Assembly (NCBI RefSeq): GCF_002381345.1 | Contig: NZ_CP020660.1 | Location: 1 to 64,000, forward strand | Direction of reading: 5' to 3' | Length of the DNA: 64,000 bases | Source of the DNA: Candidatus Enterovibrio altilux | GTDB taxonomy: Bacteria > Pseudomonadota > Gammaproteobacteria > Enterobacterales > Vibrionaceae | Shown: piece after piece, positions 1 to 64,000 of the stretch | Layout: the number at the start of each line of letters is the position of its first letter | Position numbering within the stretch: position 1 is the stretch's first letter | Program-made: the position numbers and the translations under genes | Notes under the pieces: model-generated | Told to the model about the DNA's origin: nothing | Seen by the model: only the letters and a program-made list of their open reading frames with translations | The model's database searches: none

Positions 1-370
1 GTTCCGTTGCAATGCTATCGCCAATTGTCACCATAATTTCGGTAACCTCGACTTCATCATTACCAATATCTGGAACATACACTTTTTTTACAGCAGAGGC
101 TACAGTAGGAACTTCAATCACAGGTGCTGCACCTGCGCCAGCCTCTTCAAAGACCATAATCAAAGAGCCTGTAGAGACTTTATCTCCTACTGCTACTTTA
201 ATTTTTTTTACGACACCTGCTTGTGATGTAGGAACTTCCATCGACGCTTTATCACCTTCAACAATGATTAGCGACTGTTCTTCTTCAACTGTGTCGCCGA
301 CGCTAACGAGGATTTCTGTAACTTCAACCTCATCGACTCCGATATCGGGAACGTTAATTGCGATTGTCAT
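1..370 (-). CDS. aceF: Pyruvate dehydrogenase E2, dihydrolipoamide acetyltransferase (N-terminal part)
   Basis: The frame opens with ATG at 370 and runs off the left edge, so only about 123 codons are visible. They encode a lipoyl domain with the motif VEGDKASME, the lipoylated lysine being residue 41, followed from about residue 98 by the start of a second lipoyl domain ([11 protein letters not shown]). Tandem lipoyl domains are typical of gammaproteobacterial E2p. The protein passes the acetyl group from E1 to coenzyme A inside the cytosolic pyruvate dehydrogenase complex. It begins 13 nt after the aceE stop with AGAGGCAGG as ribosome binding site, so it is the second gene of an aceEF operon. 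The catalytic domain lies outside the window and its integrity cannot be judged. Confidence 0.93.
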
Positions 371-383
371 TGATTCCTGCCTC

Positions 384-3047
384 TTACGCGTACAGTGGGT
401 TTACTTTTTGAGTATCTATACCGAATTTTTTGATAGCGTCAACTACTACAGATTTCTTAATATTACCATGTTTTGTTAGCTCGCTAAGCGCAGCAACTAC
501 AACGTAGCTTGCGTTCACCTCGAAGTGATGGCGTAGATTAGCTCGGCTGTCTGAACGACCAAAACCATCAGTTCCCAATACTTTAAATGATTTAGATGGC
601 ATGAATGCACGCACTTGCTCTGCATAGTTCTTCATGTAATCCGTAGCTGCAATGGCTGGTTCAGCCCCCATGACTTGAGTGATATAAGGCACTTTTTGCT
701 CTGCATCTGGGTTCAACATATTGAAGCGTTCTACATCTTGACCTGTACGCGTCAACTCGTTAAACGAAGTTACAGAGTAAACGTCCGATGCAACACCGTA
801 TTCATCACTAAGGATTTGTGCAGCTTTACGTACTTCGTTCATGATGGTTCCAGAACTCATTAGCTGAACTTTATTTGCACCAGCATAAGATTCAAGTTTG
901 TAGATCCCATTACGAATACCTTGTTCAGCTCCTTCTGGCATTGCTGGCATTGCATAATTTTCGTTCATCAGCGTCAGATAGTAAAACATATTTTCTTGAT
1001 TTTCACCGTACATACGACGGATACCGTCTTGTATAATCACCGCTAATTCGTACGCGAACGTTGGATCGTAAGAAATACAGTTAGGAATAGTGTTTGCTTG
1101 AATGTGACTATGACCATCTTCATGCTGTAAACCTTCACCATTTAAAGTAGTACGCCCCGCAGTTGCACCTAATAAGAAGCCACGTGCTTGTTGGTCACCA
1201 GCCATCCACGCCATATCCCCAATACGTTGAAAACCGAACATTGAGTAGTAAATGTAGAACGGGATCATTGGCAAATCATTTGTACTGTAAGAAGTTGCCG
1301 CAGCTACCCATGAAGACATAGCACCCAGTTCATTAATACCTTCTTGCAAGACCTGACCCGAGGTTGCTTCTTTGTAGTAAGAAACAACACCATGGTCTTC
1401 AGGAGTATATGCCTGCCCAAACGGATTATAGATACCGATTTGACGGAACAAGCCTTCCATACCGAAAGTACGAGCTTCGTCTGCAATAATAGGAACGATG
1501 TTTTTGCCAATATTTTTATTTTTTAGTAAAATATTTAAAGTACGAATAAATGCCATGGTGGTAGATATATTACGTTTTTGCTCTGCAAGCAGTGATTTGA
1601 ATTCCTCCATTTCAGGAATGACCAGTGCTTCAGTGAACTTAGGTAGCCGCTTAGGCGTATAGGCGTGCAGCGCACTGCGTCGTGCATGTAAGTATTCATA
1701 TTCTGCTGAACCTTCTTTTAGTTTTAGGTATGGCAGAGTTTTCATATCTTCATCAGAAATAAGATCTTGTAGACCTAAGCGATCACGTAGGTGCTGAACA
1801 TGTGTCATATCCATTTTCTTCACACCATGCGCAATATTCTTTCCTTCTGCTGCTTCACCCATGCCGTAACCCTTAACGGTTTTCGCTAAAATAACGGTCG
1901 GACGGTCTTTTTTTTCTTGCGCATTTTTAAGCGCTGCAAATATTTTAGATGACTCATGGCCACCACGTTTCAATGCGAAGATCTCTTCATCCGTCATGCT
2001 AGCAACGAGCGCAGCAGTTTCTAAGTATTTGCCAAAAAAATTTTTGCGAACGTAAGCGCCATCTTTGGACTTAAATGTTTGGTAATCACCGTCGAGAGTT
2101 TCGTTCATCAACTGAAGCAGTTTACCCGTGGTGTCTTTGGCTAGCAGTTTGTCCCAACCATTACCCCAAACAACTTTAATCACGTTCCAACCAGCCCCTT
2201 TGAATAGACCTTCTAATTCTTGGATGATTTTACCATTACCCATGACTGGACCATCTAGACGTTGAAGGTTACAGTTGATTAGGAAGCATAGGTTGCCCAA
2301 TTTTTCACGAGCCGCGAATGAAATTGCGCCGCGTGATTCTGGCTCATCCATCTCACCATCACCCAAGAATGCATAAACGCGCTGAGCTTTGGTTTCTTTC
2401 AGACCACGGCCTTCTAAGTATTTTAGAAAGCGAGCTTGATAAATAGCAGAAATAGAACCTAATCCCATGGAAACAGTCGGAAATTGCCAGAATTCAGGCA
2501 TCAGTTTAGGGTGAGGGTAAGCAGGAATACCCTTACCATCAACTTCTTGGCGAAAATTATCAAGCTGCCCTTCAGTCAAACGGCCTTCAATAAATGCACG
2601 AGAGTAAATACCTGGAGCAATGTGGCCTTGATAATAAACTAAATCACCGCCATCCACCTCGTTAGACGCACGAAAAAAATGATTAAAACATACTTCGTAG
2701 AAAGTAGATGCAGATTGGTAAGACGCCATATGGCCACCCAAGTCCAAATTTTTTTTCGAGGCATGCAATACAATCATGATCGCATTCCAACGAATGATAG
2801 AACGAATACGACGTTCCAGATTTACGTCACCTGGATATGTAGGTTCTTTATCTGCAGGGATGGTATTCACATAATTGGTAGTGATGCTAGTAGGCATATC
2901 AACACCGTCAAGGCGTGCCTTTTCTATAACTTGTTCAAGTAGGTACTGGGCACGTTCTACTCCTTCTTCACGAATGACCGAGGCGAGAGCTTCCAACCAC
3001 TCTTGAGTTTCTAGTGCGTCCACGTCATTTTTTATGATTTCAGACAT
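384..3047 (-). CDS. aceE: Pyruvate dehydrogenase E1 component (homodimeric type)
   Basis: This 887-residue protein has exactly the length of E. coli AceE. It decarboxylates pyruvate with thiamine diphosphate and acetylates the lipoyl arms of AceF. The thiamine diphosphate/Mg motif is seen as [10 protein letters not shown] near residue 230, followed by [11 protein letters not shown]. The mobile active-site loop contains [18 protein letters not shown] with the catalytic histidine near residue 407. The C-terminal part carries [18 protein letters not shown], also typical of AceE. No internal stop or frameshift is seen. It is the first intact gene of the aceEF operon. The next gene upstream is the PdhR repressor, which is a pseudogene here, so the operon has probably lost its pyruvate-responsive control. 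Confidence 0.98.
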
Positions 3048-3169
3048 GACGATTCTATCCTTTCATTGATTGACTCGTACAAAATAAATGTATCGCAGCT
3101 GAAAAATGTTTTTTAACAGCTACCTCGGTGCTTTTTTTAGGATACTATTGATAAAACAGTCAGGATGAG

Positions 3170-3937
3170 TTATTCCAGTTCATCATTACGCTGCTAAATC
3201 TTGCGGAGCGAGCGCTCTTGGCGACTTGTTTTTCGACTGAAACCCGACAACATTTTTTCAATAAAAGCTACATATGGATATGATGCCAGACGGATTTTTG
3301 AGTGCCTTAGCAATAATTTTTGCGCAAGTTTCGCTCTGTGTATACTGACCTTTTCAACCACATCATTATCATGATTAAGCAAGTTAAAAATTTTTTATAA
3401 TCTTTTACACTAGTAGTGGAGCTAATTTACGCATAATGTGCAGTAATACAACATGGTGTAATGCTTTAGTCATGGCAATTAGATATTGCATAACTGCACT
3501 TACCTCTGTTTAAAAGTTGCTAAGTTGCACGGATCTGGTCATACCATGGCATGTACAAATGCTCGTTAAATATTTTTTGGCTCCACGTAGCACAGCAATA
3601 TAAAAAGAAATATCCTCTAATGTATGATGATATTTTCAGTAAATTCAATTGTGATCCTGGGTTCTCAGCTAATAATTTAATAAGTGGTTCATATAAGCAT
3701 TAGTATAATGATTCCTGACACAGGTATCATCACCATGTTTACAATTTAAAAATTGTTTTTCTTCTAAAGACTGTATAATTTCGTCTACAGAAGGGAGATA
3801 ATCATTAAAGTATTTTACTAACTCTTGCTACAGTGTCAATTTTTGCACTGAGAGGACGTCTTTTTAAAAATTAAGATTTTAAGTTCTTCTTTAATAACAT
3901 TTGATAGCTGGGGTTGACGAAGTCGTTGTATTCCCAT
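3170..3937 (-). pseudogene. pdhR: Ruined pyruvate-responsive GntR/FadR-type repressor PdhR
   Basis: On the minus strand an ATG at 3937 begins MGIQRLRQPQLSNVI, which matches the PdhR N-terminus (RQPKLSDVI). Further fragments lie in shifting frames: PLIKLLAENPGSQLNLL (E. coli PLVELLSDHPESQYDLL), ALHHVVLLHIMRKLAPLL (HNVVLLHLLRCMEPML), and at the end VAFIEKMLSGFSRKTSRQ then ERSLRKI, an in-frame stop, and QRNDELE (E. coli [26 protein letters not shown]). The span of 768 nt is about the length of an intact pdhR, so decay is by small indels and point changes and not by a large deletion. PdhR normally represses pdhR-aceEF-lpd until pyruvate binds. The winged-helix region near 3800-3900 is too damaged to translate. 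Confidence 0.85.
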
Positions 3938-4092
3938 TATTTATCTTTATGTCCTGATGCCGGGACTTCTGCAACGTCATACCCCAAAGACTGGTCTAGT
4001 GTAAATTATAGGACCACTTAAAAAACAGTTAAAAATTTAACAGACCGTGGAGAAAGTGTCCACTGTAAACTTAATTTACATCATATATATTA

Positions 4093-5077
4093 GGTCTTCT
4101 ATCCTAATTTGAGTTCAGGTAACTAATTTTAAAATAATGCACTATTAGACTATTGCTTTCATTTTAGGCATACTCAGTGCTGTCAATTTATGTAATATTT
4201 TATCTAGGTGTAGGTTGCACAAATCTGGGCATTGTCATACCTTAAGCTCAATGTTCCTCCGAGCAGTTTTTGATAGTATGGTTACCATACGCTGTGTGTC
4301 ACTGCTGACTTGAATCGTATCACTCCTAGTCACTAACCACTAAATTACGTTGACGCCTTCATTCCCCAAAAACAGCGCCCTTTATTAGTACGATGAGTGG
4401 AGCCGCTAGTTTAATATAAACGGTTTTTTAACATTGTCTTGTATCATAAGCACTATCGTTTCATATCTTAGTGATTCTTCGGTGGGTTTGTTGGATCAAG
4501 TGAGGCAGTATTTACCCGTAAGTCATCTTTAATGAGCTTAACTTAGTAGCAATGATTTAATGCGCATTTATATCTATTACTAAATGCAATTTACGTCAAA
4601 TTCGCCATCTCCCATCAGTGCCATTCTTCTTTACTTGCCCCCTTTTCTGTATCATCAACCTTAAATTCGTAAAACCAACGTGTTGAATGCGATATTAGCT
4701 ATTTTGAATCGTTTGCTAATGCGCGAATAATGAGGATATGACAACGGGAGTTAAGTAAGTTTAAAATAAAATTAGTAAATTTTGCTAACCTCTTAATAGC
4801 ATTGAAAATACGCATTTAACCATGAAAGCTCTCATAATGGCTTCATCGCTAAATAAACGGAGTTTTCCATCTTTACCCCGTTTAGTTTGATTCCGTAGCT
4901 GAATGATTTCTTCATCAATCCTGAATGTTAATGAGTCATGCTCGATTAACATTTGATTATATGGCTTCCTGCGGGTTGTTTTGTAGCTAAGCTTGTCCAT
5001 AGACCTAAATATTTAAGTGACCTAGCTGTTTAAAGCATAGATTGATCATTTAGTTCCCTAGTTTAGGACACAAAATT
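4093..5077 (-). mobile_element. Degenerate IS903-like (IS5 family) copy, near full length
   Basis: The ends are recognisable: GGTCTTCTATCCTAATTTGAG at the left and TTTAGGACACAAAATT at the right, decayed versions of the GGCTTTGTTTCCTAA terminus. The transposase is on the minus strand. Only its N-terminal 71 codons (4785-5000, MDKLSYKTTRRKPYNQ) remain open; the rest is broken. Its right end is 77 bp upstream of fieF. Confidence 0.85.
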
Positions 5078-5154
5078 TTCTTTAATTTGATGATTTTTTA
5101 AAATAGCACAAAAAACGGTATACTTTCAAAACTTGTCCAGGATACGTTCTCAGT

Positions 5155-6045
5155 ATGAATAAAAACTATGTCAGACTCGTTAAAATGGCTGCGTGGGCAG
5201 CCACTATTACAGCCACTGGCCTTCTTGTTATAAAATTTTTTACCTGGTGGTACACAGATTCGGTGAGTTTACTTGCCTCACTTGTAGACTCATTGATTGA
5301 CTTATTAGCTTCTATAACTAACCTTGTGGTGGTGCGTTATGCTCTTCAACCAGCGGATGAAGAACATCGCTTCGGACATGGAAAAGCGGAATCGCTTGCA
5401 GCACTGGTGCAAGCTGTTTTCATTGTTAGTTCAGCCGGCTTCTTGTTGTTTAATGGAATGGAGCGGTTGTTCCGTCCGTCTGAACTGCACCACCCAGAAG
5501 CAGGGATAGTGGTGAGCATCATTGCGGCTATTATCACTGGATGTTTGGTGTTATTCCAAAAATGGGTAGTATATAAGACAGGCAGTCAAGCTATTTCTGC
5601 TGACTCCATTCACTATCAGTCAGATCTTCTTATGAACATAGCGATTATTGTTGCACTGAGTTTAGCATGGTATGGCGTGACGCAAGCTGATGCAGTATTT
5701 GCACTTTTTATTGTGATCTTTATTCTGGCAAGCGCATTTAGGATGATCAAAAATGCGGTACAATCACTTCTTGATCATCAACTTTCAGTTGAGGATCAAG
5801 AAAAAATCATGCTACTTACTTCCACCGTCGCAGGTGTTCATGGCGTTCACGATCTTCGTACTCGACAAGCAGGTATTACGAGGTTTATTCAACTGCACCT
5901 AGAGTTGGACGATAACATAAAACTAGTTGATGCTCATCTAATTGCGGATGAAGTAGAAAGCCGGTTAGAAGTTGCTTTTCCGATGTCTGATGTATTGATC
6001 CACCAAGATCCGGCATCAGTCGTAGGAAAAGACTCTCAAGAATAA
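5155..6045 (+). CDS. fieF: Cation-efflux pump FieF/YiiP (CDF family)
   Basis: This 296-residue cation diffusion facilitator is an inner-membrane proton antiporter that exports Zn(II), Fe(II) and related ions. The transport site residues are visible as D45 and D49 in LVDSLIDLLAS, and HYQSD in the fifth membrane segment, matching the DDHD site of E. coli FieF. The cytosolic C-terminal domain contains HGVHDLRTRQAG. Length equals the family's (E. coli 300). It is followed by pfkA in Vibrionaceae, as here, although an IS copy of about 1 kb now sits between them. A possible -10 box TATACT is at 5119-5124, with no good -35. The ribosome binding site is weak. Confidence 0.93.
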   Translation: MNKNYVRLVKMAAWAATITATGLLVIKFFTWWYTDSVSLLASLVDSLIDLLASITNLVVVRYALQPADEEHRFGHGKAESLAALVQAVFIVSSAGFLLFNGMERLFRPSELHHPEAGIVVSIIAAIITGCLVLFQKWVVYKTGSQAISADSIHYQSDLLMNIAIIVALSLAWYGVTQADAVFALFIVIFILASAFRMIKNAVQSLLDHQLSVEDQEKIMLLTSTVAGVHGVHDLRTRQAGITRFIQLHLELDDNIKLVDAHLIADEVESRLEVAFPMSDVLIHQDPASVVGKDSQE

Positions 6046-6074
6046 AATTTATACACGTATTGTCACAAATACTT

Positions 6075-7032
6075 AGCTTTATTTTTTCAATGAAGGAACT
6101 CAATTATCAATCTACTCTCTAAACAACTAGGTTCCACTTGAATATTCAGGTCCATGGACAAGCTTCGCTACAAAACAACCGACAGGAAGCTGTATAATGA
6201 AGCTTTCAATCACTCGTGATTCACGAACATGTTGGATTGATGAGGGAGCCATTCAGCTATGAAATCAAATTTCAGCAGGGTAATCATGAAAAATTTTATT
6301 TATTTAGGGATTTAGCCATTATGATGGCTTTCATGGTTAAAAGCACATTTTCAAGACCATGAATAGGCCTGCAAAGATTCATTAATTTTGTTTAAAACAT
6401 GCTTAACTGCCGTTAAGCATGCCCTCGCCATTCACCATTCCCGCATTAGCAATGCGAGCCAAAATGGTTGGCATTACGTTCAAAATTCATACTAAAGGAA
6501 CCATCCGGCATTGAACGAGAGATATATATACGCATGAAATAATTGCTGCTAAATGAAATAGCATTAAATGTGACTGACGGTAAAGTGCTACCTAATTTGC
6601 TCAAACAGACCCATCTAAGAATCAATGAAATATCAGGCGATAGAGTTTATGATACCAGATAATGTTATGAAACTGTTCGTATTAAATGAGTGGTTCGCTT
6701 CATTCCAGCCAAAAAAAATAATTTTTGAGGACCGAGATTATCCGCATAATTAGCGTTTACCTACCAGAAAATCATATGATTCAAATCAGCGTTGGAAAAC
6801 GAAGTATAGTGATCATAAACGTTCCCTATCAGAGGCGGCCATGATTCGAGTCAAAAAACTATTCGGGGGGGAGGAACATTGAGCCTAAGGGATCTGAATG
6901 CTAAGATTAATAAAGTCTATGCCATGGTAAAAGTGTTAAATGAGTTAATTGGGCTAGGTATGTCTAAAACAAAATTGAACGTCTTATGGTTCATCATATT
7001 GAAATTTTATTTAAAAAATTAGGAAACATAGT
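6075..7032 (+). mobile_element. Degenerate IS903-like copy
   Basis: The left end AGCTTTATTTTTTCAATGAAG and the right end ATTAGGAAACATAG flank a transposase gene on the plus strand that is broken throughout. Fragments of the N-terminal segment (MDKLRYKTTDRKLYN near 6153) and of the KKLFGGG-type C-terminal region near 6850 can still be read. It lies between fieF and pfkA. The remaining 7033-7293 before pfkA is AT-rich with no gene that I can support. Confidence 0.8.
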
Positions 7033-7293
7033 TCAAATTGTTGTAATTGTTACTGATATTGATTAACAAAAAATAATTTTTAAATTATATTGGCCTTACA
7101 TAAAAAAGAAAGTTACAGTTTTAAATAAGCAGCCGGCAAGCTAGACTAGTGTATCAAATATGCCTAGGGTAAACCCACGATATCCCATAAAATTTTTCTT
7201 AGGTAAGTAGGGTTCTAAGCTCCATTTCTCAACATGCGATAGTGGATTTGAAGTTTCAATTCTCAAAATTAGAGGGCAATTTAGAGGGTAATA

Positions 7294-8256
7294 ATGGTTA
7301 GTAAAATTGGTGTTTTGACTAGTGGTGGTGACTCACCGGGTATGAATGCAGCCATCCGCGGTGTTGTACGCGCGGCATTGAGTGAAGGTATTGAGGTCTA
7401 CGGAATTTATGATGGCTATCAAGGTCTCCATCAGAACCGCATTGAAAAGCTAAACCGTACTAGTGTTTCAGACATCATCAACCGAGGTGGAACCTTCTTA
7501 GGTTCAGCACGTTTCCCTGAGTTCAAAGACGAAAGAGTTCGTGAGCAAGCCATCAAAAACATGAAAATGCATGGTATTGAAGCACTAGTTGTTATCGGTG
7601 GTGATGGTTCTTATATGGGTGCAAAAAAATTGACTGAAATGAGTTTTCCATGTATTGGTTTACCTGGTACCATTGATAATGACATCCCTGGTACTGATTA
7701 CACTATAGGTTACTTAACAGCACTAGATACTGTTGTTGAAGCGATTGACCGTCTGCGAGATACTTCTTCTTCTCACCAGCGTATTTCCATCGTTGAGGTG
7801 ATGGGTCGCCAGTGTGGTGATCTGACTTTGATGGCATCTATCGCAGGGGGTTGTGAATATTTTGTGACACCAGAACTTGGCTTTGATAAAGAGCAGCTTC
7901 TGACTAAAATAAAAGAGGGTATCTATAAAGGTAAAAAGCACGCAATCATCACAATCACTGAGCTAATAACTGATGTAAACGATCTAGCTCAACACATTGA
8001 AGGTGAAACGGGTCGAGAGACACGTGCTACCATTCTTGGACATATTCAGCGTGGCGGTCAGCCATGCGCATTTGACCGGATCCTTGCGTCTCGCATGGGT
8101 GCATACGCGGTCGCATTGCTGAATAATGGTGAAAGCGGTCGTTGTGTAGGTGTTCAATGTGAAAATTTGATTCACCATGATATAATGCATGCAATTGAAA
8201 ATATGTGTCGTCCGTTTCGCCAAGATCTTTACGATGTTGCAAACAAATTATTTTAA
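7294..8256 (+). CDS. pfkA: ATP-dependent 6-phosphofructokinase I
   Basis: The 320-residue product matches E. coli PfkA in length. It phosphorylates fructose 6-phosphate to fructose 1,6-bisphosphate, the committed cytosolic step of glycolysis. The ATP site is seen in [18 protein letters not shown] at the N-terminus and in GGDGSYMGA near residue 103. The catalytic motif is [16 protein letters not shown] near residue 125, and the fructose 6-phosphate site shows [10 protein letters not shown] and HIQRGGQP. It is preceded by AGAGGGTAATA as ribosome binding site. The frame is clean and it appears functional. Confidence 0.98.
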
Positions 8257-8266
8257 GTTTCAGACC

Positions 8267-8947
8267 GGCTTTATTTCCTAAATCAGGGGACTCAATTATT
8301 AATCCGTATCTTAAATGGCCAGGGTTTACTTAAATATTCAGGCCATGAACAAGTTTAACTACAAAATAACCAACTGAAAGCAGTATAATTAAGCTTTAAT
8401 TAATCATGACGGACTGATATTTTGGATTGTTAAAGAAGTCATTGAGCTATGGAATCAAATGAAGCAGGATAATCATGGGAGACCCCGTTTATTTAGTGAT
8501 TTAGCCATTATAACGGTTTTCATGGTCCAGCGCGTATTTTCAATGCTATTGATAAGTTTGCAAGGATTCATTAATTTTGTTCTTTAACTGGTTAAATTGT
8601 CGTTATTATGCCCTTATTATTCTTGCGCTAACACACGAGCGAAAACCGTTTTTGTTGCGCTCAAGACAAAAATTAAAGGAACCATACAGCATTTAGTCAT
8701 TGATTTTACAGGGCTGAAACTTTACGGAACATGTCGAATTTGATGCAGGTTACATTTAGCGGTAGATATGAATAAGCATGAAATCATTGTTGTTACATTA
8801 AGTTCATTAAATGTAACTGACAGTGAAGTGCTACCTAGTTTGTTCAAACAGCCCCGCTGAATAATCAATGAAATATTAGACGATAGAGCTTACAACACTA
8901 GGTAGTATTTCTAGTTAAAAAACTCCTGAGAGTGGTATTGAGCCTAA
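8267..8947 (+). mobile_element. Truncated IS903-like copy
   Basis: It begins with GGCTTTATTTCCTAAATCAG 11 bp after the pfkA stop and runs as a plus-strand copy through the N-terminal and central transposase regions. At about 8905 it jumps to a short C-terminal piece (GTTAAAAAACTCCTGAG), so about 200 bp is deleted. The transposase is broken by many stops. Confidence 0.8.
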
Positions 8948-8950
8948 ATA

Positions 8951-9006
8951 AAATTTTTTCTTAATTCGAGTTCAGATAGCAAATTTTAATTCAAATTAGG
9001 AAATTT
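8951..9006. repeat. Short palindrome built from the IS903-like transposase-3' end
   Basis: The left arm (TTCTTAATTCGAGTTCAGAT) is the IS terminus downstream of the transposase, read inwards. The right arm (TAATTCAAATTAGGAAATTT) is the same terminus in inverse orientation. Almost nothing lies between them. It resembles the clearer 79-bp case at 19774-19852. Confidence 0.5.
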
Positions 9007-9618
9007 CATTACAATATACGCTCTAAACAGCTAGGTTAACTGAAATATTCAAGTATATGGACTAACTTTACTATCAAAAATTAACTGAAAGTAGTGTAAT
9101 TCAGCTTTACTTAATTGTGGCTCACTAACACTTTGGATTGATGAAAAAGTTATTCAGCTATGAAATCAAACTAAGCCGAGTAATCGTGGAAAATTTCGCC
9201 TATTCAATACCACTAAGAGGTTAGCAATGATTCATTCTATTTACAAACTTGCTTAACTATCGTTGTCATGTCTTCATTTTTTATGCATTAGCAAGCGATG
9301 ATGCTTACGACATCAAGCAGTGTTATAAAATCATTCGCATTAAACAAGCTGTTCCACTCATCCCATCAAGACAAGAGACAATTTTTGGGGTACGAGATTA
9401 TCTGTGCAATTTAGCGGTTAGTTACCAAAAGTTATACGGTTCACATAAGCATTGTAAAATGAGTCTAAGGAATTATCATGCTTAGACTGGAGAAACTGAC
9501 GCCATAATAAAAGAGTTACATAAGCTGACAGGGATAAGTATGCCTAAAGTGCAAGAGAGCGTTTAGTAGTTCATTACATTGAAATTTGCTATCTGAACTC
9601 GCATTAAGAAATAACACT
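8995..9618 (+). mobile_element. Internally deleted IS903-like copy
   Basis: It starts inside the IS left end (ACGCTCTAAACAGCTAGG at about 9015) and ends with TGCTATCTGAACTCGCATTA near 9609. The central transposase part between about 9205 and 9275 is mostly lost. Its right end lies 3 bp from the convergent smpB stop codon at 9622. Confidence 0.75.
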
Positions 9619-9621
9619 CAT

Positions 9622-10107
9622 TTATCTGGTTGAATGCTTCATGATACGCGCTTTATCACGTTTCCAATCGCGATCTTTTGAAGAAGCACGTTTGTCATGA
9701 AGCTTTTTACCTTTTGCCAGACCAACCTTAAGTTTAGCCCAAGACTGTTTCCAGTACATAGATAAGGCGACAAGAGTATAACCGTCTCGATTTACCCTAC
9801 CTATTAATGCGTCTAGTTCACAACGTTTTAGCAATAGCTTTCGGATGCGCGTTGGGTTTGCTACTATATGTGTAGAAACAACGCGCAGTGGTGTGATTGT
9901 GGCACCAGACATGTAAGCTTCACCATCTTTAAAAAACATGTAGCTTTCCGTGATGTTGACCTTACCGGCTCGGAGAGATTTTACTTCCCAGCCTTGTAGC
10001 ACAAGTCCTACTTCAATGTCATCTTGAATAAAATAATCGTGGTTAGCTTGACGGTTCTGCACAATTGTATTAGTGCCTACTTTATTTTTTAAATTTTTCT
10101 TTACCAT
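9622..10107 (-). CDS. smpB: SsrA-binding protein SmpB
   Basis: The 161-residue cytosolic protein binds the tRNA-like domain of tmRNA and delivers it to stalled ribosomes for trans-translation. Family features seen are [29 protein letters not shown] near the N-terminus (OB-fold core), [14 protein letters not shown], and the basic C-terminal tail [18 protein letters not shown] that enters the mRNA channel. Length is normal (E. coli 160). The tmRNA gene itself is not seen in this window. A probable ratA remnant lies on the opposite strand upstream, the usual divergent neighbour. An IS end abuts the stop codon. Confidence 0.97.
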
Positions 10108-10149
10108 AATTATGCTATTATACGTAATGGCAGTGAATGGTGATATAAT

Positions 10150-10345
10150 TTTTATTAAATTTTTAGATTCTCGTTAGATTCGTTCACGGAAATAAGAGTT
10201 TATACTAATAATTGTGAAGGTGCTTGGTTTCTTAATGATTCGGAATCTTATTCTAGGCTGAAAAATTTTTCTAACTAAAAGTTAAAATAAGGATTTGAGA
10301 TTCAGCATGATAAATTTTGTGATAATCGAATGTATGGCCGCATAA
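10150..10345 (+). pseudogene. ratA: Possible remnant of ratA (START-like protein)
   Basis: Divergent from smpB, where RatA/YfjG is normally encoded, the plus strand between about 10265 and 10325 reads KIFLTKS, stop, NKDLRFSMINFV. This parallels the RatA segment ISKTFTTRNQL...SILMNLVDGPF. Upstream words such as GAWFLNDSES could be the CTGSRILES segment. No continuous frame remains and the similarity is short, so position is as important as sequence here. RatA is a coenzyme Q-binding/START-domain protein. Confidence 0.4.
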
Positions 10346-10352
10346 AAATAGT

Positions 10353-10381
10353 ATCACTTACATCCGTAAGATGTAAGTGAT
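10353..10381. repeat. Perfect 12-bp inverted repeat with 5-nt loop
   Basis: ATCACTTACATC at 10353-10364 is repeated exactly in inverse orientation at 10370-10381 around CGTAA. No T-run follows on the plus strand (GTAGTGG), and on the minus strand the following bases are ACTATTTTTATG. It could therefore be a weak terminator read on the minus strand, or an operator-like site. It sits between the ratA remnant and an IS copy. Confidence 0.55.
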
Positions 10382-10436
10382 GTAGTGGTTTAACAAGCTC
10401 AAAAAATTTAATTATTACCATAGCTAAGCTTTGTTG

Positions 10437-11475
10437 ACTAATTCAAATTCAGAGCGTAAATCCCAATATGATGAACTATTAGGTGCTCACTTTTGTGTTA
10501 GGCATACCTAGTTTTGTCAACTTATTTAACGTTTCTATCATGGCGTAAGTCTCGCTAATTTGAGCATTATGATCTCTTAAGTTTAATGTCACCCCCCTAG
10601 TAGTGTTTGACTTGAGCCATTGCCGTCTATGATAGGGAACATTTATGGTAATCATACCTCGTTTTCTAATACTGATTGGAATCGTATAACTTCTGGTAAC
10701 TGCCCGCTAAATTACGCGGATGACCTCGTTCCTCAAAAGTTATTCCTTTTCTTTGTGAGATGAGTAAAGCCGCTTGTTTAATACGAACGGTTCGTAACAT
10801 TGTCTGGTGTCGGAAGCACGATCGGCTGATATTTCATTAATTTTCGGCGGGTCTGTTTTAGTAAGCTAGGTAACACTTCACTGTCAGTGACATTTGATGC
10901 ACTTAGCTTAGCAGCAAGGATTCCATGCGTATTTATATTTACCGCTAAATGTAACTTGCGCCAGACTCATCATTCCCCACCAATACGATGCTTTTTTACT
11001 TCTCATTCTTCTTCAACGTAGATTTTGAGCCCCACAAAATCCATGGTTAAGTGCTGGATGCTTCCTTTATTCGTCGTCTTGAACGTGACGTTAACCATTT
11101 TGGCTGCTTGCAAATGCATAAATAGTGAGGGTATGACAATGGTAGTTGAATAAGTTTGGAAACAAAATTAATGAATTTTTTGAGACCTTTCAATGGCATT
11201 GAAAATACGCATTTAACCATGAGGACCGTTGTAATGACTAAGTTGCTAAATAAACGAGATCTGCCATGACTATCCTGCTGAGTTTAATTGCATAGCTGAA
11301 TAGCTTCTTCATCAGTCTAGAATGTTAGTGAGCCCCGATTGATTAAAGCTTGATTATATTGCTTACAGTTAGTTGTTTTGTAGCGAAGATTGTTCATAGA
11401 ACTGAATATTTCAGTGAACTTCACTGTTTAGAGTGTTAATTGAAAATTTAGTTTTCTTATTTAGGAAATAAAGCT
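10437..11475 (-). mobile_element. IS903-like copy, full length but degenerate
   Basis: It runs from AGCTTTGTTGACTAATTC to TTTAGGAAATAAAGC, transposase on the minus strand, about 1.04 kb. The gene is broken by stops and small indels. Its right end is joined directly to an inverted transposase-3' tail (11476-11700), the chimeric arrangement seen at several other loci in this window. Confidence 0.85.
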
Positions 11476-11700
11476 GGTTATCATAAACGTTCCCTAACAG
11501 AGGCAACAATGGTTCGAGTTAAAAAGCTACTTGGAGGGAGATTGAGTCTAAAAAAGCATGGAACTTAGATTCGTGAAGCCACCACCATGATGAAGTGTTA
11601 AATAAGCTTACAAGGCTAAGTATGCCCAAAATGCAAGCTAGCATCTAATAGTCCATGATGTTGGGATTTGCTATCTAAATTTTAATTAGTGAACAAAACC
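11476..11700 (+). mobile_element. Inverted 225-bp transposase-3' tail joined to the preceding IS copy
   Basis: The segment starts with TGGTTATCATAAACGTTCCC, an internal IS903-like site, and ends with the IS terminus near 11700 (AATTAGTGAACAAAACC). It encodes the end of the transposase (GGRLSLKKHGT...) in decayed form. Together with 10437-11475 it forms a unit of 1264 bp whose two outer ends are the same IS terminus inverted. Confidence 0.75.
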
Positions 11701-11739
11701 ACGACATAACGCTTACTGCATGTTATCACTTTCGCAATC

Positions 11740-11935
11740 TAATCATCAGTTTTTTTGTAGGTAAAAATATTCTGCTAAACTATAATAGTTTAACTTAGTT
11801 AGCTGAATGATACACTGCTCCCATTCTTCATACGTGAAAAAGTCATCAGGCCTAAGCGACTCCTAGGGTGTCAATAATACATGATTTTGTTTGAAATAAT
11901 GCATAATTTGAGCCATATTTGCTTTTTGTATTGTT
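11740..11935 (-). pseudogene. Unidentified gene remnant
   Basis: Read on the minus strand, 11935 to about 11743 gives IMHYFKQNHVLLTP, a stop, then SLRPDDFFTYEEWEQC and IIQLTKLNYYSLAEYFYLQKN followed by TGA. The protein-like composition and single internal stop suggest a former gene, but I do not recognise the family. The rest of 11701-12056 is AT-rich, with a short ATTGTTTGT repeat near 11930, and shows nothing else. Confidence 0.4.
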
Positions 11936-12056
11936 TGTATTGTTTGTATACTAAGATTATTCACATCCAAATACGGAGAAAGGATTTATAATTTTTTATA
12001 TTCAATGTTCTTCTAGTTTAGATGCAGCATGCCTATATTTTATAATAGATTTTGGG

Positions 12057-12808
12057 AGCTTTTATTTTTGAAATTAAGTAACTGAATTATCAGTTTACGC
12101 TCTAAACAACTAGGCTAATTAATATTTTGGACTGATGAAAGCGCTATTGAGCTATGGAATAAAACCAAGCAGAATCATCGAATGAGACCTCATTTATTTA
12201 ACGATTTAACCATGAATTATTCGGAGTTGAGAGTCTACGGAGAAAGCTGATGGTAAGTAAAAAAGCAGGGCATAGGTGGAAAGCGTCTAGTCTGGTGTAG
12301 GCCAGATGTAGCGGTAGATATAAATACGCATCCATGCATTGCTACTGAGCCAAGTGCGTCGAATGTACCTGACGGTAAAGTGCTGCTTAACTTGCTCAAA
12401 CAGACCCGCCTAAAAATCAATGTAATATTAGGCGATGGTGCTGACGATACTAGAAGTGTTACGAAACCATTCGTATTAAACGAGCTGTTCCACTCATCCA
12501 ACTAAAAAAAGCAACTGTTTGAGAACGAAATCATTCGGATAATTTAGCGATCAGTTACCAAAATTATATAGTTTAAATCAGCATTGAAAAACAAAGTATG
12601 GTTGCTATAAACGTTCTCTGTAAGAAACAGCAATGTCCTGAATCGAAAAACTGTTCAAAGGAATATTAAGCCTAAGGGATTACCATGCACTGACTGGCGA
12701 ATTTTTTACGCAATGATAAAAGTGCTAAATAAGCTGATTAGGTTAGATATGCCTAAAACGCAAGCGTTCATTTAATCGTGAATCATGTTAAAATTTATTA
12801 TTGAAACT
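12057..12808 (+). mobile_element. Internally deleted IS903-like copy
   Basis: It starts at AGCTTTTATTTTTGAAATTAAG and fades out near 12808 after AATCATGTTAAAATTTATTA. Two deletions remove part of the N-terminal third and central region (near 12110 and 12215). The transposase, on the plus strand, is broken. The 254 bp from 12809 to speA contain no gene I can support. Confidence 0.78.
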
Positions 12809-13062
12809 TTCATCATAAATCAAGTCAAGAAAAAGATGTCGTCGAGACGCATATGTCGTTATGATTCCAACGTTTGAACCTATTCAACGCTTGCACTTAC
12901 CTGATTAAATGCAGTTTTATTAGTAGGTATGCAGAAAATAACCAGCATTAACGTAATCGTTGTATCCATTATTTTGTACATGACTTAGCTAAACAGGCCT
13001 TCACGCCATTAGCATCATTAGCGCCATTTACATGTGCTCAATCATTATATGAGGTAAAGAAC

Positions 13063-14985
13063 ATGAACGATTGGTCAATTAACGACGCACGCGATGTCTA
13101 TAACACACCGTATTGGGGCCAAGGGTATTTTGACATTAACCCAAGTGGGGAAGTCATCGTTCGTCCAGACAAAAACCAACCTAATAATGTAATTGCTTTA
13201 TCTTCATTGGCCGACGAATTGATTGCCAAAGGTGTATCACTACCAGTTTTAGTGCGTTTCCCCGATATTCTTCACCACCGGGTAGATAGCCTGTGCTCAA
13301 CCTTCAACGATGCTATTTCAGATTACGACTATAAAGGTCAATATTTGGCGGTTTACCCAATAAAGGTTAACCAACAAGAGCCAGTGGTGAGTGAGATCCT
13401 AAAGAGCCAATACGCACGCCAACAGCGTCAATTGGGTTTAGAAGCTGGAAGCAAACCTGAATTGATGGCAGTGCTTGCCATGGCGCAACAAGCGAGCTCA
13501 GTGATCATCTGTAATGGCTATAAAGACCGTGAATACGTACGCCTTGCACTCATCGGCGAAAAGCTGGGTCACGAAGTGTATATCGTGCTTGAAAAGTTGT
13601 CAGAACTTAACACGATTTTAGAAGAAGCCAAAGCCCTGGCTGTAAAGCCGCGTCTTGGCATACGCGCGCGTTTAGCGTCTCAAGGAAAAGGCAAGTGGCA
13701 AGCAAGCGGTGGCGAAAAATCAAAGTTCGGTCTGTCCGCATCGCAAGTACTGACCGTGATGGAAACGTTACGTGAGCACGATATGCTCGATTCACTTCAA
13801 TTAATGCACTCCCATCTAGGCTCACAAATTGCTAATATTCGCGATGTACGTTCAGGTGTGAACGAAGCGGCACGTGTATTTGCAGAACTATATAAATTAG
13901 GCGCGGGCATTACTACAATTGACGTAGGTGGTGGATTGGCCATTGATTACGAAGGCACCCGCAGTCAAAGTTGCTGCTCAATGAATTATAGCCTTCGTGA
14001 ATATGCGAATAACGTTGTCTACACCATTGGTGATGTGTGTAAAGAATATGACATTCAAATGCCGCGCATTATCTCTGAATCAGGCCGCAACTTAACCGCG
14101 CACCATGCTGTCCTGATTACTGACGTTGTAGGCGTAGAGAGTTACCAACGTGAGGAAGTGTTTGCACCAGCAGCCGATGTGTCGCAGATTCTACATAACA
14201 TGTGGCACTCATTTAAAGATCTAAGTCAATCAATCGATCATCGTTCTCTGGTTGAAATTTATCACGATAATCAAAGTGATTTAACAGAAGTACACATGCA
14301 ATTTGCAATGGGCATGGTGAACTTTACAGAGCGAGCATGGGCAGAACAAATTAGTCTTCGCATTTGTTACGAGCTGTCTTGCAAAATGTCACATAAAAAT
14401 CGCGCACACCGTCCTGTTCTTGATGAGCTAAATATTCGGCTGGCAGACAAGTTATTTTTAAATTTTTCATTGTTTCAATCACTGCCAGATGTATGGGGTA
14501 TTGACCAAGTCTTCCCTATTCTTCCGCTGAGCAACCTCGATAAAGCACCTGAATGCCGTGCAGTGATGCTTGATGTCACATGTGACTCAGATGGAGCTGT
14601 TGACCAATACGTTGAAGGCCAAGGGATCGAAAGTACGCTGATGGTGCCTGCATGGACAGATGAAGAACCGTATCGCATAGGTTTCTTCTTAGTCGGTGCG
14701 TATCAAGAGATCTTGGGTGACATGCACAACCTATTTGGTGACACAGACACAGCTGTAGTACGGTGCAGTCCAGATGGCCGCTATGACATCAAAGAAATCG
14801 AACGTGGTGACAGTGTTGGCGATGTACTGCGTTACGTTCACCTTGATGCTAACTTATTTCTCGAACAGTATGAAGAAATGGCGAAAGCTGCACTACCAGA
14901 AGAAGAACGAGGTGCAATCTTGGCGGAATTGGCAGAAGGCTTAAATGGTTACACCTACCTCGAAGATATTCGTACTTATCGCTAA
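13063..14985 (+). CDS. speA: Biosynthetic arginine decarboxylase
   Basis: The 640-residue cytosolic enzyme decarboxylates arginine to agmatine, the first step of the agmatine route to putrescine. The pyridoxal-phosphate lysine is K101 in AVYPIKVNQ. Other family motifs are [17 protein letters not shown], the glycine-rich [15 protein letters not shown], and the active-site region LDVTCDSDG with the catalytic cysteine. Length is near the E. coli value of 658. It is preceded by GAGGTAAAGAAC as ribosome binding site. The agmatinase gene follows 84 bp downstream on the same strand. Its base composition is visibly less AT-rich than the surrounding IS debris, and the frame is intact. Confidence 0.97.
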
Positions 14986-15069
14986 CGTGGGTCATTAATC
15001 GTTATTACTAATGGTGGCTCACTAGCGAATGAATAAAGCAGGTAGCCAGTTGATTTTATGGAGAGTGTT

Positions 15070-16008
15070 ATGGCAACTCTTGCTAATTTTCCAGATTATT
15101 CGCTGTACGCGAATGCGTTCGGTTTTTTACGTCAACCTCTGGTATTTCAACCACAAGGTTTTGACGCAGATGTTGTTATCACTGGTGTACCGTTTGATAT
15201 GGCAACCACAGGTCGTTCGGGCAGTCGTATGGGTCCAGGCGCCATTCGCCAAGCCTCAATTAACCTCGCTTGGGAAGGTAAATGCTGGCCATGGGACTTT
15301 TCCCTAACTAAAGAAATTAAAATCGCAGATTGCGGTGATTTGGTGTTCAATTGTGGTGATGCTGCACAAATGTGTGAGCGCCTAGAAGCACACGCATCCA
15401 GTTTGCTGGCAGAAGGCAAAACCTTGCTGACTTTTGGAGGCGATCACTTTGTGACTCTGCCACTGTTACGTGCTTACGCAAAACAATTCGGTGAAATAGC
15501 ACTGATTCATTTCGATGCCCACACGGACACTTACGACATGGGTAGTCAGTACGATCATGGCACTATGTTCTATCATGCGCCAAACGAAGGTTTGATTGAC
15601 CCATACAGTTCTATTCAAATAGGTATTCGCACTGAACACGGTTATACCTTGGGTTATCAAGTGGTGGACGCTACAAAAGCGAATGATTGGCCTGTTAATA
15701 AGATAGTTGACACAATTAAGAATCGTGTCGGCAACCATCCGGTTTATCTGACGTTTGATATTGATTGCCTTGACCCTGCTTACGCACCTGGCACTGGTAC
15801 GCCTGTTTGTGGCGGCCTAAGCACGGCGAAAATTTTACAAGTGATTCGTGCGCTTCAATGCATTAACTTAATTGGTATGGACGTGGTTGAAGTCGCTCCT
15901 GCATATGACCACGCAGAACTAACATCACTTGCAGCAGCAACCATTGCCACTGATCTACTCCACGTTTGGGCGGTGAACCACAAGAAAGCGGAATGTGGTT
16001 TAAACTAG
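15070..16008 (+). CDS. speB: Agmatinase
   Basis: The ureohydrolase converts agmatine to putrescine and urea, directly using the SpeA product. I chose the ATG at 15070 ([10 protein letters not shown]) because GGAGAG stands 4 nt before it; an ATG 12 nt upstream has no comparable site. With this start the protein has 312 residues and the binuclear Mn ligands are H126 (GGDHF), D149, H151 and D153 (FDAHTD), and D230 and D232 ([15 protein letters not shown]), the positions expected for the family. The frame is intact. A good terminator follows directly after the stop. Confidence 0.96.
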
Positions 16009-16009
16009 C

Positions 16010-16045
16010 AAAAAATGTCGGACTGTTCCGGCATTTTCTATTTTT
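16010..16045 (+). terminator. Rho-independent terminator after speB
   Basis: Immediately after the stop, AAAATGTCGGA and TCCGGCATTTT form a stem (one G-T pair) around a short loop, followed by CTATTTTTG. It would end the speA-speB transcript. The next bases to 16199 show no gene. Confidence 0.7.
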
Positions 16046-16199
16046 GTGATTAATTGCATTCAGATAAATTATATCTTTCTTCAAAACGTACTATCGGCCA
16101 GACATCCCAGCTCCAAACATAGCAAATCGCATGACCTTAAACCCACCTTTGATCCCCTAGTGGCCTTTATGCAACACAGATGAGCGGTGAATAGTGAAT

Positions 16200-16407
16200 G
16201 ATTTTGTTTGCTAATTTGAGTACAGAAAGCAAATGTCAATATGATTAACGATTAAATGCTTATTTACATTTTAGGCATACCTAGTCTTATCAACTTATTG
16301 AACGCTTGTATTTTTGTGCAGGTTTCGCCAACTTGGGTATTATCATCTCTTAGGCTCAATGTTCCTCCCAGTAGTTTTTTAACTCAGTGTATCGCTGTCT
16401 TTTATAG
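16200..16407 (-). mobile_element. Inverted transposase-3' tail of IS903-like element
   Basis: It starts at GATTTTGTTTGCTAATTTGAG and contains the usual AGGCATACCTAGTCTTATCA segment and the C-terminal transposase part. It breaks off at CTGTCTTTTATAG, about 20 nt before the junction point used elsewhere, and joins the left end of the following plus-strand copy. Confidence 0.75.
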
Positions 16408-17396
16408 AGCTTTGTTTCCTAAATCAGAGAATTAAATTATTAATCTACGCTCTAATTAGCTAGGCTCGCTTAAACATTCAGGTCTATGAATAAGCTCCGT
16501 TACAAAACAACTAACTGGATGCAATATAATCAAACTTTAATCAATCATGGTTAACTAATGTTTTGGATTAATGAAGAAGCCATTCAGTTATTCAATTAAA
16601 TTAAGCAGGGTAACAATGGGAGACCTCGTTTACTTAACAACTTAGCCATTATTACGGTCTTCATGGTTAAATGCATATTTGCAATGCCATGGAGAGATTT
16701 GCAAGGATTCATTAATTTTGTTTTCAAACTTGTTCAACTGCCATTGCCATGTTCTCACTATTCATGTATTAGCAAGCGAGTCAAAACGGTTAACGTCACG
16801 TTCAAGACGAAGAATAAAGAAAGCATCCAATACTTAACCATTGATTCTAGGGGGCTTAAAGTTTGTGGTAAAAAATGAAAAGTAAAAAAGCATGGTATTG
16901 CAGGGAAACAGTGAGTCTGCTGAAAGCTACATTTAGTGGTAGATATAAATACGCATGAAACTATTGGTGCTGAGTTAAGTGCATCAAATGTAACTGACGG
17001 TGAAGTGTTATCTAACTTGCTCAAACAAACCTGCTGAAAAATTAATGAAATATCAGCCTATGGCTCTTCAATATTACGAAATAGTTCGCATTAAACGAGT
17101 GTTATCCGCGTAATGTAACGGTCAGTTTCTAGAAGTTATATGGTTCCAATTAATATTAAAAACCGAGGTATAGTAATCATAAATATTCTCTATCAAAGCC
17201 GGCAATATTTGAGTTAAAAAACTACTGGTAGGACGTTGAGCTTAAGAGATCAGAATGCTCGAATTAGCGAGATTTACGTTATGATAAAAGCGTTAAAGAA
17301 GCTGACAGGATTAGATATGCCTAAAACAAAAGCGATCATTTCATTGTTAATCATGCTGGGATTTGCTACCTGAACTCAAATTAGGGAATAAAACTT
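16408..17396 (+). mobile_element. IS903-like copy, near full length
   Basis: AGCTTTGTTTCCTAAATCAG at the left and AAATTAGGGAATAAAAC at the right bound a plus-strand transposase that is broken into pieces: MNKLRYKTTNWMQYN near 16486, and a piece near 16663-16878. With 16200-16407 it forms another same-end chimera of about 1.2 kb. Confidence 0.82.
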
Positions 17397-18393
<997 letters not shown>

Positions 18394-18416
18394 ATACGTT
18401 TAGGGAGTAAATAACC

Positions 18417-19646
18417 ATGGAATTAGCAAATACAATAATAGAGATGCGTTATGCACTTGATACATTTTTTTTCTTAATGTCAGGTGCATTGGTTATGTGG
18501 ATGGCGGCTGGTTTTGCCATGCTAGAAGCAGGCTTAGTTCGTTCGAAAAATACCACTGAAATTTTAACAAAAAACGTATGTCTTTATGCTATAGCTTGTA
18601 CTACTTACTTGCTCGTAGGTTACAATATTATGTATGTTGATAACTCTGAAAGTGGCTGGTTACCATCGTTTGGCCATTTGATCGGTTCGCAAAGAGAAGG
18701 TGCCAGCCATTCTTTAGAATCTGATTTTTTCTTCCAAGTGGTCTTCGTCGCAACAGCAATGTCTATTGTATCTGGTTCGGTTGCTGAACGCATGAAGCTT
18801 TGGGCGTTCCTTAGTTTCTCAGTCATTTTTACAGCAGCAATTTATCCGGTAGAAGGCTACTGGACTTGGGGTGGTGGCTTTTTATCAAAAGCAGGTTTTA
18901 GTGATTTTGCAGGATCAGGTATTGTTCATATGGCGGGTGCATCAGCAGCATTAGCAGGTGTATTACTACTGGGTGCGCGCAAAGGAAAGTACGGACAAAG
19001 CGGACAAATTTACCCAATTCCAGGTTCAAACATGCCATTGGCGACACTAGGTACTTTTATCTTATGGTTTGGGTGGTTTGGTTTTAATGGTGGTTCGCAA
19101 TTAATGCTGTCAGATTTTAAAAGCGCTACGGCTGTCGGTCAAATATTTTTGAATACTAATGCCGCAGCGGCAGCCGGTGCCATTGTTGCTTTAGCAGTAT
19201 GTAAAGCGACGTGGGGTAAGGCGGATTTGACCATGGTATTGAATGGTGCATTGGCGGGTTTGGTTGCTATAACCGCTGATCCATTGTCACCATCACCCGT
19301 TGCTGCATTGCTTATTGGTAGCTTTTCTGGTGCGATAGTTGTTATTAGCATAATCGGTTTGGACAAATTGAAAATTGATGACCCAGTTGGTGCGATTTCG
19401 GTACATGGTGTATGTGGTTTGTTCGGCTTAATGTTGGTTCCTTTGAGTAACGTAAATGCGTCATTTAGTGCTCAGCTTTTAGGTGCGGTTATTATCTTTG
19501 CTTGGGCATTTAGTGTTAGTCTCTTAGTATGGGGTGTTTTAAAAGTAACGATGGGTATTCGTGTTGGTGAAGAAAAAGAACTTGACGGTATGGACGCTCA
19601 TGATTGTGGTGTAGATGCCTACCCTGAGTTTATAAGCATTAAATAA
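18417..19646 (+). CDS. amtB: Ammonium transporter AmtB
   Basis: The 409-residue inner-membrane protein has about 11 hydrophobic segments and conducts NH3/NH4+ inward as a trimer. The pore twin histidines are visible in IVHMAGASAALAG and ISVHGVCGLFG, and the family signature region reads DFAGSGIVHMAG. The Amt start AGFAMLEAGLVRSKN is present. The ATG at 18417 is preceded by AGGGAGTAAATAACC. It forms an operon with glnK. No damage is seen. Confidence 0.96.
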   Translation: MELANTIIEMRYALDTFFFLMSGALVMWMAAGFAMLEAGLVRSKNTTEILTKNVCLYAIACTTYLLVGYNIMYVDNSESGWLPSFGHLIGSQREGASHSLESDFFFQVVFVATAMSIVSGSVAERMKLWAFLSFSVIFTAAIYPVEGYWTWGGGFLSKAGFSDFAGSGIVHMAGASAALAGVLLLGARKGKYGQSGQIYPIPGSNMPLATLGTFILWFGWFGFNGGSQLMLSDFKSATAVGQIFLNTNAAAAAGAIVALAVCKATWGKADLTMVLNGALAGLVAITADPLSPSPVAALLIGSFSGAIVVISIIGLDKLKIDDPVGAISVHGVCGLFGLMLVPLSNVNASFSAQLLGAVIIFAWAFSVSLLVWGVLKVTMGIRVGEEKELDGMDAHDCGVDAYPEFISIK

Positions 19647-19657
19647 GTAGAGTTCAC

Positions 19658-19773
19658 GACTTTGTTTCTTCAATCAGAGAACTAAATTATCAATTTACGC
19701 ACTATACAGCATAAATGTACTTAAATATTTAATTTGTTTAATAAATTATTTCTATAAAGCAATCAACTGGAAA
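19658..19773 (+). mobile_element. IS903-like left-end fragment
   Basis: GACTTTGTTTCTTCAATCAGAG 12 bp after amtB starts a plus-strand IS fragment that keeps only the first 115 bp, ending at AAAGCAATCAACTGG. It is cut by the palindromic element at 19774. Confidence 0.7.
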
Positions 19774-19852
19774 GGCTTTGTTTCCTAATTTGAGTTTAGA
19801 TAGTGAATAATGTTGGGATTTACGATCTGAATGCAAATTAGGAAACAAAGCC
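19774..19852. repeat. 79-bp palindromic element with identical IS903-like ends
   Basis: The first 19 nt (GGCTTTGTTTCCTAATTTG) are repeated perfectly in inverse orientation at the right (CAAATTAGGAAACAAAGCC), and most of the interior also pairs. Both arms are the transposase-3' terminus; the other IS end is absent. Its termini are the best preserved in the window, in contrast to the decayed neighbours. Confidence 0.75.
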
Positions 19853-20637
19853 CTAACTGACTGCTAGATTGTTGCGGATGACCTCTTTCCCAAAAAGTTG
19901 TTCCTTTTTTTGGTGGAATGAGTGGAACCGCTCGTTTAATACGAACGGTTTCATAACATTGTCTGGTGTCGCAAGCCCTATCGGCTAATATTGCATTAGT
20001 TTTTTGTCGAGTCTGCTTGAGCAAGTTAAGTAACACTCAACTGCCAGTCACATTTGATGCACTTAACTCATCAGCAATCATTGTACTCATATTTACATCT
20101 ACCACAAAATGTAACTTACGCCAGACTAACCGTTTCACATCAGTGCCATGCTTTTTATTTTTCATTCTCCTTCATTGTAGATTTTGAGCCCCTATAGAAT
20201 CAATGGCTAAGTGCTGGATAGTTCCTGTATTCTTCGTCTTGAACGTGACGTTAACTGTTTTGGCTCGCTTACTAATGCATGGATAATGAGGGCACGGCAA
20301 TGGCAGTGAAGAAAAGTAAAAAAACACAACTAATGAATCCTTGCAGATCTTTTAATAGCATTGAAAATACGCATTTAACTATGAGGCCGTCGTAGCGATT
20401 AAGTTACTAAATAAATGAGGCCTTCTATGATTGTCTTGCCTAGTTTGATTCCATAGCTGAATAGCTTCTTCATCAATCTAGAATGTGAGTGAGCGGCTAT
20501 TCATTAAAGCTTGATAATACTGCTTCCAGTTAGTTTTTTTGTAGCGAGATTTGTTCATAGACATGAATATTTCAGTTAGCCTAGCTGTGTGAGAGAGTTG
20601 ATTGAAAATTTAGCTTCCTATTTTAGGAAATAAAGCC
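19853..20637 (-). mobile_element. IS903-like copy lacking its transposase-3' part
   Basis: It begins inside the element (CTAACTGACTGCTAGATTG) and runs to TTTAGGAAATAAAGCC. The transposase on the minus strand is broken. The missing 3' end is replaced by the 79-bp palindrome at its left. Confidence 0.8.
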
Positions 20638-20785
20638 GATTACCATAAACGGTTTTCTAGGCTTGCACCATAATAAAAGCATTAAATAAGCTGGTAGGAT
20701 TAAGTATACTTATAACGTAAGCAATCGTTTAATAGTGAATCATATTGAGATTTGCTATCTAAAACTGAATTTGGAACAACGTTAG
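20638..20785 (+). mobile_element. Inverted transposase-3' tail fragment
   Basis: GATTACCATAAACG directly follows the IS end at 20637, the same junction as at 11475, then a deletion leads to the final part (AAGCATTAAATAAGCTGGTAG) and TGCTATCTAAAACTGAATTT. Confidence 0.7.
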
Positions 20786-20979
20786 AGTCCCTGTGAGATA
20801 AATTATTGCAAAATTTAGAACTTAATAGTTTTCCATATAATGATGTCAGCTTCTTCTATGAAAATACAATAAGTGTTATTGTATACGCTTCAATAATATG
20901 TATACTAATTTTTTTAATAAAAAATTATTTTTTAGTTTCAGTTTAAAAAATATTTAATTAAAAATTTATTGTAGTATTT

Positions 20980-21335
20980 ATGTTGGTACTTGAATTGATA
21001 GGTATTAATAGTGTTACATATGCTGTGGAAATAGTGAATGTATATTTCTACCTCAACCATTGTTGATGGAACTAACGTGGTGAATACAGACTTTCACGTG
21101 CTGTTGACGGGTGATATCTCTTGTTTGATTAAATTAGTGAGTGAAAATTGGGTTTAGTTATGTAATCGTGACATGATTAATGAACACCTCTCGCACAATG
21201 CTGAGACAGTGATAATAGATAAATTTCTGTTCGCTGTGTTGTTTACGCCCCAAGGGAATGGTTGTGATAAAGAAAATTATTTTAAAAAGCTGCTGCAATG
21301 TTCCGCTAGGCAACTATTACTATCTAAGTAAGATA
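20980..21335 (+). pseudogene. fbpA: Ruined periplasmic Fe(III)-binding protein FbpA
   Basis: Directly upstream of fbpBC, the plus strand from ATG 20980 reads a short hydrophobic start, then VNVYFY and, after a frameshift, QPLLMEL, matching the mature start of FbpA (VNVYSYRQPFLIEP). About 50 bp on, the frame reads FHVLLTGDISCLIKLV, matching ADVLLTVDISRLIELV of the family. Stops follow (near 21155), and most of the remaining two thirds of the gene is missing. FbpA captures ferric iron for the FbpBC importer. The stretch 21336-21633 shows no further recognisable part. Assignment rests on two motifs plus position. Confidence 0.6.
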
Positions 21336-21633
21336 TCGTCTGATAATAAACAAATAGCTTAAATGTATAGTGTTTACTGCCATTACTAATAGCTAATGAT
21401 AAGCATGTGAAGATTAGCAGTATAAAATGACATAATATGTGTAAAATAGAAAATGCATAAATTTAGATGGTGTTTTGGCTCCAGACATAGTACAGCCAAT
21501 GTATGTAAAAGATCGCGTAAAAGCGATGAAATTTTTAATAAATTACAATTCCACTTATAATGCTTTTATCCTGTGAAGGTAATGGTAAAAAGTATTTCCC
21601 TCAGTGTATTCTGACGGCATAATGTAGTAGATA

Positions 21634-23265
21634 ATGTTAGCACAGAACCTATTTTTGAAAATTAATAGCTGGGTATTTACATTACTGATAATTTTACCGA
21701 TTTTAGTAATCTTCTATACTGCTATAGGTGAAACTACTGATGTATTTAGCCATCTGATGTCTACAGTGATAGGTACTTATACGCTCAACACAGTATTATT
21801 AGTTACGGGAACTGTATTTTTATCTTTGATTATGGGCATTCCCTCTGCATGGCTAATGGCAAATTACTCTATCTTTGGTGATCGCTGGTTACAGTGGGCA
21901 TTAGTTCTTCCTCTTGCAATGCCTGGTTATATTGTTGGTTATATTTATACTGATTGGTTTGATTATGCTGGACCCATTCAGTTGTTTCTTAGATACGTAT
22001 CGGGGTGGACATCAGTAGCACAATACTGGTGCCCTGATCTTCGCACCTTACCTGGAGCATGCTTTGTCTTAGCGCTTGTCTTGCATCCTTATGTTTATTT
22101 ACTGGCCCGCGCGGCGTTTATGGAGCAAAATCTTACGTTAACACAATCAGCACGATTGTTGGGTTGTTCACCCATGCAAAGTTTTTTTCGTATCTCCCTA
22201 CCTTTAGCTCGTCCAGCGATTGCTGTAGGTGCTTCTTTGGTGGCCATGGAAGCATTGGGAGACTTCGGAACAGTCCGTTATTTTGCAGTGAGCACGTTAA
22301 CGACGGCAGTATATGACACATGGCTAGAATATTCTAACCTAAATGCAGCGGCCAAAATTTCGGCTATCATGTTACTGGTTATTTTCTTCTTGATAAGTAG
22401 TGAACGATACAGCCGCCATAAACAAGAATTATTTTGTCAACATGCCTGTGCCGATAAAGTCACTAAAGTGCACTTACGAGGAAGATACAAACTATTTGCC
22501 ACAGTTTGGTGCTGGAGCCTGTTTATCATTGCATTTATTGGCCCGTTTGGTCAGCTGCTTATCTACACGAAAGATTATTATTTTTCAAGCTCCATTGATA
22601 ATTTTTTTCAGTGTAGTTTGAACAGTTTATACGTCTCTTCTGTAGCGGCAGTAATTGCACTAGCGATTGCTTTACTGGTAAATTTTTATCAACGTTTTTC
22701 TGTCACGGCATTACGTAATGTACCTGCGCGCTTAGCATCGCTAGGTTATGCCGTTCCAGGCACTATTTTGGCAATAGGTGTGCTCATTGCTCTGACTAGT
22801 GCTGATCACCTGATGAATAGCATTGCAAAAGAAACGGGGTGGGATAAGCCAGGATTGCTGTTTTCCGGATCTATGTTTGCGTTATTGACCGCGTTTGTTG
22901 TGCGTTTTAGCGCAATTGCAATAGGCAGTGTTGAATCAAGCTTAGCTAAGGTCTCTCCTTCACTGGATATGGCTGCGCGGACTATGGGATGCAGTATGCG
23001 TAGCATGATTAAGCGGGTTCAGCTCCCATTGATTCGTCGTGGGTGCTTAATTGCTATATTGCTAGTGTTTATTGAATCAATGAAGGAACTAAATGCTACA
23101 CTTTTGCTGCGCCCATTTAATTACGAAACGCTGGCAACTTATGTTTTTAACTACGCATCGGATGAACAACTTGAATACGGAGCATTACCTGCTGTTTTGT
23201 TAATACTAGTAGGGCTAATTCCGTTGATCATGATTAACCGTTCTTTGGAGCAAAGCCATTTATGA
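21634..23265 (+). CDS. fbpB: Ferric iron ABC transporter, permease FbpB
   Basis: This 543-residue inner-membrane protein has about 12 hydrophobic segments and two binding-protein-dependent permease domains in tandem, as in the FbpB/SfuB family. The EAA-type loops are seen at LTLTQSARLLGCSPMQSFF and again at SLDMAARTMGCSMRSMIKR, and each contacts the ATPase. It imports Fe(III) across the inner membrane with FbpC. The stop overlaps the fbpC start (ATGA), showing translational coupling. The frame is intact although the partner binding protein upstream is ruined. No clear ribosome binding site is seen before ATG 21634. Confidence 0.9.
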   Translation: MLAQNLFLKINSWVFTLLIILPILVIFYTAIGETTDVFSHLMSTVIGTYTLNTVLLVTGTVFLSLIMGIPSAWLMANYSIFGDRWLQWALVLPLAMPGYIVGYIYTDWFDYAGPIQLFLRYVSGWTSVAQYWCPDLRTLPGACFVLALVLHPYVYLLARAAFMEQNLTLTQSARLLGCSPMQSFFRISLPLARPAIAVGASLVAMEALGDFGTVRYFAVSTLTTAVYDTWLEYSNLNAAAKISAIMLLVIFFLISSERYSRHKQELFCQHACADKVTKVHLRGRYKLFATVWCWSLFIIAFIGPFGQLLIYTKDYYFSSSIDNFFQCSLNSLYVSSVAAVIALAIALLVNFYQRFSVTALRNVPARLASLGYAVPGTILAIGVLIALTSADHLMNSIAKETGWDKPGLLFSGSMFALLTAFVVRFSAIAIGSVESSLAKVSPSLDMAARTMGCSMRSMIKRVQLPLIRRGCLIAILLVFIESMKELNATLLLRPFNYETLATYVFNYASDEQLEYGALPAVLLILVGLIPLIMINRSLEQSHL

Positions 23266-24290
23266 ATGATGCGCTATCCGTTAGTAACGTGACCTGTCGC
23301 TACAATGGTCAAGCCGTATTAAGTCACCTTTCATTTAATGTAGGTAAAGGTGAAATTATTTGTTTACTGGGCTCTAGTGGTTGTGGCAAAACGACCTTAT
23401 TAAAAGCCATTGCAGGCTTATTACCATTAGACGATGGCACAATGGCAATAAATGATCGCATAATTGTAAATATGCACCTCAATGTACCACCAGAGCAGCG
23501 AAACGTTGGCATGATTTTCCAAGATTATGCCTTGTTCCCACACCTAACTGTAGGCGGTAATGTTTCGTTTGGCATTAAACATTGGAAAAAATCTCGTATT
23601 GACGCTCGTGTAAAAGATATGCTTAAGTTAGTAAAACTGGATGGTTTAGATGGTCGTTACCCACATCAGCTTTCTGGTGGTCAGCAGCAACGTGTTGCTA
23701 TTGCTCGTGCACTCGCTTGTAAGCCTGATTTATTATTGCTCGATGAACCATTTTCTAATATCGATACGCAAGTTCGTCACAGCTTAATCAAAGAAATAAA
23801 AAAAATTTTTAAGCAACAAGGTGTTACTGCAATATTTGTTACACATAGCCGTGAAGAAGCTTTCGCTTTTGCGGATAAGCTTGCGGTGATGAATCGAGGT
23901 ATGATTGAACAATATGGTGATTCAACTGAGCTGTATTACCGTCCAAGTAGTCGCTTTGTTGCCGATTTTTTAGGACATAGTTCATATGTGCCAGTATCAA
24001 GCATTGATAATAAAAGTATGATCACACCGTTAGGTGAATGGCCTATTGAGCAAAAAGACCGTGGTCATGCATTAGAGTGGCTTATCCGTCCTCATAATTT
24101 ATCAATACTACCTGATAGTAAGGGAAATGGGATTGTGTGTGATGCACAGTTTATGGGGGATAACTGCCGATATTTGGTAAAAGTTAATGGTCAAATACTA
24201 ATAGTATATTCAAACCAATTGCTTGATACTGGTGATAAGGTACGATTAACAATTCATCCCCATGTCCCAATATTGTTTGAATTAAAATAA
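23262..24290 (+). CDS. fbpC: Ferric iron ABC transporter, ATP-binding protein FbpC
   Basis: The 342-residue cytosolic ATPase energises FbpB. Motifs in order: Walker A GSSGCGKTT near residue 38, Q-loop MIFQDYALFPHLTV, signature [15 protein letters not shown], Walker B LLLLDEPFSN, and switch histidine in FVTHSREEA. A C-terminal TOBE-like domain (LEWLIRPHNLSIL onward) is present, as in iron and sulfate importers. It overlaps fbpB by 4 nt. No damage is visible, so the ATPase-permease pair may still be made. Confidence 0.92.
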   Translation: MNDALSVSNVTCRYNGQAVLSHLSFNVGKGEIICLLGSSGCGKTTLLKAIAGLLPLDDGTMAINDRIIVNMHLNVPPEQRNVGMIFQDYALFPHLTVGGNVSFGIKHWKKSRIDARVKDMLKLVKLDGLDGRYPHQLSGGQQQRVAIARALACKPDLLLLDEPFSNIDTQVRHSLIKEIKKIFKQQGVTAIFVTHSREEAFAFADKLAVMNRGMIEQYGDSTELYYRPSSRFVADFLGHSSYVPVSSIDNKSMITPLGEWPIEQKDRGHALEWLIRPHNLSILPDSKGNGIVCDAQFMGDNCRYLVKVNGQILIVYSNQLLDTGDKVRLTIHPHVPILFELK

Positions 24291-24705
24291 AAATTTAAGT
24301 AATAGGTGACTCGCTATAGTTGGATGACCTATGACTGAGGCTTTTTTATGTCCAAATATAGTCAAAAATTTATGATCATAATTGCTCAATAATATTTTGA
24401 TGGTACAATAGTAAATAAACTATAAGATGAGTGTTGAAAATCGTTTAGATAAATACAGTATTAGTTTAAGGTATTTATTACGCCTAATAAATGTTCATTT
24501 TACTTACTACATATTCTAGCAGCATTGCAATGGTTTTGTTTTCTAATTTTAGCGTTGTTAGCTTATTTAATGCTTTTATCATGGTGTAGGCTTTGCCAAT
24601 TTGGGTAAGTTGAACATTGTTCAAGCGTATGGCTTCACATACAATGACATTAAAATAGAATTCCATCTGTATTAATAAAATTTAGTTAAACGTACTAGGA
24701 TTAAC
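24291..24705. other. Gap between fbpC and gltX with a small IS remnant
   Basis: Apart from a minus-strand IS903-like scrap at about 24532-24640 (TTTTGTTTTCTAATTTTAG, then TTATTTAATGCTTTTATCATGG, which encode the transposase tail IKALNKLT), the stretch is AT-rich and holds no gene I can support. Confidence 0.55.
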
Positions 24706-26136
24706 ATGAATGTTAAAACACGTTTTGCACCAAGTCCGACTGGCTTCTTGCATGTAGGCGGTGCCCGTACTGCATTTTATTCATGGCTTTATGCTAAGCA
24801 CACTGGTGGAAAGTTTGTTCTTCGCATTGAAGACACTGATATTGAGCGTTGTACTCAAGAAGCGATTAATGCGATTATTGAGGGAATGCAGTGGCTAAAT
24901 CTCGAGTGGGATGAAGGCCCGTATTATCAAACTAAACGATTTGATCGTTATAATGCAGTTGTCGAGCAACTTTTAGCTGAAAATAAGGCTTATAAGTGCT
25001 ACGCTTCCAAAGAACTTCTTAATGAAATCCGTAAAGAACAGATTGCTTTTGGCACTAAACCTCGATATGACGCTTATCATCCGCGAGTGATAGCTGCAAA
25101 TACAGAAGCAACAGAAAGCTCACTTTTTTGTGTTCGCTTTCGAAATCCCAAAGAAGGTTCAGTGGTCTTTAATGACAAAATTCGTGGCCATATTACAGTT
25201 GCAAATAGCGAACTTGATGACTTGATTATTCGCCGTACTGACGGTACCCCAACGTATAATTTTTGTGTCGTTGTTGATGATTGGGATATGAAAATTACCC
25301 AAGTAGTTCGTGGTGAAGATCATATCAATAATACGCCCCGTCAAATTAATATCTATAAAGCGATTGGAGCACCACTCCCTGAGTTTGCTCATTGTTCGAT
25401 GATTCTAGGTGATGATGGCACCAAACTTTCCAAACGCCATGGTGCGGTGAGTGTGATGCAGTATCGTGATGAAGGCTATCTGCCTCAGGCTGTGTTGAAT
25501 TATTTAATCCGATTGGGGTGGTCTTATGGTGATCAGGAAATATTTTCTTTGGAAGAGATGATTAGTTTGTTTAGTTTAGAGGCAGTTAGTAAGTCAGCAT
25601 CGGCATTTGACGCGGATAAACTTTTGTGGTTAAATAACCACTATATTAGGTCGTTAGAACCGAAATATATAGCTAAATACCTTCAGTGGCACTTGGATAA
25701 AAAAGAAATTAATACTTCGAATGGTCCTGTAATCACTGATGTAATTCAGTTAGTTGGTGAACGTTGTAATACATTAATTGAGCTCGCAGAACAAAGTCGT
25801 TATTTTTACCAAGACTTTGAAAATTTTGAAGACTTTGAGACGGATGCAGCTAAAACATACCTTCAGCCTGCTGCTAAAGAAGCACTGGAATTAGCGCTGA
25901 ATAAAGTGAAAACGCTTCATTCCTGGACTACGGAAAATCTGCATACGGTTATCGTTGATATTTGCAATGAATTAGAGCTTGCAATGAGCAAAGTAGGTAT
26001 GCCTCTTCGCGTTGCTGTAACGAGACAAAGTCAGTCTCCCTCAGTCGATGCTGTTATGATGTTAGTTGGAAAAACTCGGGTTATCACCAGAATTGAACAA
26101 GCACTAACGTTCATTTCTCAATACGAGGTGCAATAA
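24706..26136 (+). CDS. gltX: Glutamyl-tRNA synthetase
   Basis: The 476-residue class I synthetase charges tRNA-Glu with glutamate in the cytosol. The HIGH-type motif appears as [12 protein letters not shown] at residues 13-24 and the KMSKS-type motif as [13 protein letters not shown] near residue 240. EDTDIER and the anticodon-binding C-terminal domain follow the GluRS pattern, and length equals the family's (E. coli 471). A start at 24706 gives the standard [13 protein letters not shown]. The tRNA genes that often accompany gltX in Vibrio and E. coli are not seen downstream. Confidence 0.97.
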
Positions 26137-26150
26137 ACCTAAATTACTTA

Positions 26151-26183
26151 TTTTACAAATTCTTATGCTGTAAAATTTTTTTA
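26151..26183 (+). terminator. Possible AU-only terminator after gltX
   Basis: TTTTACA at 26151-26157 and TGTAAAA at 26169-26175 can pair around an 11-nt loop and are followed by TTTTTTT. The stem has few G-C pairs, so it is weak. The stretch up to 26522 holds no gene. Confidence 0.4.
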
Positions 26184-26522
26184 GTGAGGTGTTCTTTTAT
26201 ATCTAAGTTTTTGGATAAAAGTTATATTTATTTTTTATTTACTCAATATAGTCGAAAAGCAATATGATTATATTGTTAAGGGTCTCCTTCAGTATTTGAA
26301 ATTTTACGATGTTAATTTTTCTGTTGGTTGGGTGTGCATAAAGTTCATAAGTGTAGTTTCTATTTTTATATAAACCTTTAATATTTAATATTTAATATGT
26401 TATTCTTCCATGTTTTTTCGTTACAGATTAAGTTACACAATGTTGACAGTCTAACTTAATAAATAAATAAATACCAATGTCATAGATTAACTGTGTCCGA
26501 CTAAGAATGACGAACTGCTCAT

Positions 26523-27122
26523 TGGTATTCCTTAATTTGAGTTCAGATAGCAAATTCCACATGAAGAACTATCAGACAATTGCTTTCGTTTGAGGTATAG
26601 TTTTATACTATCAGTATATTTAATTTTTTTATCATGGCGTAGGTTTTGCTAATCTGCGCATGGTAATGTCTTAAGCTCAAGGTTCCTCCAAGTAACTTAT
26701 GAACTCAAAAAATTGTCGTCTCTAATAGAGAACATTTATGGTAACTATACTGCATTTTTCAATGCTAATTTGAACCATGTAATGTTTGGAAATTTATTGA
26801 TCAATTGTGCGGATAATCTCGATTCCTAAAAATGTTCCTTTTTTAGTGAAATTAGTAGAATTGCGTGTTTAATATGAACAGTTTTGTAACACTACCTAGG
26901 TGTAATAAGCACTATCGCCTGATATTTCTTTGATTCTTCGACGGGGTCTGTTTAAGCAAGTTTGAAAATAAAATTAATGAAATTTTGCAAACCTTTGAAT
27001 AGCATCTTCATCAATGCAGAATGTTAGTGAGCCATGATTAATTAAAGCTTGATTATACTGCTTCTAGTTAGTTGTTTTGTAGCAAAGCTTATTCATGAAC
27101 TTGAATATTTAAGCTAGCCTAA
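26523..27122 (-). mobile_element. IS903-like copy with internal deletions
   Basis: It starts at TTCCTTAATTTGAGTTCAG and runs to the transposase N-terminal region (TTGTAGCAAAGCTTATTCATG near 27075). At about 26960 and 27003 large parts of the coding region are missing. It is joined at the right to an inverted tail. Confidence 0.75.
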
Positions 27123-27318
27123 CTGATTCGAGTCAAAAAACTACTTAAAAGAATATTGAGCCTCAAGGAGTAACTATGTTCGGATTAGTGAAATCTACGC
27201 CATAATGATAGTGTTAAATAAGCTGACCAGGTTCAGTATGCCTAAAATTAAAAACGATTGCCTAATACTGAATCATGTTGGGACTGGCTATCTGAACTCC
27301 CATTAAGCAATAAAGCTT
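27123..27318 (+). mobile_element. Inverted transposase-3' tail
   Basis: From GATTCGAGTCAAAAAACTAC to ATTAAGCAATAAAGC this is the last part of the transposase on the plus strand. The junction with the preceding copy lies about 45 nt further into the element than the common junction. Confidence 0.7.
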
Positions 27319-27530
27319 CAAACAAATTTAATGCAAAAATATATAATAAACTATAGTGCGCAACGCCACTACCATGGCAAGCCATGTTGTCTAATGTTGC
27401 CGCTTGAATGTACTTACAATGCTTGTCAACAAAGTATAAAAAAGTACATTGAGGTACTCCTTATGGAAAATATTTAAATTTATCATTTGATTTAAGTGCT
27501 ACACATCAGTATTAATACTGTTATTTGTGT

Positions 27531-27617
27531 TTAGTTTTATTTCTTAATTTGAATGTAGAGAGAAAGTAACAACATGGTGCATTACTAAATGCTTACTGTC
27601 GTTTTAGGTACTCCTAA
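27531..27617 (-). mobile_element. Small IS903-like end fragment
   Basis: TTAGTTTTATTTCTTAATTTGAATG up to GTTTTAGGTACTCCTAAT is the first 85 bp of the transposase-3' end. The flanking 27319-27530 has no recognisable gene. Confidence 0.6.
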
Positions 27618-27949
27618 TAAAGGATAATTATCAGGTGCTCAAGCCCGCATATTCAAGTAAATTGCTGGACTGGGACTTATGGTATGTTACTAGTGATGAC
27701 GCTGTTGATTGGAAATGTATACAATGCATTCTTTAAAAAATTCACAGAATTAGTGCTTTACATACTACTATTTTTGAAAAAAATATTTTTTTAGGGTCAA
27801 GGAACTTAGGCTGAGCATCTAGTACATAGATATCAAGCACTGCTTTTACACGTACAAATATTTTTCGCATACGGTTTAAAACTTACAAAATCAGTTGGAC
27901 TCGGTACAGCAAGGTAGATTGCATCAATATCATATTAATTTACAATAAA

Positions 27950-28265
27950 AAGAGCTCATTTACAGTGAAATGCTTGTGTTACCAAAGTGAATTGATTCGC
28001 ATCGAAAATTGCATAATTGAGGACAAGATTATCGTCTGGGGTACCAGCAAGTAGCATGTCCTGTTTCATTGTCCACGGTTCATTATAAAAAAGATGTGCA
28101 TTATCACCACTTAGTAATAGTATATCAAATTTCTTCTCTTGATAGAGAAGCTTGAGCAGCTTCAATACGATCAATATAATATAGATTGCGATGTGTACCT
28201 ATGTATTTACTGGTGCCAAAACCAGGGTAATATGGCGTGGAAGCATGTTTAGGATCGAGTAATAT
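27950..28265 (-). pseudogene. Unidentified gene remnant, frameshifted
   Basis: Read on the minus strand from about 28260, one frame gives LDPKHASTPYYPGFGTSKYI, GTHRNLYYIDRIEAAQASLS; near 28130 the reading shifts to the frame DILLLSGDNAHLFYNEPWT, MKQDMLLAGTPDDNLVLNYA and ends at 27959. The two parts look like one former protein of unknown family. I could not name it. The remainder of 27618-28483 is AT-rich without support for other genes. Confidence 0.4.
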
Positions 28266-28483
28266 ATCCGTCTTTTACGATTGGTAAAATACTCAGAAGT
28301 CTATCACCGCTATTATAAAAAAAGCAATGTAGCAGAGAGAATAGTGAATTATAAATATTCTTTTACGTAAAGGCATTTCAGGTTAAACAGTATTAATTTT
28401 TAAAAAATTAAGTTAATAATAGCAAAAATATGTAAATAAAACAGTAGTATCCGTACTTGAATCTACTACGCAGTAGATCTATA

Positions 28484-30175
28484 CTAAAAAGCGGTGCGTT
28501 TATACTGGCGGTATTCTGGTTGCCAGAATATGGCGGATATTTTCTTTTTTAATGCATCTTCAGTTAATTCAACCGCGACGCCTTGTTTAATGGCTTTTTT
28601 TGCTACTGCAAAAGCAATATGTTTAGACACAAAATGAATGTCTTCTAATGGGGGAAGTAATGCTCCAAACCCTGATTTTGCCAATGGTGAGCATTCAGAG
28701 AGTGCGTGACTCGATTCCATTAGCATCTCATCAGTGACTCGTTTAGCGTCAACAGCAAGGACACCTAAGCCTATACCAGGGAAAATGTAACTGTTATTGC
28801 ATTGTGCAATGGGAAATATACGCCCGTCATCTAATAAAACGGGCGCAAATGGGCTTCCTGTTGCTACAAGTGCTTTGCCATTGGTCCAACGAAGAATATC
28901 GGCAGGTGTAGCTTCAATACGACTAGTTGGGTTTGATAGAGGAAAGATAATAGGGCGCTTACAGTTTTTGTGCATGGTTTTAATCACATCTTCGCTGAAT
29001 AATCCTGATGCGCCAGATACACCAATTAAAATTGTTGGTTTAGCATTTTTAACCACGTTCAACAACGATACAGTTTGGTCACCAACTTTCCAGTCTTTCA
29101 GTATTTTATGCTTTTGTGTGAGTTTGTGTTGAAAGTCGAGTAAATTTGGCATGGTGTCAATAAGTAAACCACAGCGATCAACCATGAAAATAAGGTCACG
29201 TGCTTGTTCATCGGAAATTCCTTCAGATACCATCTGTGCAATTATTGCCTCTGCAATACCACAACCTGCTGAACCTGCACCTAAAAAAGTAATGCGTTGT
29301 TTTGCAAGTAAAGTGCCAGCTGCTTTACATGCAGAGATTAATGAACCAACAGTGACAGCAGCGGTACCTTGAATATCATCATTAAAGCAACAAACGCGAT
29401 TTTTATAGCGCTTTAAAAGTGGCATTGCATTTTTTTGTGCAAAATCCTCGAATTGAATAAGAACATTAGGCCAACGACGTTGAACGGCCTGAATGAACTC
29501 TTCAAGAAAATCATCATATTCTTCTCCCGTTACTCTGGAATGGCGCCAACCCATATACATTGGATCTGAAAACCGTTGTGGGTTATTGGTTCCAACATCC
29601 AGAATGATAGGTAATGTGTATGCAGGACTGATACCGCCACATGCGGTATACAATGCTAATTTCCCGATAGGAATACCCATACCTCCTATACCTTGGTCGC
29701 CCAGACCAAGAATCCTCTCACCATCAGTCACAACAATGACCTTAACGTTATGACGAGATGCATTGTTCAGCATCTCGTCTATACGAAACCGGTTTGGATA
29801 TGATATGAATAGACCACGACCACGACGGTAAATGTTGGAAAAATTTTCACATGCTGCGCCAACAGTTGGAGTGTAGATAATAGGCATCATCTCAGTAACG
29901 TGGTTGTTAACCAGTCTGTAAAATAGTGTTTCGTTAGTATCTTGAATATTGCGCAGATAAATGTGTTTATCCATATTATTTTCGAAGCGCTGATACTGTT
30001 TATATGCACGCTCAGCTTGTTCCTTGATGGACTCGATGGCTTCAGGAAGAAGGCCTTCAAGGTTGAAAAACATACGTTCTTCAATAGCGAAGGCGCTACC
30101 TTTATTAAGCAATGGAGTTTCTAATAACGCTGGTCCAGCGTAAGGGATATAGAGAGGACGTTTTTGATTATACAT
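28484..30175 (-). CDS. maeA: NAD-dependent malic enzyme
   Basis: The 563-residue cytosolic enzyme decarboxylates malate to pyruvate with NAD+. Family features are [20 protein letters not shown] near residue 110, the tyrosine-containing catalytic region, [20 protein letters not shown], the metal-binding EDF in [11 protein letters not shown], and the NAD fold [15 protein letters not shown] near residue 310. Length equals E. coli MaeA (565). No internal stop is seen. Its product pyruvate feeds the AceEF complex encoded at the left of the window. The stop lies among unrelated AT-rich sequence and no terminator is evident. Confidence 0.95.
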
Positions 30176-30499
30176 TATTAATAATAACTCAAAGCATTTA
30201 AAATTACAATAAAATATGATAAATAGTATGACTTTTAAGTCAAAAAATAAAATTTCATTAATGATGCATAAGTATCAAGTAAAAATTTTTTAACAACAGA
30301 CACATAGAAATAACGAACTTATAATAATAGTCCATTATTTATTTGGTGTTAATGTAGTGTAGAATAAAATTTCAATTGAAATATGTAGATACAGATAAAA
30401 TTTAATTTAGTTTAAAGAGTCGTTTGTAAGGGAATGGAAATAAACTTACTTGTATCCTACAGTCCCAAACAATTACCATTAAACCAATGCTAGCACTTT

Positions 30500-30850
30500 A
30501 TTTTCCATTTATACTCGTTGCGAGTGAATCACAATGATCCTGCTACAGAAAAAACTAATAATCAAAGTGGATGTTGGTACAGGTAAATCTACTCTCGTTC
30601 CGTGATGAGCAGCCAGTTTTGAAAAGGTATTAGTGATAGGGTATTGTCGCGTAGCGTGTGTTTTTTTAGTTTGGCTTGTTTGTCGCAAGTATTAGCTTGA
30701 AAGTAGGCGCAGACGTGCATGATGCTATTAAGGTTGACTATTGATTTACTGATAAATCAAAGATGATTATTGTCGCTCTGGCACTGCATTCTATTGGTTT
30801 AACTAAAATAAATTGGGCCATATATTCAATAAGTTGATTTTGCCTTAAAA
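30500..30850 (+). pseudogene. Remnant of a P-loop helicase/origin-binding-like protein
   Basis: On the plus strand near 30560-30600 the frame reads LIIKVDVGTGKSTLVP before a stop, resembling a Walker A of the MGTGKST type. About 40 nt later KVLVIGY and, in a shifted frame, words like VFLVWLVC follow, and near 30770-30820 IIVALALHSIGLTKINW. This order recalls replication-origin-binding helicases of plasmids and phages (MGTGKT, VLVIGYR..L, CLDSLHK). The frame is broken repeatedly. The neighbouring 30176-30499 is AT-rich and empty. Confidence 0.35.
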
Positions 30851-30976
30851 GTAATTTGCATGGTCAATGAATGTGCTACTGATTTTATCGTGTATTTCAG
30901 TTCATGTTAAATATCTAATCACTTTTTTATGAAGTGCTTTCAAACATTCTACGACGGTAAAATTTTTGTTTCAATG

Positions 30977-31787
30977 GGTTTCGTTTCCTAATTCGAGTTC
31001 AGATAGCAGATCCCAACATGATTAACGATTAAATAATTGCTTTTATTTTATGTATACCTAGCCCAATTAGCTTATTGAATATTTTTAGCATGATATCAAT
31101 TTTGCTAATTTGAGCATTATGCTTTCTTAAGCTCAATGTCCCTTCTAGTAGTTTTTTGACTCGAAACATTGCTGTCTCTGATAGGGAACGTTTATTGTAA
31201 CCATACCTCGTTTTCCCATGCTGATTGGAACCGTATAACTTCTGGTAATTAATAGCTAAAGGTAACTTGCCCCAAGCTTGCTGTTTCCCATCAGTACCAT
31301 GCTTTTTTACTTTCCATTCTCCTTCACCGTAGACTTTGAGCCCCATAAAATTAATGGTTAAGTGCTAGATACTTTCTTGATTTTTTTATCTTAAACGTGA
31401 TTTTAACCGTTTTGGTTCGCTTTCTAATGCATGAATAATGAGGGCATGACAATGGCAGTGGAGCAAGTTTAAAAAATAGAATTAATGAATTCTTGCAAAT
31501 CTCTCGATGGCATTAAAAATACACATTTAGCCATGAGAGGTGTCGTAAAGGCTAAGTCATTAGATAAACAAAATTTTTATTTTACTCTGCTTAGTTTGGT
31601 TTCATAGCTGAGTAGCTTCTTTACCAACCCAGAATGTTAGTGAGCAACGATTAATTAAAGCTTCATTGTACTGCTTCTAGTTGGTTGTTCTATAGCGAAG
31701 CTTATCCATAGACCTGAATATTTAAGTGCGCCTATCTGCTTAGAACGTAGATTAATAATTTAGTTCTCTGATTTAATAAACAAAGCC
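30977..31787 (-). mobile_element. IS903-like copy with internal deletion
   Basis: Bounded by GGTTTCGTTTCCTAATTCGAG and TTAATAAACAAAGCC. A fused frame of 105 codons (31029-31346) shows the best preserved transposase C-terminus: GLKVYGEGEWKVKKHG with the first catalytic region, and RSLSETAMFRVKKLLEG with the catalytic glutamate. Both match IS903 transposase. A deletion at about 31250 removes the middle, including the second aspartate. Confidence 0.85.
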
Positions 31788-31986
31788 TCACAACTTCGAC
31801 AGTGATAGATTATCTTATGTTGAACTTCTAATCTTTGCTCTTGATATGAGGTCAGCATTGTTTGCATAATACATAGCTGGATTCTCATTGTGCTTAAAAT
31901 CAAGCAACTTCATTTAACACGGGTATATAATGATATTCATTAATTTTGGAACACATGTCGTTAATGGATGACTTAAGGCAGGTACT

Positions 31987-33321
31987 ATGCGTATGCAATT
32001 TAGATCTGAGGTGGTCCCAATCTCACTGGTTGTAGTAGGTGCAACATACGAACCATGGTTAGCAACTTTGGAACAAGCAGGATGGCATTGTCATCGTTGC
32101 TATGACCTCAGAGCCGCGCAAGCCCTCCTTCAGGACGTTGGTCCTTGTATTGGCATAGTAGATATTAGGCACGATGATTTCAGCTTGAATGGAATAGCAT
32201 CACTTATTAATCGCAATAAGCAAGTGCGTTGGTTGGCACTTATCCGTGAAAATCAACTTAACAATGATGCGATCTGCCAGTTTATTGTTAGTTTTTGTAT
32301 CGATTATTTTACATCTTCTATCCCTGATAACCAATTAATGAGTACTATTGCACACCAATTGGGCATGCTCAGACTTGAGCGTCATGTATGGCCTCAGCTT
32401 GGTGATCACAGTGACATGGGTCTGCTTGGAAAAACGTCAATTATGAAAAAACTGCGTGACCAAGTACGCCGCGTTGCTCTGATGGATGTTTCTGTACTTA
32501 TTCACGGAGAAAGTGGGACGGGTAAGGAGCTGGTGGGTATGGCTATCCATAACGCGTCTACACGAGCAAAAGGACCCTTTATGTCAGTTAAATGTAGTGC
32601 GCTTCCTGAAAAACTCATTCGATCGGAATTATTTGGGGATAGTTCAACGGAAGGTAAGATCCAAAAAGCTCATCAAGGAACGTTGTTCTTGGATGAAATC
32701 GGTGATTTACCATTTAACTTGCAATCAAACCTTTTGCATCTGCTTCAAGATAGTACCGTTGAATCACATAATAATAAATATGCAAAAAAAATAGATGTGC
32801 GTGTAATAGCTGCGACTCATATGGTTTTGGAAAAAGTGGTAACGGAAGGAATGTTCCGTGAAGATCTTTATTATCGTTTGAATGTTCTACGTATCTTTGT
32901 GCCTTCACTCAAAGAACGTGGTGCAGACATTCCTGAGTTGGCAGAATACTTTTTGTTGAAATTTGCTCGTCAATATAATACGCAAGCACGTACCTTTTCA
33001 GAAGAAGCTAATAAAATTTTGGTCAACTATAGTTGGCCCGGTAATGTACGTGAACTCATTAATCAAGTGAAACGTGCTGTTTTTTTGGCAGATAATGTGG
33101 TAATCGAAGCAGAACATTTAGATCTTCCACGTCAAGGAGATTACCAACAAAGTCTACGCAAAATTCGTGAAGAATCTGAACGTGATGCATTGTTGACTGT
33201 ATTGGAGAACAACAATGGTCAAGTCTCTGCTGCTGCAAAAGAGCTGAGTGTTTCACGTGCGACCATGTATCGTCTGCTGAATAAACACAGTTTAATTTCT
33301 GCTCCGCGTAGTTTTCGTTGA
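31987..33321 (+). CDS. vpsR: VpsR-like NtrC-type transcription regulator
   Basis: The 444-residue protein matches the length and layout of VpsR of Vibrio cholerae, the c-di-GMP-responsive activator of biofilm genes. An N-terminal receiver-like domain (1 to about 130) has D59 in GIVDIRHDDFSLNGI, the conserved phospho-acceptor position. The AAA+ domain shows Walker A HGESGTGKE near residue 175 and Walker B GTLFLDEIGDLP. The C-terminal Fis-type helix-turn-helix reads QVSAAAKELSVSRATMYRLL. Between the Walker motifs the GAFTGA loop that contacts sigma-54 is absent (SELFGDSSTEGKIQKAHQG), as known for VpsR, which works with sigma-70 polymerase. A possible -10 TATAAT is at 31926-31931. No vps genes are in the window. 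Confidence 0.8.
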   Translation: MRMQFRSEVVPISLVVVGATYEPWLATLEQAGWHCHRCYDLRAAQALLQDVGPCIGIVDIRHDDFSLNGIASLINRNKQVRWLALIRENQLNNDAICQFIVSFCIDYFTSSIPDNQLMSTIAHQLGMLRLERHVWPQLGDHSDMGLLGKTSIMKKLRDQVRRVALMDVSVLIHGESGTGKELVGMAIHNASTRAKGPFMSVKCSALPEKLIRSELFGDSSTEGKIQKAHQGTLFLDEIGDLPFNLQSNLLHLLQDSTVESHNNKYAKKIDVRVIAATHMVLEKVVTEGMFREDLYYRLNVLRIFVPSLKERGADIPELAEYFLLKFARQYNTQARTFSEEANKILVNYSWPGNVRELINQVKRAVFLADNVVIEAEHLDLPRQGDYQQSLRKIREESERDALLTVLENNNGQVSAAAKELSVSRATMYRLLNKHSLISAPRSFR

Positions 33322-33378
33322 TTCAGTATGCTTTAGTTAGCATAACAATCGTCTTAGCAGTTTTGATTTGATTTGCAC

Positions 33379-34290
33379 AGCTTTGTTTTCTAAATCAGAA
33401 AACTAAATTGTTAATTTATGTTATAATCTGCTAGGTTCACTTAGATATTTAGGTCTATGAACAAGCTCCACTACAAAATAACCAATTAAAAGCAATATAA
33501 TTAAGATTTAATCAACCGTGACTCACTAACATTTTGGATTAATGCAAAATTTATTTAAATATGGAATCAAACTAAGCAGGGGAATCATAGGAGATCTCGT
33601 CTATTTAGCGACTTAAGCATTGCGAAGGCCCTCATTATTCATGCATTAGAAAGCGAACCAAAACGGTTAACGTCACGTTTAAGATAAAAAATAAAGGAAG
33701 TATCCAGCACTTAGTCATTGATTTTACGAGGCTCAAATTCTACGGTGAAGGAGAATGGAAAGTAAAAAAGCACAGCATTAATAAAAAATAGCTAGTCTAG
33801 CGCAAATTACATTTAGCGGTAGATATAAACGTACATAAGATGATTGCTGCTGAGTTCAGTGCATTAAATGTAATTGACGGTGAAGTGCTACCTAACTTAC
33901 TCAAACAAACCCGTTGAAAAAATCAATGAAATATCAGCCGATGGTGCTGACGACACTAGCTAATGTTACGAAATCGTTCGTATTAAACGAACGGTTTCAC
34001 TCATACCACCAAGAAAAAGAGCAATTTTTTGAAGGCTAGGTCGTCCGCGTAATTTAGTGGTCAATTGCCATAAACGTTCCCTATTAAAGAAGGCAATGTT
34101 GCGAGTCAAAAAAATCACTCGGTGTAACATTGAGTGTAAGAAATCATAATGCTCAGATTAGCTAAATTTACGTCATGATACAAGCGTTCAATAAGCTGAT
34201 TGGGTTCGAGATTCCTAAAATACTCGTTATCGTTTAATAACTCATCATGTTGATATTTACTATATGAACTCAAACTAGAAAATAAAATTT
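33379..34290 (+). mobile_element. IS903-like copy with internal deletion
   Basis: From AGCTTTGTTTTCTAAATCAG to CTCAAACTAGAAAATAAAATT, transposase on the plus strand. About 100 bp around 33617 is missing and the frame has many stops. It lies between vpsR and yajG, convergent with neither. Confidence 0.82.
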
Positions 34291-34430
34291 ATTTTAGGTG
34301 CTTTTATAGCATAAAGTTCTAGTTTAAAACTATCCTATATTGTGTTGCTTTCAACAGTTGGATAAGCATTGCTTATTAGCATGCAACTATAAACAGTGCG
34401 GTGTTAATGCTGCCTTAATTATTACTTTCA

Positions 34431-35003
34431 TTAAAAATTTTTATTCATAAAGGAAGAAAGTTTTTTGTCACGCGCAATATCTTGCAATGCGGCTTCAAGC
34501 AGACGGTTTAACGCAATTTCCATATCTACAAATGATGCACTTATTGTACCTTGAGTTGTTGACTGGCCGGAGTAGCGTTGCACAAATTTATTATTACTTG
34601 TTTCAGCAACTAACTGAATTTGAACATTGGTGGTTATAGTATGAGAGAAAGCTGAATATTCAACTTTCACCAGTGAATTAAGAAGATCTAAGCGAAGCTT
34701 ACCTTTTGCATGGGTAGTTACTCGATAGCCTTGAGAACTTAACTGACGTATTAACGCATTTTCAAGCATAATTCGCATATTTGATGTAGGATGAATGAGC
34801 TGTATATTTTGGGGGCCATTATCGATAATTGCAACGAATTGTGCGGTACGCAAGTCGCGGCTTTCAACCATAACCAGTACATTTTGAGTAATAGCAATGG
34901 ATGAGATAGTTGGTTGTGGAGAAATTGTAAGCTGTGATTTTTTAGATGTTGAGCAAGCACTCAAAGCTAGAATAAACCCAGATACAAGCAAAAGTTTTTT
35001 CAT
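34431..35003 (-). CDS. yajG: YajG family lipoprotein
   Basis: The 190-residue product has a lipoprotein signal peptide (MKKLLLVSGFILALSAC, lipidated Cys17), so it is anchored in the envelope, probably the outer membrane. The pattern of the mature part, VESRDLRTAQFVAII, IHPTSNMRIMLENALIRQL, SSQGYRV and a final DMEIALNRLLEAALQDIARD, follows E. coli YajG (192 residues). The biochemical role of YajG is not established. In enterics it is divergent from bolA; here bolA is 3.9 kb away, beyond the lpoB-hinT group. The frame is intact. Confidence 0.8.
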   Translation of the reverse strand: MKKLLLVSGFILALSACSTSKKSQLTISPQPTISSIAITQNVLVMVESRDLRTAQFVAIIDNGPQNIQLIHPTSNMRIMLENALIRQLSSQGYRVTTHAKGKLRLDLLNSLVKVEYSAFSHTITTNVQIQLVAETSNNKFVQRYSGQSTTQGTISASFVDMEIALNRLLEAALQDIARDKKLSSFMNKNF

Positions 35004-35112
35004 GGTTTAATACATTCCTTTGATACTTGCCTTATTTAGAAGCTTCAACCGCAATAAACTTACTATCGAAAGTAATAATTTGTGAATTATCTAGAAAATG
35101 TTGCAATTTAGC

Positions 35113-36108
35113 GACTTTATTTCCTAATTCGAGTTCAGAAGCAAATTGTCCACATAATTCACTATTAAGCAATCGTTTTAGTTTTAGGTATACCTAACTT
35201 AGTCAGTTTATGTAACGCTTTTATCATGCCATAAGTTTCGCTAATCTGAGCATTATTCTATCTTAAGCTCTATGTCCCTCTCAGTAGTTGTTTAATTTAA
35301 ACCATTGATATTTTACTATGGAACATTTATAATAACTATACTCCGTTTTTTAGTGCTAATGGGAACTATATAACTTCTAGTAATTGACTGCTAAATGACT
35401 CATATGATTTTGCTTCCAAAAAGTGCTTTTTTTTGGTGGGATGAGTGGAATCTCTCGCTTAATCCGAACAGTTTCGTAACATTGTTTGGTATCGTAAGCA
35501 CCGTTGGCTGATGTTTCATGGATTTTCAGTGGGTCTATGTGAATGATCTAGGTAGCACCCCCTGTCAGTCATATTTGAGGCGCTTAACTCAGTAGCAATG
35601 ACTTCATGCGTATTTATATCTACCGCTAAATATTACTTGCGCCAGACTCCCCATTTTCCATCAAGACAATGCTTTTTTATTTTCTATTTTCCTTAACCGT
35701 AGACTTTGAGTCCCGTAAAATAAATGACTAAATTCTAGATGCTTCCTTTGTTCTTCGTCTTGAACGTGACGTTAAGCATTGGGGCTCGCTTGTTAATGCA
35801 TGAAGAATAAGGACATAGTAATGGTAATTGAGCAAGCTTGAAGTCAAAATTAATGACTCCTTGCAGACTTTTCAGTGCATTGAAAATACGCATTTAACCA
35901 TGAGGGCCGGCGGAGTGACTAAATAAACGAGGTTTTCCATGATTACCCTGCTTAGTTTAATTTTATAGCTGAATGATTTCTTTATGAATCTAGAGTGTTA
36001 GTGAACCACGATTGATTAAAGCTTGCTTATAGATTTCAAGATCTAAGTGAATTTAGAAGATTAGAACATAGATTGATAATTTGATTTCCTGACTTAGAAA
36101 ACAAATCT
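35113..36108 (-). mobile_element. IS903-like copy, near full length
   Basis: GACTTTATTTCCTAATTCGAG to GACTTAGAAAACAAATCTG, transposase on the minus strand and broken throughout. It separates yajG from lpoB, ending 35 bp from the lpoB stop codon. Confidence 0.82.
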
Positions 36109-36143
36109 GTTACACAAAGAAATATCACCGCATGAGAGTATGC

Positions 36144-36734
36144 TTACCAACCAAATAAAGATTTAGATTGCTTTTTACGTATTTCCGTCTCATCAGCCCA
36201 TTCAATCATGCCAGATTCCAGATCTATCAAACGCATCGTCATCTTGTAATAAACATTTTCATCATTACTAGTGCGCTTGTTGATACTAGACAAGTTACCA
36301 TACAGCATGTATTGCGCACTCACCATTTCACCAAATTGAGTTGCGGTACTATTATTTACTAATATACTATTTTTTTGAAAATTTAACTGATCGTGCACAG
36401 CATCCATACGAGTCATATCAACAAAGCGAAATTTTTTAGATTGAAGCAGACGAGTGCTAATACTATCCGTAATAGATTCAGTATCAATATGTTCAGCTGT
36501 TTTATTTTTGATTGATTCAACAAATAAAATTGGATGATTGTCTCGTATAATTTCAGCAATTTTACTCGAATTAAGCATGCTGTCTGTCATGTCGACAGCA
36601 ATTTTTTGCAAGTCGGTAGAACCGAACTCTATGGTGGTCGTTTCCACTTCCTGCGAATCACCATAGTTCACTTTTTGCAAGCAGCCACCCATAAGGAGCA
36701 TCACTCCCACTAATATAATTATGTTTTTATTCAT
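36144..36734 (-). CDS. lpoB: Outer-membrane lipoprotein LpoB, activator of PBP1b
   Basis: The 196-residue protein begins with a lipoprotein signal (MNKNIIILVGVMLLMGGC, Cys18). The globular domain has the LpoB/YcfM pattern: STDLQKIAVDMTDSML, HPILFVESIKNKTAEHIDT, SKKFRFVDMTRMD, and the end DLESGMIEWADETEIRKK. LpoB reaches through the peptidoglycan and stimulates the transglycosylase and transpeptidase of PBP1b. It is the last gene of a minus-strand group hinT, COG3014 lipoprotein, lpoB. The small lipoprotein gene ycfL that often precedes lpoB is not found in the 77-bp gap. Confidence 0.88.
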   Translation of the reverse strand: MNKNIIILVGVMLLMGGCLQKVNYGDSQEVETTTIEFGSTDLQKIAVDMTDSMLNSSKIAEIIRDNHPILFVESIKNKTAEHIDTESITDSISTRLLQSKKFRFVDMTRMDAVHDQLNFQKNSILVNNSTATQFGEMVSAQYMLYGNLSSINKRTSNDENVYYKMTMRLIDLESGMIEWADETEIRKKQSKSLFGW

Positions 36735-36811
36735 TTCATAATCCTATTTTAGTCATGACCAGATATGTCACTGAATGATACGTAATGACAGAAACACCAC
36801 GGTGATTCACA

Positions 36812-38272
36812 CTAGATTCCGCTTAAAAAGCTTTGCCAATAAATAACGTTACCACCGTGTCTGAATAACCATAGCAACGTTATCTGATCTGATTTGAGTA
36901 TAATGTTTATTATTTTTCCATCTGCAGTAACTACATGCTGTCCGGCTGGGTAGAAACCACTATAAACACCCGCGGTTTGTGGCAATGTTTGCCAACTACG
37001 TGTATCGGGTTGGTCACTCAACACGTTGAAAATATTAGCAACTAAATTATTTATACCACGCTTATTTTGTTCTGCTAGCGACTTACGAACTGCATTTTTT
37101 GCCACAATTCGCAACACTTGCCGTGCGGCCATCGAGGGCAGAGATTCGTTAAGAAACTGCTGTGCCATAGCATTTACGTCAGTGAGCTGCAACGGTTTTA
37201 CCAAAATATCATCAATCAATATTGCACCTTGAGGTGTGTTAAATAATGAACGGTAATATGGTAACGACACTGAATAAGACACAAGATTGTTATGATTATC
37301 GTACAACCATAAAGGTAATCTCCATGCATGCCTGGCGTTGACTATGTTCTGTTCATTTAAGATAACCAATGTCGCACTATTATGCACAGGTTGTACATAT
37401 GGACCATATTTTTTTTCAAGAAGAATTAGTGCACTTTGACGACCTTGTTTTATGGCAACGCGTTTAGCAGACTCAGCAACGTATGTATTGTTAGGTTCAA
37501 CCGCCAATGCACGGTTATAATCAATAAATGCACTATTCAAATTTCGTTCAATTTCATGCAATAAACCAGACAGATAAAAAAGATACCCATTTTGAACGCC
37601 GCCTAACATTTTTCCAGCATCAGGATAATGAGAAATTATAGCGCCTATGTTATCTGATATGCCATTTTGCTGAATAGTATTTTTAATTTGTTTAAGTTCT
37701 TTCGCTCGTAATTGCAACGCATTTTTTTGCACATAGTTTGCACGGCGCGCTTCAACCAACGCTCCATCAAGATCACTTTTTCTTAAGTAATTCAACATTA
37801 AATAAAGATGCATAAACCCAAGCTCATACCCTGGTGGTGAGTATGTTAGCATATTGTTATTACTAAACAACGAACCGACTTGATTCAAACCTTCGGAGAG
37901 TGGCATGATCGCCTGACGTTGCTGTTCAGTCACCTGAGTATCAACTTTCTGTAATATGCTTTGGCTCAAGACAGCATCGCCAGCAAGTAAAGCCAAGCGT
38001 CCCCGCTCCATACCCGTTAAAATATCACTATAAAGTGTATTAGGAAATGATGTCAATGCTGCTTGATATTGACCACGTGAAGTGAGCATTCTTGTTTTTT
38101 CAAGTGCTGCCGAGTAGTGACTAAACAGGGTCTGAACGGATAAATTTGCACAACCAACAAGTGCAATGCACAACGTACTAACAACAAATAGATAACAATA
38201 ATTGTCCGTCTTGGCCTGTTTGCAATGAAAAATACGTTGATTTAAAAAATACATAATAATATTTGAGAGCAA
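36812..38272 (-). CDS. COG3014-type lipoprotein with TPR-like region
   Basis: The 486-residue protein has a long N-terminal stretch before a lipobox (IALVGC, Cys41 from the first ATG, or Cys35 from the ATG at 38254, which may be the true start). The middle contains helical repeat-like text, including YLSGLLHEIERNLNSAFIDYNRALAVEPNN, a tetratricopeptide-like unit. It matches a conserved Vibrionaceae lipoprotein (COG3014) encoded beside lpoB and hinT. The function is unknown; the position suggests a role in the cell envelope. It starts 18 nt after hinT and is probably in one operon with it. The frame is intact. Confidence 0.75.
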   Translation of the reverse strand: MLSNIIMYFLNQRIFHCKQAKTDNYCYLFVVSTLCIALVGCANLSVQTLFSHYSAALEKTRMLTSRGQYQAALTSFPNTLYSDILTGMERGRLALLAGDAVLSQSILQKVDTQVTEQQRQAIMPLSEGLNQVGSLFSNNNMLTYSPPGYELGFMHLYLMLNYLRKSDLDGALVEARRANYVQKNALQLRAKELKQIKNTIQQNGISDNIGAIISHYPDAGKMLGGVQNGYLFYLSGLLHEIERNLNSAFIDYNRALAVEPNNTYVAESAKRVAIKQGRQSALILLEKKYGPYVQPVHNSATLVILNEQNIVNARHAWRLPLWLYDNHNNLVSYSVSLPYYRSLFNTPQGAILIDDILVKPLQLTDVNAMAQQFLNESLPSMAARQVLRIVAKNAVRKSLAEQNKRGINNLVANIFNVLSDQPDTRSWQTLPQTAGVYSGFYPAGQHVVTADGKIINIILKSDQITLLWLFRHGGNVIYWQSFLSGI

Positions 38273-38290
38273 TACATTGAAAGCCGAACA

Positions 38291-38641
38291 TTAACCGATC
38301 AGCATAGGGCCCAAAAAGTGACCACCCACCAAATGCATATGAATATGATAAATTTCTTGCCCACTATGCACATTACAGTTCATGATCAAACGGTAACCAT
38401 CTTTATCGATACCCTCTTCCTTTGCAAGCTTTCTCGCTACTGTAAACATACGACCCATTGTGACTTCATCTTCGGTTTCAATATCGTTAACAGTTGGAAT
38501 CAGCTTGTTTGGTATAATAAGAATATGGCTTGGCGCACGAGGATTAATGTCGCGGAATGCGGTTATAAGATCATCTTGATAGACTATGTCAGCAGGAATT
38601 TCCTTACGAATGATTTTACTAAATATAGTTTCTTCGGCCAT
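38291..38641 (-). CDS. hinT: HIT-family purine nucleoside phosphoramidase HinT
   Basis: I chose the ATG at 38641 (MAEETIFSK) because GGAGG stands 6 nt before it; an upstream in-frame ATG at 38671 would add ten residues and has no such site. The 116-residue cytosolic protein carries the histidine triad H99-I-H101-M-H103, plus the HIT features [14 protein letters not shown] and [15 protein letters not shown]. HinT hydrolyses adenosine 5'-phosphoramidates. It heads the minus-strand group with the COG3014 lipoprotein and lpoB, matching the Vibrio and E. coli arrangement of hinT near lpoB. Confidence 0.93.
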
Positions 38642-38818
38642 AAGTACCTCCAACAGAATGATTACATGCACTTGTTAGTATGCGAGAGATGCTAACAATG
38701 AGCAATATGAAACAGCATTTTTATAGCAACCTGTGTGTGATTCTGCGTAAAAGATTAATAAACTTCCATATCAATAAACAATATATCTTGATATAGTACT
38801 TGTTTTATTGGAGGTACT

Positions 38819-38875
38819 ATGGAGCATAGAATAAATGATATGTTACATATGCTCCAGCCTGCTTTTTCAAGTTGA
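38819..38875 (+). CDS. Possible 18-codon small ORF or leader
   Basis: An ATG directly behind a strong ribosome binding site (TTGGAGGTACT) opens MEHRINDMLHMLQPAFSS and stops at 38875, between hinT and bolA on the bolA strand. It may be the start of a lost gene or a small peptide. Nothing in the sequence decides between these. The rest of 38642-38928 holds no other gene. Confidence 0.25.
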   Translation: MEHRINDMLHMLQPAFSS

Positions 38876-38928
38876 TAGCAGTATAGGCAACATGGCATAA
38901 CATAAGTTAATAAAAATTATAGTAAATA

Positions 38929-39258
38929 ATGATTATTCAACAAAAAATTCAACAGAAGTTAACCGTGGCATTCTCTCCAATATTCCTTGATGTAGTGAAT
39001 GAAAGTCATATGCATAATGTACCTGTAGGCTCTGAAAGTCACTTTAAAGTGACGGTCGTAGCAATTACCTTTGAAGGAAAACATATATTAGCCAGACATC
39101 GCGCGGTTAATCGAGCGTTAAAAGATGAGTTGCAACATGGTCTCTATGCTTTAATAATTCATACATATACGGAACGCGAGTGGAATGATTTAAGCGATCA
39201 ATTTTCAGTGTCACCACCTTGTCACGGTGGAGCCACATTTGAGAATGATATTGGCTAA
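38929..39258 (+). CDS. bolA: BolA family protein
   Basis: The 109-residue cytosolic protein has the BolA fold: QQKIQQKLTVAFSPIFLDVVNES at the start, SHFKVTVVAITFEGKHILARHRAVNRAL with the conserved FxGxxxxxRHRxVxxAL pattern, and LKDELQHGLYALIIHTYTEREW. BolA proteins work with monothiol glutaredoxins in iron-sulfur cluster handling and affect cell shape and biofilm. A CGFS glutaredoxin, grxD, is at the far right of this window. No good ribosome binding site precedes the ATG. Downstream, a 23-codon frame at 39279-39350 behind AAAGGAGCTG is of unknown meaning. Confidence 0.92.
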   Translation: MIIQQKIQQKLTVAFSPIFLDVVNESHMHNVPVGSESHFKVTVVAITFEGKHILARHRAVNRALKDELQHGLYALIIHTYTEREWNDLSDQFSVSPPCHGGATFENDIG

Positions 39259-39500
39259 AACTAAAGGAGCTGTTAGAAATGGAAATTATTCATGCAAAGG
39301 TAATACTCATATTCAATGAATGTACCAACCACTTTATCAGATTTTGTTAAAAAAATTTTTAAAAATTATATATATATTATCCTTCAGGCACAAGTAGGTT
39401 ATTAATGAATAAAACTGTTCATAAATAGATATATTAGCGGTTTTGTTTGAATATTGGCTATAATTCAACCCCCTGCACTTGTTGCCTCAGTATCAGTATA

Positions 39501-39724
39501 GGTTTATTTCCTAATTCGCGCTCAAATAGTAAATCTCCAGATAATGCACTATTAGACATGCACTTTTGTGTTAGAGATACTTAGCTTCGTCAGTTGATTG
39601 AATGCTTTTATCATGGCGTCAGTTTCACTAATTTGAGCTGTATGAGTCTTTAGGCTCCACGTTCCTTCCAGTAGTTTTTTGATTCAAACCATTGCTGTCT
39701 CTGCTAGGGAATGTTTATGGTAAT
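39501..39724 (-). mobile_element. Solitary 225-bp IS903-like transposase-3' tail
   Basis: GGTTTATTTCCTAATTCGCG to TAGGGAATGTTTATGGTAAT. It stops exactly at the internal point where the chimeric copies elsewhere change orientation, but here non-IS sequence follows. The gap 39725-40019 shows no supported gene. Confidence 0.75.
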
Positions 39725-40019
39725 ATTAGCGGACAATTTGATTGATACAAATATCTATGCCAGCAATAGTGTTAATGCTGGTTACATGACACTTAGCTTA
39801 CCTCTCCGAATACTGTCATATGGGTATTCTGCCAAGACGTACAGTACATTAACAAGTAACCCAAACATATCAAAATAAAATCATGGAAGTCAATGCATCC
39901 TAATAAAAGAAAGTGTGCATAGTATTATCAAATACCATGTTATAAAATATTTGCTAAAGTACCAAAAATAATGAAGCGTTCGTTCTGAACTAATTATTGT
40001 AAGTTTGCAATTTACTGTA

Positions 40020-40879
40020 TTACAATAAATCTAATTTATTGATTAATACCTTCGTTTCTTCTAAATAATGTCCACCAAATAAGAGGCAATGATTGAGCAT
40101 ATGGTAAAGATTATAGATGTCTTTTCGTTCGTAGAACTCAGATTCAAATGGCCACACTTCGTTATAGCCTTGGTAGAATATTTTGGGGAACCCTGGGAAT
40201 AACTGTGTGGTTGCTATATCGACTTCTCTGTTTCCCCAATAACATGCCGGATCGTAGATGATAGGACCGTTAATCGGCATTGACGCATTACCTGCCCATA
40301 AATTTCCATGCAGCAAACATGGTTGCGGCTAATGCCCATTAAGACGTTCTTTGATAGTTTCAACGATAGTCTCAATATCACCAGATGACATATTGCGTTC
40401 TTCTGATAACTGTAATTGAAGGCCTATACGGTGATCAGCAAAAATGGACCCATTTTCGGTGCCAGTTATTTCTCTGTTCCGTTGTTCCTATAAAGTTATC
40501 AATGTCAAAACCATATTCTAGTTGCTCCCCCATTGGTGGAGGCTCGCTAGTTTTCTGCCGAGTAAATAGGCATTTTTTTATCCAGGGCTTTCATGGGAAT
40601 ATAATTTAGCACCAGCACTGCCTTTTCTTTAATGATCCCAATGTAAATGACTTGAGGAACCGAAACTATACTACTGAGTCCTAAGTGTCTTAGGCTTTCA
40701 ATTTCAGCTTCATAAATGGCAAGATTTTCACGTACGTTTACTTTTATGAAAAATTTAATACTTCCACAACTGATGACATAACATTCATTAATATCGCTAC
40801 TATCAATGGGTGTTATCTCATTAATTTCAAGCTGTTGCCTGAATGTGAGAGACAGCTGGACAGCAAGCGAATGCCACAT
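40020..40879 (-). pseudogene. Ruined fructosamine kinase family protein
   Basis: The minus strand begins MWHSLAVQLSLTFRQQLEIN at 40879 and matches Vibrio fructosamine-3-kinase-like proteins: SSDINECYVISCGSIKFFIK, then AVLVLNYIPMKAL. Near 40550 the frame is lost; pieces KLASLHQWGSN and EQLEYGFDIDNFIG continue in other frames. An in-frame TAG lies just before PQPCLLHGNLWAGNASMP, the catalytic HGD-type loop with D to N. The end, DPACYWGNREVDIATTQLFP to NLYHMLNHCLLFGGHYLEE, is well preserved to the stop at 40020. The intact enzyme phosphorylates protein-bound ketoamines. Decay looks recent because both ends read cleanly. Confidence 0.88.
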
Positions 40880-41091
40880 AAGTATACCTCTATGTTTCAG
40901 TACGCAAAATAATACAATAGCAAAATAGTAGCGTAATCTTGCAAGAGTAAAGTGTGATTAGAGCACAAACCATGATGTCTTCATCATTTTTGCTGTAAAA
41001 TATGATACATCTCCAGATCAAAGATTAAGTTTATTATTTAAATGTATTTTTGTTTTTATTAGTACAGTTAAAAACTGAGCAAGCTTTGCTC

Positions 41092-41905
41092 CCTAAATTA
41101 GGAACTAAATTATCAATCTACACTTTAAATAACTAGATTCACGTAAATATTTAAGTCTATGGACAAACGTCATTATAAAGTAACCAACAGGAAACAGTAT
41201 AATCAATCTTTAATCAATTACAGCTTACTAGCATTGTGGATTGATGAAAAAAAGCTATTCGGCTATGGCATTGAATGAAGCAGAGTAATCGTGGAAGACC
41301 TCTTTTATTTAGCAACTTAGTCATTAATGCTACGAGGCTGAAAGCCTACAGTGAAGACGAATGGGAAGTAAAACAGTATGGCATTGACGGTTAGCGTTGA
41401 GTTTGATGCAAGGTACATTTAGCGATAGGTATAAATACGCATAAAATCATTGTTGCTGAGTTCAACTCACCCAATATGACTAACGGTGGTGTGCTACCTA
41501 ATTTACTCAAACAAACCCGTTGAAAAATCAATTCAATATTAGGCGACAGTGCTTATGACACAAGATAAGGTTACGAACCCGTTCGTGTTAAACGAGCGGG
41601 TTCATTCATTCCACGAAGAAGAGAAGCAACTTTTTAAAAATGCAGTCATCCGCGTAGTTTATCGGTCAGTTACCAGAAGTTATACGGTTCAAATAGGTAT
41701 TATAAAACGAGGTCTGGTTACCCATAACGTTGCCTATTAGAGGCGCCAATGTTTCAAGTTAAAAGATTTTTCATAGGGACATTAAGCTTAAGGGATTACA
41801 ATGCCCAGATTGGCTCAATTTATGCAATGATAAAAATATTAAATAATCTGACAGTGTTAAGTTGGACTTAAATGAAAGTCTCATTTAGTAGTTAATCATA
41901 TTCAA
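41092..41905 (+). mobile_element. IS903-like copy with internal deletion
   Basis: It starts at AGCTTTGCTCCCTAAATTAGG, reads the N-terminal transposase part (MDKRHYKVTNRKQYN at 41159), loses about 150 bp near 41325, and continues to TTAATCATATTCAAATTAGC. The right end runs into the 3' end of the convergent csiV gene. The preceding 40880-41091 holds nothing recognisable. Confidence 0.8.
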
Positions 41906-42742
41906 ATTAGCTCTCGTTACTTGAATAATGAGACCCATAAAAGGATGATCTAAATAATGAATTTCACCACTTTTCATGCGGCGTTTTTGTTTGAAAGTGT
42001 AAGACTGTAAATACTTTTCGATGGTGTAAGTACGTTTTAATTGCTGTGTTTTTGTAAATTTTACATCCGAACTATTAACGTTCTCCGTGTTTTTAATCAT
42101 TGTTGTTCCATCTTGAGTTATATTTTTTGCGGGCGTATTAGGTTGTTTCAGAATAGATGCAGGTGTGGCGCTGATATCATCTAATACTTTTCGCTCGCCA
42201 GGCTCACGTAAAATAAGATCAGTTTCTATGAATAGGTAATGCTCAACATACACACGAATAAACCCGTCTAATTCATACATTGAACCATTTTGTTTCGTTA
42301 TATTTGAGTCGCCATTTAGAGATAATGCATGACTATACCCTTGGACATCTTCTGATGTTTCATTAGTGTAGAAGTCATTGTCATATTTTATGCCTGCAGT
42401 GAAACGTAGCTTAGGCATAATACTTTTGCTACCATCATTTTGACGCCATGCAACATGAAGGAGTGGTTTAAAATCAACGTGCCGAGATAAAAGATTATAT
42501 TCTTCATTCAACTTACAATCACTTTTTGGTAACAATTTGATGTCACGTGAAGAGAGTGTGACTGAATCAAGCACTGAAATTGCATTAAAAAAATCATTAT
42601 TATTTAGTTCTTCCTGCCAATTTTCTTTTATTGTATCTGAATTTTGGTTTCTTTTAAATACGATGACTTCAACATCATATATACGCTCGGCTAGTGATGA
42701 CCAGCTAATGGTGTATAACAGCAGGACAATTAGCTTCTTCAA
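41885..42742 (-). CDS. CsiV family periplasmic protein
   Basis: The 285-residue product has a signal peptide (MKKLIVLLLYTISWSSLA) and then ERIYDVEVIVFKRN, the hallmark start of the CsiV family, which is encoded next to mfd in Vibrionaceae and other gammaproteobacteria. HVDFKPLLHVAWRQ and a conserved end DHPFMGLIIQVT also fit. The role is linked to the cell envelope; the name comes from inner-envelope peptidoglycan binding reports and is not deducible here. The last residues, RANLNMINY and the stop codon itself, lie in sequence like the right end of the IS copy 41092-41905, so the natural C-terminus has probably been replaced. Confidence 0.72.
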   Translation of the reverse strand: MKKLIVLLLYTISWSSLAERIYDVEVIVFKRNQNSDTIKENWQEELNNNDFFNAISVLDSVTLSSRDIKLLPKSDCKLNEEYNLLSRHVDFKPLLHVAWRQNDGSKSIMPKLRFTAGIKYDNDFYTNETSEDVQGYSHALSLNGDSNITKQNGSMYELDGFIRVYVEHYLFIETDLILREPGERKVLDDISATPASILKQPNTPAKNITQDGTTMIKNTENVNSSDVKFTKTQQLKRTYTIEKYLQSYTFKQKRRMKSGEIHYLDHPFMGLIIQVTRANLNMINY

Positions 42743-42780
42743 AGCATTACTCCAGTTCGGTTACGTCAAATATCTTAGAT

Positions 42781-45700
42781 TTAGGCAACCAACACATTAT
42801 TAGCAAATTCTATTAGTAAAGTCTCGATAAACGTGACTCGTTCACGGCTATCAATTAGCGACTCAGCAATTCTAAGTTTGGTTTGTCCATCGAAACGGTA
42901 ACGACTAGGGTGAGATTGTAGCAAACTTACCAAAAATTCAGGATTAATTTGAGCATTTGGAGTAAATTCAATCATGCCACCTTTATCATGAGCATCAATT
43001 TTTCGGACTCCAAGCCTTGCTGCATCTAGTTTTATTTGCTGAACCTTAAGCAAGTTTGTTGCCGCAACAGGGAGTAAACCAAATCTTTCAATCAATTCAA
43101 CACGTAACTCTTTCACATCATCTTGAGTTTTAGAACTTGCGATGCGTTTATATAGCGATAAACGCGTGTTAATGTCCGGAATATAGGCATCTGGTAGCAT
43201 GGCTGGTAGACGAAGTTCAACATAGGTTTGTTGGTTCCACAGATCTTCAAGTAATGGTTCTTTGCCTTCTTTAAGTGCTTTAACTGCTTGTTCCAACATT
43301 TCCATGTAAAGGATAAAACCAATCGTCTGGATTTGGCCACTTTGCTCGTCACCCAGTAACTCACCAGCCCCTCGAATTTCAAGGTCATGGGTTGCTAAAG
43401 TGAAACCAGCGCCCAACTCTTCCAAAGAAGCTATAGCCTCTAAACGTTTTAGGGCATCTTTGGTCATGCGTTTAGGATGCGGGGTGAGCATGTAAGCATA
43501 AGCTTGGTGATGAGAACGTCCAACACGCCCTCTTAATTGATGCAGTTGTGCTAAACCAAAGTGGTCAGCACGATCCATGATGATGGTATTTGCGGTTGGA
43601 ACATCTATACCTGTTTCAATGATGGTGGTGCATACTAGCACATTAAATCGTTGATGATAAAAATTGGACATGATGCGTTCCAATGCGCGCTCTCGCATCT
43701 GACCATGTGCAATGGTAACACGAGCTTCTGGCACCAGCTTAGCCAATGCATCTGCTGTTTTTTCAATGCTGTCTATGTCGTTGTGTAAAAAATATACTTG
43801 CCCACCGCGCATTATTTCACGCAGCATTGCTTCTCTAATCAGTACGTTATCACTTTCGCATATAAAGGTTTTGACTGCGAGTCGACGTAAGGGCGGTGTG
43901 GCGATAATAGAAAGATCTCGCATGCCACTCATAGCCATGTTCAGAGTTCGAGGAATGGGTGTTGCGGTTAATGTCAAGATATCGACATCTGAGCGCATTG
44001 CTTTGACTTTTTCTTTTTGACGAACTCCAAAGCGATGTTCTTCATCAATGATCAACAAGCCGAGATCTCGAAAGCACACGTTATCTTGAATTAATTTATG
44101 TGTACCTATAAGAATATCAACCTTGCCTTTTGCTGCATCTGTCAAAATCAGTTTTTGTTCCTTGACTGATTTAAAGCGAGAAAGCACTTCAACACGGACA
44201 GCTAAATTGGCAAAACGATCACGAAAAATTTCGGAGTGTTGTTGAGCTAGAAGAGTGGTTGGTACTAATATTGCTACTTGCTTACTATTATTTACCGCAA
44301 GAAAAGTCGCACGCATAGCAACTTCTGTTTTACCGAAACCAACATCACCACACACTAAACGATCCATGGCAATTGGCTGGCACATATCAGATAGCACTGC
44401 ATTAATAGCTTGACTTTGATCAGGTGTTTCTTTAAATAGGAAACCAGAACAAAAATTAAGATAAGATTCGCGGTCATGTTTAAATGCGAACCCGGATTTT
44501 GTGGCTCGCTTTGCGTATACATCGAGCAGTTCTGCCGCAACATCTCGTACTTTTGCAGCAGCTTTTTTGCGTACTTTTCCCCATGTTTCTCCACCCAGCC
44601 GGTGTAAAGGTGCTGATTCTTCTGTGCCCCCGCTATATCGACTGATCAGATGCAATGATGAAACGGGCACATAAAGTTTAGACTGTTGCTGGTATTCCAA
44701 GGTGACGTATTCGGCTTTGATGCCACCTGCTTCCAAGGTTTGCAATCCACCGTAACGCCCAACGCCGTGTTCTATATGAACAACGGGTTGGCCTGATTGC
44801 AGATCAGCTAAATTACGGATTAAAATATCACTGTTGGTTGAGGTTTTCTTATTAATGCGATGTCGTTGCTGAATAACTTGTGCGTCAAATAAATTATTTT
44901 CACAAATTAATGCAAATGCAGGATTTTCAGAAACAAAACCATATTCAGCTGGGCCAATCACTAAAGAGCATGATGTCGGAGACTGCAGGGCTTCACCCAG
45001 CGATTGGCAAACCATTGGGCGTATTTTTATGTGCGACAATAAGTCTAATATTGCTTCACGATGACCTATAGTTTCTACTGAAAAGACTATTTTGCCAGTA
45101 AAATTTTTAATAAATTTTTTTACTGCATAGAGCGGATCTTTGTGTTGTTGGTTAACGGTTAGTTCAGGGAGAAAACGAATAGGCGCGTTTTGGTGACCGA
45201 TTCTTTCTTTTATAATGTTACGCTTCAGCTTGATGCGTGGATAGGCTTTGAATGCTCTAAATAGCTCCTCGTTAGTTTGCCAAAGTTCCATTGGTGCTAA
45301 CAGTGGACGAAGTGGATCTACACGGCGTTGATCGAAACGGTTCTTAATATCGGCCAAAAATGTTTGCGTTGCTGTGTTAATATTTCCAGAGGTTAGCAGT
45401 AATGTGTTTTTGGGTAAATAGTCGAACAGAGTTTCGGTTTGATCAAAGAACAATGGCTGCCAATACTCAATACCTGCAGGCCAGGTTCTTTTGCTGACTT
45501 GTTGATAAATAGATTCTGGCTCGCGACGTGCGTCGAAACGCTCGCGCCAACGTCCTCTGAATCGTTCTATTGCATCGTCGTCGGTAGGAAACTCGTGTGC
45601 TGGTAGAAGATTAATTTGATTCAGTTTCTGCGTTGAACGCTGGTTTACAGGATCGAACTCACGAATAGTATCCACCCTATAATCAAAAAAATCTATGCGA

Positions 45701-46245
45701 AAAGGTTGACTAGATCCCATAGAATATAGATCAATAATGGAGTCACGACTAGCGTACTCTCCATGTTCGATAACTTGTTCAACATGGCGATAGCCTGAGA
45801 GTTCTAACCAATCACACAGGTTCTTACGTGAGATAAGATCGCCTTTCTTGACGGTGAATGCATGCTGCATCAAAAAAGAGCGAGGTATGACTCTTTGCAG
45901 TAAGGTGCTAACCGAAATTATGAGAATGCCGCTTCGCTGTCGCGGTAGTTGGTATAGAAGCGCAATTCGATCAGAGATAATGTCCTGATGTGGCGAGAAG
46001 CTATCATAGGGTAGCGTTTCCCAATCAGGAAATATATGACATTCACAACCCGTAAACTGCTTAATCTCGGGCTCAAGTTTCAATGCTGTTTGGTTGTCAG
46101 GTACAACCAGCAAAATCATGCGATTTTGCTGGGTTGCGATATGCGCAATAGTAAGAGAAAGAGCCGAACCGTGAAGGTTGGCAAGAATGCGTGTATCACC
46201 TGCTTTTTCAGGGGCAGGTAAATCAAAAAATATTTGTTTTATCAT
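42781..46245 (-). CDS. mfd: Transcription-repair coupling factor Mfd
   Basis: The 1154-residue protein (E. coli 1148) removes RNA polymerase stalled at lesions and recruits UvrA. Regions in order: UvrB-like N-terminus (1 to about 340), a CarD-type polymerase interaction domain near 480-550 (VVHIEHGVGRYGGL), the DNA translocase with Walker A CGDVGFGKTEVAMRA near 630 and DEEH in LLIIDEEHRFGVRQ, helicase motif VI QLRGRVGRSHHQAYAY, and the C-terminal TRCF domain. No stop or frameshift is found, which is notable for the longest gene of such an eroded region. It lies between csiV and the PilZ gene, the Vibrio order. Confidence 0.97.
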   Translation of the reverse strand: MIKQIFFDLPAPEKAGDTRILANLHGSALSLTIAHIATQQNRMILLVVPDNQTALKLEPEIKQFTGCECHIFPDWETLPYDSFSPHQDIISDRIALLYQLPRQRSGILIISVSTLLQRVIPRSFLMQHAFTVKKGDLISRKNLCDWLELSGYRHVEQVIEHGEYASRDSIIDLYSMGSSQPFRIDFFDYRVDTIREFDPVNQRSTQKLNQINLLPAHEFPTDDDAIERFRGRWRERFDARREPESIYQQVSKRTWPAGIEYWQPLFFDQTETLFDYLPKNTLLLTSGNINTATQTFLADIKNRFDQRRVDPLRPLLAPMELWQTNEELFRAFKAYPRIKLKRNIIKERIGHQNAPIRFLPELTVNQQHKDPLYAVKKFIKNFTGKIVFSVETIGHREAILDLLSHIKIRPMVCQSLGEALQSPTSCSLVIGPAEYGFVSENPAFALICENNLFDAQVIQQRHRINKKTSTNSDILIRNLADLQSGQPVVHIEHGVGRYGGLQTLEAGGIKAEYVTLEYQQQSKLYVPVSSLHLISRYSGGTEESAPLHRLGGETWGKVRKKAAAKVRDVAAELLDVYAKRATKSGFAFKHDRESYLNFCSGFLFKETPDQSQAINAVLSDMCQPIAMDRLVCGDVGFGKTEVAMRATFLAVNNSKQVAILVPTTLLAQQHSEIFRDRFANLAVRVEVLSRFKSVKEQKLILTDAAKGKVDILIGTHKLIQDNVCFRDLGLLIIDEEHRFGVRQKEKVKAMRSDVDILTLTATPIPRTLNMAMSGMRDLSIIATPPLRRLAVKTFICESDNVLIREAMLREIMRGGQVYFLHNDIDSIEKTADALAKLVPEARVTIAHGQMRERALERIMSNFYHQRFNVLVCTTIIETGIDVPTANTIIMDRADHFGLAQLHQLRGRVGRSHHQAYAYMLTPHPKRMTKDALKRLEAIASLEELGAGFTLATHDLEIRGAGELLGDEQSGQIQTIGFILYMEMLEQAVKALKEGKEPLLEDLWNQQTYVELRLPAMLPDAYIPDINTRLSLYKRIASSKTQDDVKELRVELIERFGLLPVAATNLLKVQQIKLDAARLGVRKIDAHDKGGMIEFTPNAQINPEFLVSLLQSHPSRYRFDGQTKLRIAESLIDSRERVTFIETLLIEFANNVLVA

Positions 46246-46254
46246 TGAATTGAC

Positions 46255-46821
46255 TTAGCTATCTCTTTCCAGTGTTCGTTGACGAAGGAGTTTTTGTTGT
46301 TGATGCAATGCTGCTCGAATAAGGACATCTCTATCATTGTCTTGTAACCGTATGTACTTTGCACCAACTGCGTGTTTGCCGTTTCTTTCTTCACAACTGT
46401 AGGCGCTAGCATAGCAGTATATAGCAGAATGAGGATGTTCAAGAAAGAGCTTTAGACGAATATGTTGACCTTTTTTGAACGATGTCTTCGTAATAAAAGT
46501 CAAACTACTGGCACCAAAGGTTTCGGTTTGGTGGCGTAATTTGGGATCATCTTGCTGAGCAAGCATAAATCCGAGGAGTAGGTTTATTTTTTCGCTTTGA
46601 GCATGCAGGCACTTTGACAACGCTTGACTATTATCATGATGTAGAGCATTGAGTTCATTCTCTATATTACTGTCGAGATTGCTGCATGCGCTAGCAATAC
46701 GAAATGAAATTGGAATTTCACGCTCAAATTCAACATTGGAAGGCACATGTTCATCATGACTTAAAATTTCTACATTAATTTTTAAGTGTGCATGTACTGA
46801 AAAATATTCATCCTGGCTCAT
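46255..46821 (-). CDS. PilZ domain protein (PlzB-like)
   Basis: A 188-residue protein encoded between mfd and lolC, the place of the PilZ protein PlzB in Vibrio cholerae. The C-terminal half resembles a PilZ barrel: GASSLTFITKTSFKKGQHIRL, then LFLEHPHSAIYCYASAY, and HAVGAKYIRL. The canonical c-di-GMP motifs RxxxR and DxSxxG are not evident; GASSLTF occupies the second position. It may therefore not bind the nucleotide. The stop lies 9 nt before the mfd start, so the two are probably co-transcribed. Function unknown. Confidence 0.65.
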   Translation of the reverse strand: MSQDEYFSVHAHLKINVEILSHDEHVPSNVEFEREIPISFRIASACSNLDSNIENELNALHHDNSQALSKCLHAQSEKINLLLGFMLAQQDDPKLRHQTETFGASSLTFITKTSFKKGQHIRLKLFLEHPHSAIYCYASAYSCEERNGKHAVGAKYIRLQDNDRDVLIRAALHQQQKLLRQRTLERDS

Positions 46822-47163
46822 GACTTATCCTAATACATTGTAATCAGTTGATTATTACGCAGTAACCTCGATTTCTCAACCTGTTGCCTGAGTTCGTAGC
46901 ATTTTTTATAATACTATTATTTTTTTGATATATAAATTGAAGCGACATTGTAAAAATAAACTTTCCTCATGTAAGACATGTAACATCATGCAAAAGTTAC
47001 TCAACCCCTTGTAGGACATAGTGGCAATTCACTAATTTTAAAGGTATTCTTACATTATATGAGTGTGTTTTTTCAGTGTTTAACTGAGAAGTATTCAAAC
47101 ACAAAATCTTACTTGCTGTGATATAACGTTCTACAACGTATTATTTTATTGAGAATTGCTACT
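46822..47163. other. Divergent intergenic region between the PilZ gene and lolC
   Basis: This 342-bp AT-rich stretch should hold the divergent promoters of the plz-mfd group and lolCDE. I see no gene and no IS sequence in it. CATGTAAGACATG near 46974 is a small imperfect palindrome of unknown meaning. Confidence 0.5.
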
Positions 47164-48360
47164 ATGTTTCATCCGTTACCGGTGTTTATTGGCCTACGTT
47201 ACTTGCAAGGTCATTCAGGCGATAAATTTGGGCGGTTTATTTCTTATATGTCTACAGCAGGTATCGCTATTGGCGTGATGTCGTTGATTACTGTGCTTTC
47301 TGTTATGAACGGTTTTGAAGGCCAACTTAAAACCCGTATTTTAAGTATTCTACCACAAGCCATTATCGCAGGGGATGCGAATTTTACACCAGATATTAAT
47401 ACAATTTTAAAGTGGGATGGTATTGTAGGCACCGCACCGGTGGTATCGACGGATGTCATCGTGCAAAGTATTGCCTCTCTGGGAGTGGGAAGATTACTCG
47501 GGATTGATCCTCAATGTGTTGAACCCGTACGTCAGTTTATGGTGCTAGGATCAGTTGATGCTTTAACAGCTGGTAGTTACAAATTGGTAGTTGGACAACA
47601 AACTGCAAAGCAACTTGATATCTCGCTCGATGAAAAAGTGAGGGTGATAATCACCAGTGCTAGTCAGTTTACGCCAATCGGGCGTATCCCTTCGCAGCGT
47701 AATTTTACCATAGCAGGTATCTATGACACAGCAACAGGCGTTGATGAACAAGTGATGTTTGCTAATATAAATGACGTGGGGAGACTAATGCGTTTGCCTT
47801 ATACTCAACCCGTAGATTTACGCTTGTTTATTGATGATCCTTTTGACGTGCCAGCGTTAAAAGTGAAGGCGGAATCACTTGGCTATGAATGGTCTGATTG
47901 GCGTGAGCTTCACGGTGAGTTATTCCAAGCAATAAAAATGGAAAAAAATATGATGGGGTTGATGTTGAGTCTGATCATCTTGGTTGCTACATTTAATATT
48001 ATTTCAGCGTTGGTAATGGTGGTGATGGAGAAGCAATCGGAAGTTGCCATTCTTAAAACGCAAGGCATGAAGCAAAGCGCCATTGTGTATTTATTTATTG
48101 TTCAAGGAGCCAGCAGCAGTATTATTGGGGCTATTCTAGGTGGTATCGCAGGTACTATCGTGGCATTAAACGTTAACGGCATTATGTCTATAATGAATAT
48201 TCGTTTACTTGGTAATAGCTTGCCATTGCCTGTCATTGTTAAATATGAGCAAATTATCTTGGTTGTGGTGAGTACTATTGTCTTAAGTCTTGTTGCCACT
48301 CTATTCCCATCGATTAATGCGGCGTCTATTCGTCCGGCAGATACTCTTCGCTATGAGTAA
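47164..48360 (+). CDS. lolC: Lipoprotein-releasing system permease LolC
   Basis: LolC is one of the two membrane subunits of LolCDE, which extracts outer-membrane lipoproteins from the inner membrane and passes them to LolA. The protein starts [24 protein letters not shown], has four membrane segments (near 25-50 and three in the last 140 residues) around a large periplasmic domain, and the FtsX-type region [19 protein letters not shown] chose ATG 47164 (398 residues), which fits the family start; a TTG at 47149 is possible, and neither has a strong ribosome binding site. It overlaps lolD by 8 nt. Confidence 0.94.
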
Positions 48361-49054
48361 TGTATTGTTAACGTGTTCACATGTGGTCAAAACCTATCAA
48401 GAAGGTGAACTTAAAACTCAGGTGCTGAAAGGTGTGTCTTTTACTATCGATAAAGGTGAACTTGTTGCCATTGTTGGCTCGTCAGGTTCTGGCAAAAGTA
48501 CGTTATTGTATATCCTTGGTGCGCTGGATTCTTTGACTAGCGGTACTGTATTATTTAAAGGTAAAGATCTAATGAAAATGCGAGCGTCTGATCAAGCAAT
48601 ATTACGCAATCAATCGATTAGTTTTATCTACCAATTTCATCATTTATTAGCTGACTTTACGGCCGTTGAAAATGTGGCGATGCCACTATTAATTGGTGGT
48701 AAGAAACCGGCAGATGCAAAACGTCAAGCATTGGAAATATTAGATGCAGTAGGTATAATACACCGTAGGGAACACCGTCCTTCTGAGCTGTCTGGTGGCG
48801 AGCGCCAACGAGTCGCAATTGCACGTGCTGTCGTAAATCGCCCTGCCTTAGTATTGGCTGATGAACCAACAGGTAACCTCGATCATAAAACGGCCCTTGA
48901 TATTTATGCTTTAATTCGTCAGTTAAATAAAGAATTCAATATGGCATTTTTAGTCGTTACTCATGATCAAGAATTAGCAAGGAAATTGGACCGCCAGCTT
49001 TCCATGTTAGATGGCCAGTTTGTTGAAACGTTTAAGCCAACTGTACATACATGA
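48353..49054 (+). CDS. lolD: Lipoprotein-releasing system ATPase LolD
   Basis: The 233-residue cytosolic ATPase drives LolCE. Walker [10 protein letters not shown], the LolD-specific segment [19 protein letters not shown], signature [14 protein letters not shown], Walker [13 protein letters not shown] and switch histidine VVTHDQEL are all present. I chose the ATG at 48353 (MSNVLLTC), which overlaps the end of lolC by 8 nt, the normal coupling; a longer frame upstream lies within lolC. Its stop overlaps the lolE start. Confidence 0.96.
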
Positions 49055-50301
49055 TGATGGAACCTTTGGCGTTATTTATTGGGCGGCGGTTTAGCAAAGC
49101 AAAACATCGTAATAAACTGATTTCTTTCATTTCTCTCTCTGCAATGATCGGTATTTCGATTGGAGTAATGGTTATTATTGTGGGTTTATCAGCAATAAAT
49201 GGTTTTAAACATGAGCTTGAAAAGCGTGTGCTTGCTGTTATTCCACACGCACAGTTGGAAGGTGTTGATACGTATCTCTCTTCATGGAAAGATATGCGAG
49301 TCACGGCAGTAGCTAATCCAAGAGTGGAAGCCGGTGCGCCATACGTTACATTTATCGCCTTACTTGAAAAAAACACAAATTTTAAACTTGTTCAAATCCG
49401 AGGTATTGACCCTAACGCAGAAGCCACAGTGAGTAATATTGGTAATTATGTGCTTGATCAAGGCTGGCAATCATTGGTACCAGGTAATCGTTCGATTGTA
49501 CTTGGTAAGGGCATTGCCGATTACTTGAATGTAAATATTGGGGATTGGTTCACGGCATTAATTTCTTCCCCTGACTCCGAATTCAAATTACGCGCACCAA
49601 AACGCATTCGATTGCAAGTATCTGGCATTTTAAGTTTAGGCGGAAAAGTTGATCATGGTCTATCCTTGATTCCGATTAAAGATGCACAAACATATCTTGG
49701 AATGGATGACTTTGTCTCTGGTATTGCCTTAAAACTAACCGAACCACTTGAGGCTCCCAATATCGTGCGTGAAGTGGGTAAAACTTTAAAAGAATATGTG
49801 GGCTTGAAGAATTGGACGCAGGAATATGGTTTTCTTTATCGCGATATTCAAATGGTTAGAACCATTATGCATTTGGTTATGATATTAATTATTGGTGTCG
49901 CATGCTTCAATATTGTTTCTACTTTAATGATGGCAGTCAAAGATCGGGCTACTGACGTAGCTGTGTTACGTACTATGGGTGCGAAAGATAGGCTAATCCG
50001 AACGATATTTATTTGGCATGGTCTGCTTTCAGGTTTATTTGGCAGTATTATTGGTTGTTTCGTAGGTTTTGTAATCGCTTCAAATTTGACGGAATTTATC
50101 TGTTGGATTGAAATTTTTACAGGTCAAGTGTTACTTTCTGGAGATATTTATTTTATTGATTTCTTGCCAATAGAACCCCACCTCACGGATATGTTTTTGG
50201 TGTCTACTACTGCGATTGTATTAAGCTTATTGGCAACATGGTATCCTGCCCAGCGTGCTTGTAAATTGCATCCTGTATCAGTGTTAAATACACGTTGCTA
50301 A
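49051..50301 (+). CDS. lolE: Lipoprotein-releasing system permease LolE
   Basis: The 416-residue second membrane subunit of LolCDE. The N-terminus reads [21 protein letters not shown], followed by a membrane segment, [17 protein letters not shown], the periplasmic domain and three C-terminal membrane segments, with [19 protein letters not shown] as the coupling region. It overlaps lolD by 4 nt (ATGA); two further ATG codons follow immediately, and any could be used. An IS6-family copy begins 3 bp after its stop codon, so the gene escaped damage narrowly. Confidence 0.95.
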
Positions 50302-50304
50302 TGG

Positions 50305-51143
50305 GGCTGTTGCAACTAATTATAGATTATAGGATGCAGATCTACCCAGCAATGGGCTTAACGATTACTGATAAATCACCTCAACATTGAATAGACGATT
50401 CATAAAGGCGGATCTCTCCCAAATAAGAGTTTTACCCTCATTATGACGTAACCAGAAGTCAAACTGGCCTTTGTTCAACATTCGCAGTGATTCGAATCCC
50501 TCGATAGTTGACCAGGCTCGCTTTCGTATTTTAAAACCGCCGGAGCTGACAACGAGCTTCTTGATGGGAGGGAGTGATCGGACTCGATACTATTATTGAG
50601 ATACTTCACTTGCCGTTGCTCGACATCCGCTCGCAGCCGTCCCTCCTTCTTCAGGCGCGAGATAGCATGAGCATACGAGGAATGATTGTCTGTGTTCAAG
50701 GTCTTAGGCACCGTTTCAAGAACTGATAAGCCGCGTTTTTATTACGTTTTGGGAGAAATAGAAGTCCAGTGTCTCGCCTTGCTTTTGGATAACTCGATAC
50801 AGATAATGCCATTTCCCTTTCACCTTGACGTAGGTTTCATCGAGCTGGCACGAAGAATCTGCTCGGATGAATTGATGGCGACGTAACTTCTTGCGTAATG
50901 CTGGGGCATATGCCATGAACCAACGATAAATGGTCGAGCGGTTAACCGAAACCTCTCGCTCTGCCAGCATGTCGCTGAGGTTGGCGTAGCTCATTGGGGT
51001 CGAACCATACCAGCGCAGGCACCAAAGAATAATTTCAGAAACAAAATGTTTCCATTTGAATATGGGATTGGTCATTGAGTCACTAGATCAGAAAAGACAG
51101 AACTAAACTCTGAGTCTTGGTTGATTTTTGTTGCAACAAAGCC
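50305..51143 (-). mobile_element. IS6-family (IS26-like) copy 1, transposase frameshifted
   Basis: Inverted ends GGCTGTTGCAACTA at the left and TTGTTGCAACAAAGCC at the right. The minus-strand transposase starts MTNPIFKWKHFVSEIILWCL at 51075 with the DDE core QLDETYVKVKGKWHYLYR. One A is missing after FYFSQ, and about 30 nt are deleted just after, so the remainder NTDNHSSYAHAISRLKKEGR is in another frame (50475-50711). Between ends the length is 839 bp. No 8-bp target duplication is seen (GCTAATGG versus GTTTATAT). Confidence 0.9.
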
Positions 51144-51176
51144 GTTTATATTACTATCAGCGGTAATGCGTGGAAT

Positions 51177-51581
51177 TTACGCAGCAGGACCTAGTTGTGG
51201 ATGCTTAAGGGATGACAGAGCAGTAATTTCTAGTTGCAATTCATTTTCAACAAAATTAGAAATTTTTTTATAGAACATCTCTAATGATTTAGTCACTTCT
51301 TTGGTACATCTCTTGGGTACATGATCCATTTTCCAATTGCCTTCTGTATTAAATTTACCAAAGGTATACGCATATTCAAATCCACCTTTTTTCGGCGTTA
51401 ATTTTAACCACCAACCCCAGAACTCTCGGCTTTCTGGTAGCTTTTGTGCATTCACACATGCAGATAAACAATCAAAGAAGTAGCCTTCTTCTGACGATTT
51501 ATTTTGTCTAATATAAGGTCCGAGTTGAGTAAACCTCGTAAGTAGTCTTCCGTGGGATAACATTTTGATCTTTCTAGTCAT
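51177..51581 (-). CDS. crl: Sigma factor-binding protein Crl
   Basis: Crl binds sigma-S and helps it assemble with core RNA polymerase. The 134-residue product (ATG at 51581, 9 nt after GGAG) shows the family pattern: LLTRFTQLGPYIRQNKS, YFFDCLSACVNAQK, SREFWGWWLKLTP and EYAYTFGKFNTEGNWKMD, matching E. coli Crl (133 residues). A start 12 nt upstream (51593) is possible. The gene stands alone between two inverted IS6-family copies, 34 bp from one of them. Its usual neighbours in Vibrio are not here. The frame is intact, so rpoS is probably still present elsewhere. Confidence 0.88.
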   Translation of the reverse strand: MTRKIKMLSHGRLLTRFTQLGPYIRQNKSSEEGYFFDCLSACVNAQKLPESREFWGWWLKLTPKKGGFEYAYTFGKFNTEGNWKMDHVPKRCTKEVTKSLEMFYKKISNFVENELQLEITALSSLKHPQLGPAA

Positions 51582-51732
51582 AGCAAGCTCCATTTATATA
51601 AGTTAGGTCTAATTATATAACACGCAACAACTCAAACTTCGTCTTCAGAGCAATTATTCAAAATATTGTCTCGAAATTAAGACAATTTGTTGACCTAGAT
51701 TACACAGTATTCTCAAACCGCTTCATCATTTC

Positions 51733-51958
51733 GAATGTGTTTCCTAATTTGAGTTCAGATAGAAAAATTCAACATAATTCACTATTAGATAAGTGCTTTC
51801 ATTTTAAGTATACCTGATCCTGTCAGCTTCTTTAACGCTTTTATCATGGAGTGGGTTTATTTAATTTGACTTGTATGATTCCTTAGGCACAATGTCCCTC
51901 CTAGTAGCTTTTTGACTCGCACTATTGTTGTCTCTGCTAGGTAACGTTTATGGTACGT
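51733..51958 (-). mobile_element. Inverted IS903-like transposase-3' tail
   Basis: GAATGTGTTTCCTAATTTGAG to GGTAACGTTTATGGTACGT. It ends at the common junction and is followed by the opposite IS end at 51959. Confidence 0.75.
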
Positions 51959-52010
51959 GGCTTTATTTTCTAAATGAGAGGACTAAATTTTTAATCAACA
52001 CTCTAAATAG
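51959..52010 (+). mobile_element. IS903-like left-end fragment, cut by an IS6-family copy
   Basis: GGCTTTATTTTCTAAATGAG to CACTCTAAATA is the first 52 bp of a plus-strand copy. IS6 copy 2 begins right after it, so the IS6-type element arrived later than the IS903-like chimera. Confidence 0.75.
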
Positions 52011-52848
52011 GGCTTTGTTGCAAAAAAATCAACCAAGACTCAGAATTTAGTTCTATCTTTTCTGATCTAGTGACTCAATGACCAATCCCGCATTCAAATG
52101 GAAACATTTTGCTTCTGAAATCATTTTTTAGTACCTGCGCTGGTATGGTTCGACCCCAATGAGCTACGCCAACCTCAGCGACATGCTGGCAGAGCGAGGG
52201 GTTTCGGTTAACCGCTCGACCATTTATCGTTGGTTCATGGCATATGCCCCAAGATTACGCAAGAAGTTACGTCGCCATCAATTCATCCGAGCAGATTCTT
52301 CGTGCCAGCTCGATGAAACCTACGTCACGGTGAAAGGGACATGGCATTATCTGTATCGAGCTATCAAAAAGCAAGACGAGACACTGGACTTCTATTTTTT
52401 CCAAAAACGTAATAAAAATGCGACTTATCAGTTCTTGAAACGGTACCTAAGATACTATGATGTAGACACTCAGCCTAAGACCTTGAACACAGACAAGCAT
52501 TCCTCGTATGCTCATGCTATCTCGCACCTGAAGAAGGAGGGACGGCTGCGAGCGGATGTTGAGCAACGGCAAGTGAAGTATCTCAATAATGGTATCGAGT
52601 CCGATCACGCCCCCATCAAGAAGCTCGTTGTCAGCTCCGGCGGTTTTAAAATGCGAAAGCGAGCCTGATCAACTATCGAGGGATTCGAATCACTGCGAAT
52701 GTTGAACAAAGGCCAGTTTGATTTCTGGTTACGTCATGATGAGAGTAAAACTCTTGTTCGGGAGAGATCCGCCTTCAGGAATCGTCTATTCAATGTTGAG
52801 GTGATTTATCAGTAATCGTTAAGCCCATTACTGGGTAGATCTGCATCC
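52011..52848 (+). mobile_element. IS6-family copy 2, transposase with two premature stops
   Basis: It starts with GGCTTTGTTGCAAAAAAATC. The transposase frame from 52080 (MTNPAFKWKHFASEII) has a TAG where the family has W/C (TTTTTTAGTACCTGCGC), then reads openly from 52159 to a TGA at 52666-52668 in place of W (AAGCGAGCCTGATC), and continues to about 52815. The DDE residues are preserved: DETYVTVKG, NTDKHSSYAH, IESDHAPIKK. The final 20 bp including the right inverted repeat are missing after CTGCATCC, so this copy cannot transpose by itself. Confidence 0.9.
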
Positions 52849-53179
52849 GTGTGCCGCACTTATCCGTCAGGGATATCAAGTGATTGTAGTCACTTTTTGT
52901 GGGTTTAATTCAAATTAAAAAACAAAATTTATTAATGAAGATATGTTGGACTTTAAATTTTTATTTGCTGGTTAGAGAAACTTATATTTTTCATAATATG
53001 ACCTTTACTCATTCAACAATAAAGCATTCACTGTAATTACGAATACACACTATTTTAATACACAGCAATCGCACAGCACACAACTTAGCTCTATATGCTC
53101 TGTGTTAAATCAGTTAAATGTCCCTTTCGTTGAGATAGAATCAATTGTCTCTACTAAATGATTTTAAATAGAATAAAAT
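52849..53179. other. Gap with a possible truncated gene end and an IS scrap
   Basis: Just behind the truncated IS6 copy a frame reads CAALIRQGYQVIVVTFCG on the plus strand, which may be the tail of a gene cut by the IS; I do not recognise it. TTCAAATTAAAAAACAAAATT at 52911-52931 is an IS903-like right end. The remainder is AT-rich and empty. Confidence 0.35.
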
Positions 53180-53690
53180 ATGATTATATTGCATTCTAGT
53201 TTTGATGATATTCAAATCCAACCTAACACTGAAAAAGCGCTTCAAATACAGATAAATTTTTTGCAACATTGCTGAACAGTTTTTATGATAGTACGTTTTT
53301 TCACCGTATCATTGACAATTTCATAGGTCAAGGCAGTAATATGACATCTGGCATAGAAGAAAAAGAGTTACAAACCCCAATTAAAAATGAAGCGAATAAT
53401 ACTTTAAGGAATAAGACCAGTATTTTTACGGTAGCACGCACCCTGAGCGATAGAGTCGCATTCAATGAATTCTCAATTTTTCACAAACTTAAATGGTAGC
53501 ACTTTCCTAGACTGCAAATAAGAGTCAATGAATGGCCTAGATTTAGGTCTATTTGCTAAAATTGTACAAGGCATGGGCATAATTAATAAAATTAAAAATG
53601 GTGCGACAAATAAATGGGTCTACGTGCACGAAGATATTCGTGTTGGGACAGTGCAGGTCAACAGCGTAACCATCGAGAATAATACATCGA
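53180..53690 (+). pseudogene. ppiB: Ruined peptidyl-prolyl cis-trans isomerase B
   Basis: The plus strand from ATG 53180 reads MIILHSSFDDIQIQ, then in other frames FYDSTFFHRIIDNFIGQGSN and IEEKELQTPIKNEANNTLRN, matching PpiB (FYNNTIFHRVINGFMIQGG and EPIKNEANNGLKN). VARTLSDRVA and EFSIFH stand for MARTQAPHSA and QFFINV. After a frameshift near 53500, LFAKIVQGMGIINKIKNGAT and VHEDIRV correspond to FAEVVEGMDVVDKIKGVAT and HQDVP. The invariant FHR stretch survives but several indels break the frame. It sits directly before lpxH, the standard ppiB-lpxH pair. Confidence 0.88.
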
Positions 53691-53741
53691 GAGACAACGA
53701 TAATCATCGCAGTTCTCTTTCCTATGGCAGTTCACTTTCCT

Positions 53742-54476
53742 ATGACAATACTTTTTATATCAGATTTACACCTAAGTCCTTCTCATCCTGCAATTACTGA
53801 TTGTTTTTGCCGCTTTCTAAATGAAGAAGCTCTGCACGCATCCATGTTATATATTCTTGGAGACTTATTTGAGGTTTGGATCGGTGACGATGATAATACT
53901 CCGCTTCATCGAAAAATAGCCTCCGCCTTGAAAACATTATCCGAACATGGCGTTCCTATTTACTTCATTCATGGCAACCGCGATTTCATGATTGGTAAAT
54001 ATTTCGCGAAAGAGTCTAGCATGATATTGTTGCCTGAGCATACCGTGATTGACCTTTTCGGCAAACAGACGCTCATCATGCATGGCGATACTTTATGCAT
54101 ACACGATGAAGACTATCAGCGCTATAGGAGGAAAGTGAGGAATATATTTACTCAGTGGCTATTCTTACGACTTCCTTTATCGTATCGTAAAAATATCGGC
54201 GAAAAAATTCGTAAAAGTAGCGTAAAAAGCAACCAACAAAAAACTGAAGACATCATAGATGTAGACACAGATGAAGTCTCGCGTTTAATGAAAGTATATG
54301 GCGTAACACAGATAATCCATGGACATACGCACCGTCCGTATGTTCATACTGTGTCTATGAGTACTAACACTGAGTTCACACAACGAATCGTTCTAGGTGA
54401 TTGGTATACTCAAAGCTCTGTACTTTCTTGCACCGAAGACGGCTGTCAGTTGGCATCACACACATTGGGTTACTAA
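53742..54476 (+). CDS. lpxH: UDP-2,3-diacylglucosamine pyrophosphohydrolase LpxH
   Basis: The enzyme hydrolyses UDP-2,3-diacylglucosamine to lipid X in lipid A synthesis, peripheral to the inner membrane. With the ATG at 53742 (MTILFISDLHL) the Mn-binding residues fall at D8, H10, D41, N79, H114, H195 and H197, exactly as in E. coli LpxH, which decides the start; an ATG 18 nt upstream is less likely. The protein has 244 residues, a normal length. CTTTCCTATG occurs twice around the start (53717 and 53735), perhaps a small duplication, and there is no clear ribosome binding site. The gene is intact although its partner ppiB is ruined and an IS6 copy follows 53 bp later. Confidence 0.94.
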   Translation: MTILFISDLHLSPSHPAITDCFCRFLNEEALHASMLYILGDLFEVWIGDDDNTPLHRKIASALKTLSEHGVPIYFIHGNRDFMIGKYFAKESSMILLPEHTVIDLFGKQTLIMHGDTLCIHDEDYQRYRRKVRNIFTQWLFLRLPLSYRKNIGEKIRKSSVKSNQQKTEDIIDVDTDEVSRLMKVYGVTQIIHGHTHRPYVHTVSMSTNTEFTQRIVLGDWYTQSSVLSCTEDGCQLASHTLGY

Positions 54477-54478
54477 AC

Positions 54479-54528
54479 GGCTTTGTTTCTTAATTCAAAT
54501 TGAAATAGCAAATTTCAACATAATGAAC
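54479..54528 (-). mobile_element. IS903-like end fragment, cut by an IS6-family copy
   Basis: GGCTTTGTTTCTTAATTCAAA to TTCAACATAATGAAC is the first 50 bp of the transposase-3' end, 2 bp after lpxH. IS6 copy 3 begins at 54529. Confidence 0.7.
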
Positions 54529-55384
54529 GGCTTTGTTGCAAAAAAATCAACCAAGACACAGAATTTAGTTCTGTCTTTTCTGATCTAGTGACTCAATGAC
54601 CAATCCCGCATTTAAATGGAAACATTTTGCTCCTGAAATCATTCTTTGGTGCCTGCGCTGGTATGGTTCGACCCCAATGAGCTACGCCAATCTCAGCGAC
54701 ATGCTGGCAGAGCGAGGGGTTTCGGTTAACCGCTCGACCATTTATTGTTGGTTTATGGAATATGCCCAGCATTACGCAAGAAGTTACGTCGCCATCAATT
54801 CATCCGAGCAGATTCTTCGTGGCAGCTCGATGAAACCTACGTCAAGGTGAAAGGGAAATGGCATTATCTGTATCGAGCTATCAACAAGCAAGACGAGACA
54901 CTGGACTTCTATTTCTCCCAAAACGTAATAAAAACGCGACTTATCAGTTCTTGAAACGGTACCTAAGATACTATGATGTAGACACTCAGCCTAAGACCTT
55001 GAGCACAGACAAGCATTCCTAGTATGCTCATACTATCTTGCGCCTGAAGAAGGAGGGACAGCTGCGAGCGGATGTCGAGCAACGGCAAGTGAAGTATCTC
55101 AATAATGGTATCGAGTCCGATCACGCCCCCATCAAGAAGCTCGTTGTCAGCTCCGGCGGTTTTAAAATACGAAAGCGAGCCTGGTCAACCATCGAGGGAT
55201 TCGAATCACTGCGAAGGTTGAACAAAGGCCAATTTGATTTCTTGTTACGTCATGATGAGGGTAAAACTCTTGTTCGGGAGAGATCCGCCTTCAGGAATCG
55301 TCTATTCAATGTTGCGGTGATTTATCAGTAATCGTTAAGCCCATTACTGGGTAGATCTGCATCCTATAATTAGTTGCAACAGCC
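54529..55384 (+). mobile_element. IS6-family copy 3, full length, transposase frameshifted
   Basis: Both inverted ends are present: GGCTTTGTTGCAAAAA at the left and TTAGTTGCAACAGCC at the right, 856 bp apart. The transposase begins MTNPAFKWKHFAPEIILWCL at 54596. It loses one nucleotide near 54770 (AATATGCCCAGCATTACG), one A after FYFSQ near 54918 (the same loss as in copy 1), and gains a TAG at 55020 in place of S. The end, RLKKEGQLRADVEQRQVKYL, is preserved. No 8-bp target duplication is seen. Confidence 0.92.
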
Positions 55385-55775
55385 CCGTTGACATGCTTTA
55401 TATACAGCGTATTGAAAAAAATTTCACTCCTCGCATCAGTTTGAAACGGCTTCATAGAAAGACGATTAGATATTTAAAACCAATGCAAATGCATAACAAA
55501 ATCATTGGTACATTCATTGAACATGAGTATTGTATTTGAATCATAATCACTTTATTGAATACGTAATTGTTTTTTAGGTGCATTAAATTTATTAAAGTGG
55601 GCTGAAGCCAACTGTATGCTTCAATACGTTATGCTGAACATTTTTAATGATACCGATGTAATAAAATTATTGTGGCGAACATAAAAATTTCACCATTGAT
55701 AAGTATAGAAGGTCAATCAACTGAATAAAACGTTGTACAATTGTTACAGTAAGAGCTATGCATAGGGAGTTTAAC
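55385..55775. other. Gap between IS6 copy 3 and pepB
   Basis: This is 391 bp of AT-rich sequence. In related bacteria the isc operon (iscX) precedes pepB, but I find no readable trace of iscX here. No IS ends or promoters could be assigned with confidence. Confidence 0.5.
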
Positions 55776-57080
55776 ATGATCGACAAAATGCTTATCACAC
55801 TAACATATGAGACAGCAGCTGACGCGTGGGGCGGTACAAATACCGTTATTTCTTTTGATCAAAATGGTGCACTTATTCATGCAAATGCAGAAGCAGCGCT
55901 AGACAATATTCAACAGGCAGCACGTAAATTGGATACTCAAGGTATCCGCAATGTCGCGTTAAGTGGAGATAATTGGGATGTTGAAACCGCATGGGCATTT
56001 TATCAAGGATTGCGTGGTCCAAAAACAGATTATAAATTTGACGCCTCAGTGGTAGAAGGCAAACAGCAACAAATACTAAAAAATCGTATTATGACAACCG
56101 ATTGGGTTCGTCAAATAATTAATGAAACAGCTGAAGCAGTTGGCCCACAACAATTAGCTGTACGCTCAGGAGAATTCATTAAATCACAAGCTCCAAACCC
56201 CGAACATGTCAGTTACAAAATCGTCGGCGGTGCTGACCTACTTGAGCACGGTTGGGTAGGTGTACATACCGTTGGTAGAGGTTCCGCACGAAAACCAGCC
56301 ATGCTACAATTGGACTACAACCCAACAAACGATGAAAAGACAGAGGTCTTTGCGTGTATAGTCGGTAAAGGTATTACATTTGACTCAGGTGGCTACAGTA
56401 TCAAACAATCTAGTTTTATGGATTCAATGAAAGCCGACATGGGTGGTGCAGCAATGGCAACCGGTGGATTGGCCCTTGCGATTGCACAAGGGCTTAATAA
56501 GCGTATAAAACTTATTCTATGCTGCGCAGAGAATATGATTTCAAGTAACGCTTATAAGCTTGGTGATATCATCACTTACAAAAATGGAGTGAGTGTTGAG
56601 GTTCTAAACTCAGACGCCGAAGGCCGATTGGTATTGGCTGATGGCTTACTTTATGCAAATAAACATAAACCTGCATTAACTATTGATTGTGCAACCTTAA
56701 CAGGGGCAGCAAAAATGGCTTTGGGTAATGACTACCATGCATTGTTCTCATTTGACGAGGCGTTAGCACGACGTTGTTTAAATGCTGCAGAAGCAGAGAA
56801 TGAAGGCATGTGGCAGCTACCACTGGCTGAATTTCACCGCAATATGTTGCCATCAAGTTTTGCTGATTTGGCAAACGTAGGGTCGGGGTTGTATTCACCT
56901 GGCGCGAGTACTGCCGCTGCCTTTCTATCTTATTTTGTTGATAACTACCAAAAAGGCTGGATTCACCTCGATTGCTCTGGTGCATATCGCAAAGTAGCTA
57001 ACGAAAAATGGTCTGTGGGCGCAACAGGTATGGGTGTCAAAACATTGTCGCGAATCTTGATGGATGAATCAGGCAGTTAA
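55776..57080 (+). CDS. pepB: Peptidase B (M17 leucyl aminopeptidase family)
   Basis: The 434-residue cytosolic enzyme removes N-terminal residues from peptides using two metal ions. The family signature is [14 protein letters not shown], and the metal site includes [15 protein letters not shown] with lysine and aspartate ligands and [10 protein letters not shown]. The N-terminus resembles PepB and not PepA. I chose ATG 55776 (MIDKMLITL) because AGGGAG lies 6 nt upstream; an ATG at 55758 would be within the leader. The frame is intact. The expected isc neighbours upstream and ndk downstream are missing. Confidence 0.94.
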
Positions 57081-57266
57081 TACATGCGTAATCATTGAAG
57101 GAGCTTGATTTATGAATGATTCAGAAGTATACTATGAACTGTAAAATTTTTTCTACTCTATAGTCAATAATTATAAATTTAATACAATAAGATTAATAGT
57201 TGTCGTGCGCTTGACTGGATAAAAGAGGTACTTTTTATGTACAAGGACAAGATTGTGGAATATAAT

Positions 57267-58254
57267 TATAATTTTTTAACTTGAATGGAGGAAGTAAATC
57301 TTCACATGATTCATTCTTAGACGATGGCTTTTGTTTTAGGCATACCAATTCCGTCAGCTTGTTTAACGGTTGTATTATTTGTAGATTTAATTAATTTAAG
57401 CTTTATTATTTTTTAGGTTTAATGTCCCTCCCAGTAACTTTTTGACTCGAAACATGACTGTTTTTGATAGAGAATGTTTAGGGGTAATCATACCTCGTTT
57501 TTCAATGCTAATTTGAACCGTATAACTTCTGGTAACTGGCCGCTAAATTACGTGGATGATCTCGTTTCCCTAAAGTTACTCCTTTTCTTGATAAAATAAT
57601 TGGAACCGCTCGTTTGATACGAATGGTTTCGTAACATTGTCTGGTGTCATAAGTACCATCGGCTGATGTCTCATTGATTTTTTATCAGGTTTATTTAAGC
57701 AAGTTAAGTAGCACTTCACCGTCAGTCACATTTGATGCATTTAGCTCAGCAGCAATGCTTTTATGTGTATGTACAGCTACCTTTAAATGTAATTTGCGCC
57801 AGACTAGCCGTTTCTCATCAGTACTATGCTTTTTGACTTTCCATTCATCTTCACCGTAGGTTTTGAACCCCGTAAAATGAATGGCTAAGTGCTAGATGCT
57901 TCCTTTATTCTTCGTTTTGAACGTGACGTTAACCATTTTAATTAGCTTGCTAATGCATGAATAGGAGGGCATGACAGTAATGTCAGTTGAGGAAGTTGAA
58001 AATAAATTAATGAATCCTTGCAGACCTTTCAATGGCACTTTAAATATGTATTTAATCATGAGGGACCTTGTGATGGTTAAATTGTGAAATAAACGAGATC
58101 TCCTATGATTACCCTTCTTAGTTTTGTCCCATAGCTGAATCTCTTCTTCATTAATCAAGAATGTTAGTGAGCCACGATTGATTAAAGCTTGATTATACAG
58201 CTTCCAGCTAGTTATTTTGTGGGGAAACTTATTCATAGACATGAAAATTACAGT
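57267..58254 (-). mobile_element. IS903-like copy, near full length
   Basis: It begins with a decayed end (TAATTTTTTAACTTGAATGG) and ends at the transposase N-terminus (ACTTATTCATAGACATG near 58240). A 125-codon open stretch (57892-58269) covers the transposase start and then shifts. Its right-hand IS end is missing, since a plus-strand fragment is joined here. Confidence 0.8.
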
Positions 58255-58774
58255 TAGAGGTAGTTGCAAATATGCATGAAAGCATTGCTCCTAAGTTAAG
58301 TTCATCGAATGCAACTGACAGTAAAGTGCAACTTAACTTGCTTAAGCAGACCCACCGAAGAATCAATGCAATTTTAGTTGATGGCGCTGACGATACCTGG
58401 CAATCCTATAAGACTGTTCGCATTAAACGAATGGTTTCACTCATTTTATCAAAAAAGAAGCAACTTTTTGTAAACGAGATCATCCGCGTAATTTAGCAAT
58501 CAGTTACTAGAAATTATACGGTTCAAATCAGCATAGGAAAACGAGGCACAGTTACCATAAACGTTCTCTATTAAAGGCGACAATGTTTCGCATTAAAAAA
58601 CTGCTGAGGGACATTGATCCTACAGAATTATAATGGCCAGATTAGTGAAATCTATAACACAATAAAAACGACACATCAATTAATAGGGTTAGGGATGCTA
58701 AAAATAAAAGTGAGCGTCTAATAGTGAATCATGTTTGAGATTTATTATCAAAACTTGCATTAAGGAATATAGCC
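58255..58774 (+). mobile_element. Inverted IS903-like 3' half
   Basis: From TAGAGGTAGTTGCAAATATG this plus-strand fragment covers the central and 3' transposase part, with IAPKLSSSNATDSKVQLNLL and the second aspartate region VDGADDTWQ, up to GCATTAAGGAATATAGCC. The junction differs from the common one: the tail is about 500 bp long. Confidence 0.78.
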
Positions 58775-58986
58775 TGATAATAATCACCATAAAAATTACA
58801 TATTTTATACGAAGAATAACTTCTTGAATACATGACCTCCTGTGCTATCTGTAATCGATGAATTACTACGCGTCTAAGATAGCTTTTTGCTTGTGTGTAA
58901 AAAGTGTGTATCTTGTAAATTTTTTATTAGACTAGTGGAAGACTTGACTTTGATGAAAGTGGAACAAAGAAGGGGAGGTATTTACT

Positions 58987-60072
58987 ATGGTATATGGTCG
59001 TAACAAAGTAAATGCAGTTGAATTGCTTGCCGTAATTACATTACTTAACCAATTTGAACATCATGCATTTATCAAGGATTGGGCAAACCAATATGGCTTA
59101 GTTTTTCAGTCAGAGGATAATGAAATTACGGTAAGGTTGCCTTTTGCCGCTAGTGCATTGATATCTGAGTTGGATGCTTGGATTAAGGACCGCATTAAGC
59201 TGAATATCTCTTTGCTTAGGTTCAAAGTGATTCAAGACATTGCGGCGTTGAAAGCGGGAAATAAAACTCTGCTTCAGGGAGTAAAAAATATAATCATCGT
59301 TAGCTCTGCGAAAGGAGGAGTAGGTAAGTCGACGACCGCAGTTAATTTAGCGCTTGCTCTTCATGCTCAGGGTGCAAAAATTGGTCTTTTGGATGCAGAT
59401 ATTTATGGGCCTTCATTGCCGTTGATGTTAGGAACAAAAGGAAAACAACCAATATCGTTAGACGGGAAAAGCATGGAACCTGTTGAAGCTTATGGCCTTT
59501 ATAGCAATTCTATTGGTTATCTTGTGTCTGATGAAAATGCAATGGTATGGCGTGGGCCGATGGCATCAAAAGTCTTTGCGCAATTAGTTAATGAAACACA
59601 TTGGCCGGATGTAGACTATTTAATTGTTGATATGCCTCCAGGTACTGGGGATATTCAACTGAGTTTGGCACAGCAATTTCCAGTAACTGCAGCGGTTGTA
59701 GTGACGACCCCACAGGATTTAGCTCTCACCGATGCTATTAAAGGTGTTATTATGTTTGAAAAAGTCGCGGTACCTGTGCTCGGGATAGTAGAAAACATGA
59801 GCTATCATATTTGTAGTCAATGTCGTCATCATGAAGCTATTTTTGGTGAAGGTGGCGCACAGAAAATGTCGTTGAAATATAGCTTACCACTGCTTGGACA
59901 AGTCCCCTTGCATATTGATATTCGCGAAGATATGGATGCGGGAAGACCAACCGTTGTGAGCAAACCAGATAGTGAACATACAGCTATTTATCAGCAAATA
60001 GCGTTAAATGTGGCGAGCAGACTTTATTGGAGTAGCGAGGTTGCGCCTGCACAAATATCTGTTGTCAATTAA
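58987..60072 (+). CDS. apbC: Iron-sulfur cluster carrier protein Mrp/ApbC
   Basis: The 361-residue cytosolic P-loop ATPase binds and transfers Fe-S clusters. A poorly conserved N-terminal domain (1 to about 95) is followed by the deviant Walker A VSSAKGGVGKSTTAVNLALAL near residue 110, YGPSLPLMLG, DYLIVDMPPGTGDIQLSL, and the cluster-binding CxxC in HICSQCRHHEAIFGEGG near residue 275. GGAGG precedes the ATG by 7 nt. In Vibrio and E. coli the gene is divergent from metG; metG is not in the window, and IS debris flanks it on both sides. Confidence 0.94.
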   Translation: MVYGRNKVNAVELLAVITLLNQFEHHAFIKDWANQYGLVFQSEDNEITVRLPFAASALISELDAWIKDRIKLNISLLRFKVIQDIAALKAGNKTLLQGVKNIIIVSSAKGGVGKSTTAVNLALALHAQGAKIGLLDADIYGPSLPLMLGTKGKQPISLDGKSMEPVEAYGLYSNSIGYLVSDENAMVWRGPMASKVFAQLVNETHWPDVDYLIVDMPPGTGDIQLSLAQQFPVTAAVVVTTPQDLALTDAIKGVIMFEKVAVPVLGIVENMSYHICSQCRHHEAIFGEGGAQKMSLKYSLPLLGQVPLHIDIREDMDAGRPTVVSKPDSEHTAIYQQIALNVASRLYWSSEVAPAQISVVN

Positions 60073-60081
60073 TAAATTTAA

Positions 60082-60268
60082 ATATTATTCATTATTAGAC
60101 AATCACTTGAGCCTTAGACATACTTAGTCTTGTCAGTTTATTGAATGATTTTATTATGGCGTAGGTTTCACTAATCTGGGTTGCATGATTCTCTAGGCTC
60201 AATGTCCCTTCCAGTAATTTTTTAATTCGAACCATTGCTATTTCTGCTAGGGAACGTTTATGGTAACC
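60082..60268 (-). mobile_element. Inverted IS903-like transposase-3' tail
   Basis: The segment from TATTATTCATTATTAGACAA to GGGAACGTTTATGGTAACC ends at the common junction and is followed immediately by the opposite IS end. The terminal repeat at its left is lost, 10 bp after the apbC stop. Confidence 0.75.
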
Positions 60269-60944
60269 GGCTTTATGTCTTAAGTAAAATAACTAAGTTT
60301 TCAATTAACACTTTAGATAGTTGGGCTCACTAACATTCTGGATTGATGATGAAGCTATTCAACTATGGAATCAAACAAAACGGGGTAACTACGGGAGACT
60401 TCGTTTATTTAGTAACTTAACCATTACGACGGCTTCGTGATGAAATGCGTATTTGCAATACCACTGAGGGGTCTACAAGGATTAATTGATTCTGTTTTTA
60501 AATTTGTTCAACTGCCGTTGCTATGCCTTCACTATTCATGTTATGCATGAGCAAATGAACCAAAACGATTAACGTCACGTTCAAGATGGAGAATAAAGTA
60601 AACATCCAGCACTGAACTATTAATTCTAAGGGCTCAAAGTCTATAGTGAAGAAAAATAAAAGTAAAAAGCATGGCTAATGGCAAATAATAAATCTGGCAC
60701 AAGTTACACTTAGCGATAGATATAAATACGCATGAAATTATTGTTGCTGAGTGAAGTGCACCAAATTTGCCTACCTGTGAAGTGCTACCTAACTTCCTCA
60801 AACAGACCCACTGAAAAATTAATGAAATATTAGCCGACTGGTGCTTATGACACAAATAATGCTACGAAACCATTCATATTAAGCGAGAGACTTTATAGCA
60901 TACTTTGTTTCCTATTTAATACTCTAATTTAGGAAAGAAATTCC
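60269..60944 (+). mobile_element. IS903-like copy ending in a short end-to-end palindrome
   Basis: GGCTTTATGTCTTAAGTAAAA starts a plus-strand copy that is broken throughout and stops near 60900. There, ACTTTGTTTCCTATTTAA and TAATTTAGGAAAGAAATT form a 45-bp inverted end pair (60901-60944), similar to the palindromes at 8951, 19774 and 61570. The following 60945-61138 is empty. Confidence 0.72.
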
Positions 60945-61138
60945 ATTTTTTTCCATATCTTTGGTTATTTTATTAAAATATTGTGATATGCATTACGCAG
61001 AGCTTGACTGCCTGAATCATTTCACTAAAGTGTGACTTGTAGTAAAAATATATGACATCAATTACCAATGAGTAACACGATCACAGATGTAAATATTACT
61101 CATAGTTATGCAATTTGAATGCAAGAGGAATGTTTCGC

Positions 61139-61369
61139 ATGGCAAGTGGTACAGTTAAATGGTTTAATAATACTAAAGGGTTTGGTTTCATCTGTCCTGA
61201 TGAGGGTGATAGTGATATTTTCGTTCACTATTCAACGATTAAAATGGATGGTTATCGAACATTGAAGGCCGGTCAAACCGTTAATTATGAAGTCTTTGCA
61301 GGTCCAAAAGGTTATCACGTTAGTCAGATTGTGCCAATAGAGGACGCAACTTCAAAAATTGAAGAGTAG
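61139..61369 (+). CDS. cspD: Cold-shock-domain protein, CspD type
   Basis: The 76-residue single-stranded nucleic acid binding protein has RNP1 KGFGFI and RNP2 DIFVHY, and the variant text GYRTLKAGQTVNYEVFAGPKG that distinguishes CspD from CspA. I chose ATG 61139 (MASGTVKWFNN), 9 nt behind AGAGGAA; the in-frame ATG at 61115 would add an unconserved leader. CspD inhibits DNA replication in E. coli. The usual divergent neighbours clpS and clpA are not found here. A hairpin overlaps the stop. Confidence 0.92.
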   Translation: MASGTVKWFNNTKGFGFICPDEGDSDIFVHYSTIKMDGYRTLKAGQTVNYEVFAGPKGYHVSQIVPIEDATSKIEE

Positions 61370-61390
61370 ACTAGAGTCTACTCCTTTCGT
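61364..61390 (+). terminator. Terminator at the end of cspD
   Basis: GAGTAGAC at 61364-61371 and GTCTACTC at 61376-61383 pair perfectly around TAGA and are followed by CTTTCGTGTGT. The stem includes the last codons and stop of cspD. The T-run is poor, so strength is uncertain. Confidence 0.55.
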
Positions 61391-61569
61391 GTGTACTTGA
61401 TTAGCCTGTATACGCAGGCTGCAGGCTGGAGTATCTAAAACTTATCATATATTCATAGCTCTACAGTGTATACACTATCTATAAAAAATTACAATAAAAT
61501 ATGCTTAAATGGTTTCTTTAATGTTAATTATTTACAATAAACATTGTTTTTTGCTACGCATGACTTCTG

Positions 61570-61617
61570 ATTTTGTTTCCTAATTTACTATCTAAACTTG
61601 AATTAGTAGACAAGGCC
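61570..61617. repeat. 48-bp palindromic IS903-like end pair
   Basis: ATTTTGTTTCCTAATTTAC at the left and GAATTAGTAGACAAGGCC at the right are the same IS terminus in inverse orientation, with about ten bases between. It lies alone between cspD and sodB, with no IS copy next to it. The rest of 61391-61629 has no gene. Confidence 0.55.
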
Positions 61618-61628
61618 ATTTGGAAGAT

Positions 61629-61660
61629 AAAAAATACCTCGTCGCTGCGAGGTATTTAAC
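61629..61660 (-). terminator. Rho-independent terminator of sodB
   Basis: AAATACCTCG at 61632-61641 and CGAGGTATTT at 61648-61657 pair perfectly. Read on the minus strand the stem is followed by TTTTATC. It lies 34 bp after the sodB stop. Confidence 0.8.
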
Positions 61661-61693
61661 TACACACAATTTAGTGTAATTAAAATTAGCATA

Positions 61694-62278
61694 TTACATT
61701 GCTAAATTTTTAACAACATACTCCCAGTTAACCAATGCCCAAAATGCTTTTATGTAGTTTGGACGTAGGTTTCGGAAATCAATGTAGTAAGCGTGTTCCC
61801 AGAGGTCAATGGCTAGAAGTGGTGTCACACCATCTTCAGTCAGAGGTGTACCCGCATTTGATGTGTTAACTATATTCAGGGAGCCATCAGCTTTTTGAAC
61901 CAACCAAGTCCATGAAGAGCCAAAGTTATTGATGGCTGAATCAGTAAATTTAGCTTGGAACTTTTCGAAAGAACCAAATGACTTAGAAATTGTATTTGCA
62001 AGCTCACCAGTTGGCTCACCACCGCCATTTGGGCTAAGACAGTTCCAGTAAAGCGTGTGGTTCCACATTTGTGCTGCATTATTGAAAACAACACCAGTTG
62101 ATGTCTTGACAATCTCTTCCAAAGATCGATTCTCAAGCTCTGTACCTTCAACTATGCTATTAAGTTTAACAACGTAAGCGTGGTGATGTTTACCGTAGTG
62201 ATATTCTATAGTCTCTTGAGACATATGTGGCTCAAGTGCATTTTTTTCGTAAGGGAGGACTGGTAGTTGAAATGCCAT
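61694..62278 (-). CDS. sodB: Iron superoxide dismutase
   Basis: I chose the ATG at 62278 (MAFQLPVLPYEKNALEP), 11 nt after GGAG, giving 194 residues as in other gammaproteobacterial SodB; a start at 62317 would add an unconserved leader. Metal ligands are H27 (YHYGKHHHAYV), H74 (MWNHTLYWNCL) and the D and H of IDLWEHAYYIDF near 157 and 161. The N-terminal glutamine Q70 (NNAAQMWNH) is typical of the iron enzyme. The protein dismutates superoxide in the cytosol. It is divergent from grxD, a common Vibrio pair. Confidence 0.96.
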   Translation of the reverse strand: MAFQLPVLPYEKNALEPHMSQETIEYHYGKHHHAYVVKLNSIVEGTELENRSLEEIVKTSTGVVFNNAAQMWNHTLYWNCLSPNGGGEPTGELANTISKSFGSFEKFQAKFTDSAINNFGSSWTWLVQKADGSLNIVNTSNAGTPLTEDGVTPLLAIDLWEHAYYIDFRNLRPNYIKAFWALVNWEYVVKNLAM

Positions 62279-62523
62279 TACTTGATTCTCCATGATGGTG
62301 GGGTTTCCCCCTAACATTATTGCTTCCTGTAGATTTTCTATACACTACATGAGTCGACGTTTCTACTTATAGACTGACTGCAAAGAAGTTTAACAAGTTT
62401 TTACTGTATGAAAAGAATAATTTAAAAATTTATAAATATGCCTTTATAGTTTTTAGATGTTTTTTTATACTCTTTTTCCAGTTAAAATTGATATTATCGT
62501 CACACTTGATGTTCGAGGAAGTA

Positions 62524-62865
62524 ATGAAAACTATTGATAAAATTAAACAACAAATTGAAAAAAATACGATTTTACTTTATATGAAAGGTTCACCTAAGCA
62601 ACCGAGTTGTGGCTTTTCTTCTCAATCCAGTCAAACACTAATAGCATGTGGTGAAAAATTTGCTTACGTAGATATTTTGCAAAATCCCGATATTCGCGCT
62701 GAATTACCAGTATATGCGGAGTGGCCAACTTTTCCACAGCTTTGGATTGAAGGAGAGTTGATTGGTGGTTGTGATATCATTTTGGAAATGTTCCAAAAAG
62801 GCGAGCTCCAGTCAATCGTCAAAAATGCTGCAGCACGTCGTGACAATGAAAAAATAATTAAGTGA
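62524..62865 (+). CDS. grxD: Monothiol glutaredoxin GrxD (Grx4)
   Basis: The 113-residue cytosolic protein has the monothiol motif CGFS at residues 29-32 and the glutathione-binding text WPTFPQLWIEGELIGGCDI. I chose ATG 62524 (MKTIDKIKQQ), 6 nt after GAGGA; the ATG at 62488 would add 12 unconserved residues. Such glutaredoxins bind a [2Fe-2S] cluster, often together with BolA, which is encoded at 38929. It is divergent from sodB across 245 bp. The frame is intact. Confidence 0.94.
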   Translation: MKTIDKIKQQIEKNTILLYMKGSPKQPSCGFSSQSSQTLIACGEKFAYVDILQNPDIRAELPVYAEWPTFPQLWIEGELIGGCDIILEMFQKGELQSIVKNAAARRDNEKIIK

Positions 62866-62870
62866 ATTTT

Positions 62871-63030
62871 GAATTATATTTCCTAAATCAGAGAACCAAA
62901 CTATTAAGTAATAGTAGCTTATTAATGTTTTGAATTGATGAAAAAGGCATTTAGCTATGGAATCAAACTAAACAACAACATCAAAAAATATTAGTTTAGT
63001 GAGTGATGTAGCCATTACGATAACTCTCAT
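62871..63030 (+). mobile_element. IS903-like left-end fragment
   Basis: GAATTATATTTCCTAAATCAG starts 5 bp after the grxD stop and covers the first part of a plus-strand copy with a deletion near 62915. It ends at GATAACTCTCATGG, where a minus-strand copy begins. Confidence 0.72.
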
Positions 63031-64000
63031 GGACTTTGTTTCTTCATGCAAGTTTAAATAACACATCACAACACTAGGAACGGTTAGACAATCGCTTTTG
63101 TGTAGCTATACTGAATCTGGTCAGCTTATTTAACATTATTTATTATTGCGAGGTTTCTCTAATCTGAGCATTGTGATCCCTCAAACTCAATATCTCTCCG
63201 AATAATTGTTTTGATGTAAAATATTGCCGTCTTTGATAAGGAACGTTTGTGGTAACTATACCCCCCACTGTTCAGGCTGAGGTGAACCGTATAATTACTG
63301 GTAATTGATCACTAAATTACACAGATTATTTCGTTTTTAAAAAGTTGTTCTTTTTCTTGATGAGATGAGTGAAACCGCTCGTTTAATACGAGCGGTTTCA
63401 TAGCATTGCTTGGTATCGTAGGCACTCTCGCCTAATATTTTATGAATTTTCCGGCGGGTCTGTTTGAATAAGTTAGGTAGCACTTTATCGTCAGTTACAT
63501 TTGATGAGCTTAACTCAGCAGTAATGATTGCATGCGTATTTATATTTACCACTTCATGCAACTTGCGCCAGACTCACCATTTACTGTTAGTGCCATGCTT
63601 TCTTACTTTCCATTCTCTTTCACCGTAGACTTTGAGTCCTGTAAAATCCATAGCTAAATGTTAGATGGTTCCTGTATTCTTTGTTTTGAACATGACGTTA
63701 ATTATTTTGGCTCGCTTGCTGACGCATGAATAATAAGGGTATGACAATGACAGCTTAACTAATTAAAAATAGAATTTATGAATCCTTTCAGACCTCTCAA
63801 TGGCATTGAAAATACGCGTTTATCCATGAAGGATGTAGTCATGGCTAAGTCGTTAAATAAAGGAGGTCTGCCATCATTACCCGACTTAGTTTAGTTCTAT
63901 AGCTGAATGGCTTCCTAATTAATTCAGGCTGTTAGTGAGCCGCCATTGGTTAAAGCTTGATATATTGCCTCCAGTTAGCTGTTTAGAACATTAATTGATA
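63031..64000 (-). mobile_element. IS903-like copy reaching the right edge
   Basis: GGACTTTGTTTCTTCATGCAA starts a minus-strand copy that continues past the window end. A 74-codon open stretch (63337-63561) shows the transposase centre, INTHAIITAELSSSNVTDDK and LGESAYDTKQCYETARIKRA, with the second catalytic aspartate region. It is otherwise broken. It appears to have inserted into the plus-strand copy whose fragment lies at 62871-63030. Confidence 0.82.

Follow-up and report, generated by a model that had tools for sequence, protein, structure and literature searches.

The 79-bp palindrome at positions 19774-19852 of the window (the whole stretch of 64,000 nucleotides that was analysed, corresponding to C1:1-64000) consists, as its profile matches indicate, of a single end of an IS5-family element, the transposase-3' end (E), folded back on itself. 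It probably corresponds to an insertion sequence (IS) composite bearing the 3' end at both termini which has lost its middle, leaving E1-26 followed by the reverse complement of E53-1. The explanation favoured here, with somewhat better than even confidence, is that the palindrome is a deletion stub, left when slippage at short repeats removed the middle of this composite, an event that probably occurred more than once. The composite, which is common in the IS family and was overlooked in the first-pass annotation, is the likely parent of the palindrome.

The genome comprises 2,143,356 bases in four contigs, of which C1 is 1,604,691 long. The IS consensus was built from 22 long matches in the window plus the first loci, and the IS profile from a sample of 804 kb covering 37.5% of the genome (C1:1-464000 and C2:1-340000).

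Structure of the palindrome

The palindrome and the elements adjoining it are as follows:

19774-19852, no strand: 79-bp E-E fold-back (stub), E1-26 then reverse-complement E53-1
19774-19808, + strand: left arm, IS profile 1-35 (transposase-3' end E), profile match
19800-19852, - strand: right arm, inverted IS profile 1-53, profile match
19800-19809, + strand: junction, short imperfect repeat common to both arms, consensus ATAGCAAATC in E27-36 and ATAGTTAATC read from E53-44
19660-19773, - strand: IS fragment, profile 938-1049, touching the left terminus of the palindrome, profile match
19854-20636, + strand: IS fragment, profile 270-1050, touching the right terminus of the palindrome, profile match
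20658-20776, - strand: inverted E fragment, profile 9-127, past the 5' end of the 19854-20636 fragment, profile match

Profile numbers increase from the 3' towards the 5' end of the transposase, which in the 19854-20636 fragment therefore reads on the - strand. Both arms of the palindrome match the transposase-3' end, which bears out the earlier proposal that one IS end had been fused to itself. Among the 12 inverted repeats of the window with arms at most 100 bp apart it takes the top place (arms of 35 nt, 86% complementarity, 9-nt spacer), and its outermost 19 bp form the perfect inverted repeat already described. Its ends had also been considered better preserved than those of neighbouring copies, in agreement with the finding that the only two exact copies of the 19-mer in the window are its own termini, while seven further sites match with 3 mismatches (chance expectation 0.03 at up to 3 mismatches). 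As single-stranded DNA, the palindrome has a folding energy of -23.7 kcal/mol (z = -12.2 versus shuffles).

Similar but more decayed palindromes had been listed at 8951-9006, 61570-61617 and 60901-60944. The first two stand with slightly corrected boundaries, and the third is doubtful as an E-E palindrome:

8950-9010, no strand: 61-bp E-E fold-back, boundaries and junction placed by eye, junction at a ATCTCAAC/ATCTGAAC repeat
61569-61617, no strand: 49-bp E-E fold-back (E1-17 and E1-35), scan and profile match
60901-60944, no strand: 44-bp palindrome-like piece, left end E-like, right end ambiguous between E and the 5' end

The element at 8950-9010 falls under the thresholds of the sample-wide fold-back scan. 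That at 61569-61617 had been described as having no IS copy beside it, and indeed no IS profile match was found within 300 bp. The left end of 60901-60944 matches the 3' end at 16 of 24 positions versus 13 for the 5' end; its right end gives an ungapped tie (10 of 24 for each end) and is by eye closer to the 5' end. An IS fragment stops at 60892, 8 bp from this piece.

The parent insertion sequence

The parent IS is about 1,050 bp long and decayed. In the consensus, E starts GGCTTTGTTTCCTAATTCGAG and the 5' end (F) starts GGCTTTATTTCCTAAATC; the terminal inverted repeats are related, both starting GGCTTT.TTTCCTAA. The consensus transposase, truncated to the 244 aa ahead of a premature stop, scores 304 bits against NF033579 (cut-off 140) and also matches PF13737 and PF01609, and by these domain matches the parent enzyme is an IS5-family DDE transposase. 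The ends are presumably akin to those of IS903. The IS903-type members of the IS5 family share with the present element the transposase family, the length of about 1,050 bp and ends starting GGCTTT, and they produce a 9-bp target duplication. What sets the present family apart is that a composite bearing two 3' ends is common and target duplications are not evident.

The premature TGA of the consensus transposase lies at profile 239-241, with TGG as its main alternative: at profile position 239, 55% of 230 copies in the 804-kb sample carry T (TGA) and 35% carry C (TGG). We take this stop to precede the part of the transposase holding the catalytic Glu, and given its position many spreading copies may have needed an outside source of transposase; decay from C to T would explain the stop more simply. 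Furthermore, internal IS deletions (about 911-988, 628-808 and 869-938) recur at several sites in the sample, as in C1:191162-192120, C1:345517-346427 and C1:453378-454344, and it looks as if internally deleted subfamilies had spread too.

The luminous anglerfish symbiont 'Ca. Enterovibrio luxaltus' CC26 has been reported to carry 672 IS5-family transposases, with all transposase genes called pseudogenes, truncated or without inverted repeats (PMC6020299, in the part available). The available part of that main text makes no mention of MITE, palindrome, miniature or composite elements, and the available part of PMC6773444 none of MITEs or palindromes.

The two-3'-ended composite

Two composites are found in the window:

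10428-11700, + strand: complete composite with two E termini, its 5' end joined to inverted E at about 11474/11475
16203-17394, - strand: second composite, E fragment 16203-16409 fused to IS 16409-17394

The composite is about 1.28 kb long and consists of an IS with an inverted copy of E, of about 226 bp, fused outside F, which places E at both termini and provides inverted arms of about 226 bp. Of the 214 F termini in the 804-kb sample, 62 have, immediately to their outside, an inverted E broken at about 226 (a match of 9 or more of 14 bases), versus 0.3% with shuffled flanks; a looser mapping places 70 F termini in the 224-227 bin. The fullest 50-bp size class of E-E pairs in the sample is 1250-1299 bp, with 22 pairs, and the F-E fusion is contained in 38 of the 73 E-E pairs spanning 500-1320 bp, where E-E and E-F pairs were made by distance alone and a few join unrelated ends (C2:127511-128302, for example, ends in a 79-mer). 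The flanks of the 38 fusion-bearing pairs gave 13 matches among themselves, and since these look like nested IS sequence the composites occupy different sites.

The F-E fusion was found in none of 12 other genomes of the genus at an E-value <= 1e-5, a search in which a much diverged fusion could be missed. The composite has the appearance of a hybrid IS which spread within E. luxaltus. No diagnostic differences between its two arms, by which each half of a stub might be traced to its arm, were detected at p < 0.01 over 60 positions (66 versus 114 ends), and inspection of the transposase loci of four other genomes, together with two of an E. escacola-like genome (G012), gave no useful boundary for the ends.

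Registers and junctions of the fold-backs

When the middle of a composite is deleted, each register (the length of the resulting fold-back) corresponds to one alignment between its two arms. In the 804-kb sample, 11 fold-backs fall into seven registers: 79 (n=4), 293 (n=2), and 300, 105, 61, 56 and 49 (n=1 each). Of the 21 rows of the fold-back scan, seven 36-bp pairs confined to a single E end or its edge were dropped before counting, as were C2:292668, C1:394476, C2:8860 and C2:232419 (other IS pieces or no clear fold-back). A separate 37-bp pair, at C1:350028, was likewise discarded, and C2:108388 was counted under its shorter pairing.

All seven junctions coincide with short direct repeats found in the consensus of the family, with a mean score of 5.06 versus 2.07 +/- 0.42 and 0 of 20,000 random sets as high, in a test that is partly post hoc, the junctions having been placed by alignment (that of 61 by eye) and the indel-bearing registers corrected. 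A uniform null (2.11) leads to the same outcome. Registers 56 and 49 have weak junction repeats (score 3). Ranked by repeat strength among 409 near-symmetric registers, 105 is first, 61 fifth, 79 seventh, 300 tenth, 293 eleventh and 49 only 81st; over all registers, 79 ranks tenth with ties. Repeat strength was rejected as a predictor of copy number, register 79 being the commonest while its repeat is not the strongest. The three elements of about 295 bp use two different repeats: with uncorrected lengths this class shows no junction repeat, and indel correction resolves it into 293 and 300. Taken as a whole, this is the junction pattern that slippage between short repeats would produce once a hairpin has placed them side by side.

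These junctions also bear on aberrant transposition, which had been suggested earlier as a direct source of the palindromes. A single E end would attack a site near itself or in a sister copy, giving an E-E fold-back without any composite parent. It is true that 50 of 304 E termini adjoin another IS copy, at positions scattered along it, and that 17 of the 18 E-E elements that abut another IS do so on one side only, so irregular joining or later flank loss was common. Such an event should, however, leave an exact E terminus at the inner junction, and the junctions observed are at internal positions (about 26/53, 159/139 and 56/61) on direct repeats, so that we regard this origin as improbable.

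Copies across the genome

The genome-wide search for the 79-bp element that had been advised was made with a covariance model built from five palindromes, 150 of the 2,263 candidates being scored. Among those scored, at least eight elements of 78-79 bp in one register were found at E-values <= 1e-6:

C1:19774, C1:503478, C2:240147, C2:128224, C1:457165: 79-mers from which the model was built, matching by construction
C1:1456344, C1:1207131, C1:558551: further 79-mers

Weaker full-coverage matches (64-82 bp, E-value >= 0.001) were left out, two of them (L081 and L092) after inspection. Within 1.5 kb scanned on each side, C1:19774, C2:240147 and C1:1207131 adjoin IS pieces, C1:1456344 lies about 120 bp from the nearest one, and four of the eight are more than 500 bp from any. 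Of these four isolated copies, one touches a tRNA-Ala gene at its end, and a second begins 13 bp past the last codon of a 459-residue frame. The 79-mers occur in both orientations and at different sites, and most retain recognisable E termini on both sides.

Several stubs, these two included, thus lie just downstream of genes: C2:128224 (L068), C1:457165 (L069) and C1:1207131 (L072), the upstream genes being tRNA-Ala, the 459-residue frame and a 153-residue frame resembling rplI by eye. Such stubs might conceivably act as hairpins at transcript ends. Outside this genome, the model matched only one of the 20 other genomes searched, the 2.6-Mb genome G012 of the same genus. Its match, a palindrome of about 83 bp (G012:C31:34661-34743, L094), is without IS homology, unrelated to the parent IS, and was rejected as a relative.

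The constant length of the 79-mers is what a mobile miniature element (MITE) would show. On this explanation, a single 79-bp deletion occurred in one composite, and transposase acting in trans subsequently spread copies of the stub, which retained both E ends, to further sites. The eight copies of one register in both orientations at different sites, the isolation of four of them and the E termini kept by most are all in its favour, and it accounts for 79 being the commonest register. Bacterial MITEs such as MITEAba12 (PMC6382973, in the part available) are likewise short, with no evident gene, IS-like ends and several copies of one length; the present elements differ in using a single IS end twice, in showing no target duplications and in bearing signs of more than one origin.

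It had been argued beforehand that palindromes found only beside larger IS fragments, with unrelated interiors, would be deletion products rather than mobile elements. The genome presents neither feature: the interiors are shared, and the palindromes are not confined to such sites, because four of the eight copies stand over 500 bp away from any other IS piece. A common interior is nevertheless no proof of mobility, as the junction sits on a direct repeat between the arms, and the other registers arose through the same kind of deletion. The mobile reading proposed earlier is therefore only partly sustained by the copies themselves, and with the evidence on origins and flanks given below it is considered less probable than recurrent deletion, while being the more serious of the two alternatives.

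One origin or several

In an arm-switch model, the crossover falls at columns 26-31 in four 79-mers and at 22-24 in C2:240147; in C1:457165 it is spread over 25-30, mostly at 25. Indels mislead the model in C1:1207131 and C1:558551, which by eye belong to the first and second crossover kind, respectively. Two of the eight 79-mers thus appear, from their aligned arms, to carry a different crossover (one of them assigned by eye). The second kind requires T at column 25, present in about 1% of 195 E ends, which stands against a single copied stub. Moreover, the first five 79-mers share derived states no more than random chimeras of E ends do (19 versus 29 +/- 8), so that the excess expected of a MITE is missing in the five copies tested. 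The crossover kinds and the shared-state test together suggest several origins of the 79-mers.

On the other side, 79 is the best-populated register although its repeat is surpassed by others, and two 79-mers, 19774 and C2:240147, adjoin another IS at nearly one position (269-270), which might reflect common descent. This shared outer junction was judged insufficient to prove a single origin: its opening bases are not identical in the two copies, and there is a full composite that abuts at about 263. A genome pattern search for the junction gave six matches, only one (the window copy) without mismatch; a reversed control gave as many, and the search misses C2:240147.

Target duplications and flanks

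The 9-bp target duplications, whose presence had been proposed as a check, are not seen at the eight 79-mers, where 18 of 72 flank positions match, and nothing clear emerged at several lengths and offsets. The match rates over 9 bp in the other classes, whose E-E and E-F pairs were again formed by distance alone, were:

E-E pairs of 1150-1310 bp (40): 0.300 versus null 0.281
E-E pairs of 600-1149 bp (32): 0.354 versus null 0.298, p = 0.016, the only class reaching this
E-F pairs of 950-1060 bp (80): 0.278 versus null 0.268
Shorter E-F pairs (49): 0.320 versus null 0.299
Small elements (9): 0.321 versus null 0.295

For 38 E-F pairs outside composites, the rate was 0.32 versus a mean of 0.28. 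The missing duplications are a weak point against a MITE, since they are lacking in the other classes too. Flanks have evidently been lost or reshuffled, because all but one of the 18 abutting E-E elements have IS on one side only; at the sole element with IS on both sides, about 120 bp of target are lost. Of 66 E-F pairs, the 21 with an adjoining IS include composite fusions and were left out of this count. Duplications frequently go missing through recombination between IS copies and through adjacent deletions, according to PMC11708052 (in the part available).

Proposed formation of deletion stubs

The palindromes were not assigned to MITEs by default on account of their identical length; after the shared-state, crossover and direct-repeat tests that reading gave way to recurrent deletion as the favoured one. 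The deletion stubs would have formed in three steps. Initially, as the structure of the composite implies, one IS copy would have inserted at about position 226 of another, so that both termini became E and inverted arms of about 226 bp arose. The composite would then have spread, presumably moved by transposase acting on its two E ends; its copies at different sites are observed directly. Subsequently, the inverted arms would pair and replication would slip between direct repeats lying nearly opposite each other, at the junction positions mapped above, so that the middle is deleted and an E-E fold-back left. In consensus coordinates, the ATAG..AATC repeat would give 79 bp and other repeats 49, 56, 61, 105, 293 and 300. 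Most 79-mers would thus have formed separately in place. No example pair of a composite and its stub at paired sites was found, and since the whole family has decayed, stub formation would lie entirely in the past.

Nearly precise excision of Tn10, to which this process may be compared, leaves a small symmetric remnant. Both involve deletion between short direct repeats inside inverted ends; in the present case, the parent is a single two-3'-ended IS, deletion makes use of several repeats, and the case rests on genomic, not experimental, evidence. In a Tn10-related transposon, nearly precise excision has been described as copy choice between short direct repeats (PMC12524634, in the part available).

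Implications for the IS family

In a wider sense, and at slightly less than even confidence, the IS may have changed its architecture during a genome-eroding burst, in which a two-3'-ended hybrid rivalled the canonical form and, rendered unstable by its long inverted arms, deleted itself at predictable repeats, with fossils of slippage excision left across the genome and the palindromes being scars and not mobile miniatures. The IS5 transposases of this symbiont have been described as broken (PMC6020299, in the part available), whereas here the terminal repeats are recoverable and in many copies the element's own end is present a second time, inverted. If the deletion stub reading is true, same-length palindromic copies can resemble a MITE without having moved. 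Deletion of this type is known mainly from laboratory work on Tn10, and the match of the fold-back junctions to repeats of the consensus implies that natural genomes may keep a readable record of the process.
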